NCBI GenBank assembly: GCA_018668695.1
Contig: JABJBS010000400.1
Span: 1-36,305 of the forward strand
Direction of reading: 5' to 3'
DNA length: 36,305 nt
Source of the DNA: Deltaproteobacteria bacterium
Lineage (GTDB): Bacteria > Myxococcota > XYA12-FULL-58-9 > JABJBS01
A program made the position numbers and the translations under genes. Below the pieces are notes generated by a model that saw nothing but the letters and a program-made list of their open reading frames with translations, searched no databases and was not told the origin of the DNA. How positions within the stretch are numbered: the stretch's first letter is position 1; every line of letters begins with the position of its first letter. Below, piece after piece: positions 1-36,305 of this stretch.

Positions 1-491
1 AAACGTTGTCCGCTGCACTCTGAAGAAGAAAGCTTGGCCTCTAAGTCTTTTAAATCTTGATGCTCGAAAATCACGCGCTTTGCTTTGGAAAGCCGCATGC
101 CGTCGATGATGCTGGCGTGATTTAATGCATCTGAAAAAATAACATCACCGGTTTCGGGGAGTGCAGCAAAGAGTCCAACATTGGTTGCGAAACCAGATGA
201 AAACAGTAGCGCTCCTTCGCGGCCTGAAAACTCGGCCAGCTTTTGTTCGGCCTCTACATGCACCGCATGATTGCCGCGCAAGAGCCTTGATGCGCCGGAT
301 CCTGTTCCGTGATTTTTGACACCTAGGGCAAGTGCGTTTCTTAAACTGGGATCTGAGCAGAAGCCTAAATAATCATTGGACGTAAAATCGATGCCTTCGG
401 GCAACTCTAGAGTACGAAGCAATTGTTTTTCGCGGCGTTGTTGAATGCCGCGAGCTAATTTATGAATAAATGCTTCGCGAGGCGTCGTCAT
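1..491 (-). CDS. bioF: 8-amino-7-oxononanoate synthase, N-terminal part (cut by window edge)
   Basis: The frame begins at the ATG complementary to 489-491 (MTTPREAFIHKL) and stays open to the window edge, giving about 163 residues. Visible alpha-oxoamine synthase features are the stretch FTSNDYLGFCSDP near residue 37, GTGSGASRLLRGNH near 63-76, and LLFSSGFATNVG near 95. These match the N-terminal half of BioF/KBL-type PLP enzymes; the catalytic lysine lies outside the window. BioF condenses pimeloyl-thioester with alanine to make 8-amino-7-oxononanoate in biotin synthesis. It starts 12 bp after the bioB stop on the same strand, so the two are almost certainly co-transcribed, and that linkage favours BioF over the related 2-amino-3-ketobutyrate CoA ligase. 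Its ribosome-binding site is weak, which fits translational coupling to bioB. Confidence 0.88.
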   Translation of the reverse strand, partial: MTTPREAFIHKLARGIQQRREKQLLRTLELPEGIDFTSNDYLGFCSDPSLRNALALGVKNHGTGSGASRLLRGNHAVHVEAEQKLAEFSGREGALLFSSGFATNVGLFAALPETGDVIFSDALNHASIIDGMRLSKAKRVIFEHQDLKDLEAKLSSSECSGQR

Positions 492-503
492 GAATTTGCC
501 GGA

Positions 504-1445
504 CTAAATACCCAGACTTGCAAAGAGTTGAACATCTTCGTCTTCTGCGTTGTTGGGCGTGGTTAAGAGCTGCTCACCGTAGAATATAGAGTTTGCTCCA
601 GCGAGAAAACAAAGTGTTTGGCCTTCTTGTGACAAGCTTTTACGACCCGCTGAAAGTCGGACACGTGCTTCGGGACACAAGATACGCGCTGTGGCGATGC
701 TGCGAACCAGCTCCAATGGGTCCACAAGTGGTGTGTTTTCCATGGGGGTGCCTTTTACGGGAACAAGCATATTCACAGGAAGGGAGTCTGGATGTTTTTC
801 GAATGTAGCCAGGGTGTGAAGCAGAGAGATTCGGTCGTCGGCAGATTCACCCATACCAATAATACCACCGCAGCACATGCCAAGGCCTACGTCACGAACA
901 TGTTGTAGCGTTTCGAGACGGTCATCATATGTGCGGCTGGTGATCACTTTGGGGTAGTAATCACGTGAAGTGTCGAGGTTGTGGTTGTAGGTGGTAAGCC
1001 CAGCTTCTTTGAGTTGTTCAGCTTGTTCCCGATTAAGCATGCCGAGTGTTACGCAGGACTCAAGACCTTCTGCGTTCACGGCTTTAACCATCTCTAGAAC
1101 GGTTTCAAAGCTTTTACCTTTTTTAGCACTTCGCCATGCTGCACCCATACAAAGGCGGGTAGCACCGGCCACGCGAGCTTGCTTTGCTTTTTGGCGAATA
1201 ACATCAACACCCATAAGGGGTTCGCGGGTGAGGTCTGCTTCGTGGTGTACGCTTTGCGAACAGTATCCACAGTCTTCCGGACAGCCACCGGTTTTTATTG
1301 AAACCAGTGTGCATTTTTGGATGTCGTCAGTTTGGTGGAATTTGCGATGAACGTCGCTTGCTTGATGAACCAGATCCAAGAGAGGTTGATTGTAGATTGA
1401 GTGTACTTCTTCAAGTGTCCAATCATGACGAATGTCAGCTGTCAT
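504..1445 (-). CDS. bioB: Biotin synthase
   Basis: This 313-residue radical SAM enzyme inserts sulfur into dethiobiotin, the last step of biotin synthesis. The radical SAM cysteines are in [13 protein letters not shown] near residues 53-64 (C-x3-C-x2-C). The residues that hold the second, sacrificial [2Fe-2S] cluster in the family are also visible: Cys in RLCMGAAW, Cys in ESCVTLGML, Cys in [12 protein letters not shown], and Arg in [10 protein letters not shown]. Length is slightly under the usual 320-350. The start is preceded by a good ribosome-binding site (GGGAGACGG, then AAA and ATG). It is followed 12 bp later by bioF. A GC-rich hairpin at 1482-1511 lies in its leader. Assignment is secure. 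Confidence 0.97.
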
Positions 1446-1481
1446 TTTCCGTCTCCCAATTTAGTTTGTGCGACCAATAGG

Positions 1482-1511
1482 GACCCCGAAAAGTTTAGTC
1501 CTCTCGGGGTC
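1482..1511 (-). terminator. GC-rich hairpin in the leader of bioB
   Basis: GACCCCGA (1482-1489) pairs with TCGGGGTC (1504-1511). Allowing G-U pairs, the stem extends inward by about three more pairs to leave an 8-nt loop. It lies 18 bp after the stop codon of the upstream esterase gene and 37 bp before bioB, both on the minus strand. No run of U follows, so it is a poor intrinsic terminator. It may instead protect the esterase transcript's 3' end or attenuate read-through into bioB. Confidence 0.4.
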
Positions 1512-1528
1512 TGAGACGGCCCTATACC

Positions 1529-2437
1529 CTACATGGGCCCTTCGCAATAGCTTGGAAAGCCTTCGATACTTTCTAGAAACGGTGATGGTTTGCCATAGGT
1601 GTGGTTGAGTAACCAAAGTTCACTCATCACACCGGCCTCAGTAGGAATGGTATGACCACCACCGTGATTACAGCCCACAACATAGTGGCCGTCGTTTGTG
1701 AGATTCTCGCGAAAATTCATGGTCGTCTTTTCGAATTCAACCAAGTAACTTCCTTGACCCCATGTGTCATTTGTTCCGCCCCAAGTTACCAAAACAGGAA
1801 TATTCTGAGTTGGCGTTTTGTAAGGCAGTGTCAAAGGATCGGTTCCGCCACTCATGATAAGGGCCGTTGCCAGGCTGTCGGCACGGTGCATCACGAGGTA
1901 GGTGCTCCATAAACCGCCTGCGCTCATGCCTGTGGTACTCACTTTATACAGGTCGATATTTTGCTGTTCGCTCATGCATGTTCGCATGTCATCGTAGACA
2001 GCGAGGTCATCACTGGGGTTGCCGTAGAATCCCCAAGTCTGTGCGCCTTCACGTAGGTCCGGCACAACCATGATGACCTGATGCTGGTCGGCAAAGCGTT
2101 GAAGCTGAAGGTAATTAACCATCATAGCCGCATTGCCACCTAAGGGGTGCCATACGAAAACAAGTGGCATATTATCCGCCATTTCAGCGGGATAGACAGT
2201 AATGACGCTTCGTTGCGTTCCATTGGATTGCCATGTGATTGTTCCGGCGGTGCTCAGATCAGGGCACGTTCCGTTGGTAACTGCTGCCAGGGCAGCGGGT
2301 GCGGGCCCTTCAGGTTCAGCTGGGGTGACATCGGTGGTTGTTCCGGTGGCTTCATCCACGTTGCTGGTTTGAGAATCATCGACACCGCCACAAGCGGTTA
2401 AAAAACAAACAGATAAAACTAGAGAAAGCGCGCGCAT
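1529..2437 (-). CDS. Secreted lipoprotein esterase, polyhydroxybutyrate depolymerase / LpqC-like alpha/beta hydrolase
   Basis: The 302-residue product starts with a lipoprotein signal peptide (MRALSLVLSVCFLTACGG; lipobox LTAC, Cys16) and an acidic, Thr/Pro-rich linker to about residue 50. The catalytic domain has MPLVFVWHPLGGNA (oxyanion region), the nucleophile elbow TTGMSAGGLW (Ser172), LVTWGGTNDTWG as the probable acid loop, and a late His in NHGGGHTIP. This is the pattern of the esterase PHB depolymerase / feruloyl esterase-like family. It probably hydrolyses an ester outside the cell; the substrate is unknown. I chose the ATG at 2437 because GGGAGGGG sits directly upstream and a signal peptide begins there. 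The frame is open to 2896, but that extension runs antisense into the TetR gene and resembles no protein. Confidence 0.82.
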   Translation of the reverse strand: MRALSLVLSVCFLTACGGVDDSQTSNVDEATGTTTDVTPAEPEGPAPAALAAVTNGTCPDLSTAGTITWQSNGTQRSVITVYPAEMADNMPLVFVWHPLGGNAAMMVNYLQLQRFADQHQVIMVVPDLREGAQTWGFYGNPSDDLAVYDDMRTCMSEQQNIDLYKVSTTGMSAGGLWSTYLVMHRADSLATALIMSGGTDPLTLPYKTPTQNIPVLVTWGGTNDTWGQGSYLVEFEKTTMNFRENLTNDGHYVVGCNHGGGHTIPTEAGVMSELWLLNHTYGKPSPFLESIEGFPSYCEGPM

Positions 2438-2452
2438 TTCCCCTCCCATGCT

Positions 2453-2503
2453 TAGGTCCCTAAAGAAGGTGTATCCATATGCGTACAATGTAGGTCCGTA
2501 AAG
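2453..2503. repeat. Direct repeat pair upstream of the esterase gene
   Basis: TAGGTCCCTAAAG (2453-2465) and TAGGTCCGTAAAG (2491-2503) agree at 12 of 13 positions and are 38 bp apart start to start. They lie 16-66 bp upstream of the esterase ATG, in the divergent interval with the TetR gene. Tandem sites of this kind are often regulator half-sites, but no known motif is recognised here. Confidence 0.5.
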
Positions 2504-2559
2504 TGTGAATTTGGGCTTCTTTGAATAATTGGTTAGTCCAAAAGAGTTGGCTGGCCCTA

Positions 2560-2588
2560 TTGACAAGATTGCCTTCTCCCTACCAAAT
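2560..2588 (+). promoter_or_regulatory. Candidate promoter for the TetR / acyl-CoA dehydrogenase pair
   Basis: A perfect -35 hexamer TTGACA (2560-2565) is followed after 17 bp by CCAAAT (2583-2588), which matches TATAAT at only three positions. The weak -10 lies inside the palindrome at 2580-2593, so a repressor bound there would block it. The placement, 50 bp before the start codon, is sensible. Confidence 0.35.
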
Positions 2589-2593
2589 GGTAG
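2580..2593. promoter_or_regulatory. Palindromic candidate operator for the adjacent TetR regulator
   Basis: CTACCA-AA-TGGTAG is an inverted repeat with 6-bp perfect arms and a 2-bp spacer, 45 bp upstream of the TetR start. A further TGGTAG half-site lies near 2610-2616. TetR-family proteins commonly bind such palindromes in their own promoter. Autoregulation is inferred, not shown. Confidence 0.45.
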
Positions 2594-2637
2594 GCAGAAT
2601 GTGACTGACTGGTAGAGAGCTAAGTCAGAAAGGATAA

Positions 2638-3297
2638 ATGATGGCCGACGGAGCCAAGCAAACAGAGCGCACGGGGGACATGGCATTGCGGATTTTAGAA
2701 TCTGCGACCCAGCTCTTTGCGCAGCGTGGCTACGAAGGAACAAGTGTACAGGCGATAGCTGATGCCGTAGGCATTCGAAAAGCATCGCTGCTTTATCACT
2801 ACCCATCGAAAGAAAACCTCCATCGGCGAGTTCTAGAAGAACTCCTGAGCCGATGGAATGAGAGTTTGCCAGCATTGATGTTGGCTGCGACGACAAGCAG
2901 GGATCGCTTTGAAGCGGTCATTCAGGCTGGCGTTGATTTTTTCGCTGCAGATTCTAATCGGGCACGTTTGCTTGTGCGGGAAATGCTGGACAGGCCGGCA
3001 GAAATGCAACGCTTGGTGGTAACGCACTCAAATATTTGGGTGAAAGCCATTTGCGATGCTTTAAGGGAAGGGCAAGAGCACGGCCGTGTTCGTGCTGATC
3101 TCGATCCTGAGGCCTATGTAATTCATGTTGTTAATTTGGTGTGTGGCATGGCGATGCTGGATCCCATGTCTTTACTTTTGGACCATCACGCAAGTGATGG
3201 CGAGGTAAGTGAACGTGCCAAAAAACGTTTCGTGGATGAGTTGATGCGTATTGCGCGGGTTTCATTATTTGCGCCGCGTCCCTCGAAGACCACGTAA
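2638..3297 (+). CDS. TetR/AcrR family transcriptional regulator
   Basis: This 219-residue protein has a typical TetR N-terminal helix-turn-helix. RILESATQLFAQRGYEGTSV is followed by QAIADAVGIRKASLLYHYPS (about residues 36-55) and KENL. The C-terminal part is helical and should form the ligand and dimerisation domain. Two adjacent ATGs (2638 and 2641) are possible starts; GAAAGG lies just upstream of both. Its stop codon is only 10 bp before the acyl-CoA dehydrogenase start, and the AAGGA serving that gene overlaps the TetR stop, so the two are co-transcribed and probably coupled. By context it may sense an acyl-CoA or fatty acid and control fatty acid breakdown, as FadR/PsrA-like TetR proteins do; that function is inferred. 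Confidence 0.9.
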   Translation: MMADGAKQTERTGDMALRILESATQLFAQRGYEGTSVQAIADAVGIRKASLLYHYPSKENLHRRVLEELLSRWNESLPALMLAATTSRDRFEAVIQAGVDFFAADSNRARLLVREMLDRPAEMQRLVVTHSNIWVKAICDALREGQEHGRVRADLDPEAYVIHVVNLVCGMAMLDPMSLLLDHHASDGEVSERAKKRFVDELMRIARVSLFAPRPSKTT

Positions 3298-3307
3298 GGA
3301 AAAAAAA

Positions 3308-5233
3308 ATGGCTAATTTTTTAGAAGACAATGAAGACCTTAAGTTTTACCTGGAAAAATATATTGATTGGGAACCCTTGGTAAGACTTGTCGAATACGAC
3401 TTCAAAATGAACGATGGTTTCGAAAGTAATGAAGAAGCCACTGAATTCTATAACGATGTCCTCAACATGGTTGGTGAACTGGTTGCCAATGAAATCGCAC
3501 CACGCGCTAAAGCCATCGAAGAGAACCCTGTGAAAATGGTTGATGGTGAAGTTGTTGGCTCTCCTGAGTTCAACGCAATTTTCGACCAAATTAATGAAGT
3601 TGGCCTTCACGGATTATGTTTGCCGCGTGAGCTTGGCGGGATGAACGCTCCTCTGTTGGTATACATGCTGGCCGGAGAAATGTTTTCGCGAGCCGATGTT
3701 TCTGTCATGACACACCACAGTTTCCACGGTGGTATGGCACTGGCGATGCTTCTTTTCAGCGTGATGGAGGGATCAACCGAAATCGATCTAGAGACCATGA
3801 CGATGAAGACGACGCGGTTTCAAAAAGAGATCGAGGAAATCATCACAGGGCAGACTTGGGGAGCGATGGATATCACTGAACCTGATGCAGGTTCTGATAT
3901 GGCCGCTCTTCGTACGAAGGCTGAGCAGGATGAAGACGGCAACTGGTTTGTGACCGGTGAGAAAACGTTCATCACCTCAGGTCATGGTAAGTACCACTTT
4001 GTTATTGCGCGAAGTGAAGAAACAAAAGATTCGGACGACCCATTTGCGGGCCTAGCCGGCTTATCCTTCTTCCTCGTCCCGCTTTGGGAAGACACTCCAG
4101 AGGGTCGCAAGCACTACGGCCGTGTGGACCGACTTGAAGATAAAATCGGTCATAAAAACTCTGCGACCTGCGCCATGGTTTTCGACCACGCACCTGCACA
4201 GCTTATTGGAAAGCGGGGCGAAGGTTTTCGTTACATGCTTTTCTTGATGAACAACGCTCGAGTGGGTGTTGGTTTCGAGAGCTTGGGTGTATGCGAGAAT
4301 TCTTTGCGACTTGCTAAGAACTACGCAGCAGAGCGCCGTTCTATGGGTAAGACCATCGATAAACATGAAATGATTGCTGAGTACCTTGAAGACATGGACA
4401 CGGATACAAGATCTCTTCGTGCTCTGGGTGTTCATGCTGCCTACCACAGTGAAATGGCACAACGTTCTCAGATAGCTCTTCTTGCGAAGGCCTACCATAA
4501 CGACACCGAGAAGAGCCGCTATGAACTCCTTTATAAGCGCCACTTGAAAGAAGCTCGCCGTGTTACGCCTCTCTTGAAGTACTACGGTTCTGAGCGAGCG
4601 GTTTATATGGCTCGGATGTGTATGCAGATTCATGGTGGGGTTGGTTACACGAAGGAATACCAGGCAGAGCAGCTTCTGCGTGACGCCTTAGTTCTTCCTA
4701 TCTATGAAGGTACCAGTCAGATTCAGTCTCTTATGGCGACCAAGGACGTTCTCTTGAACATCCTGAAAAATCCAAAGGACTTGGTTCAGGGAATCGCTCA
4801 AGCGAAGTGGCGTACGCTCTCGGCGCGTGACCCACTGGATAAGAAGGTAGCGAAACTTCAAGCATTGTGTCTCGGAGCTCAGCAGACTCTTCTTACTCGC
4901 ATGGCGGCTAAGAAGTTCCGTTCACTAAGTAACCATAAGGTTGTAGATTGGGCGAGTAAGTTCTTCAAGGAGTGGGATGCAAAGAAAGACTTTTCACCTG
5001 CTTTGCTTCACGCAGAACGCCTGACTCTATTATTGACGGATGCTGCGATTTCCGAGCTTCTACTTGAGCAAGCAACGCGCTTTCCGGAGCGTCGTGAACT
5101 TCTGGAGCGTTTCTTGGAGAAGGCAATCCCTAGAGCAGAGTACAACAGCTCTTTGATTGCTACGACAGGCGATCGACTTTTGGATACCTTAGACGATACG
5201 CCAGCTCAGCTTGGAGAAAAGCAAGTTGGTTAA
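3308..5233 (+). CDS. Acyl-CoA dehydrogenase, long form with C-terminal extension
   Basis: This 641-residue flavoprotein should oxidise an acyl-CoA to the trans-2-enoyl-CoA. The N-terminal helical domain reaches about residue 190. The FAD/substrate motif follows as WGAMDITEPDAGSDMAALRT, with FVTGEKTFITSG. The C-terminal helical domain carries MQIHGGVGYTKEYQAEQLLR and LPIYEGTSQIQS, whose Glu in YEGTSQIQ is the usual catalytic base. About 130 further residues follow, so it is longer than the classic 380-residue enzymes and like the roughly 600-residue forms found with fatty acid or alkane catabolism. The ATG at 3308 is chosen because AAGGA lies just before it; the frame upstream to 3251 overlaps the TetR gene. 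Chain-length specificity cannot be read. A strong terminator follows. Confidence 0.93.
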   Translation: MANFLEDNEDLKFYLEKYIDWEPLVRLVEYDFKMNDGFESNEEATEFYNDVLNMVGELVANEIAPRAKAIEENPVKMVDGEVVGSPEFNAIFDQINEVGLHGLCLPRELGGMNAPLLVYMLAGEMFSRADVSVMTHHSFHGGMALAMLLFSVMEGSTEIDLETMTMKTTRFQKEIEEIITGQTWGAMDITEPDAGSDMAALRTKAEQDEDGNWFVTGEKTFITSGHGKYHFVIARSEETKDSDDPFAGLAGLSFFLVPLWEDTPEGRKHYGRVDRLEDKIGHKNSATCAMVFDHAPAQLIGKRGEGFRYMLFLMNNARVGVGFESLGVCENSLRLAKNYAAERRSMGKTIDKHEMIAEYLEDMDTDTRSLRALGVHAAYHSEMAQRSQIALLAKAYHNDTEKSRYELLYKRHLKEARRVTPLLKYYGSERAVYMARMCMQIHGGVGYTKEYQAEQLLRDALVLPIYEGTSQIQSLMATKDVLLNILKNPKDLVQGIAQAKWRTLSARDPLDKKVAKLQALCLGAQQTLLTRMAAKKFRSLSNHKVVDWASKFFKEWDAKKDFSPALLHAERLTLLLTDAAISELLLEQATRFPERRELLERFLEKAIPRAEYNSSLIATTGDRLLDTLDDTPAQLGEKQVG

Positions 5234-5252
5234 ATCCTAAAGAGATAAAATG

Positions 5253-5282
5253 AAAAAGCCGGGTTATACCCGGCTTTTTTTT
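5253..5282. terminator. Bidirectional intrinsic terminator
   Basis: A run of A (5253-5257) precedes the stem GCCGGGT (5258-5264), loop TAT and ACCCGGC (5268-5274), followed by eight T (5275-5282). A and T tracts on both sides let it end both the plus-strand acyl-CoA dehydrogenase transcript and the minus-strand cysS transcript, which converge here. Its upstream flank closely matches that of the terminator at 30631-30663. Confidence 0.93.
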
Positions 5283-5316
5283 GCTTTCAAAGCGATGGTT
5301 GCCGATTGGCGTTAGA

Positions 5317-6762
5317 TTAACTTTCCCAGGTTGTTCCTTCGGGGCTGTCTTTCAGTCTTACACCAACGGCATCGAGTGCATCGCGGATGGTGTCGGCGGT
5401 TGAGAAATCTTTGTCGGTTCGCGCTTGATTGCGTTTTTGAATCAGCTTTTGCATTTTCGCTTCATCCACGCTGGCACCGTCGCCACCACCAATGGGTCCT
5501 TGCGTGAGGCGAAGCCCCAACACACGGTCTGTATCGGCGATAAAGGCTACCTTGTCGGCAGCTGATACACTTTCATCCTGAACAATTTTCCATACCTCTG
5601 CGAGGCATCGCGCAGTGTTCAAGTCATCGGTAATCCCGCCTGTGACTTCTTTGCGATAGGCTTCAAGCGTCGGTGAATTTAAATTGCCCTTATCGCTGCC
5701 TGCTTCTTCACAAAGCTGACTAACTTTTTTCCAAAGCTTGGCCAGACCTTTCGCGGCGTCTTCCACATTGGCTCGTGAGAAGCGTGTCTCTTTGCGGTAG
5801 TGGGTGTTGAGTAAAAGGTAACGGTAGGCAAGTGGCTGGATTCCCCAGCTACGGATAGAGTCGAGAGTCACGAAGTTGGCACCGCTCTTTGCCATTTTGG
5901 TGTCTTCGCCGTCTTGTTCTAAAACGAGAAAGTTATTGTGCATCCACACGTTTACCCATTCGTCAGACTTGGTGTAAGCCATCATTTGAGCAATTTCATT
6001 TGTGTGGTGAACGGGGATATGGTCAATGCCGCCGGTGTGAATATCAAATCTCTCACCGAGGTAATTGCAGCTCATCGCCGAGCATTCGAGGTGCCATCCT
6101 GGAAATCCTCTTCCCCACGGACTTTCCCATTCCATCAAGCGTTTGGCGCCTTTTGCGAACTTCCAAATGGCAAAATCAGTTGGGTTTTTCTTGCCTTGAA
6201 CAACATCGACTCGGGCACCAGCCTGTTGTCCGTCTATCGAAAGCTTGGCGAAATCAGCATATTTTGGAAGCTTGCTGGTATCGAGGTAAATCCCATCATC
6301 AATTTGATAAGCGAACCCATTGTCATGGATGGTTTGAACCATCTCGATTTGCTGGGTGATATGATCGGTGGCTCGACAAACAGTGTTGGGCGGTTGAATA
6401 CCTAAATCACCGGTGTGCTCGAAAAAGATGCTTGTGTAATAGCGTGACAAATCCCAGATATCGCGCCCTGATTTTTTCGCCGCAAGCTCCATCTTATCTT
6501 CGCCGTCGCTGGCATCGTCGGTGAGGTGGCCGACATCGGTGATATTCATGATGTGATTGGTTTGGTACCCGCACCATTGTAACGCTCGCTTGAGAGTATC
6601 AACGAATACATATGCTCTTAGATTGCCGATGTGCGCATAGTTGTAGACGGTGGGTCCACAGGAATAAATGCCTACTTTGCCTTCTTCGAGGGGCTTTAGT
6701 AGTTCGACGGCGCGGGTTCGGGTGTTGTAGAGCTTTATCGGTCGAGTCATCATCACATCCAT
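5317..6762 (-). CDS. cysS: Cysteine-tRNA ligase
   Basis: This 481-residue class I aminoacyl-tRNA synthetase charges tRNA-Cys. The zinc/cysteine site begins with IYSCGPTVYNYAHIGNLRAY, which also holds the HIGH-like signature (HIGN). WHLECSAMS and GGIDHIPVHHTNE supply further zinc-binding and active-site residues, and KMAKS (about residue 290) is the KMSKS signature. The C-terminal anticodon-binding region ends with the usual LIQKRNQARTDKDFSTAD helix. Several in-frame starts lie close together (MDVMMTRPIKLYNT); none has a clear ribosome-binding site, so the true start may be 9-12 bp later than given. It lies 78 bp behind the Cys/Met PLP enzyme on the same strand, a plausible sulfur amino acid link. 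Confidence 0.97.
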   Translation of the reverse strand: MDVMMTRPIKLYNTRTRAVELLKPLEEGKVGIYSCGPTVYNYAHIGNLRAYVFVDTLKRALQWCGYQTNHIMNITDVGHLTDDASDGEDKMELAAKKSGRDIWDLSRYYTSIFFEHTGDLGIQPPNTVCRATDHITQQIEMVQTIHDNGFAYQIDDGIYLDTSKLPKYADFAKLSIDGQQAGARVDVVQGKKNPTDFAIWKFAKGAKRLMEWESPWGRGFPGWHLECSAMSCNYLGERFDIHTGGIDHIPVHHTNEIAQMMAYTKSDEWVNVWMHNNFLVLEQDGEDTKMAKSGANFVTLDSIRSWGIQPLAYRYLLLNTHYRKETRFSRANVEDAAKGLAKLWKKVSQLCEEAGSDKGNLNSPTLEAYRKEVTGGITDDLNTARCLAEVWKIVQDESVSAADKVAFIADTDRVLGLRLTQGPIGGGDGASVDEAKMQKLIQKRNQARTDKDFSTADTIRDALDAVGVRLKDSPEGTTWES

Positions 6763-6840
6763 ACAAGGGGTCTCGGTGCATCTAACCCGCTCAAGTTGAG
6801 CAGATCAGAAACCCCTGATTTCCCTGTTCAGCACGCGATG

Positions 6841-8109
6841 TCAAGCTACTGGAGCAGTAGGATTCGTCTCTTCGAGTACCGGTTTTTTTGACGGTGCTCG
6901 GATTTGTTCCACACGGGTGGTTTTTGTACGCCGAGCTTGGGTTGTCTTTTGGCTTTCGTTGAGTGCCTGTTCCAAGTCCAGCTGGATATCGCGAGGGTCT
7001 TCAAGCCCACAGGAGATTCTCATCAGAGAGCCTGAAATCCCATTGGCGTCTCTGACTTTCTCATCAACGATTTGATGGGTGAGAGCAGCTGGGTGCTGAA
7101 TCAGGGTATCGGTAGAACCGAGACTCACAGCGGGAGTAATCATATTCACTGCGCCCATGACGCGGGCAGCAGCTTCGAAGCCACCCTTAATCTCGAAAGC
7201 CAACATGGAGCCGCCACCGCGAATCTGGTCTGGAATCAAATCAGTATTCATCAAGCCTGGATAATAGACTTTGGTAATGGCTGGGTGAGATTCAAGGAAA
7301 TCGGCTATTTGCTCGCAGCTTGATTGTGCCATGCGGATACGTGCCGGCAGGGTCTGAAGGCCTCTGTGCAGCATGTAGGCTCCCATAGGGTGAAGCAATG
7401 CACCGGTGGCGATTCGAATCTGGCGAAGACCTTGGGCAAGTTTCTCCGACGTGGCGATGACGCCGCCCATCACATCACCATGGCCCCCGAGGAACTTGGT
7501 GGCGCTGTGCAAGACCATGCTGGCCCCATGTTTGAGCGGGTTTTGAAGTACAGGCGTCGCAAATGTTGAATCGACCAGTACCGGGACATCGCCGGCCAAG
7601 TCGGCGACTTTGCGTATATCGGTCATCTGTAGGGTCGGGTTGGCCGGAGTCTCGAGCATGATCAAGCTGGTGGTGGGCCTGATCTCTTGCGCCAAGGTAT
7701 CCAAAGTTGCCCACGTGACATCAAGTTTGAAGAGTCCGCTGTTTAAAAGATGGTCAGATCCACCATAAAGCGGGCGTAAAGCGATGATATGATCACCCCG
7801 CATTTGTGCCGCCATGAGCGCTGCTGTGATCGCCGCCATTCCGGTACTAAATGCCACGGCTGCTTCAGCTGATTCGAGTTTTGCCATGGCTTGTTCGAAA
7901 CGACCAACGGTTGGGTTGTGAAGTCGTGCGTATACCGGGGAATGCGTTGGGAGATGGCCCTGTGCCATTCTAGCGAGGTCGTCGCGACCTTGCTCGAGGT
8001 CGGGCAGGGGATAAGTCGTCGAGAAATCCAGAGGTAAAGCATGGACTCCGAGTTCACCTAGATCATCTCGGCCGGCGTGGACAGCATGGGTATCGGGGAG
8101 GTACGTCAT
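6841..8109 (-). CDS. Cys/Met metabolism PLP-dependent enzyme (cystathionine gamma-synthase / gamma-lyase or methionine gamma-lyase type)
   Basis: The 422-residue product is a fold type I PLP enzyme of the trans-sulfuration family. Family residues visible: Tyr60 and Arg62 in PVYARLHNPT (phosphate contacts from the neighbouring subunit), AFSTGMAAI near 86-94, LYGGSDHL near 114-121, Asp180 in LVDSTFATP, and the PLP lysine Lys205 in HSATKFLGGHGD. The position that is Cys in classic methionine gamma-lyases (after YG) is Gly here, so I do not call a specific activity. The last 33 or so residues (from about 390) form a basic, low-complexity tail not normal for the family. AAGGAG stands 8 bp before the start. 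It heads a probable unit with cysS. Confidence 0.9.
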   Translation of the reverse strand: MTYLPDTHAVHAGRDDLGELGVHALPLDFSTTYPLPDLEQGRDDLARMAQGHLPTHSPVYARLHNPTVGRFEQAMAKLESAEAAVAFSTGMAAITAALMAAQMRGDHIIALRPLYGGSDHLLNSGLFKLDVTWATLDTLAQEIRPTTSLIMLETPANPTLQMTDIRKVADLAGDVPVLVDSTFATPVLQNPLKHGASMVLHSATKFLGGHGDVMGGVIATSEKLAQGLRQIRIATGALLHPMGAYMLHRGLQTLPARIRMAQSSCEQIADFLESHPAITKVYYPGLMNTDLIPDQIRGGGSMLAFEIKGGFEAAARVMGAVNMITPAVSLGSTDTLIQHPAALTHQIVDEKVRDANGISGSLMRISCGLEDPRDIQLDLEQALNESQKTTQARRTKTTRVEQIRAPSKKPVLEETNPTAPVA

Positions 8110-8410
8110 GAATGAGCTCCTTGGGGTTATGGATTTAGTATACAGAACTATATGTTCGCTTTCATTATGCAGGGCGTTAATAAAGTACGTTTTCTTTGTT
8201 TTTATTCCGAATTAAATTCAGTGGATCGTCTTTTGGTCCGACAATGTGAGGTTTTGTAGGGGCAGGGGATTGGTTTCGCTAAAACCGCATTTTTAACACT
8301 CGCTTAGCCACGTGGTTAAGTTGTAAACGTTGGACTCGACCCCGCCTGAGGCGTTATCCTTTGGAGGGCCGGGACGTTTGGTAAATCGGCTTAGAATCAA
8401 GGGAGTCGCA
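8110..8410. other. Divergent intergenic region, no gene seen
   Basis: This 301-bp interval separates the minus-strand PLP enzyme from the plus-strand response regulator. It holds the ribosome-binding site of each. On the minus strand TATACT (8138-8143) is a fair -10 without a clear -35. There is a short dyad GAAC-TATAT-GTTC (8146-8158) and a small hairpin GGTTT-CGCTA-AAACC (8272-8286). I see no riboswitch, tRNA or convincing small ORF. Confidence 0.5.
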
Positions 8411-8815
8411 ATGTCTGTAGAGCAAAACGATCCACTTCGGGTCATTGCTGTGGACGATAGCCCGTCGGTGATCGCACACTTTAAACAATTGGTATCCGAG
8501 ATGACTGGTATTAATATCATTGGTACCGCGAAGGATGGTCTTGAAGCACTTGCATTGCTCAAGGAAGGCCTACCTGACTTGGTTGTCATGGATATCGTGA
8601 TGCCGCGGATGGATGGTTTAACAACCCTTCGTACAATGAAAGCAAGTTATCCTGAGATACGCGTAGCGATGTTGTCATCGGTTGCGGGTTCACGTTCGAG
8701 GGCCGAAGAGGCTTTTCGACTTGGGGCAGTGCAAGTTATTACGAAGCCATTTGATGGTGCAAAATTAAGAGACCTATTCGCAGCCGAAAAAACGCATAAA
8801 GGGCGCAAGGCATAG
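8411..8815 (+). CDS. Single-domain response regulator, CheY-like
   Basis: This 134-residue protein is a lone receiver domain. The acidic pair is Asp15-Asp16 (VIAVDDSP), the phosphoacceptor is Asp61 (DLVVMDIVMPRMDG), the switch Ser/Thr is Ser89 or Ser90 (AMLSSVAGS), and the conserved lysine is Lys112 (VITKPFD). No output domain follows, so it should signal by protein contact, as CheY does. I chose the ATG at 8411, with AAGGGAG just upstream; the frame upstream to 8330 has no family similarity. The CheX-type gene starts 9 bp after it, so the pair is an operon and the second product may dephosphorylate the first. No histidine kinase lies nearby, so the input is unknown. Confidence 0.93.
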   Translation: MSVEQNDPLRVIAVDDSPSVIAHFKQLVSEMTGINIIGTAKDGLEALALLKEGLPDLVVMDIVMPRMDGLTTLRTMKASYPEIRVAMLSSVAGSRSRAEEAFRLGAVQVITKPFDGAKLRDLFAAEKTHKGRKA

Positions 8816-8824
8816 GAAGTTACC

Positions 8825-9652
8825 ATGGCGGTGAAGTTTTTCGGCCAGTTTTTGATTCAGAAGGGTGAGATCAGCGTAGATCAACTGCGTGAAGCTCTCG
8901 ATCTGATGGAGTCTCGCAATCGGTCATTTTGCGACATGGCTGTTGAAAAGGGCCTTCTAACGGTTGAGCAGTCAGAAACGCTCAAATCTCTCGAGTCCAA
9001 CACGCCAACGACAGCGAGCCAAGCGGCTGCGGAAGAAGGTTTTTTGACCACAGAGCAGGTATCCGATGTTTTGAAAGCTCAGCAAGGAGCACGTATCAGA
9101 ATCGGTGAAGCTTTGGTTGAGTTAACTTTTGTTGAGCAGGCTCAGCTACCTCAACTTCTAGAGGCCTTTCATGCGGACCAAGCCGACTATCAAATCGGTA
9201 AGGTAAAGCTACCGAGCGCTTTTCAGAAAAATTTGATGGCGGAATATGTCGTCGATTTTTTCCCGAAGTTCGTTGAAAAAATATCGAAAATTAAGCTCAA
9301 AGTTTATGACGACAGCCATGGAGCGACTGCTCACCTCGAGCTTGTCTCTTCACTCGTCGTCTTTGGGCGATATAGCTTACGTGTTTGCTTAAGCTCGGAT
9401 GAATCTTTCGCACGTGGATTACTGGCAGGTATTGCCGCGAGTATTCCAAACCCAGATCGAGAAACCCTTCAGGGTGTTTTGGGCGAGTTCTTAAATATCG
9501 TGGTGGGCAATGCGGTGGCTGCATTGGAGCGGCATGATTGCGAAGCTGAACTCGATACGCCTATCTTTGGCCAATTTCCTGAAGCGGATTATCGCTTTCA
9601 GATCACTTCTACTGTGGGACAGGCAACGCTTGGCCTTGAGTTGTTAAACTAA
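8825..9652 (+). CDS. CheX/CheC-type chemotaxis phosphatase with N-terminal helical repeat domain
   Basis: The 275-residue product has two parts. Residues 1-125 contain two or three copies of a helical unit (FGQFLIQKGEISVDQLREAL; AAEEGFLTTEQVSDVLKA; RIGEALVELTFVEQAQLPQL). They resemble the small N-terminal domain of GspE/MshE ATPases, which in some proteins binds c-di-GMP. Residues about 140-275 look like a CheX domain, with LQGVLGEFLNIVVGNAVAAL carrying the E-x-x-N phosphatase signature (Glu221, Asn224). CheX and CheC remove phosphate from CheY-P. It follows the receiver gene by 9 bp. The N-terminal fusion is not the usual stand-alone CheX layout and may bring in a second signal. The CheX call is confident; the N-terminal one is tentative. 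Confidence 0.78.
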   Translation: MAVKFFGQFLIQKGEISVDQLREALDLMESRNRSFCDMAVEKGLLTVEQSETLKSLESNTPTTASQAAAEEGFLTTEQVSDVLKAQQGARIRIGEALVELTFVEQAQLPQLLEAFHADQADYQIGKVKLPSAFQKNLMAEYVVDFFPKFVEKISKIKLKVYDDSHGATAHLELVSSLVVFGRYSLRVCLSSDESFARGLLAGIAASIPNPDRETLQGVLGEFLNIVVGNAVAALERHDCEAELDTPIFGQFPEADYRFQITSTVGQATLGLELLN

Positions 9653-9699
9653 GAAGCGCTCTTATTCTTCTTCGTTCCAGTCGGGTCGTGCTCTCACGA

Positions 9700-10281
9700 T
9701 TATCCCTGCGATAGCTCTTGTCGTAAACGCGCTTCTAGGAGTTGCGCTGCTTCTGGATCACCTGCGTGACTCCAGGTGATGGCCCGAGCATCGTGGCCAC
9801 GCGTATGCAGTATATTATGACATGGGTGACGTGCATCCATGACGACACAAACCGCTCGAGCCTGAATTTTTTCTTGAAGAAGGCGAGCTGCCATTTCTGT
9901 TGCGTCTTCTTGCAGGTTGAGGCGTTGAGTACAGTGCTCTAGGAGTTTCGTCAGCGCGCCGAAACCAACGACATGTTCTCCAGGCTCATAACAGATATGG
10001 GCTTTGCCAAATGCGATGGTCAGGTGATGAGGGCAAACCAGGTGAATCCCGATGTTGACCAAGCTGACCGGTGTGCGGTTGGGAGCCGGAGCGAGGGTTA
10101 GTTCAATGTCGTCGATGTTGTTGTCTTGAGAAACCAGGAGATGATCCATCCATAATTCAGCGACCCGCTCGGGAGTTTGGGCGCATTGGCCACTGATTTC
10201 GATGTCTAGAGCCTGGAGAAGTTGTTCGACTGCAGATTTCAGCTTCTCTTTTTTCTCAGTATTTTCAAGTGCTTTGGACAT
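9700..10281 (-). CDS. GTP cyclohydrolase I-like protein with altered substrate site
   Basis: The 193-residue product matches the GTP cyclohydrolase I (FolE) fold. Zinc ligands Cys83 and His86 (CPHH) and Cys154 (HPCH) keep the same 71-residue spacing as Cys110/Cys181 of the E. coli enzyme, His152 sits where catalytic His179 does, and Gln124-Glu125 align with the guanine-binding Gln-Glu. In contrast, positions aligned with the triphosphate-binding Ser135, Lys136, Arg139 and Arg185 are Gly108, Ala109, Lys112 and Leu158. So the metal and base sites are kept but the phosphate clamp is not. The start at 10281 has GAGGGAAAATC before it; the frame extends upstream to 10326 without support. The N-terminus is shorter than in E. 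coli (222 aa). Whether it makes dihydroneopterin triphosphate is uncertain. E. coli numbering is from memory. Confidence 0.8.
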   Translation of the reverse strand: MSKALENTEKKEKLKSAVEQLLQALDIEISGQCAQTPERVAELWMDHLLVSQDNNIDDIELTLAPAPNRTPVSLVNIGIHLVCPHHLTIAFGKAHICYEPGEHVVGFGALTKLLEHCTQRLNLQEDATEMAARLLQEKIQARAVCVVMDARHPCHNILHTRGHDARAITWSHAGDPEAAQLLEARLRQELSQG

Positions 10282-10434
10282 GATTTTCCCTCGTTGCTTC
10301 TTCGTGGAGTTATCACATGCGGGCAAGGGTGGCTACACTGAATGCTGGTTGATAAACGTTGTTCTGTGACGTATTGGGAGTCACGAAACTGTTCGATGAG
10401 GGCCTGCGAGCCGCGTAAGAAGGAATGAATCTTT

Positions 10435-11781
10435 ATGTCTCGAGATGTTGATCAAAGCGATACCCCCATTCTTCAAGACGAAGAAGAGCTGGTTACGTTT
10501 TTCAAGGCGTCAGAAAAATCTCCGGAATATTTCCGAGTCGGCGCTGAAACTGAGCGTGTTCTCTTTGCAAAAGACACCCTCGCTCCCATTCCATATGAAG
10601 GTGGAATTCGCCCATTGCTTGAGGGCATGACCCAAAAGGGTTGGAGCATGGAGCCTTTGGGTCTTCACAAGGACGGAATGTCCGTTTCGCTAGAACCAGG
10701 TGGACAGTTAGAGCTTGCGGGGCGGCCCGTGACTCACAGCGACGACACCCGTGCGGAAGTCGATACATTTAACCGCGAGATTTTAGACGTTTGTGAGCCC
10801 TTGGGAATAGGGGTGAGTAGCCTCGGAATGAGACCATTTTCGAGAGTAAGCGATGCATGTTGGATGCCTCGTGAGCGTTACCGTGGAATGCGAACCTATC
10901 TCGATGCTCAAGGCCAATGCGGTCACCACATGATGGTGATGACGGCCACGATTCAAGCAAATTATGATTTCGAGAGCGAAGCGGACATGGTTCGAAAGAT
11001 GCGCGTTGGAATGGGTGCATCCCCAATTGTAGCTGCGCTTTTTGCCAACTCGCCTTATGGGCCAGATGGCTGGACCGGATACCGAAGTCGCCGTTGTGCG
11101 ATTTGGTTTCATGTGGATCCTGAACGATGCGGCCTGCTGCCGATGGTTTATGAAGAAGATTTCGGTTTTCGAAAATACTTGGATTATATCCTCGATATAC
11201 CCATGTTCTTTTTGCAGCGTGGCGCAGTCTTTCATGATGTGGAAAGACTCACGTTTCGAAAGTTTTTACATGAAGGTTTTAATGGCGAGAAAGCCACATT
11301 GGCCGATTTTGAAACACATCTATCGACGATTTTTCCCGAAGTTCGCCTGAAGCGATTTATTGAAGTTCGCTCAGCTGATGGCGGGCCTGCTGAGATGGCG
11401 GCGGCGCTTGCCGCTTTGTGGAAAGGTCTTTTTTACGACCCAACATCGCTGGCTGCGGCAGACGCTTTACTCAAAGACTTCTCGATGCCCCAGCGGCTTC
11501 AAATGCAGCAATGTGCGGCTCAAGATGCCCTGAAGGGTCACGGTAAAGGATTTCACATGGGTGAACTTGCCAAGGAGCTGGTTAAGTTAGGCAGTGAGGG
11601 GCTCAAGCGCCTATCCGTAGGTGTGGGCGATGAGTCTCATCATCTGGCACCGTTAGAAGATATTGCTAATTCTGGGGAAACGCTGGCCGATAAACTATTG
11701 GCGAAGTTTGGTGCGGGCCCTCTCGATGAAAAGGCCCGTCGCAGTATCATGCAAGAAACGTCTATCGACGCCGCTTCCTAA
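10435..11781 (+). CDS. gshA: Glutamate-cysteine ligase, plant/proteobacterial (GCS2) type
   Basis: This 448-residue enzyme should join glutamate and cysteine with ATP to form gamma-glutamylcysteine, the first step of glutathione (or, in some bacteria, ergothioneine) synthesis. The family pattern is clear: FRVGAETERVLF near residue 35, VSLEPGGQLELAG near 85 (metal and glutamate site), MPRERYRGMRTYL with HHMMVMTATIQANYDF in the middle, and RFIEVRSADGG late in the protein. Length fits the plant-type family. AAGGA lies 11 bp before the ATG. It diverges from the FolE-like gene across 153 bp. Its last 20 bp overlap, tail to tail, the end of the minus-strand surface protein gene. No gshB is visible, so glutathione as final product is inferred. 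Confidence 0.9.
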   Translation: MSRDVDQSDTPILQDEEELVTFFKASEKSPEYFRVGAETERVLFAKDTLAPIPYEGGIRPLLEGMTQKGWSMEPLGLHKDGMSVSLEPGGQLELAGRPVTHSDDTRAEVDTFNREILDVCEPLGIGVSSLGMRPFSRVSDACWMPRERYRGMRTYLDAQGQCGHHMMVMTATIQANYDFESEADMVRKMRVGMGASPIVAALFANSPYGPDGWTGYRSRRCAIWFHVDPERCGLLPMVYEEDFGFRKYLDYILDIPMFFLQRGAVFHDVERLTFRKFLHEGFNGEKATLADFETHLSTIFPEVRLKRFIEVRSADGGPAEMAAALAALWKGLFYDPTSLAAADALLKDFSMPQRLQMQQCAAQDALKGHGKGFHMGELAKELVKLGSEGLKRLSVGVGDESHHLAPLEDIANSGETLADKLLAKFGAGPLDEKARRSIMQETSIDAAS

Positions 11782-14374
11782 GAAAAAACAACCCAGCTAA
11801 GAGCCACCAGAGTCCAGCGGGTGCTGCTGCACATCCAGCATTGGCATCCGTATCGCTGTCATTCATCAACGAGCCGAAAGCCGACGCTTCTGGGCTGTGC
11901 TTCTTAAGTTCTATTTTGAGAATGTCTGATTGATTGCCAGCACCATCGATGGCCATGAATTCAACCAGTCCGGTCTGCCCGGAGACATCGATTGTAGAAT
12001 CTGTTTGAACCCAGGATGCTCCTTCGCGCCGAGTCATCAGCTTCACATCCTCTGGCGTCGTGAGCTCATCAATTTGAATCTCTACTGTGTTGCCAGCGCG
12101 AGTTGAACTTAGAACGGGTTTATCGGGATCAACCAATACGTTCAGCGATTGATGCTTATATCCGTGCCAGAAACGCGTGTCGGCGTGTGAGCGAATATCG
12201 ATGGTGTGTTGACCGTGTCGATACAGTTTAGGGCTGCGCACTAATAATGTGTCGCCTTCCGTTCGCTTACCTGTCCACCAAGTGCCACCGTCTACTCGGT
12301 ACTGGTAGCTTCGACCCTGAGTGGGGCCAACGTGCACCAAAGCTTCTCCACTTGGGATAGCTTTCCATCGCTGAGGCAAATCGGTACGTGGAAGACTGCG
12401 GTACATTGAATTGGCTTCAGCTGAAGCGCCTTCACCCGTGGCTTCTTCAGTGCCGTCAGCTCCTTCTGCTACTGGCGGTGGCGTGTAGCACATGTTGTCT
12501 TCTGGGTTGGTGATCTGGTCTGGGCTGCAAAGGCTGGCATAGACCGAAATATACGGTGAGCCAGTTGGCCCAAGGTCTCTGCGAACAGTGTTGAGTCTTA
12601 GCTCTACAGGTGTACCAAGCGCACTGCCAAGGGTGTCGGCAATATCAAGGTCAAAGTTCAGATTGTCACCTACCAAGAGGTCGATGGCGATATCTACGAG
12701 GGTCTCGAAGAGTTGGGTCAGGTCAGCTTCTGGAACAAGCTCGTTGTAAATCTGCTGGGTGTTGGCGACGGCGATATCATCGACCGCAAGCTGAAGCGTA
12801 TGGTCCTCTTTACGAACGATATCCATGTTGAGTGCGATATCCGCGGTAAGCCCAGATACGCGCATCATCGCATCATCGATGAGCATGGAAATATCAATCT
12901 GCACATCATCGAGGGCCACTTGAAGAAGGGGATCGTGAACGCCTGCAGCGATTTCAGTACCTGCTCCAAGTCGGATACGTGGTGCATCCCGCGCGGTAAT
13001 ACTCAGCTGAATCGGTGATTGCATATCCACGAGTCCAAGCAGTCTCGGCTCGAAGTTCATCAAGAGGCCGGCTGTGACATCGAATTCACCGCCGGTGAGA
13101 GCACCAATTTCGTAAGAGTCGAGGCCCAGGCAGAGCAGTCCAGATTGAAAGAGGCCCCAGGCGGCTTGAGTAATCATCGCCTGGCTGGCTCCAAATGCCA
13201 TATGGTATGCTTCGAAGTGAGAGGTTCCATCGTCGTCTTGAATTTCAACAAATCCTGTAAACTCAGGAGGTGTCCCAATCAGGGAGGCGATATCCGGAGC
13301 AGCAGCTAATTGAGCACAGGCCGCTGGTGTTGTGGTGGTAAGCCCACCGACAAATCCTAGGTCGAGTCCTCTACCTGGCCCGCTGCCCGCAACTCCAAGG
13401 TTGGACGCTCCAACCTTAGCGTTGAGTGGTTTTGCACCTCGGAAGATTTCACCCAGCAATGTGGCCATATCCAGTTCGGTCTCGATACCAACAGGAATGC
13501 CTGCCAGCGCATCGCTTAATGCGTCGCCGATGACTGTTTCAAGGGATTGCCCAATTTGAACCATAACTGGATCAAGAACGGCGAGTAGGAAGTCTCCCAG
13601 GTCACCCGCTAGGTCTAAAATCTCGCAAAGGTCGGGGCAGTTCGCATCTTCAACCGAGCATGCTGGATCATTGCAGCTTGGATCACTTGGGTGGCTGCCA
13701 TCACAAGGCGTGATGTCTACGGCGATACTGGCTTGTTGGCTCTCCGTACCGAAGTCGATAACGATGTTGGCCGGTGTGATGGCGAGCATGTTTGAGCCAT
13801 TAGAAGTGTCCACGCCAAAGCCGACATCAAACGAAATCTCTTCAATGCGGATTGCAGGCGAGTTTGCGGGAGAACGAATCCGGCAGGCTGCTCCGGGCAG
13901 TAGATTGGTGTCTAGGTTCATGAGCAAGATCATATCGGCAAAGAGCTCGAGATCTTTGAGGGCGATCCGGATCGCTGGTGTTTGATCTGCAGCATTGGGG
14001 TCGTCGGCCGCTGGAACCCATTCTAGACTTAATGAATTGCGTAGAGTCTCAAGGTCCAAGCTTAGGTGGGCACCGTCGCGGAATAAAATAGGACTGTCTG
14101 GGCCCAGCATCGACTCATCGATATAGAACTTGGCCTCATCACCTTCGACGACGAAGAATGATGCCAGCAGTGAATCTAGATTGGCGCCAAAGAAGTCTAG
14201 GGCACTTTGCGTGACACGTGCTCGTACAACATCGGTCTGCAATTCTCCGCCAGCAGGCGCTGGATCGGGATAGGGTGCCAGGGCCATTCCAGCACAATCG
14301 GTGCAACCACCGCCTGTACCAGAGCAAGCCATCATAAACGTCAGGGAAATAGGGAGGAGCATTCGACTATTCAT
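11762..14374 (-). CDS. Large exported protein with lipoprotein-like signal and MYXO-CTERM-like C-terminal anchor
   Basis: The 870-residue product starts with a short hydrophobic signal ending MMACSG (lipobox-like, Cys17) followed by GTGGGCTDC. It ends, at residues about 846-870, with AGCAAAPAGLWWLLAGLF and then FLRKRRR. This tripartite Cys, hydrophobic segment and Arg-rich tail is the MYXO-CTERM pattern processed by myxosortase in Myxococcota. Between lie long amphipathic stretches (residues 40-620) with many acidic residues, a Cys-rich insert around 230-255 (CDGSHPSDPSCNDPACSV) and, from about 690, two or three Ig-like segments (SYQYRVDGGTWWTG; VEFMAIDGAGNQ). I recognise no catalytic domain. 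Having both an N-terminal lipidation site and a C-terminal sorting tail is odd. The start has only a weak ribosome-binding site; an ATG four codons later is possible. Confidence 0.85.
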   Translation of the reverse strand: MNSRMLLPISLTFMMACSGTGGGCTDCAGMALAPYPDPAPAGGELQTDVVRARVTQSALDFFGANLDSLLASFFVVEGDEAKFYIDESMLGPDSPILFRDGAHLSLDLETLRNSLSLEWVPAADDPNAADQTPAIRIALKDLELFADMILLMNLDTNLLPGAACRIRSPANSPAIRIEEISFDVGFGVDTSNGSNMLAITPANIVIDFGTESQQASIAVDITPCDGSHPSDPSCNDPACSVEDANCPDLCEILDLAGDLGDFLLAVLDPVMVQIGQSLETVIGDALSDALAGIPVGIETELDMATLLGEIFRGAKPLNAKVGASNLGVAGSGPGRGLDLGFVGGLTTTTPAACAQLAAAPDIASLIGTPPEFTGFVEIQDDDGTSHFEAYHMAFGASQAMITQAAWGLFQSGLLCLGLDSYEIGALTGGEFDVTAGLLMNFEPRLLGLVDMQSPIQLSITARDAPRIRLGAGTEIAAGVHDPLLQVALDDVQIDISMLIDDAMMRVSGLTADIALNMDIVRKEDHTLQLAVDDIAVANTQQIYNELVPEADLTQLFETLVDIAIDLLVGDNLNFDLDIADTLGSALGTPVELRLNTVRRDLGPTGSPYISVYASLCSPDQITNPEDNMCYTPPPVAEGADGTEEATGEGASAEANSMYRSLPRTDLPQRWKAIPSGEALVHVGPTQGRSYQYRVDGGTWWTGKRTEGDTLLVRSPKLYRHGQHTIDIRSHADTRFWHGYKHQSLNVLVDPDKPVLSSTRAGNTVEIQIDELTTPEDVKLMTRREGASWVQTDSTIDVSGQTGLVEFMAIDGAGNQSDILKIELKKHSPEASAFGSLMNDSDTDANAGCAAAPAGLWWLLAGLFFLRKRRR

Positions 14375-14509
14375 GGCTTCACTATATCCAGCTCAGAGGC
14401 CGGTTTCATACCTAATGTGTACACAAACGTAAAAATTATAGGGAGATGGTCGATGCTGTTCACATGTTCGTTGGCCATTGGATCGAATCTGGTTTATGGT
14501 CGTCTGATT

Positions 14510-15676
14510 ATGCAGTTGGAGCCTCCGGCGTACATAGAGACCACTGAAGAATTGACGCGGTGGGTCAATCGGCTTGACGATCAAAGCCTCATTGCGGTTG
14601 ATACCGAGAGTGATTCGTTTCACCACTATCAGGAAAAGGTCTGTCTGATTCAAATGACCGCCTGTGGTGAGGACGTACTCATCGATCCGCTGGCCATTGA
14701 TGATCTTTCCTGTCTGGCCCCAGTTTTTAACGATCCCAAGAGAATTAAGATTTTTCATGACGCCGGTTATGACCTTGTCTGTCTGGGGAGAGATTTTGGT
14801 TTCGAATTTCAGGGACTCTTCGACACGATGCTCGCGAGTCGGCTTATAGGAGCGAAACGCTTCGGCCTCGCCTCACTTTTGAAGGAAAACTTCGATTTTG
14901 AGGCCGATAAAACGCTGCAACGCTCAGACTGGGCCAAACGCCCGCTCAGTTCCAAGCAAATTCGATACGCTAGATTCGATACCCACTTCCTGCTTCAAAT
15001 CACCGAGATGTTGACCGAGCAGTTGAAGGAAAAAGGCCGTTGGTCTTGGGCCGAAGAAGACTTCGCGCGGCTGCCAGCCATCGCCAAGTTGGTCGGTGCT
15101 CGCAGTCCAGCCAATGATCCAGAAGGATTTTGGCGAATCAAAGGCATTCGAGGCATGACTCCTCCAGTGATTGGACGGATCAAGGCACTGTATTTGGCGA
15201 GAGACACGATCGCCCAGCGCATCGACCGACCAGCCTTTAAAGTTTTCAACAACGATCTGATCGTTGCTCTGGCGAAAAAGCCGCCTAAAACACTCGGTGA
15301 GCTGGGACCACGACCAGGTTTGCGAAAGCCGGGTGTCGACCGTTTTGGTCCAGAGATTCTCACCGCACTGGAAAATTCTGAGCCGTTTACCGGCGAGGCG
15401 CCTAAGAAAACGAAACGTCGCCGCTCGGGTCGGTTTATGGATCCTCATGCACGTCAGCGTTACGAATCGCTGCGCGAGCTTAGAAAATCGGTAGCGGCTG
15501 AGTATGAACTCGATCCCGAAGTGATGATGGGTAATGCGACTTTGGAAGAATTTGCCCAAACGCCGCCTAAGAGCCCAGAAGAAGTCGGTACTAATAAAGA
15601 CATCAAGGGTTGGCGTGAGCCGATTTTTGCGAAACGAATTTTCGACCAAATCGATACCCTCGAATACGAACCCTAA
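14510..15676 (+). CDS. rnd: Ribonuclease D family 3'-5' exonuclease
   Basis: The 388-residue protein has the DEDDy exonuclease domain followed by an HRDC-type region. Exo I is AVDTESDS (Asp31, Glu33), Exo II is HDAGYDLVCL (Asp88), and Exo III is YARFD (Tyr153, Asp157). Helices containing FWRIKG and LARDTIAQ (about residues 205-235) fit HRDC. A basic linker (KKTKRRRSGRFM) and a second helical segment end the protein. RNase D trims 3' ends of tRNA and other stable RNAs. The ATG at 14510 aligns with E. coli RNase D but has a weak ribosome-binding site. An in-frame ATG at 14453 has GGGAG at ideal spacing and would add 19 residues, so the start is unsettled. Confidence 0.9.
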   Translation: MQLEPPAYIETTEELTRWVNRLDDQSLIAVDTESDSFHHYQEKVCLIQMTACGEDVLIDPLAIDDLSCLAPVFNDPKRIKIFHDAGYDLVCLGRDFGFEFQGLFDTMLASRLIGAKRFGLASLLKENFDFEADKTLQRSDWAKRPLSSKQIRYARFDTHFLLQITEMLTEQLKEKGRWSWAEEDFARLPAIAKLVGARSPANDPEGFWRIKGIRGMTPPVIGRIKALYLARDTIAQRIDRPAFKVFNNDLIVALAKKPPKTLGELGPRPGLRKPGVDRFGPEILTALENSEPFTGEAPKKTKRRRSGRFMDPHARQRYESLRELRKSVAAEYELDPEVMMGNATLEEFAQTPPKSPEEVGTNKDIKGWREPIFAKRIFDQIDTLEYEP

Positions 15677-15679
15677 AGT

Positions 15680-16450
15680 TTAATCGTTCATCCAATAGCG
15701 AACCTGATCAACTAGCCATTCTGGAGCATCCATCGGCAAGTCGTGTCCGGCTGTATCGTGGAACGCCAAGGCGGAACCAAACCGTCTCGCCAGATCCCAT
15801 GAACAGCTTGGGTGGGTGAGGTGATCATTGAGTGCGGAAAGTACCAGAGTACGCGCCACTAAGGTTTTAGGTGCTCGGTATTGAGTTCCAGCAATGATTT
15901 GACGAGCAATATTGAGAATCTTATTGGGAGATTCTTCGGCAAACTGGGCCCAGGCATCTTCGATGCTGGGATCTTGAGCGCTGCGAATATTACTGTTGAA
16001 GCCGAGAATGGTTCGTTCTTTCTCACGTGCGGAGCCTGCTTTGGCAACCTTGAGAAACTCGGCAATCATAGGTGGCTGTAGTCTTCGAAGTGGGTGACTG
16101 ACGCCCCCACTACTTGAGTTGACCAGCACGAGCTTTTGAAAGTCGTAGGCGTAGCGATCGCACCAATCCATAGCCACCATGCCGCCTAAAGAGACCGCAA
16201 GAATACCCCAGGGGCCGCCAAAATCATGGTCGATTTGCTTCCACCGGTGTCTGAGGTCATTCACGATGCCTGGAACCGTGAGAGGTGAGAGGCGCTGATT
16301 CTGGTTTCCCATGCCGGGTAAATCGAGCATGAAAACTCGGCTTCCTGGCATCCGTTCTTCGAAGATTGTTCCGAATTGCATCCAGTGTCGTTGGTCACGG
16401 GCAAGACCTCTTAAAAGAAGCCAATTCATAGGTCGCTGATTACTGCTCAT
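15680..16450 (-). CDS. Alpha/beta hydrolase
   Basis: This 256-residue cytoplasmic protein has the alpha/beta hydrolase layout. LLLRGLARDQRHW holds the oxyanion strand, followed by VFMLDLPGMGNQ. The nucleophile elbow is LAVSLGG (Ser87; the first Gly of G-x-S-x-G is Ala). LVLSALNDHL supplies the acid (Asp209) and DTAGHDLPMDAPEW the histidine (His236). Cap helices lie between about 115 and 190. Possible substrates include small esters or lactones; BioH-type carboxylesterases have a similar build, but nothing here proves that role even though bioBF is 14 kb away. Its 3' end is 3 bp from that of RNase D, converging with no visible terminator. Confidence 0.85.
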   Translation of the reverse strand: MSSNQRPMNWLLLRGLARDQRHWMQFGTIFEERMPGSRVFMLDLPGMGNQNQRLSPLTVPGIVNDLRHRWKQIDHDFGGPWGILAVSLGGMVAMDWCDRYAYDFQKLVLVNSSSGGVSHPLRRLQPPMIAEFLKVAKAGSAREKERTILGFNSNIRSAQDPSIEDAWAQFAEESPNKILNIARQIIAGTQYRAPKTLVARTLVLSALNDHLTHPSCSWDLARRFGSALAFHDTAGHDLPMDAPEWLVDQVRYWMND

Positions 16451-16572
16451 GACATATGAGTATCAGGTCTACTTCATTTTTCAACTCCCTGCGTCATAGG
16501 GGGAAAATCGCTGGACGCAGTAGCCAAAACAGGTAAGCTTAGGCATACATGTTCCCCTCAAGGAGAAACGAC

Positions 16573-17313
16573 ATGAAACAAAGACTTTGCGCAGGGCTCA
16601 TCATGGCTATGGCAGGTGTTGTGGGCTGCGAAAATTCGCAAACAATGGAAGCCCCCACTAAGCTTGAAGCCGCTAAAACGACCACGCATTGGTTGGTGAC
16701 AGGTGCTACGGATCTGCACGTTGAGCCAACTGAGAATAAATGGATCGCCCACCCTCAAGAGCCGCGGGATACTTCGAATTGGAAGGGGCTCGTGTTTCGT
16801 GGTGATAGCGTCAAGGTGATCCGTGAGAACGGCCAGTGGTCAGAAGTGCGTCAGGTGTCGGGAGCAACGGGTTGGATTCAAACAGAGTACTTAGTCGCTG
16901 GTGACGAGCTACCTCAGGCGACGCTGATTCAAGATACAGAATCGTTTATCAAAAAAGGTTCAGCTCAAGCTGACGAGACAAAGCTACGCCCCGGAAGTCT
17001 TCTTTTCATTCTGTCGCAAGATGGTACTTGGTCTGAGGTGAACGTCGCGAAGGGTAAGGCCCGCTGGGTTGAGACTTCAGCCTTGGTCATGGATGAAAAA
17101 GAGCTGGCGGTTGCTAAGTACATCGTCCAGGCAACTTGGCATACAAAACATGAAGGCTCTGGATACAACGGAAGACGTTTAGAAAAGGTCTTGGATAAAT
17201 ACCCAGACTCAGCGTTGCTCAATCGTTTAGCGGAAGAAGTGCCAATTCAGAACTTACGCGACATGGGTTATAAAGACGACCCAGCCGTAGAGCCGTTTAA
17301 TCAGAAACGTTAA
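16573..17313 (+). CDS. Lipoprotein with two SH3-like domains
   Basis: The 246-residue product has a lipoprotein signal (MKQRLCAGLIMAMAGVVGCE; lipobox VVGC, Cys19). Two SH3-like (SH3b) segments follow. The first spans about residues 40-110 (DLHVEPTENKWIAHP, then GDSVKVIRENGQWSEVRQVS and GATGWIQTEYL). The second spans about 115-175 (SFIKKGSAQADETKLRPGS, then DGTWSEVNVAKGKARWVETS). Such domains often bind cell-wall peptides. The tail has a short helical region (RRLEKVLDKYPDSALLNRLA). The ATG at 16573 is chosen because AAGGAG lies 8 bp before it. Its last 17 bp overlap the end of the minus-strand lipoprotein gene. Function is not known. Confidence 0.85.
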   Translation: MKQRLCAGLIMAMAGVVGCENSQTMEAPTKLEAAKTTTHWLVTGATDLHVEPTENKWIAHPQEPRDTSNWKGLVFRGDSVKVIRENGQWSEVRQVSGATGWIQTEYLVAGDELPQATLIQDTESFIKKGSAQADETKLRPGSLLFILSQDGTWSEVNVAKGKARWVETSALVMDEKELAVAKYIVQATWHTKHEGSGYNGRRLEKVLDKYPDSALLNRLAEEVPIQNLRDMGYKDDPAVEPFNQKR

Positions 17314-18856
17314 ATTGAACTTCGCCGGTTCCCTCTGAACCATCGTCTCTAAGTATGCTAACCCAGTATACGGTATCCGCTTCAGGATTAAACTCCAGAT
17401 GTTTGGCTGCATTGGCAGTGTTGTCACGAGCGACTCGGTCCGCATCAGTGTACCCACCTGCGAAAACCTCGATGGTAGGCGTTGCTCCTGAGAGTGTGAC
17501 CATGTCGAGTTCAAGTGTTTTACCTGCGCTCGTTGTTACCGTGAACCAGTCCTGCTCGCCGGAGCAGAGGGTGAAGTCTTTAAAGGTCGTAACAGGATCG
17601 GTGCCCACCTCATGTGAACCTTGGGCAATATTATTGGGTTCCCAATTATCATCTAGGCAAAAGCCGCCGGGGACTACGATTAGCTCCATGCTGACCGGCG
17701 CATCCACTGTTTCAAATTGCAAAAACTGAGCGTAGACTGGAGATTGCTCTAGTTTAGCGAGAGTTAAGCTAAGGAAGTTTCCTTGCCGAGTCGCTCCAGT
17801 AATTTGTTCAGAGTTTGCATTCATCAAGTAGAGTTCAGTTGTGCCGCGACTGGGATCGATTAAAGCATTGATGATGATTCCGTCTCCCACTGCCGCATCG
17901 ATTTCAAACCAGTCTTCATCACCTGTAAAGGCCGCCGGGTCATTGGTGCAGAGGGCAAAGTCATAATTGCCAGTGCCTACCGGACCATGAGCAACGATTG
18001 TACTATTTACCCAATCCATTCCATTGTTGGGTTCGAAGCTGTCTTCAGCGCAGCCTGCGGTAACGCATGTTCCTGAATCGCATAGGCGGCCCATGATGCA
18101 GTCGGTGTCAGCTGAGCATTCCGGAGCATCGAAACAAGTCGCCCCAAGGCATTGTTGAGAGCCCGGACACGGTGAAGATGAAGAGCACGTTCCACAATAC
18201 CCTTCGTCTGCGCACACAAGTGAGTCAGGACATTGTGAGTCTGCGGTGCAACCTTCAGGCGCGCATGCTTGAAGGATGATGTCGCAGTATTCATTGTTCT
18301 CGCAATCGGCGTTGGTGATGCATTCTGGCGCTACGATGCAGTCACCTCCGATACACACACGACCTTCTGTACAGTCAGCGTTGGTGGCGCATGTATCTGG
18401 TTCCAGGCAGGTTCCAGTCGTTTCATCACAGGTTTGGAATTCAGTGCAATTACAAGGTCCCGGTAATTCGTCATCGCAAGCATCGCCAATGTTATCTTGG
18501 TCGATATCCGTCTGATCCACGTTGGAGACCTCTGGGCAATTATCAACGTCGTCCTCAATGGTGTCGTTGTCTCGGTCTAGGTCACAGCTGTCACCAATGC
18601 CGTCTTCATCCTGGTCAGCTTGATCAGGGTTGTAGTCGTCGGCGCAGTTATCTTCGTCGTTAACAATCCCATCACGGTCATTGTCGTCGAGCACCTCGGT
18701 CTTACATTCAAACTCAACGCAGACTTGTCCCGCTTCACAATCTTCTGCGGTCGTGCATTCAACGCTAGACGGGTTACTGACAGGTTGTTCAAGCCCTACA
18801 CCACAAGCACTTGTGAGTATCGCTACGAATCCAATGGCTGTGAAATTTCGGTACAT
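17297..18856 (-). CDS. Cys-rich lipoprotein with TSP3-like calcium repeats and two PPC-like domains
   Basis: The 519-residue product has a short lipoprotein-like signal (AILTSAC, Cys18). Residues about 58-130 form thrombospondin type 3-like repeats (DDNDRDGIVNDEDNCADDYN; DQDEDGIGDSCD; DRDNDTIEDDVDNC) that should bind calcium. Residues about 135-270 hold six or so short Cys-rich units of the form C-x-x-DADC-x-x-G-x-x-C (CATNADCTEGRVCIGGDC; CITNADCENNEYC; CSADTDCIMGRLC). Two similar beta-sandwich domains follow, each opening with EPNN and containing DWF (SFEPNN...DEDWFEID near 280-320; NWEPNN...EQDWFTV near 410-450). That is the pre-peptidase C-terminal (PPC) pattern. It is the last gene of the three-gene secreted operon, 36 bp after the previous one. 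No enzyme is seen; a surface adhesion or scaffold role is inferred. Confidence 0.85.
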   Translation of the reverse strand: MYRNFTAIGFVAILTSACGVGLEQPVSNPSSVECTTAEDCEAGQVCVEFECKTEVLDDNDRDGIVNDEDNCADDYNPDQADQDEDGIGDSCDLDRDNDTIEDDVDNCPEVSNVDQTDIDQDNIGDACDDELPGPCNCTEFQTCDETTGTCLEPDTCATNADCTEGRVCIGGDCIVAPECITNADCENNEYCDIILQACAPEGCTADSQCPDSLVCADEGYCGTCSSSSPCPGSQQCLGATCFDAPECSADTDCIMGRLCDSGTCVTAGCAEDSFEPNNGMDWVNSTIVAHGPVGTGNYDFALCTNDPAAFTGDEDWFEIDAAVGDGIIINALIDPSRGTTELYLMNANSEQITGATRQGNFLSLTLAKLEQSPVYAQFLQFETVDAPVSMELIVVPGGFCLDDNWEPNNIAQGSHEVGTDPVTTFKDFTLCSGEQDWFTVTTSAGKTLELDMVTLSGATPTIEVFAGGYTDADRVARDNTANAAKHLEFNPEADTVYWVSILRDDGSEGTGEVQFNVSD

Positions 18857-18892
18857 GTTTATTTCTGACCTTATTTGAGAGTGCTCTATAAC

Positions 18893-21664
18893 TTAAGGAA
18901 GGGGAACAGCTTGGTAAAAGACATCGAAGTCTTCGCCCTCATTATTGGGTCTAACTTCGTCGTCGTCGCCTGCCGGGACATCATCGGACCATACAAGGTG
19001 GGCGAGGTCGTCGGCGTCAATAAACACACCAAGACCACCGGCATTTTCACCACCGCTGGTGACCAAAACCAGTTCGGGACTGTTCCACGTATAGGTGGCA
19101 CTTGTGCCTACGCGAGTTGCTTTGAGCATGCTGATATTGGCGTCGCCATTTGCATTCCGCTCGGACCAGAATACGACGACGTTGTCATCGTCGATCGCTT
19201 GGAGGTGCACGCCTGAGGAGTGGTACTCACTCATGGCGTTATTCAGATCAAACGATTGATAATTGGTTGTAATCATGTCCCCGCTGCTATCAAGCACTTG
19301 GAAAAAGACGTCGTAGTCGGAGCTACTTGCGAAGAGGTTTAGCTCATCGTGCCAGCCGATATAAACCAAATCGTTTTCACTGATAGAGATAGACGGGGCT
19401 CTTGAGTCTGCGTTCAGTGCATCGTCGAAGGTACCATTTAAGCTGCCACTGTTGCTGATAAGAGTTGTATTTTGAAGGGTGCCATTTTCAAAACTGCGGT
19501 AGTAGATATCATCATCGGTATTAACATCACTAAAGACAGTACCATCGTCCTGCCATACGATATGTGCATCGGAGTCGCTGTCGAGAGCCAGTACAGCGTT
19601 GCGGCTGTTGCCGTCGCCAACATCATTGCTCACTTCAGTTACCAAGCCCCATCCGTCTGCGGCAGTCCAGCGTGTATGCTGGATATCATGGTCTGTGCTG
19701 GTCGTGCGGCGTCGCCAAATAAGGTGAACGCTGCCATCTTCGGCGGCGGCTAGTTGAGGCTCATCGTCATTTCGATCTGAGTTTGCGACAACTTGGGTTT
19801 GGTTCATTTCACCCGTATTAACATTAAGAGTACGGTGAAAAATATCATAATCTGTAATGGATAAAGAATCTCCAGTATCTGACCAAACGATATGAAGTAA
19901 TCCATTAGAGTCTATTACGGAGTGAGAGTCGCCGGAATCACCATCAGGCAAATCAGTGGGGCTGGAAATAAGTAGAATATCGCTCCAACCGCTGGCATCG
20001 AACTTGCGGTAAAGAATATCCCAAGGAGCATTGTTGTCGCCTTGTGAGTAGGTGATGCATCCTGGGAACTGAACACATTCATCTGTCCAGACAACGTGCA
20101 TAGCACCATCGCTATCGTGATTGACGCTTACCGATCCGCTGTGCCCAGGGGAATTTGTGTCCGAGAGCAGCAAGGAACCAGCCTGGTAAAGGAAGGTTAA
20201 GCTAGCGCTGCTTTGAATACCAACACCGTTGGTCGCGGTTACGGTAATTGTGTGGAGCGTACCATTTTCAACACTGGATAATGGTAGCGTCGCTTGCCAG
20301 TTGTCACCGCTTCCTGTTCCAGGTTCACATTCCACAACATCGTCCAAGCAAATTTCAACGTCCGCTACTTGTGCGCCGCTTTCAGTACCGCCGAGAATTT
20401 CTGCTTCAACCACAACACTTGCGCTTGAGAGTACGCTGCCGGCTTCGGGAGTGATGATGGTAATGCTAGGTCCTAAGAGCTTGTAGATGGTGACACATGT
20501 CTCAGGGCTCGTGTTGCCTGCTAAATCGATTGAGCTAAAACAGATGAAGTTGTCGCCATCAACTAGGCTGGTGGTGTAATCCAATACTGAGGCGCCGATC
20601 CCGTCTATTTCGCTGCATGTTGGTTCTTGGTCGCGGCGCAAGCAGAGGTTTCCATCGGCGGCACGTGTACCTGTTATTTGCACAGTGGCTGCTCCAGTAC
20701 TCTCTGAAACTTCGTCGAGAATAGGTGCTTCAGGAGCAATCGTATCTAAAACGGTTTCGGCCGATGCAGGGACGCTGATGGAGCCTTCTGGGGTTTGAGC
20801 GTATACGTAAAAACTGTTTTGTCCTTCACCCAGGTCTATGTTGTAGGTCCAATTGAGGTCGTCGCCTGTCGGTACAATTTCAACAGGCTCAGTTGAGACG
20901 ACTGAGTCTCCCGCTTCAAGCTGTACCAGCCAAAGTGAGGTGTTAGCAGGTTTGGTTCCTACCAGAGGGTAGGGGTCCTGGCGAGTTGGGTTTGGAATGT
21001 CTTCAATGGTGACAGCGCCGACGCTTGCGGTGGTGCCGGCAATGCTTACGAGAGTGGCTTTGCTGACGTTGCCAGCTAGGTCGGTCGAGGTGAAGGAGTA
21101 AGTGTTTACACCAGCAACAACATCGACGGTGGTGGTCCAGCCTGTTTGACCATCCACTTGGATAAGGGTTGCACTGTCGAGGTCGAGAGAGCCATCACTG
21201 TCTTTGGTTCCGCTTAAGTTCATGGGGATTGATGTTTGCTCTCCCATGACCATGCTCGCACTGTGTGCATTGACCACCGGTGGTTCCGGGGCAATGGTAT
21301 CGAGCGTAATCACCACTTGAACAGATTCACTGTAGACACTTTGGTCACTTGTGCTGGCAGTGAGAGTGATTCTGTTGGAACCTTCATTCAGAGTTAAGTC
21401 AAAACTCCAAGTGGTATCCGCGGATGCACCAACTGCTTTCACAGCTTCAGGTTGCCCTACAAGCTGATACCAAATGATGGTGTTGGGACTTCGCTTGCCA
21501 GTCAGCGTGAATGCCGGCTCGTTGGTAAGGCTGTCGTAAGCATCAACCGTAGGTTTATCAATATCCCCGGGCGCGATGGTTGCTTTTTCGCCGCAACCAA
21601 TCAGCAGTGCGATTGATGTACAGCCAACAAAGAGTGTTCTGAGAACTGGATTTATTTTAGACAT
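18893..21664 (-). CDS. Lipoprotein with Ig-like repeats and a seven-motif propeller-like C-terminal half
   Basis: The 923-residue product has a clean lipoprotein signal (ALLIGCGE; lipobox LIGC, Cys24). Residues 35-510 hold about five bacterial Ig-like domains of one type, with repeated signposts: DTIAPEPPVV and DTIAPEAPIL, TSTDLAGNVSKA and SSIDLAGNTSPE, and endings such as NRITLTAS and NSFYVYAQ. Residues about 515-910 carry seven motifs related to D-x-x-x-H-x-V-W-x-D: AMHVVWTDE, LLHIVWSDT, SVHLIWRRR, DAHIVWQDD, LVYIGWHDE, NVVVFWSER and LAHLVWSDD. Seven evenly spread W-containing motifs suggest a seven-bladed propeller of sialidase/BNR style, without a recognisable active site. It is the middle gene of the operon, 26 bp after the 1827-aa gene. 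Probably anchored in the outer membrane as a binding protein. Confidence 0.85.
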   Translation of the reverse strand: MSKINPVLRTLFVGCTSIALLIGCGEKATIAPGDIDKPTVDAYDSLTNEPAFTLTGKRSPNTIIWYQLVGQPEAVKAVGASADTTWSFDLTLNEGSNRITLTASTSDQSVYSESVQVVITLDTIAPEPPVVNAHSASMVMGEQTSIPMNLSGTKDSDGSLDLDSATLIQVDGQTGWTTTVDVVAGVNTYSFTSTDLAGNVSKATLVSIAGTTASVGAVTIEDIPNPTRQDPYPLVGTKPANTSLWLVQLEAGDSVVSTEPVEIVPTGDDLNWTYNIDLGEGQNSFYVYAQTPEGSISVPASAETVLDTIAPEAPILDEVSESTGAATVQITGTRAADGNLCLRRDQEPTCSEIDGIGASVLDYTTSLVDGDNFICFSSIDLAGNTSPETCVTIYKLLGPSITIITPEAGSVLSSASVVVEAEILGGTESGAQVADVEICLDDVVECEPGTGSGDNWQATLPLSSVENGTLHTITVTATNGVGIQSSASLTFLYQAGSLLLSDTNSPGHSGSVSVNHDSDGAMHVVWTDECVQFPGCITYSQGDNNAPWDILYRKFDASGWSDILLISSPTDLPDGDSGDSHSVIDSNGLLHIVWSDTGDSLSITDYDIFHRTLNVNTGEMNQTQVVANSDRNDDEPQLAAAEDGSVHLIWRRRTTSTDHDIQHTRWTAADGWGLVTEVSNDVGDGNSRNAVLALDSDSDAHIVWQDDGTVFSDVNTDDDIYYRSFENGTLQNTTLISNSGSLNGTFDDALNADSRAPSISISENDLVYIGWHDELNLFASSSDYDVFFQVLDSSGDMITTNYQSFDLNNAMSEYHSSGVHLQAIDDDNVVVFWSERNANGDANISMLKATRVGTSATYTWNSPELVLVTSGGENAGGLGVFIDADDLAHLVWSDDVPAGDDDEVRPNNEGEDFDVFYQAVPLP

Positions 21665-21690
21665 TTTTGACCTCGTTAGAAGGGCTAACC

Positions 21691-24600
21691 CTACTGCTGC
21701 TGGCAGGTTCGAGCAACGCTGAAGGAGTAGAGTATAGGACTTTGATTGCTTTCGTTTGCGACCAAAACCATTCGAGTTTGAATAAAGCGATTTCCTGTTG
21801 GTACATCGTTAAGACTTGCGGGTGATGACTCATAGTATGTGTCTTCACTTGGGTACCACTGGCTCCAGTCGTCTCCATCTGGGTTGTCACCGACACGAAC
21901 TTGGAACTTAGCAACTGAACCGGCAGGTTGAGTTGTTAGATTCCACTGGAGGTAATCCCAGCTTGAAACAGTGGGTCCAAAGCAACCATCGATGATTTCT
22001 TTGTAGTCTCCCTGAGGGTCCGTAAAAGTGGCTCTTAGGTTACCGGTAAAGTCACTGTAGGTATAAAGTGAACCGCCGAGATTGCTTCCACCTGCAACGT
22101 CATTTGGATAAAAGCCGAAAGCACCGGTTGTTGGATCAAGTGCTGTTAGGTTGTTGGTTGTACAGTTGGCTGTCCAAATCTTACCGCTGCTACCAATTCC
22201 AATGCCAAGCGGAGCCTTGCCGCTGTTACCCATGTAGATACTGGTGGTTCGCGAGCCGGTATTGGAGTCGTAACCCATGATACGCCCTTGTTGACCACTT
22301 CCAGGGTAGGCGGAAATCCAAACGGTTCCTGCCGCATCGACCGTTACGCCTCGTGTGTACATATTGTCGCTGCCAAATTGGGACCATGTGTCGGACTGAG
22401 GCTCGTAGCGGCCGACATTCCAATTCTTGCCGTGGTTACCGAGCCAGACCCGGTTTTCTTGGTCGATGGCCACACCGTAGGTTCCTCGTTGCCAGTTGCC
22501 CGGTTGAGTTCGGATGCTGTGAAGCTGATTGGCTTCCCATCGTGCTGTAGAGCTTGCTGCATTCCAGAGTCCATTATCTTGCGGAACCCGGTAGTCGTTG
22601 GTGTTAAAGCTTTGAATTTGGCCTTGGTGACAACAGCTGTTGGGTGCCCAGAGAATGCCGCGGCCGTCGATAACTGCGCCGTAGGGCCGTACATCCATTC
22701 CAACCCAGCGTTTGATCTTACCGGTGTCTGAGTTCACTTCGAAAAAGCCGTACCTGTTGAAGTTACCGAGCCAAATGTCGCCTTCCGCATCAATCGCGAG
22801 CGCCCGCGGGAGATAGTAGCCATCACCCTTGGATTCGTAAGTTCCATCCTCATAGTAGGCTGGCTTTCGAGTCCAAAGAATACACTCGTCATTTTCTGCG
22901 TAGTACTCTTGTGCTTCACCGGCACCCACGGTCATATCGATGACGCCGTTTTCATTGTAATCGCCCGAGGTTTCAATCACCCCGTTGTTATTGATGTCGA
23001 CGCAGTCGCGTTCAAGGTTCGCAATCTTGGTGATGCTTCCTTGGGAGCTAAAGGCTCGGTTGGCGAGAAAAACGTTACCTCTTGCATCTACGGCAGTACG
23101 TGAACCGCGGTTACAGGACCCACAAGCTTCGCAGACGTTTGGAATACCGCGAGTTCGGCCATAGCTAGGCTCCGCGATAGCATTATCAACCGTGGCAGCA
23201 TTCGGCCCGAGAGCGCTACAGTATCGGCCAACTTCTTTACCCGTGGTCGTATCAATCTTGGATACATAGCCAGCGCTGTCTACGCCTACCCATGCAAACT
23301 CAACATCAACTTGTTCACTGAAGATCTCAAGGTCGTCGTCGTCGTTTACAATAATCGAGACAGAGTTGGTTCCCGTTGGGTTGAAGGGGAGTCCATCGTC
23401 GCCGCCGAAAACGGTTTCGTTACAGTTGGCCCCGCAGTGCCCACAGGCATTGAGGACGCCTTCATCTACGCCATCATCGCCAGGTCCGCAGACAACCCCA
23501 TCGCCGTTGGTATCACCAGGGCAGTTACAGTTGTTGTCTTTGTAATCACAGACTTCATCAAGGCCTGGGCCAACGGTTGCATCAGAATCGTTACAATCCC
23601 AGGAACCAGTAAAGCTCCCATTATCGTCGACGTCGTTTGAGCAGTAGTAGTCATAGGCTTCGCCAACAGGCGGTGAGTTTTCACGATTGCAGTCCACACT
23701 GCCCGGTTCGCAGCCGTAACCATCGCGGTCATTATCCAGGCCTTCATCCGCGCTTATGTCGCAGTCGTTGTCTTCGCCGTCGCAGCTAAGTTCGTCTGGG
23801 GACTCGGCGGCAGGAAGTGGTGTACAGACCGTCACGACACCCGTATCGGTACACGAGTTAACAGAAAGGCAACCACCGAGGCCGCAGGTCTCAGGAACCC
23901 ACTCTTCGTCGAAGACACCGTCACAGTCATTATCAATGGCGTCGCAGCTTGTATCGACAGTCACCTGGGCTGCCAATGGAATACATTCAACTTCAGTGCC
24001 GTTAACGCAGGCAGAAGTATTCTCGCAGGGACCAAAGCCGCAGCTTACCAAGGAGTAGTCTTCATCGATTAAGCCATCGCAATCGTCGTCGAAGCCATCA
24101 CATGTGGTGTCGCCTCCGATTGGGTCAACATTACCAAAGCACGAGCACTCGCCATTGACATCGACATCGACAGAGATGCCTTCGCAGCCGTAATCGGCAG
24201 GATTAATATAGCCATCACTCGGGATGTAGATCCCTGTACTGTTTTGGTTGAGATAATGTTCATTGTAAATTGCGATGATAAGACACTTACTGTCGACAAA
24301 GGTATTCACCGCATCGGAAAGGGTACCGGCGATACGACCGTCAGATAAGGCCTGCATAAGCTTGTTGTAGCGGCACTCTGCAACCTGAACTTTTTGGTCG
24401 AGGTCATTAACGCCGCCGGTTGTCCAGAATCCGCCATCGTCTTTGAGCATTTTTCTGTTCTGGGTAAGCACTGTGTTGGCGTTGCCCAAAATGTTGTAGA
24501 GCGATGTTTCACCCTCGTACATGGAGAAGTTGACGATGTAGCCGAGGCTCAAAATGAGACCGCCCTGCCAATAGTGCGTGTAGATGAGTCCGTTGTTGGT

Positions 24601-27174
24601 GTTGGGGTCTCGCAGATACTGAAGCGCCTCAACTGCGCTCATGTAAACATCTTCGATTAGGATTTGGTTATTAAATCCTTCGCCCTCAAAGTTCCAATTA
24701 CTTTCTTGAATGGTCTGGACCAAGTCAGCAAAGTTGTGGATCTCAGCTTGAATCGTAATGAGATTGGCAAGGATATCTTGAGTGATTCCGGAAAAGCGGC
24801 CATCGGTTGCGTCGCTTGCAAATCGGGTCATCTGCCCATCTACCGTAAGCGAGGTATTGTCCCCAAAGCTAACCGGGGTGCCGCTTCTGTAGAATCCCTC
24901 ATCGATCTCTTGGGCTGTTTGGTTGACTGGACGGTCGTAGAGTTCGGCATAGGTTGAATCTTTAAAGAGCATTACAAGGGTATCGAATGCGTTTAGGGCG
25001 TAGTCTATCGAGTCGAGTGGATCTACCGCTTCTTTGGAACGTGAAAGTTCCACAGAGGCCAAGTTCAGTGTTTCGTCCACTTGAACCAGGTGGTCTTTTT
25101 CTGGGTAAAAGGAGCCATCTACCTCTACGAGGTTTGTACCAACCAGCCACTCACGTTGTTTGTAGCGCTCTAAAGTTGCTTGCTGTCCAACTGGAATTGG
25201 GTCGGGGTTGGATAGAACACTCCAGTCAGTAAGAATGTTGGATACTAGTTTGTCGTTATGGATTTCGACGATGCGCCGACTTTCACTCAATATGGCGCGT
25301 TTAAGGTCAGCTAGAATCGTTTCCGTATCTTCGATATCTCCCAATATTGCGTAGGCTCTTCGGGCGAGCAAAAAGGCGTGTCCTGGCGAGTGCACGAAAA
25401 TGGCACTGGCATCAAAAATGAGATCTTGCGCTGAACGAATATCGAATATTTGAAGTGGGTCTGTCTCGGGACTGTCTAAAAGGTGTTGAAGCCATGTGGC
25501 ATGGGCATCCAGAGCGGTGATGATGTTACCAACGATAAAGGGGTAGTCCTCAACCGTCTGGTTGCCAGCCCCATCTGTGATGGTCAGTCTCAGTTTGAAA
25601 CTACCATTTCCTATCGAGCCGAAGGATAGTTTATTGTTGATGCAGGCAGGTGAGTTTGCATCACAGCCTTCAATACGCATGTTGGGGTTGCAGCTGTTAA
25701 GATCGCCGTCAGCGCAGGTCACTGCTTGGCTGGCAACGCCAACAAGTGTGGCGCCTGTGTTTGCGTTGACGATGGAGACATCTACGGATTGAACGCCGCT
25801 TTGAGTCTGACCTTCCAAATCGGTCGCATCAAATTCAAGAGTGAGTTTTTCGCCGTGAAAAAATACCGGCCAAGTGGTTGCATCAGCTGGATCGACATTA
25901 ATGATTTCATTCGGGTCATTTACGCCCGGGCGGGTCGTCCCCATGCCGGCAAAGTTGTGACTTGGCTCTGTCCGATCGATCGCAAAACAAGTTGAGGCAT
26001 TGGCACCAACATCGCCGCCAACTGTGGCAGATAGATACACTGGGCAATAAACTTCTTCGGGGCTAAATGTATAGGTGACGGTATCGTTGAGTCCGGTGGT
26101 CTGGTTAGAGCCTTCGTTGGGTACCTGACCTGAGATTGCAACCCAGTTAACGGTTCCGGCGCCTGCACCGCTTACAGTTGCGGTGACGGTGACTGATGCT
26201 GCGTTGGTAAAGCCTGAAGGACCGTTGGATTGAACGGTAAGTGGCAGGCTGCCGGCAGGAGCGACATTGACACTGAAAGAGGGAATCGTATCTGCTTGAG
26301 GCTGATTGCCTTGAGCATCGTAGATTTTTAATTCGATGTTGTGGTTACCGTCGGGCAGGCATTGCTCAGGGTTCACGCTTTCGTTGAAGTGGGTACTGTG
26401 TGCCCACGTGTAAACAATGTCCGCAGGCGCTGTACATGCGTCGATCGCAGAAGGCCTAGGCAGTCGGACCCACGTGCCACTTAGACCACCGGGTGTAAAG
26501 CATTCGCCCACTTCACTCAAAACGGTAAAGTTTGAGGGTGTCGCAACAATGGCTGGAGGCGTGGAGTCTAAAACGTTGATGGTAATAATTTCAGTATCAC
26601 TGTTGGCGTATAGGTCGAAGACAGTCGCAGTTAGAGTCGATTCACCAAATTCGTATATATTCCCTTCAGGGAAATCGTAGATCGCAATGGGACTGGGGTC
26701 ACATAAGTCTGTGACGAGAAACTGACTTGGGTTTATGTCGATTATGCTTTGTCCAGGTGAGTTGCATTCACAGGTGACATTGGTAGACGACGCCAAGCAG
26801 CCTGGAGGGCTTGTGTCAAAACGAACCGACGGTGCGAGACTGTCTTGGACGATAATATTTACATTTTCGGTCGCCACATTTCCCGAATTGTCAGAAGCAG
26901 TGACAGTGACCCAGTGTGAGCCAAAGGGGTATTCATCCGGGTTCACATTGCTACAAGTCGTGCAGTCATTGCTGATCGAAACTGTGGGAAGCGGATCGAC
27001 ATTATCACTGACTGTGAGCGGAATTTGAATCGAGGTCGATGGGTTTCGGCATTCTGCTACCTGGCTTTCAACGGTGATCGTTGGGGCAGTGGTGTCAGCG
27101 ATGGCAGTTTGCGAGACAAGCCCTGCACTTAAGCACGCGATGACTAAAGGTTTTACTGATAGAAACCTGGTCAT
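21691..27174 (-). CDS. Giant secreted multidomain protein: HYR/Ig domains, helical core, MopE-like metal-binding repeats, propeller-like C-terminus
   Basis: This 1827-residue protein begins with a Sec signal (VIACLSAGLVSQTAIA, cleavage near residue 26). Residues 28-545 are HYR/Ig-like domains with disulfides (LTVSDNVDPLPTVS; WVTVTASDNSGNVA; LRLTITDGAGNQ). Residues about 548-1000 are helix-rich, nearly free of Cys, and match nothing I know. Residues about 1015-1265 contain four MopE-type units (CDGFDDDCDGLIDE, CDAIDNDCDGVFDE, CDGEDNDCD, CDYKDNNCN), acidic and likely to bind metal. Residues 1280-1720 hold repeats with WLGNFN, WAPNSC, WLGNHG, WISAYPG and WTANC, like the NHL or virginiamycin B lyase propellers. 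A final beta domain (WSQWYPSE; RFIQTRMVL) has no C-terminal anchor. AAGGATAGATA precedes the start. It heads the three-gene operon. Confidence 0.88.
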   Translation of the reverse strand: MTRFLSVKPLVIACLSAGLVSQTAIADTTAPTITVESQVAECRNPSTSIQIPLTVSDNVDPLPTVSISNDCTTCSNVNPDEYPFGSHWVTVTASDNSGNVATENVNIIVQDSLAPSVRFDTSPPGCLASSTNVTCECNSPGQSIIDINPSQFLVTDLCDPSPIAIYDFPEGNIYEFGESTLTATVFDLYANSDTEIITINVLDSTPPAIVATPSNFTVLSEVGECFTPGGLSGTWVRLPRPSAIDACTAPADIVYTWAHSTHFNESVNPEQCLPDGNHNIELKIYDAQGNQPQADTIPSFSVNVAPAGSLPLTVQSNGPSGFTNAASVTVTATVSGAGAGTVNWVAISGQVPNEGSNQTTGLNDTVTYTFSPEEVYCPVYLSATVGGDVGANASTCFAIDRTEPSHNFAGMGTTRPGVNDPNEIINVDPADATTWPVFFHGEKLTLEFDATDLEGQTQSGVQSVDVSIVNANTGATLVGVASQAVTCADGDLNSCNPNMRIEGCDANSPACINNKLSFGSIGNGSFKLRLTITDGAGNQTVEDYPFIVGNIITALDAHATWLQHLLDSPETDPLQIFDIRSAQDLIFDASAIFVHSPGHAFLLARRAYAILGDIEDTETILADLKRAILSESRRIVEIHNDKLVSNILTDWSVLSNPDPIPVGQQATLERYKQREWLVGTNLVEVDGSFYPEKDHLVQVDETLNLASVELSRSKEAVDPLDSIDYALNAFDTLVMLFKDSTYAELYDRPVNQTAQEIDEGFYRSGTPVSFGDNTSLTVDGQMTRFASDATDGRFSGITQDILANLITIQAEIHNFADLVQTIQESNWNFEGEGFNNQILIEDVYMSAVEALQYLRDPNTNNGLIYTHYWQGGLILSLGYIVNFSMYEGETSLYNILGNANTVLTQNRKMLKDDGGFWTTGGVNDLDQKVQVAECRYNKLMQALSDGRIAGTLSDAVNTFVDSKCLIIAIYNEHYLNQNSTGIYIPSDGYINPADYGCEGISVDVDVNGECSCFGNVDPIGGDTTCDGFDDDCDGLIDEDYSLVSCGFGPCENTSACVNGTEVECIPLAAQVTVDTSCDAIDNDCDGVFDEEWVPETCGLGGCLSVNSCTDTGVVTVCTPLPAAESPDELSCDGEDNDCDISADEGLDNDRDGYGCEPGSVDCNRENSPPVGEAYDYYCSNDVDDNGSFTGSWDCNDSDATVGPGLDEVCDYKDNNCNCPGDTNGDGVVCGPGDDGVDEGVLNACGHCGANCNETVFGGDDGLPFNPTGTNSVSIIVNDDDDLEIFSEQVDVEFAWVGVDSAGYVSKIDTTTGKEVGRYCSALGPNAATVDNAIAEPSYGRTRGIPNVCEACGSCNRGSRTAVDARGNVFLANRAFSSQGSITKIANLERDCVDINNNGVIETSGDYNENGVIDMTVGAGEAQEYYAENDECILWTRKPAYYEDGTYESKGDGYYLPRALAIDAEGDIWLGNFNRYGFFEVNSDTGKIKRWVGMDVRPYGAVIDGRGILWAPNSCCHQGQIQSFNTNDYRVPQDNGLWNAASSTARWEANQLHSIRTQPGNWQRGTYGVAIDQENRVWLGNHGKNWNVGRYEPQSDTWSQFGSDNMYTRGVTVDAAGTVWISAYPGSGQQGRIMGYDSNTGSRTTSIYMGNSGKAPLGIGIGSSGKIWTANCTTNNLTALDPTTGAFGFYPNDVAGGSNLGGSLYTYSDFTGNLRATFTDPQGDYKEIIDGCFGPTVSSWDYLQWNLTTQPAGSVAKFQVRVGDNPDGDDWSQWYPSEDTYYESSPASLNDVPTGNRFIQTRMVLVANESNQSPILYSFSVARTCQQQ

Positions 27175-27500
27175 TATCTATCCTTTCACAGCAACGGAAC
27201 ACAGCCGTGCCTGGGGGAGTTGGTGGGCAACTGCACCGCTTGGACCCTGCTGTCAATACATACTTCGCGGGCGGCTCACCGTTACAAAGCGTACCACTTA
27301 GAGGGGAATATTCCAGCGCATTGCAATTTCTTTTGCCCATATGGCGCGGCGCGTCTTAAATCCGGAATTGAATGAGATCATTTAGAGTTTTCTTGTCTAG
27401 TTTCAGGGTTCGGGGGTTGACTCAGATGGTCGCAATTTCTAATCGTTGGACGCTTTAATCTTTTCACCAAACTGGCGCGCTGGCGCATGAGGTTACACCT
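27175..27500. other. Divergent intergenic region between the secreted operon and the dsbD-like gene
   Basis: This 326-bp interval holds no gene that I can support. Near the operon side are a small hairpin AGTTG-GTGGG-CAACT (about 27219-27233) and a CACAGC direct repeat (about 27187-27211), both in the leader of the 1827-aa gene. The dsbD side has a candidate promoter at 27417-27445 and GAGG before the start. I could not match the leader to a known riboswitch. Confidence 0.5.
27417..27445 (+). promoter_or_regulatory. Candidate promoter of the dsbD-like gene
   Basis: TTGACT (27417-27422) and TAATCG (27440-27445) are separated by 17 bp and lie 56 bp before the start codon. The -35 matches at five of six positions; the -10 is weak. 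Confidence 0.3.
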
Positions 27501-28802
27501 ATGGGAATTGAGCTGCTTAGCTATCTCGGTGCCGCGTTTCTTGGCGGAATTATTCTAAACATCATGCCGTGTGTATTGCCCGTCCTCACGATGAAGGTGT
27601 TCCATATTGTTGAACGAGGAGCCTCAGACCCTGCAGGCAACCGCAAACACGGCTTGGCTTACACCGCAGGTATCCTTTTTGCCTTCACAGTTTTCGCTGG
27701 GTTTATCATCGGCATCCGTATGTCTGGAGACAGCGTGGGCTGGGGCATGCAGTTTCAGAACCCTGCTTTTGTTGGGGTGCTCTGTGGGTTGATGGTGGTT
27801 TTAGCTTTGAACGCACTCGGAGTTTTCGAATTTGCGGTCAGCATGAACGTAAAAGACGATGACGGGGGCTACGGGGCAAGCTTTATGAACGGAGTCGTAG
27901 CGGCTGTGATGTCGACGCCTTGTTCGGCACCATTTTTGGGCTCGGCAGCGGCGTTTGCTCTGGGTTCAGGTGTGAGCTGGTACACAACACTCGCGATTTT
28001 TCTCTTCATTGGCCTTGGTTTGGCGTTTCCTTTCGCGCTGATTAGCTTTGTTCCGGGGGCGAGTAAGGTTCTGCCCAAGCCTGGCAACTGGATGAATACC
28101 TTTAAAAGCTTGATGGGCTTTACGCTTTTGGCGGCGGCGGTTTGGCTCTTTGGGGTTCTCATGGGTCAGATCACTCGAGACGGTGCTCAGTGGTTCTTGG
28201 GTTTTTTGCTTTTGGTGGGTCTGGGACTTTGGGCTGTCGAGCATTTTGGGGGGCTGCAGCATAGTACGCAGCGCCGCATTGGTATCCGAGCAGCTGTCAT
28301 CGTGGCCTTGGTGCTTTCAGGTACACAAATGATTGATTTTACGAAGCCTGAAAAAGTGGAATCCAAGCCAACCTTGGCCAGCCAACCGGTGATCAAAGAT
28401 GGAAAAATCAATTGGGCCGATTTTAGCCCGTTTAGAGTTGGCCTAGAGCACAAGCGTCAGCGCCCGGTGTTCATGGATTACACAGCCGATTGGTGCCTGA
28501 ACTGTAAGACCAATGAGAAGGCATTCATTGAGACCGAAGCAGTACGCAAGGCTTTGGTCGAGACAGATATTCTTCCGATGGTGGCCGACTGGACCAATGA
28601 GGATGAGGATATAACCAAGTGGTTAGAAAAGCTTGGTCGAACCGGTATCCCCGCTTACGTCGTGTACTACCCGAATGGTGAATACGATCTGCTTCCGGAA
28701 GTGATCACCGAGAAGATGATATTGGATATGCTGGACCGTGCTAACACCAAGTATCCACTGGCAAATTATCGGTCTATGGAAGAAGCCTGCGCGGCTAACT
28801 AA
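27501..28802 (+). CDS. DsbD-family thiol:disulfide interchange protein lacking the N-terminal periplasmic domain
   Basis: The 433-residue inner-membrane protein carries electrons from cytoplasmic thioredoxin to the cell envelope. Eight or so membrane segments span about residues 5-285. The membrane cysteine pair is Cys24 (NIMPCVLP) and Cys141 (MSTPCSAP), the standard DsbD-beta positions. A periplasmic thioredoxin-like domain (about 305-420) has the redox motif DWCLNCK (Cys332, Cys335) and the cis-Pro in TGIPAY. The N-terminal DsbD-alpha domain of the E. coli protein is absent, so another protein must pass on the electrons. The start has GAGG 8 bp upstream. It is transcribed divergently from the Cys-rich secreted operon, whose products it might help to fold; that link is inferred. 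Confidence 0.92.
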   Translation: MGIELLSYLGAAFLGGIILNIMPCVLPVLTMKVFHIVERGASDPAGNRKHGLAYTAGILFAFTVFAGFIIGIRMSGDSVGWGMQFQNPAFVGVLCGLMVVLALNALGVFEFAVSMNVKDDDGGYGASFMNGVVAAVMSTPCSAPFLGSAAAFALGSGVSWYTTLAIFLFIGLGLAFPFALISFVPGASKVLPKPGNWMNTFKSLMGFTLLAAAVWLFGVLMGQITRDGAQWFLGFLLLVGLGLWAVEHFGGLQHSTQRRIGIRAAVIVALVLSGTQMIDFTKPEKVESKPTLASQPVIKDGKINWADFSPFRVGLEHKRQRPVFMDYTADWCLNCKTNEKAFIETEAVRKALVETDILPMVADWTNEDEDITKWLEKLGRTGIPAYVVYYPNGEYDLLPEVITEKMILDMLDRANTKYPLANYRSMEEACAAN

Positions 28803-28909
28803 ACTCCCTTTTTACGTCATAGGTTTCTTTTTTTAATACCAATTAGGGGCAATTGCGTCCAATTGGGATCACGCCACAGCGCGTTAACCTACAATGCCCG
28901 ACATTTTGG

Positions 28910-28938
28910 TTGACAGATTTCAGTCCAGGTGGTAGTAC
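28910..28938 (+). promoter_or_regulatory. Candidate promoter of the SDR gene pair
   Basis: A perfect TTGACA (28910-28915) is followed 17 bp later by TAGTAC (28933-28938), which matches TATAAT at three positions. It lies 71 bp before the SDR start. The 207-bp interval 28803-29009 is otherwise AT-rich near the dsbD end, with no clear terminator hairpin. Confidence 0.35.
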
Positions 28939-29009
28939 CAATTCGAGCGAGGTGGTCACGTCACCGCGCAAACCCACCTAACGATACTGATGCTTGGAGG
29001 AAATTGATC

Positions 29010-30065
29010 ATGGCAAAGAAACCGGTCTCATTGGTTACAGGCGCTTGCGGCTTCATGGGAAGTCACATGGTGCAAATTCTTAAAGAAGCGGGGCACGAAG
29101 TTCGTGCAACGGATCTTGCTTCGGCGTGTAACGCACCCGATAGCGACAAGACTCGCTTTCCACGTGTTCTCCGTGAACTCGGTGTTGAGCCGATTCCTGC
29201 GGATGTCACACGTCCCGAAACTCTTGCGGGTCTGATTGATGAAGACGTGGACTATGTGTTTCACATTGCCGCACTCTTTTCTTACAGCGTACCGTGGAAC
29301 GCGCTGCGTTCTGTGAATGTTGACGGCACTCGCAATCTTCTCAAGGTCGTAAAAGACCAAGCACCGAATCTCAAGCGTTTTGTTCTTTGGGGTGCTGGCG
29401 GCGTTTATGGATTTCGCGACCGCGAAGGTGTGCCAGTAGTAGAGAGTGATTCTCCAGAACCTTGCAACGATTACCTACGCTCCAAGTGGCGCCAGGAATT
29501 TGAAGTTATCAAAGCAGGCCAAGATTGGAAGCTTCCCTACAGCATCATCCGCCCAACCACTGTTTATGGTCCACGTGGCTTTTACGGCGGCGGTCAGCTT
29601 TTGATGGGAACAGCTCAGGCACCGGTTCATGCTATCCCTGCCAGCTTCACTGCACGTATCCCATTTGTTCATGTAGCAGATGTTTGTAAGTCAGCGCTCT
29701 TCTTGTCCAAAAAGCCAAAAGCTAAAGGTCAGATTTTCAATGTAAATGATGACAGCCGCATGACCAATGTTGAGTTCATCAAGTACATGGCTGCCCTCGA
29801 AGGTAAGTCAGCGGTTATTCTTCCGGCGGTTCCTGTGCCACAGGTTCGCACGGCGGCAATCGGCTTCGCTCGTTTGATTGATAATGTTGCGATGCTCTTT
29901 GGTAAGCGTTCACCTTTAGAAGTCGATAGCTTGAACTATGTTGGCCGTGACGTGGTCATCGCGAACAACAAGCTTAAAGATCTTGGTTATGAGTTTGAAT
30001 ACTCGGATGCGCGTGATGGCATTCGTGACACAGTGAAGTGGTTTTATCAGGAAGGGTGGATGTAA
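29010..30065 (+). CDS. NAD(P)-dependent epimerase/dehydratase-like extended SDR
   Basis: The 351-residue protein is an extended short-chain dehydrogenase/reductase. The nucleotide-binding motif is Gly11-x2-Gly14-x2-Gly17 (VTGACGFMGSHM), an acidic residue after the second strand (RATDLAS) favours NAD, and VFHIAALFSYSVP is the fourth-strand motif. The catalytic pair is Tyr155-x3-Lys159 (DYLRSK), with YSIIRPTTVYGPRG after it. The C-terminal half fits a nucleotide-sugar, sterol or acyl substrate; 3-beta-hydroxysteroid dehydrogenase-like members share this build, but specificity cannot be read. The ATG at 29010 is preceded by TTGGAGGAAATTGATC, a strong ribosome-binding site, so the longer frame from 28929 is rejected. 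An unknown 179-aa gene starts 4 bp after its stop. Confidence 0.88.
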   Translation: MAKKPVSLVTGACGFMGSHMVQILKEAGHEVRATDLASACNAPDSDKTRFPRVLRELGVEPIPADVTRPETLAGLIDEDVDYVFHIAALFSYSVPWNALRSVNVDGTRNLLKVVKDQAPNLKRFVLWGAGGVYGFRDREGVPVVESDSPEPCNDYLRSKWRQEFEVIKAGQDWKLPYSIIRPTTVYGPRGFYGGGQLLMGTAQAPVHAIPASFTARIPFVHVADVCKSALFLSKKPKAKGQIFNVNDDSRMTNVEFIKYMAALEGKSAVILPAVPVPQVRTAAIGFARLIDNVAMLFGKRSPLEVDSLNYVGRDVVIANNKLKDLGYEFEYSDARDGIRDTVKWFYQEGWM

Positions 30066-30069
30066 GAAA

Positions 30070-30609
30070 ATGACAATGCAGCACACGTACGAATCATTGG
30101 CTTCATCCACAGATGAAACACTTGAGCAGGCTCTACTTGATGGCACACAGCCTGATTTAGAAACCATCGCGGGCAACGAGTACCGTGGTTGGAACACACC
30201 ATTTTTTGCGGCTACAGCGGGAATTCTTCGCTTTAAGAAGGGTTTTTTCAAAGACCCATCAGCAGGCGGCGCTGTGCGCGGGTACAACAAAGACATCGTT
30301 GCTGGCGGTGGTTTGATGGACCCATGGACTGAAAAAGGTAAAGACGGAAAAGCCAAGCCTTTTGGTTTTTACGAGATTGTTCCACAAACAAGTGGTCCGT
30401 ATCCAAACTCGGTTCTTTTAAACTACAACTGCCCACGCAACTTCCCCTTGGATCCAACCAAGCTTTTGCGTGACTACGTTGTTCAGGTGAACCCTGATAA
30501 TCCTCACCTCTTACTGGGTAAGGCGTATTTAGCGTTTCCAGGTAAGTGGCCTAAAGTTTCATATTTTATTTTGGAACGTGTTGGGGATGCAGACGTACCT
30601 GTTTCATAG
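30070..30609 (+). CDS. Conserved-looking protein of unknown function, partner of the SDR
   Basis: I do not recognise this 179-residue protein. It has no signal peptide or membrane segment and looks soluble and mostly beta in its second half. Notable stretches are NEYRGWNTPFFAATAG near residue 37, KKGFFKDP near 56, GGAVRGYNKDIVAGGG near 65-80, KPFGFYEIVP near 97, and LLRDYVVQVNPDNPHLLLGK near 133-152, ending in SYFILERV. The G-rich and aromatic pattern recalls lipocalin-like or DUF4334-like small beta barrels, a weak guess only. It begins 4 bp after the SDR stop and ends at a strong terminator, so the two form a closed operon and probably act on the same substrate. A second in-frame ATG lies two codons downstream. 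Confidence 0.75.
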   Translation: MTMQHTYESLASSTDETLEQALLDGTQPDLETIAGNEYRGWNTPFFAATAGILRFKKGFFKDPSAGGAVRGYNKDIVAGGGLMDPWTEKGKDGKAKPFGFYEIVPQTSGPYPNSVLLNYNCPRNFPLDPTKLLRDYVVQVNPDNPHLLLGKAYLAFPGKWPKVSYFILERVGDADVPVS

Positions 30610-30630
30610 GGTACTAAAGAGATTGAAATG

Positions 30631-30663
30631 AAAAAGCCGTGATTGATGTCACGGCTTTTTTTT
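30631..30663. terminator. Bidirectional intrinsic terminator
   Basis: Five A (30631-30635), stem GCCGTGA (30636-30642), loop TTGATG and TCACGGC (30649-30655), then eight T (30656-30663). It separates the plus-strand SDR operon from the convergent elbB gene and can work in both directions. The 17 bp before it resemble those before the terminator at 5253-5282. Confidence 0.93.
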
Positions 30664-30694
30664 GTCTGCTTAGGAGGCAATTCTCTTGTTTGCC

Positions 30695-31363
30695 TTAGAG
30701 GTAAGAGATGACTTTTGCCACAAGTTTGTCGATGCCTTTGGCAACCGGTGCAATCGATGGCCCAAGCATATAAGCAGGTGTGGATACGACCTTGAGGCGT
30801 TCATCCACAACAATTTCATCGACTGGGCAATCTTTGTGCTCTGCGCCCATGCTCTTTAGCGCGGCGGCGGTGTCTGGGTCGTTACCGATGGTTAGCTGAG
30901 GTGCTACGTCGCCCAGTACCTTGGCGGCAATGGCGGGTGCGATACAAATAAAACCCATTGGTTTCTCCGCTGCACGCATATCCCGGATGAGTTTCTCTAA
31001 GTTGTCGTCAACGCTCATATCGGTACCATTGAAGGCGAAATCCGAAAGGTTTTTAGCGGCACCAAATCCACCAGGAAGAATCAATGCATCGAGGTCATCG
31101 GCGCTCACGCTGCCAAGTTCTTTAAGATTGCCTCGAGTGATTCGGGCGGATTCGTCAAAGACGTTACGGCTGCTATTTTCAACAGGTTCGGCTTTTTGGT
31201 GATCGACCACATGGGCCTGCGCTTTATTGGGGGCCATTGCGATGACTTCAACGCCAAGGCGGTCAAGTGCGAGTAGGGTGAGCGTGGCTTCTTGGATTTC
31301 GGCTCCATCTAAGTAGCCGCAACCTGCTAGCACAACGCCAATTTTTTTACCTTCTGCAGTCAT
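30695..31363 (-). CDS. elbB: ElbB-type glyoxalase / DJ-1/PfpI superfamily protein
   Basis: The 222-residue protein matches ElbB (E. coli form about 217 aa), a class I glutamine amidotransferase-like protein with glyoxalase activity, named from a link to isoprenoid synthesis. Family stretches are VVLAGCGYLDGAEIQEATLT near the start, HVVDH, ESARITRGN, DALILPGGFGAAKNLSDFAF, and the nucleophile strand MGFICIAPAIAAK with its Cys. MGAEHKDCPVDEIVVDE and VVSTPAYMLG follow. The product is cytosolic. It sits 78 bp downstream of prfC on the same strand and may be read from the same transcript. The bidirectional terminator lies just beyond its stop. Confidence 0.94.
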   Translation of the reverse strand: MTAEGKKIGVVLAGCGYLDGAEIQEATLTLLALDRLGVEVIAMAPNKAQAHVVDHQKAEPVENSSRNVFDESARITRGNLKELGSVSADDLDALILPGGFGAAKNLSDFAFNGTDMSVDDNLEKLIRDMRAAEKPMGFICIAPAIAAKVLGDVAPQLTIGNDPDTAAALKSMGAEHKDCPVDEIVVDERLKVVSTPAYMLGPSIAPVAKGIDKLVAKVISYL

Positions 31364-31441
31364 GGGAAGTCCTCCGTGTATTTGGGAGACTACGACCTAG
31401 CACATAGTTCAATGTAGGTTCCAGATGCAGCCGGCTTGGTC

Positions 31442-33022
31442 TTAAAGCGGCTCGATGTCGTGAAGTTCAAGGCCCGGTGCGTTTTCGACAGCATATTGAA
31501 TGGCCCACGCTGAACTTGCGAGCAGTACGGGGTTACCATTTCGGTCTTCATAAACGGGGTAATCTCGGCGCTCTTGAAGCCAGTCGTGGGCTTCTTGAGG
31601 ACCTGTGACCCATCTCGCTGCAGCAAATTGCATGGACTGAAAGATTGCCGTGACGCTGTATTCGTTTTTGAGTCGCTCTTGAAGAACTTCAAATTGTAGA
31701 ACACCAACAGCTCCGAGGACGGGATTGGTGCGTCCGAGGTGAGGCCGGTAGAAGAGCTGAATGACGCCCTCGTGAGAGAGCTGCTCGAGCCCGGTGTCCA
31801 ACTGCTTTCGCTTGAGTGGATCTTTGAGGATGAGCTCGCCAAAGTGAGCCGGCGCAAAGCGAGGAATCGAACCAAAGCGCAGAGGTTTACCCGCTGCCAC
31901 GGTATCGCCAATACGCAATTTACCTGGGTCGTAGAGTCCGACAATGTCACCCGGCCAGGCGTTCTCAACAATGGAGCGCTCCTGAGCCATAAAAGTGTGC
32001 GGCTTGGAAAGCTTGAGCTTCTCGCCACTTCGTCCAATCACGACATCCATACCGCGCTCAAATTGTCCTGAAACAACTCGGAGAAAAGCGATTCGGTCGC
32101 GGTGACGCGGGTTCATGTTGGCTTGAATTTTAAAGATAAAGCCAGTGAAGCGTTCGTCTTCGGGCGGCACAGTCACACCGTCTTCAGTTTGTCGCGCAGC
32201 GGGTGAAGCAGCTTGCGTTCCCATAAACTCTAGAAGTGAATCAACGCCGAAGTTGGTCATCGCAGAACCCCAGAACACGGGGCTGACTTCGCCGGCGAGA
32301 AAAGCTTCCCGGGTGTAGCCATCGCCAGCACCTTCAACGAGCTCGATTTCTTCTAAAGCGCGTTCCAGTGTGCGCTCGTCAACAAACTCCGATGCTTGGT
32401 CAAGGGGGAGTGTGCGACTTTCAAGAACGCCTGTACCGTGCTTTTCCGCTTCGTAAAGGGTGACCATCTTGGTCTTTAGGTCGACGACGCCTTTGAAGTT
32501 TTTGCCCATACCGATGGGCCAGTTCATTGGGAAAACCTCGAGATTCAGCGTGGAAGATATCTGATCGATAAGCTCCAGTGGATCGAGGCCGTCGCGGTCG
32601 AGCTTATTCATGAAGGTGACGATGGGCAGATTGCGCATACGGCATACTTCAAAAAGCTTCAGCGTTCGGCTCTCCACGCCTTTGGCATGATCGATAAGCA
32701 TGATGGAAGAGTCAACGGCGGCGAGAGTTCGGTAGGTATCTTCCGAGAAGTCGGCGTGACCCGGTGTATCGAGAAGGTTACAAGCTCGGCCTTTATAATC
32801 GAACTGCAGAACAGAGGACGTTACAGAAATTCCGCGCTCTTGCTCAAGTTTCATCCAGTCACTGACGGTATGCCGAGCAGCTTTTCGGGACTTAATAGAA
32901 CCGGCCAAGTGGATGGCTCCCGAATACAACAGGAGTTTTTCTGTGAGCGTCGTTTTACCAGCATCAGGGTGGGAGATGATGGCAAAGGTGCGGCGCCGGC
33001 CAGCTTCCTTTTCGATAGACAT
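31442..33022 (-). CDS. prfC: Peptide chain release factor 3
   Basis: The 526-residue GTPase recycles RF1/RF2 from the ribosome after termination. GTPase motifs are SHPDAGKTTLTEKLL (G1), the switch region ERGISVTSSVLQFDY (G2), LLDTPGHADFSEDTYR (G3) and FMNKLDRDG (G4). RF3-specific signs are PMNWPIGMGKNFKGVVDL, FKIQANMNPRHRDRIAFLRV in domain II, and VLGAVGVLQFEVLQERLKNE in domain III. Length is normal (about 529 in E. coli). GAGAGAGG precedes the start. It is transcribed away from the rhomboid gene across 128 bp, and elbB follows on the same strand. Confidence 0.97.
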   Translation of the reverse strand: MSIEKEAGRRRTFAIISHPDAGKTTLTEKLLLYSGAIHLAGSIKSRKAARHTVSDWMKLEQERGISVTSSVLQFDYKGRACNLLDTPGHADFSEDTYRTLAAVDSSIMLIDHAKGVESRTLKLFEVCRMRNLPIVTFMNKLDRDGLDPLELIDQISSTLNLEVFPMNWPIGMGKNFKGVVDLKTKMVTLYEAEKHGTGVLESRTLPLDQASEFVDERTLERALEEIELVEGAGDGYTREAFLAGEVSPVFWGSAMTNFGVDSLLEFMGTQAASPAARQTEDGVTVPPEDERFTGFIFKIQANMNPRHRDRIAFLRVVSGQFERGMDVVIGRSGEKLKLSKPHTFMAQERSIVENAWPGDIVGLYDPGKLRIGDTVAAGKPLRFGSIPRFAPAHFGELILKDPLKRKQLDTGLEQLSHEGVIQLFYRPHLGRTNPVLGAVGVLQFEVLQERLKNEYSVTAIFQSMQFAAARWVTGPQEAHDWLQERRDYPVYEDRNGNPVLLASSAWAIQYAVENAPGLELHDIEPL

Positions 33023-33150
33023 TTCAAACCTCTCTCAATCTGTTGGCTCTAGTACCCGGTTCTGCTTCGCTCGAATAGGATTTTCTGCATTTTCCCAAGA
33101 AAAATTGGGGTTTGTCGTAGATACGCCACCGGTGCTATTAAGGGCCGGTG

Positions 33151-34815
33151 ATGATTTCAGACAGTATGCGATCTTTGGTGGAGGAGCTTGTTCTCAGGCC
33201 CAATGCCCCCGGTGATATTGTGGAGTTTAGCTCCGATATGGCCCAAATTCGCATGGAGAGCGGGGAGGCCATCTGGATTTTACATACCCCGGCTGAAGAA
33301 CTTTACCCTAAACTTCATGAATTCTTGAGTTCATTGGTAGCCGGACGTGCGCTGGCGCGGGCGCGCGTGGTGATGCTGGGCGGTAAAGACTCGGTTGAAG
33401 AAGTACTTCAAAAGGCTAGGCCGGGGCGCTTTCGGCGCGGCTCACTCGCTGTTCATCACTTACGAAGCGATGGTACCTGGTGGCATGGCCCAGGCAGAGA
33501 GAAGTCTTCAGATGTTGTGGCGGGCCTAGAGCGAGCAAGCAATCAAAGTCGTTCAGAACGTTTTGATGACGGCCGATTTATGTTTGCGCTGGGTGAGGCA
33601 CTGGAACGTGGCCGCTTGCGACGCCGCGAGATGGACGAATTTCGCACCCATTACGACAAAGGGTTGCCCATCGTGACATTCGCCTTGATGGCAGCGATGA
33701 TCATATCCTTTGGCTTCGAGTTTTTATTTGGCGGAACCACCTATACGCCAACGCTCTATCGGATGGGGGCCAACCTCAATTCCGGTTTGAATGAGCCCTT
33801 CGACTGGTGGAGGCCTTTGTCTTCAGTGTTTTTACACGCTGGAGCGATGCATATCGCGTTTAATGGTTATGTTGTTTATGCCCTTGGGTCTTTCTTGGAA
33901 CGAATCCTGGGACGAAGCCGCTATCTTATTTTAGTGATCTTAAGCGGGCTTTTGGGAAGTATCGCGAGCTATTTTCTAGGACAGGGTGCGCTGAGTGTAG
34001 GTGCTTCGGGTGCATTTTGGGGCTTCCTGGGGGCAAGTGCGGCGCTTGGTTTAAGGCCCGGCGTTCTGATTCCACCGCTGATGGTCGGCCACCTTAAACG
34101 TGTCGCCATTTTCAACCTTTTGATAAACCTTGGTGTGTCGGCGCTGCCCAATATCGATATGTGGGCACACTTTGGCGGCGGCATTGTGGGCTTCGTGCTG
34201 GTGATTTCGGGCCTTTTGCAACGTGGCTTAGGGCCAGTTGAGCAAAGGGGCGGGCAAACAGAGGCAGGTCAGTTCTTTCCTAAAATACTGGCCGTATCTC
34301 TCACCGTGTTGATGATTGCGTCAGTGGCGATGGCCTGGAAAGAAGGCAAGCCATGGGAAGTTAATCAACCGCTCGAGCTATCTTATCGTTCGACTGCCCG
34401 TGCAGGCTTTCAATGGCTGGTACCGGAAGGCTGGGAGGAGAATGCTTTGCCGCCCCAGCCGGATTATGCAGTGGCTATGGCCTACGGACACGTGTTTCGC
34501 AATGCAGCCGAGTTTGAGGTTCAAATTAGGAAGTTGGGGCCCACGGAATTTAACCCATTGAGGACAGAAGCCACACTCGCGGCGATTCAGGTTGAGATGG
34601 AGCAAGGCTCGGCGCCCGTAGAGTGGGTCGATTCCGAAATCCCCTTTTTACGACAAGAGTGGGTGTTCGGAGGCGGGGTTCGCACGAAGTGCCTGCGTAT
34701 CGCGGATGGCGCCTTACAGGTTGTGAACTTGGACAGCCTCTTAAATCCCGACGGTGAGCCTCCAGAGCTCGAACCAGAAACGATTCTTGAGAGTATTCGA
34801 CCCTTATCGAAATAG
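33151..34815 (+). CDS. Rhomboid family intramembrane serine protease with long N- and C-terminal domains
   Basis: The 554-residue protein has a central rhomboid domain with six or so membrane helices (about residues 170-365). It contains the loop WRPLSSVFLHAGAMHIAFNG, the nucleophile in SVGASGAFWGFLG (Ser286), and the partner histidine in DMWAHFGGG (His340), which form the Ser-His dyad. The N-terminal 165 residues are soluble and charged. The C-terminal 170 or so residues form a separate soluble domain (YRSTARAGFQWLVPEGW; RTEATLAAIQVEMEQGS). Most bacterial rhomboids are much shorter, so both extensions are notable. The ATG at 33151 has AAGGG 6 bp upstream; an in-frame GTG at 33148 is also possible. 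Substrate unknown. The gene ends 75 bp before ada. Confidence 0.9.
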   Translation: MISDSMRSLVEELVLRPNAPGDIVEFSSDMAQIRMESGEAIWILHTPAEELYPKLHEFLSSLVAGRALARARVVMLGGKDSVEEVLQKARPGRFRRGSLAVHHLRSDGTWWHGPGREKSSDVVAGLERASNQSRSERFDDGRFMFALGEALERGRLRRREMDEFRTHYDKGLPIVTFALMAAMIISFGFEFLFGGTTYTPTLYRMGANLNSGLNEPFDWWRPLSSVFLHAGAMHIAFNGYVVYALGSFLERILGRSRYLILVILSGLLGSIASYFLGQGALSVGASGAFWGFLGASAALGLRPGVLIPPLMVGHLKRVAIFNLLINLGVSALPNIDMWAHFGGGIVGFVLVISGLLQRGLGPVEQRGGQTEAGQFFPKILAVSLTVLMIASVAMAWKEGKPWEVNQPLELSYRSTARAGFQWLVPEGWEENALPPQPDYAVAMAYGHVFRNAAEFEVQIRKLGPTEFNPLRTEATLAAIQVEMEQGSAPVEWVDSEIPFLRQEWVFGGGVRTKCLRIADGALQVVNLDSLLNPDGEPPELEPETILESIRPLSK

Positions 34816-34890
34816 TGAAGAAAAAACCTAAGTCTATGCCTGAGCCTCAACTTTTGGCATACTGGTATATTGGCTTATAGGAGCAAGCAG

Positions 34891-36132
34891 TTGGCAGAAG
34901 AACAGATTTCAGAAGAATTTATTAAAGCCCTCCCCAAAACAGACCTTCATGTGCATTTAGATGGTTCCCTTAGAATCAGCACACTTATTGAATTGGCTCA
35001 GGAGTATAACGTTGAGTTACCGAGCTATACTGAAGAAGGATTACGGGAGCTGGTTTTCAAAGACCGCTATCAGAACCTTGGAGAGTACCTTCAAGGGTTC
35101 CAATATACGGTTGGAGTATTACAGCGTGAACTTGCTTTAGAGCGATGCGCTTATGAACTCGCAGTTGATAACCAAGAAGAAGGTGTGCGTTACATCGAGG
35201 TTCGGTTCGCGCCTCAGCTTCACGTTCACGAGCACATGAATGCTGTGACTGTACTTAAAGCAGTGAACCGAGGTTTAGAGCGAGCGAAGACGGAATTTAA
35301 CAGTAAGCAGAGCATTAAAGATGGTCTTGAACCTCCTTTTGACTACGGGATTATTTGTTCCGCGATGCGCATGTTTCAATCTGGATTCAGCGAGTACTTC
35401 ACAAATCTAATCAACTCTCACATGTACACGCCGATTAAGGACGTTTACAAAATGGGCTCATTAGAGCTGGCGCGGGCAGCCGTGGTGGCCAGAGATGAAT
35501 ATGGCCTTCCGGTCGTTGGCTTTGATTTAGCTGGAGAAGAGGCTGGTTACCCAGCCGGTGATCACATTGCGGCGTTCCAATACTGTAAGAAAAACTTTCT
35601 TAAGAAAACGGTCCACGCAGGCGAAGCTTACGGACCCGAAAGTATTTTTCAGGCGGTCACCGACCTTTACGCCGACCGAATTGGACATGGCACTTATTTG
35701 CTGACGCCTGAGGCTATTCAGGATCCCGCTATCGAAGATAAGCAGCGATACGTAGATATGCTCTGCCAGTACGTGGCGGACAGGCGCATCACGCTGGAGG
35801 TATGTTTGACGAGTAATATTCAGACAAATCCAGAAATTGCATCGATTCAAGCACATACGCTACGTAAGATGCGCGAGCATCGCATCTCCACCACCCTGTG
35901 TACGGACAACCGTTTGGTGAGTAACACCACGGTGACTCGCGAGTTACAGCTTGCAGTTGAACATTTGGGCTTCACCCGAAAAGACCTCAAATCTGTGATT
36001 GTTTATGGATTTAAGAGAAGTTTCTTTCAGGGGGGATATTTGGAGAAGCGAAAGTATGTTCGCTCAGTCATCGATTACTATGAGTCCATTGAGAATAAGT
36101 ATTTTGGCGATGTCGCGAGTACGAAGTCTTAG
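34891..36132 (+). CDS. Adenosine deaminase family protein
   Basis: The 413-residue enzyme should deaminate adenosine to inosine. Zinc and catalytic residues: His20 and His22 (DLHVHLDGSL), His242 and Glu245 (TVHAGE), His266 (RIGHGT) and Asp339 (CTDNRLVS). The residue after Asp339 is Asn, where many family members have Asp; the TDNRLxS form is also known in other bacterial adenosine deaminases, so it need not mean loss of activity. There is a roughly 40-residue insert near 140-180 (SKQSIKDGLEPPFDYG). I chose a TTG start at 34891 because AGGAG (34879-34883) lies exactly 7 bp before it. The earlier TTG at 34870 lies upstream of that site and would put it inside the gene. A hairpin follows the stop. 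Confidence 0.9.
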   Translation: MAEEQISEEFIKALPKTDLHVHLDGSLRISTLIELAQEYNVELPSYTEEGLRELVFKDRYQNLGEYLQGFQYTVGVLQRELALERCAYELAVDNQEEGVRYIEVRFAPQLHVHEHMNAVTVLKAVNRGLERAKTEFNSKQSIKDGLEPPFDYGIICSAMRMFQSGFSEYFTNLINSHMYTPIKDVYKMGSLELARAAVVARDEYGLPVVGFDLAGEEAGYPAGDHIAAFQYCKKNFLKKTVHAGEAYGPESIFQAVTDLYADRIGHGTYLLTPEAIQDPAIEDKQRYVDMLCQYVADRRITLEVCLTSNIQTNPEIASIQAHTLRKMREHRISTTLCTDNRLVSNTTVTRELQLAVEHLGFTRKDLKSVIVYGFKRSFFQGGYLEKRKYVRSVIDYYESIENKYFGDVASTKS

Positions 36133-36145
36133 GACGCACCGATAT

Positions 36146-36170
36146 GCCGTCCCAGGTTCTCTGGGATGGC
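36146..36170. terminator. Stem-loop between convergent genes
   Basis: GCCGTCCCAG (36146-36155) pairs with CTGGGATGGC (36161-36170) around a GTTCT loop, a 10-bp stem with one G-U pair. It sits 13 bp after the adenosine deaminase stop and 39 bp before the end of the next, convergent gene. No T tract follows on either strand, so it is a weak or factor-assisted terminator. Confidence 0.5.
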
Positions 36171-36209
36171 GTGAACTCATCATATGAACGGAATGAAATA
36201 AGGCTAGGA

Positions 36210-36305
36210 TCAGCCTTCGCTGGGCGTTGGCGTTTCTGTCTCGCCTGTAGCCGCCTCGGCTTCGATACTTGGGATAAGTGGAGTGAGTGCTTCTTCAAAA
36301 GCTCC
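36210..36305 (-). CDS. C-terminal fragment of an unknown protein (cut by window edge)
   Basis: An open frame enters from the right edge and ends at TGA (complement of 36210-36212), giving 31 residues. It reads GAFEEALTPLIPSIEAE, then a Glu/Thr/Pro-rich tail (TGETETPTPSEG). The low-complexity acidic ending is typical of a disordered C-terminus. Its convergent placement relative to ada and the hairpin between the two stops support a real gene end. Nothing more can be said of its function. Confidence 0.45.
   Translation of the reverse strand, partial: GAFEEALTPLIPSIEAEAATGETETPTPSEG

Follow-up and report, generated by a model that had tools for sequence, protein, structure and literature searches.

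A conserved giant/lipoprotein gene pair as a candidate two-component display system of the bacterial cell surface

Myxobacteria-like bacteria are rich in large modular surface proteins, and a cluster of three genes for such proteins, found on a 36,305-nucleotide stretch of a Deltaproteobacteria genome (Myxococcota; contig JABJBS010000400.1, referred to in full as the window), raises the question of which of its products work together and how the largest of them is kept at the cell. A sequence-only reading had described three adjacent minus-strand open reading frames of 1827, 923 and 519 residues with gaps of 26 bp (genes 1/2) and 36 bp (genes 2/3), and these coordinates were reproduced exactly. 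Inspection likewise bore out one cleavable signal without an anchor and two lipoprotein signals (AIA↓D, LIGC and TSAC, respectively).

21691..27174, minus strand: gene 1, giant exported protein of 1827 aa
18893..21664, minus strand: gene 2, lipoprotein of 923 aa with Ig-like repeats followed by a C-terminal propeller
17297..18856, minus strand: gene 3, Cys-rich lipoprotein of 519 aa with TSP3, DUF7107-like and PPC-like modules; optional third member

The stop of gene 3 shares 17 bp with the convergent gene at 16549-17313, and promoter and terminator patterns across the three-gene region were no more frequent than in shuffled sequence. The domain labels assigned in the sequence-only reading fared unevenly against Pfam: TSP3 stands (TSP_3, PF02412, in gene 3: 41.6 bits, gathering cut-off 25), whereas HYR (E = 0.0097, 16.7 bits; cut-off 21.7), MopE (PF11617 in gene 1: 24.7 bits; gathering cut-off 27, though four motifs are present) and PPC (24.0 bits; cut-off 25.9) remain below threshold. 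Big_13 and Glucodextran_B exceeded their cut-offs in the search of the three genes, and the Vgb propeller (23.2 bits; cut-off 50) fell short.

Six parts can be distinguished in gene 1.

27097..27174, minus strand: type I signal peptide, residues 1-26, AIA↓D (sequence inspection)
25978..27096, minus strand: variable N-terminal HYR/Ig-like modules, residues 27-399 (Big_13, 28 bits; HYR sub-threshold)
25528..25977, minus strand: Ig-like domain directly before the helical domain, residues 400-549 (conserved in the relatives' alignment; AF2)
24175..25527, minus strand: conserved helical domain, residues 550-1000 (profile searches, alignment, AF2 model)
23524..24123, minus strand: MopE-type Cys/Asp-rich repeats, residues 1018-1217 (four C-D-x-x-D-D-x-C-D-like motifs)
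21691..23448, minus strand: Vgb-like propeller and C-terminal domain, residues 1243-1827 (Pfam search, Vgb sub-threshold; stand-alone relatives)

By inspection, the signal is of type I, with AIA↓D at residues 24-27, and the gene 1 relatives in genomes G003 and G015 also start with a type I-like signal (genomes and contigs are denoted by G and C numbers, G000 being the genome of the window). Neither a membrane anchor nor a MYXO-CTERM sequence was found in gene 1, which terminates in SVARTCQQQ. Its C-terminal part is not peculiar to the giant: residues 1131-1825 align at 34-37% with stand-alone proteins of ~700 aa that are common in the phylum (G006, G009, G030, G039 and others), the MopE part has relatives in many genomes of the phylum, and a scan of genome contigs with gene 1 returned MopE-type relatives only.

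The helical domain, a stretch of ~450 aa (residues ~550-1000) that the sequence-only reading had passed over, sits behind the Ig-like domain within a conserved region of residues ~400-1010. In the AF2 model, the preceding Ig-like domain forms a beta-sandwich (pLDDT mostly 80-92), and the stretch behind it is predicted to be helical. Across 10 relatives, the alignment of the helical domain shows W651, Y844, T866, W869, C964 and C997 to be invariant. The helical part is without a match in Pfam or NCBIfam; searches against PDB sequences gave Ig-type matches only, plus a weak match to ELMO1 (E = 0.03), and a Foldseek search of the helical-domain model against the PDB and BFVD (viral predicted folds) returned Ig-like matches and noise only. 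Confidence in the AF2 models is moderate (pLDDT 71 and 73), and the missing fold match is weak evidence because the helical-domain model (pLDDT 73) was built from ten sequences.

Gene 2 encodes a lipoprotein with lipobox LIGC, and its two defining features are given below.

21593..21664, minus strand: lipoprotein signal with lipid-Cys24, invariant in family alignment A4
18896..20152, minus strand: propeller, residues ~505-923, with seven H-x-V-W-x-D-like motifs (alignment, AF2, motif scan)

The seven-motif propeller was likewise overlooked in the sequence-only reading. Pfam matches in gene 2 are Ig-like only; a comparison with PDB sequences gave nothing, a comparison with plasmid sequences gave a single weak Ig-type match, and no barrel, OmpA or secretion-type domain was seen in Pfam or in the AF2 model. 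Cys24 is invariant in six family members. The parts kept throughout the family are the lipobox, the first Ig domain and the propeller, and the shortest relative (583 aa, G000:C79) retains exactly these.

The distribution of both proteins was examined by profile searches of 195 genomes from one phylum, with few candidates scored per genome, so that absences are provisional. A first profile of the helical region found strong relatives in G000, G003, G040, G052 and G056 only; a second, diverged subfamily occurs in G015, G028 and again G000, and the two subfamilies (A1/A2) combined thus occupy seven of the 195 genomes. The full-length gene-2 family (>600 bits) is confined to six (G000, G003, G015, G040, G052 and G056), the weaker matches in other genomes representing Ig repeats or part of the propeller. 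The helical domain and the full-length gene-2 family therefore co-occur in six genomes spanning five families, and if six and seven genomes were drawn at random from the 195, the probability of six being shared would be ~1e-10.

Several contigs stop within a giant, and in G040, G052 and G056 contig ends conceal what lies upstream of the giants. Wherever a locus shows both genes, 1 and 2 are found together. The order gene 1 to gene 2 on one strand is found in the window, G040, G052, G056:C247 and G056:C877, with a spacing that ranges from an overlap of a few bp up to 119 bp. G003 and G015 have the order gene 2, Cys-rich lipoprotein, giant. The sequence-only reading was thus supported in part. 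It would have been refuted had the genes never been neighbours in related genomes, and this was not the case: genes 1 and 2 neighbour each other in all six genomes with both families, and a Cys-rich lipoprotein accompanies them in G003 and G015, the order being 2-3-1 there and 1-2-3 in the window.

The window's own genome contains a second, diverged pair, divided between contigs C79 and C111. On C79, the end of the 583-aa gene-2 relative (128.9 bits) overlaps the start of a giant that leaves the contig; the alternating repeats of this giant pick up again where C111 begins, within an open reading frame with a helical domain near its end. A shared end sequence between C79 and C111 was looked for and none was found. 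Because the reading frame and the repeats continue across, the two contigs probably hold one split giant gene. In both the helical-domain and the propeller trees, the second G000 pair and G015 are sisters with 100% support, and G028 joins this group in the helical-domain tree. The pairwise distances among the giants and those among the lipoproteins are correlated across seven pairs (r = 0.72, Mantel p = 0.0024), a value driven mostly by the G015/second-G000 pair in trees whose deep branches are poorly resolved. These sequence comparisons mark genes 1 and 2 as a genuine conserved pair.

Everything outside the conserved core differs from locus to locus. The N-terminal modules are HYR/Ig in the window, FnIII-like and PA14-like in G056 and G052, and tandem repeats of ~115 residues in the second G000 giant. 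The tail behind the helical domain is absent or short in G015, G040, G052 and G056, contains EGF in G000:C111, is RCC1/fibrinogen-like in G028:C22, and consists of MopE repeats and a Vgb-like propeller in the window, with a similar yet diverged arrangement in G003 (the PA14, FnIII, RCC1 and fibrinogen labels were assigned by eye). As the modules outside the core vary between loci, the metal-binding motifs are accessory. The metal-dependent complex envisaged in the sequence-only reading consequently finds no support, and metal dependence was rejected as a shared property: most related loci lack MopE and TSP3 modules. Ig, HYR, MopE and TSP3 modules are moreover very common in the phylum, a search with gene 3 giving matches in 49 of 58 genomes, so such modules alone cannot prove that the genes belong together.

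How might the conserved pair operate? Where the N-terminus of a giant is visible, it bears an export signal, and these giants carry neither a lipobox nor MYXO-CTERM (there are six MYXO-CTERM matches elsewhere in the genome and none in the window), and some means of retention must therefore be required. To our knowledge, the retention of surface giants without a lipid or MYXO-CTERM anchor is largely unexplained. It is about an even call that genes 1 and 2 constitute a conserved two-component cell-surface module, with gene 3 as a facultative Cys-rich companion. In such a module, the giant would be exported via the Sec system and then pass on to the cell surface, where its helical domain and preceding Ig-like domain may bind the Ig/propeller part of the outer-membrane lipoprotein. 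The lipoprotein, its surface exposure being assumed, would hold on the cell a rod of Ig-like modules that would otherwise be soluble, and the remainder of the giant could serve as swappable display modules for adhesion, polymer or prey contact, drawn from HYR/Ig, MopE and Vgb-like propeller modules here and from FnIII-like, PA14-like, EGF and tandem-repeat modules elsewhere. More tentatively, and with somewhat less than even confidence, we propose an undescribed two-component display system in which a new helical family docks giants of up to ~5,000 residues on cognate propeller lipoproteins, with several mutually specific pairs per cell.

Against the tether reading, the two families have a scattered distribution (six or seven of 195 genomes), and the orphan relative G028:C22 encodes a solitary helical-domain giant of 1578 aa without gene 2 among its neighbours. 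The G028 genome has a completeness of 59%, and one of the two giants in it is cut by a contig end.

Two other accounts of the pair, both unlikely, differ from a tether in what the lipoprotein does. The product of gene 2 could be an export or folding factor that aids the crossing or folding of the giant at the outer membrane, with no lasting tether. The same co-occurrence and co-inheritance fit this account equally, and it is an established principle that a large exported protein can have a dedicated partner; however, gene 2 lacks a barrel or secretion-type domain, and its Ig repeats and propeller resemble a binding surface. With a similarly low probability, the two could be co-regulated surface proteins that act on one target, such as a polymer or the surface of prey, and do not touch each other directly. 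Both are indeed made of general binding modules, and gene order varies between loci (1-2-3, 2-3-1), but strict one-to-one pairing and parallel divergence, also between the two pairs of one genome, exceed what shared regulation needs.

An improbable alternative is the full three-protein reading, in which both lipoproteins hold the giant in a metal-dependent assembly. The lipobox of gene 3 is TSAC with Cys18 (PROSITE-type). A Cys-rich lipoprotein lies within the cluster in three lineages (G000, G003 and G015), that is, at three of the four loci visible on all sides, for which the chance probability is 7e-5 to 2.5e-3 (from a rough background of 0.9-3% per gene, based on 115 ORFs). In addition, one of the only four DUF7107 matches in G003 is the third gene of its cluster, although DUF7107 counts are only partly useful, as the third genes of the window and G015 are themselves not among the DUF7107 matches listed. 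Against this, the third genes of G000, G003 and G015 can be aligned over ~30-50 Cys-rich residues at most (E ≥ 0.4), sharing a lipobox and short Cys modules while their other domains differ; TSP3 and MopE are not common to the loci; and a third gene was not seen at the second G000 pair, nor downstream of the pair in G040, G052 and G056. The trio as a unit, as the sequence-only reading had it, is thus unsupported. On sequence grounds, "some Cys-rich lipoprotein" probably has a functional role, yet no conserved third component emerges.

It is very unlikely that the pair is an enzyme with its binding partner, in which the lipoprotein would bind the substrate and the helical domain would be an alpha/alpha domain of the glycoside hydrolase or thioester type. 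Very weak fold matches to a GH9 enzyme, TEP1r and alpha-2-macroglobulin (E 0.02-0.05, TM 0.12) cover most of the model, but these are at noise level, and no D or E is invariant across the 10 helical-domain relatives, in which only W, Y, T and C residues are, so that the conserved catalytic acids of a glycoside hydrolase-like alpha/alpha domain are not found. A catalytic helical domain was accordingly rejected as the lead reading. Chance neighbours, for which only the commonness of Ig, HYR, MopE and TSP3 modules in the phylum speaks, are contradicted by the co-occurrence and adjacency data, the uncommon core domains co-occurring, always together, in six genomes and five families, and were rejected as having a negligible probability.

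No paper describing the giant/lipoprotein pair or the three-gene set was found in the literature searched. Among the surface systems of two genes described in these bacteria, TraA/TraB of myxobacterial outer-membrane exchange comes closest by layout. The likeness lies in a two-gene operon that codes for a surface receptor together with its partner, and in the modular variable region, the Cys-rich repeats and the TSP3 repeats (PMC6372800), but the features that define TraA/TraB are missing here (PMC6372800; PMC11980579). MYXO-CTERM anchors TraA and is lacking from the giant, and TraB combines an outer-membrane barrel with an OmpA domain, whereas gene 2 has neither and is a propeller lipoprotein. 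The TSP3 region of gene 3 matches profile residues 190-285 of MtsC (NF047638), a cell-cell cohesion MYXO-CTERM protein, at 62.1 bits against a cut-off of 350; the TSP3 repeats alone match, and gene 3 is without MYXO-CTERM. The gene-2 model matches fragments of GhpA (grappling hook protein A, Aureispira), a giant surface protein with chains of Ig-like domains, but this is a generic Ig-chain match (TM 0.13-0.16, 11-16% identity), and nothing points to homology or to a hook. The C-terminal third of gene 1 resembles stand-alone proteins of this phylum that carry a Vgb-like propeller and MopE repeats; unlike them, gene 1 joins this part behind an Ig and helical giant, and it is missing from most related giants.

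The pair defines two protein families unnamed in the libraries searched, and a recurrent giant/lipoprotein pair with an unnamed conserved domain provides a specific, testable anchor candidate. The presence of two diverged pairs in one genome would permit a direct test of partner specificity.

The genome that carries the window (G000) also holds a diverged second lipoprotein/giant pair, the giant of which lies in two pieces on contigs C79 and C111; joined, as frame and repeat continuity suggest, these would give a length of ~4,900 residues or more. Convergent with this split giant is a Cys-rich lipoprotein of >4,000 residues, built from CGDG-ECDDGN-type repeats. A giant with the helical domain in the related genome G028 (contig C22) is solitary, with no adjoining gene 2 (the Ig-like/propeller lipoprotein).

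L091:5390-13314 and L069:3-8540, second G000 pair, lipoprotein and giant (C79 and C111)
L069:9781-20000 and L074:1-2491, minus strand, Cys-rich repeat lipoprotein
L072:5711-10447, solitary G028 giant

Behind its helical domain, the solitary G028 giant has regions that look Cys-rich, RCC1-like and fibrinogen-like (labeled by eye). The giant of another relative, G003 (L055/L056; 3547 aa, 184 cysteines), carries numerous short Cys/Trp-rich insertions spread over its Ig, MopE and propeller parts, none of which were seen in its relatives. Three tandem genes at G015:C13:90-5939 are related to the C-terminal, Vgb-like portion of the window's giant (gene 1).

Elsewhere in the window, an 870-aa predicted lipoprotein (MACSGTGGG; 11762-14374, minus strand) had no Pfam match. 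A DsbD-like thiol-disulfide protein (27501-28802, plus strand) is encoded divergently to the Cys-rich gene set; the gene was not seen at the other loci examined, and its position may be coincidental.
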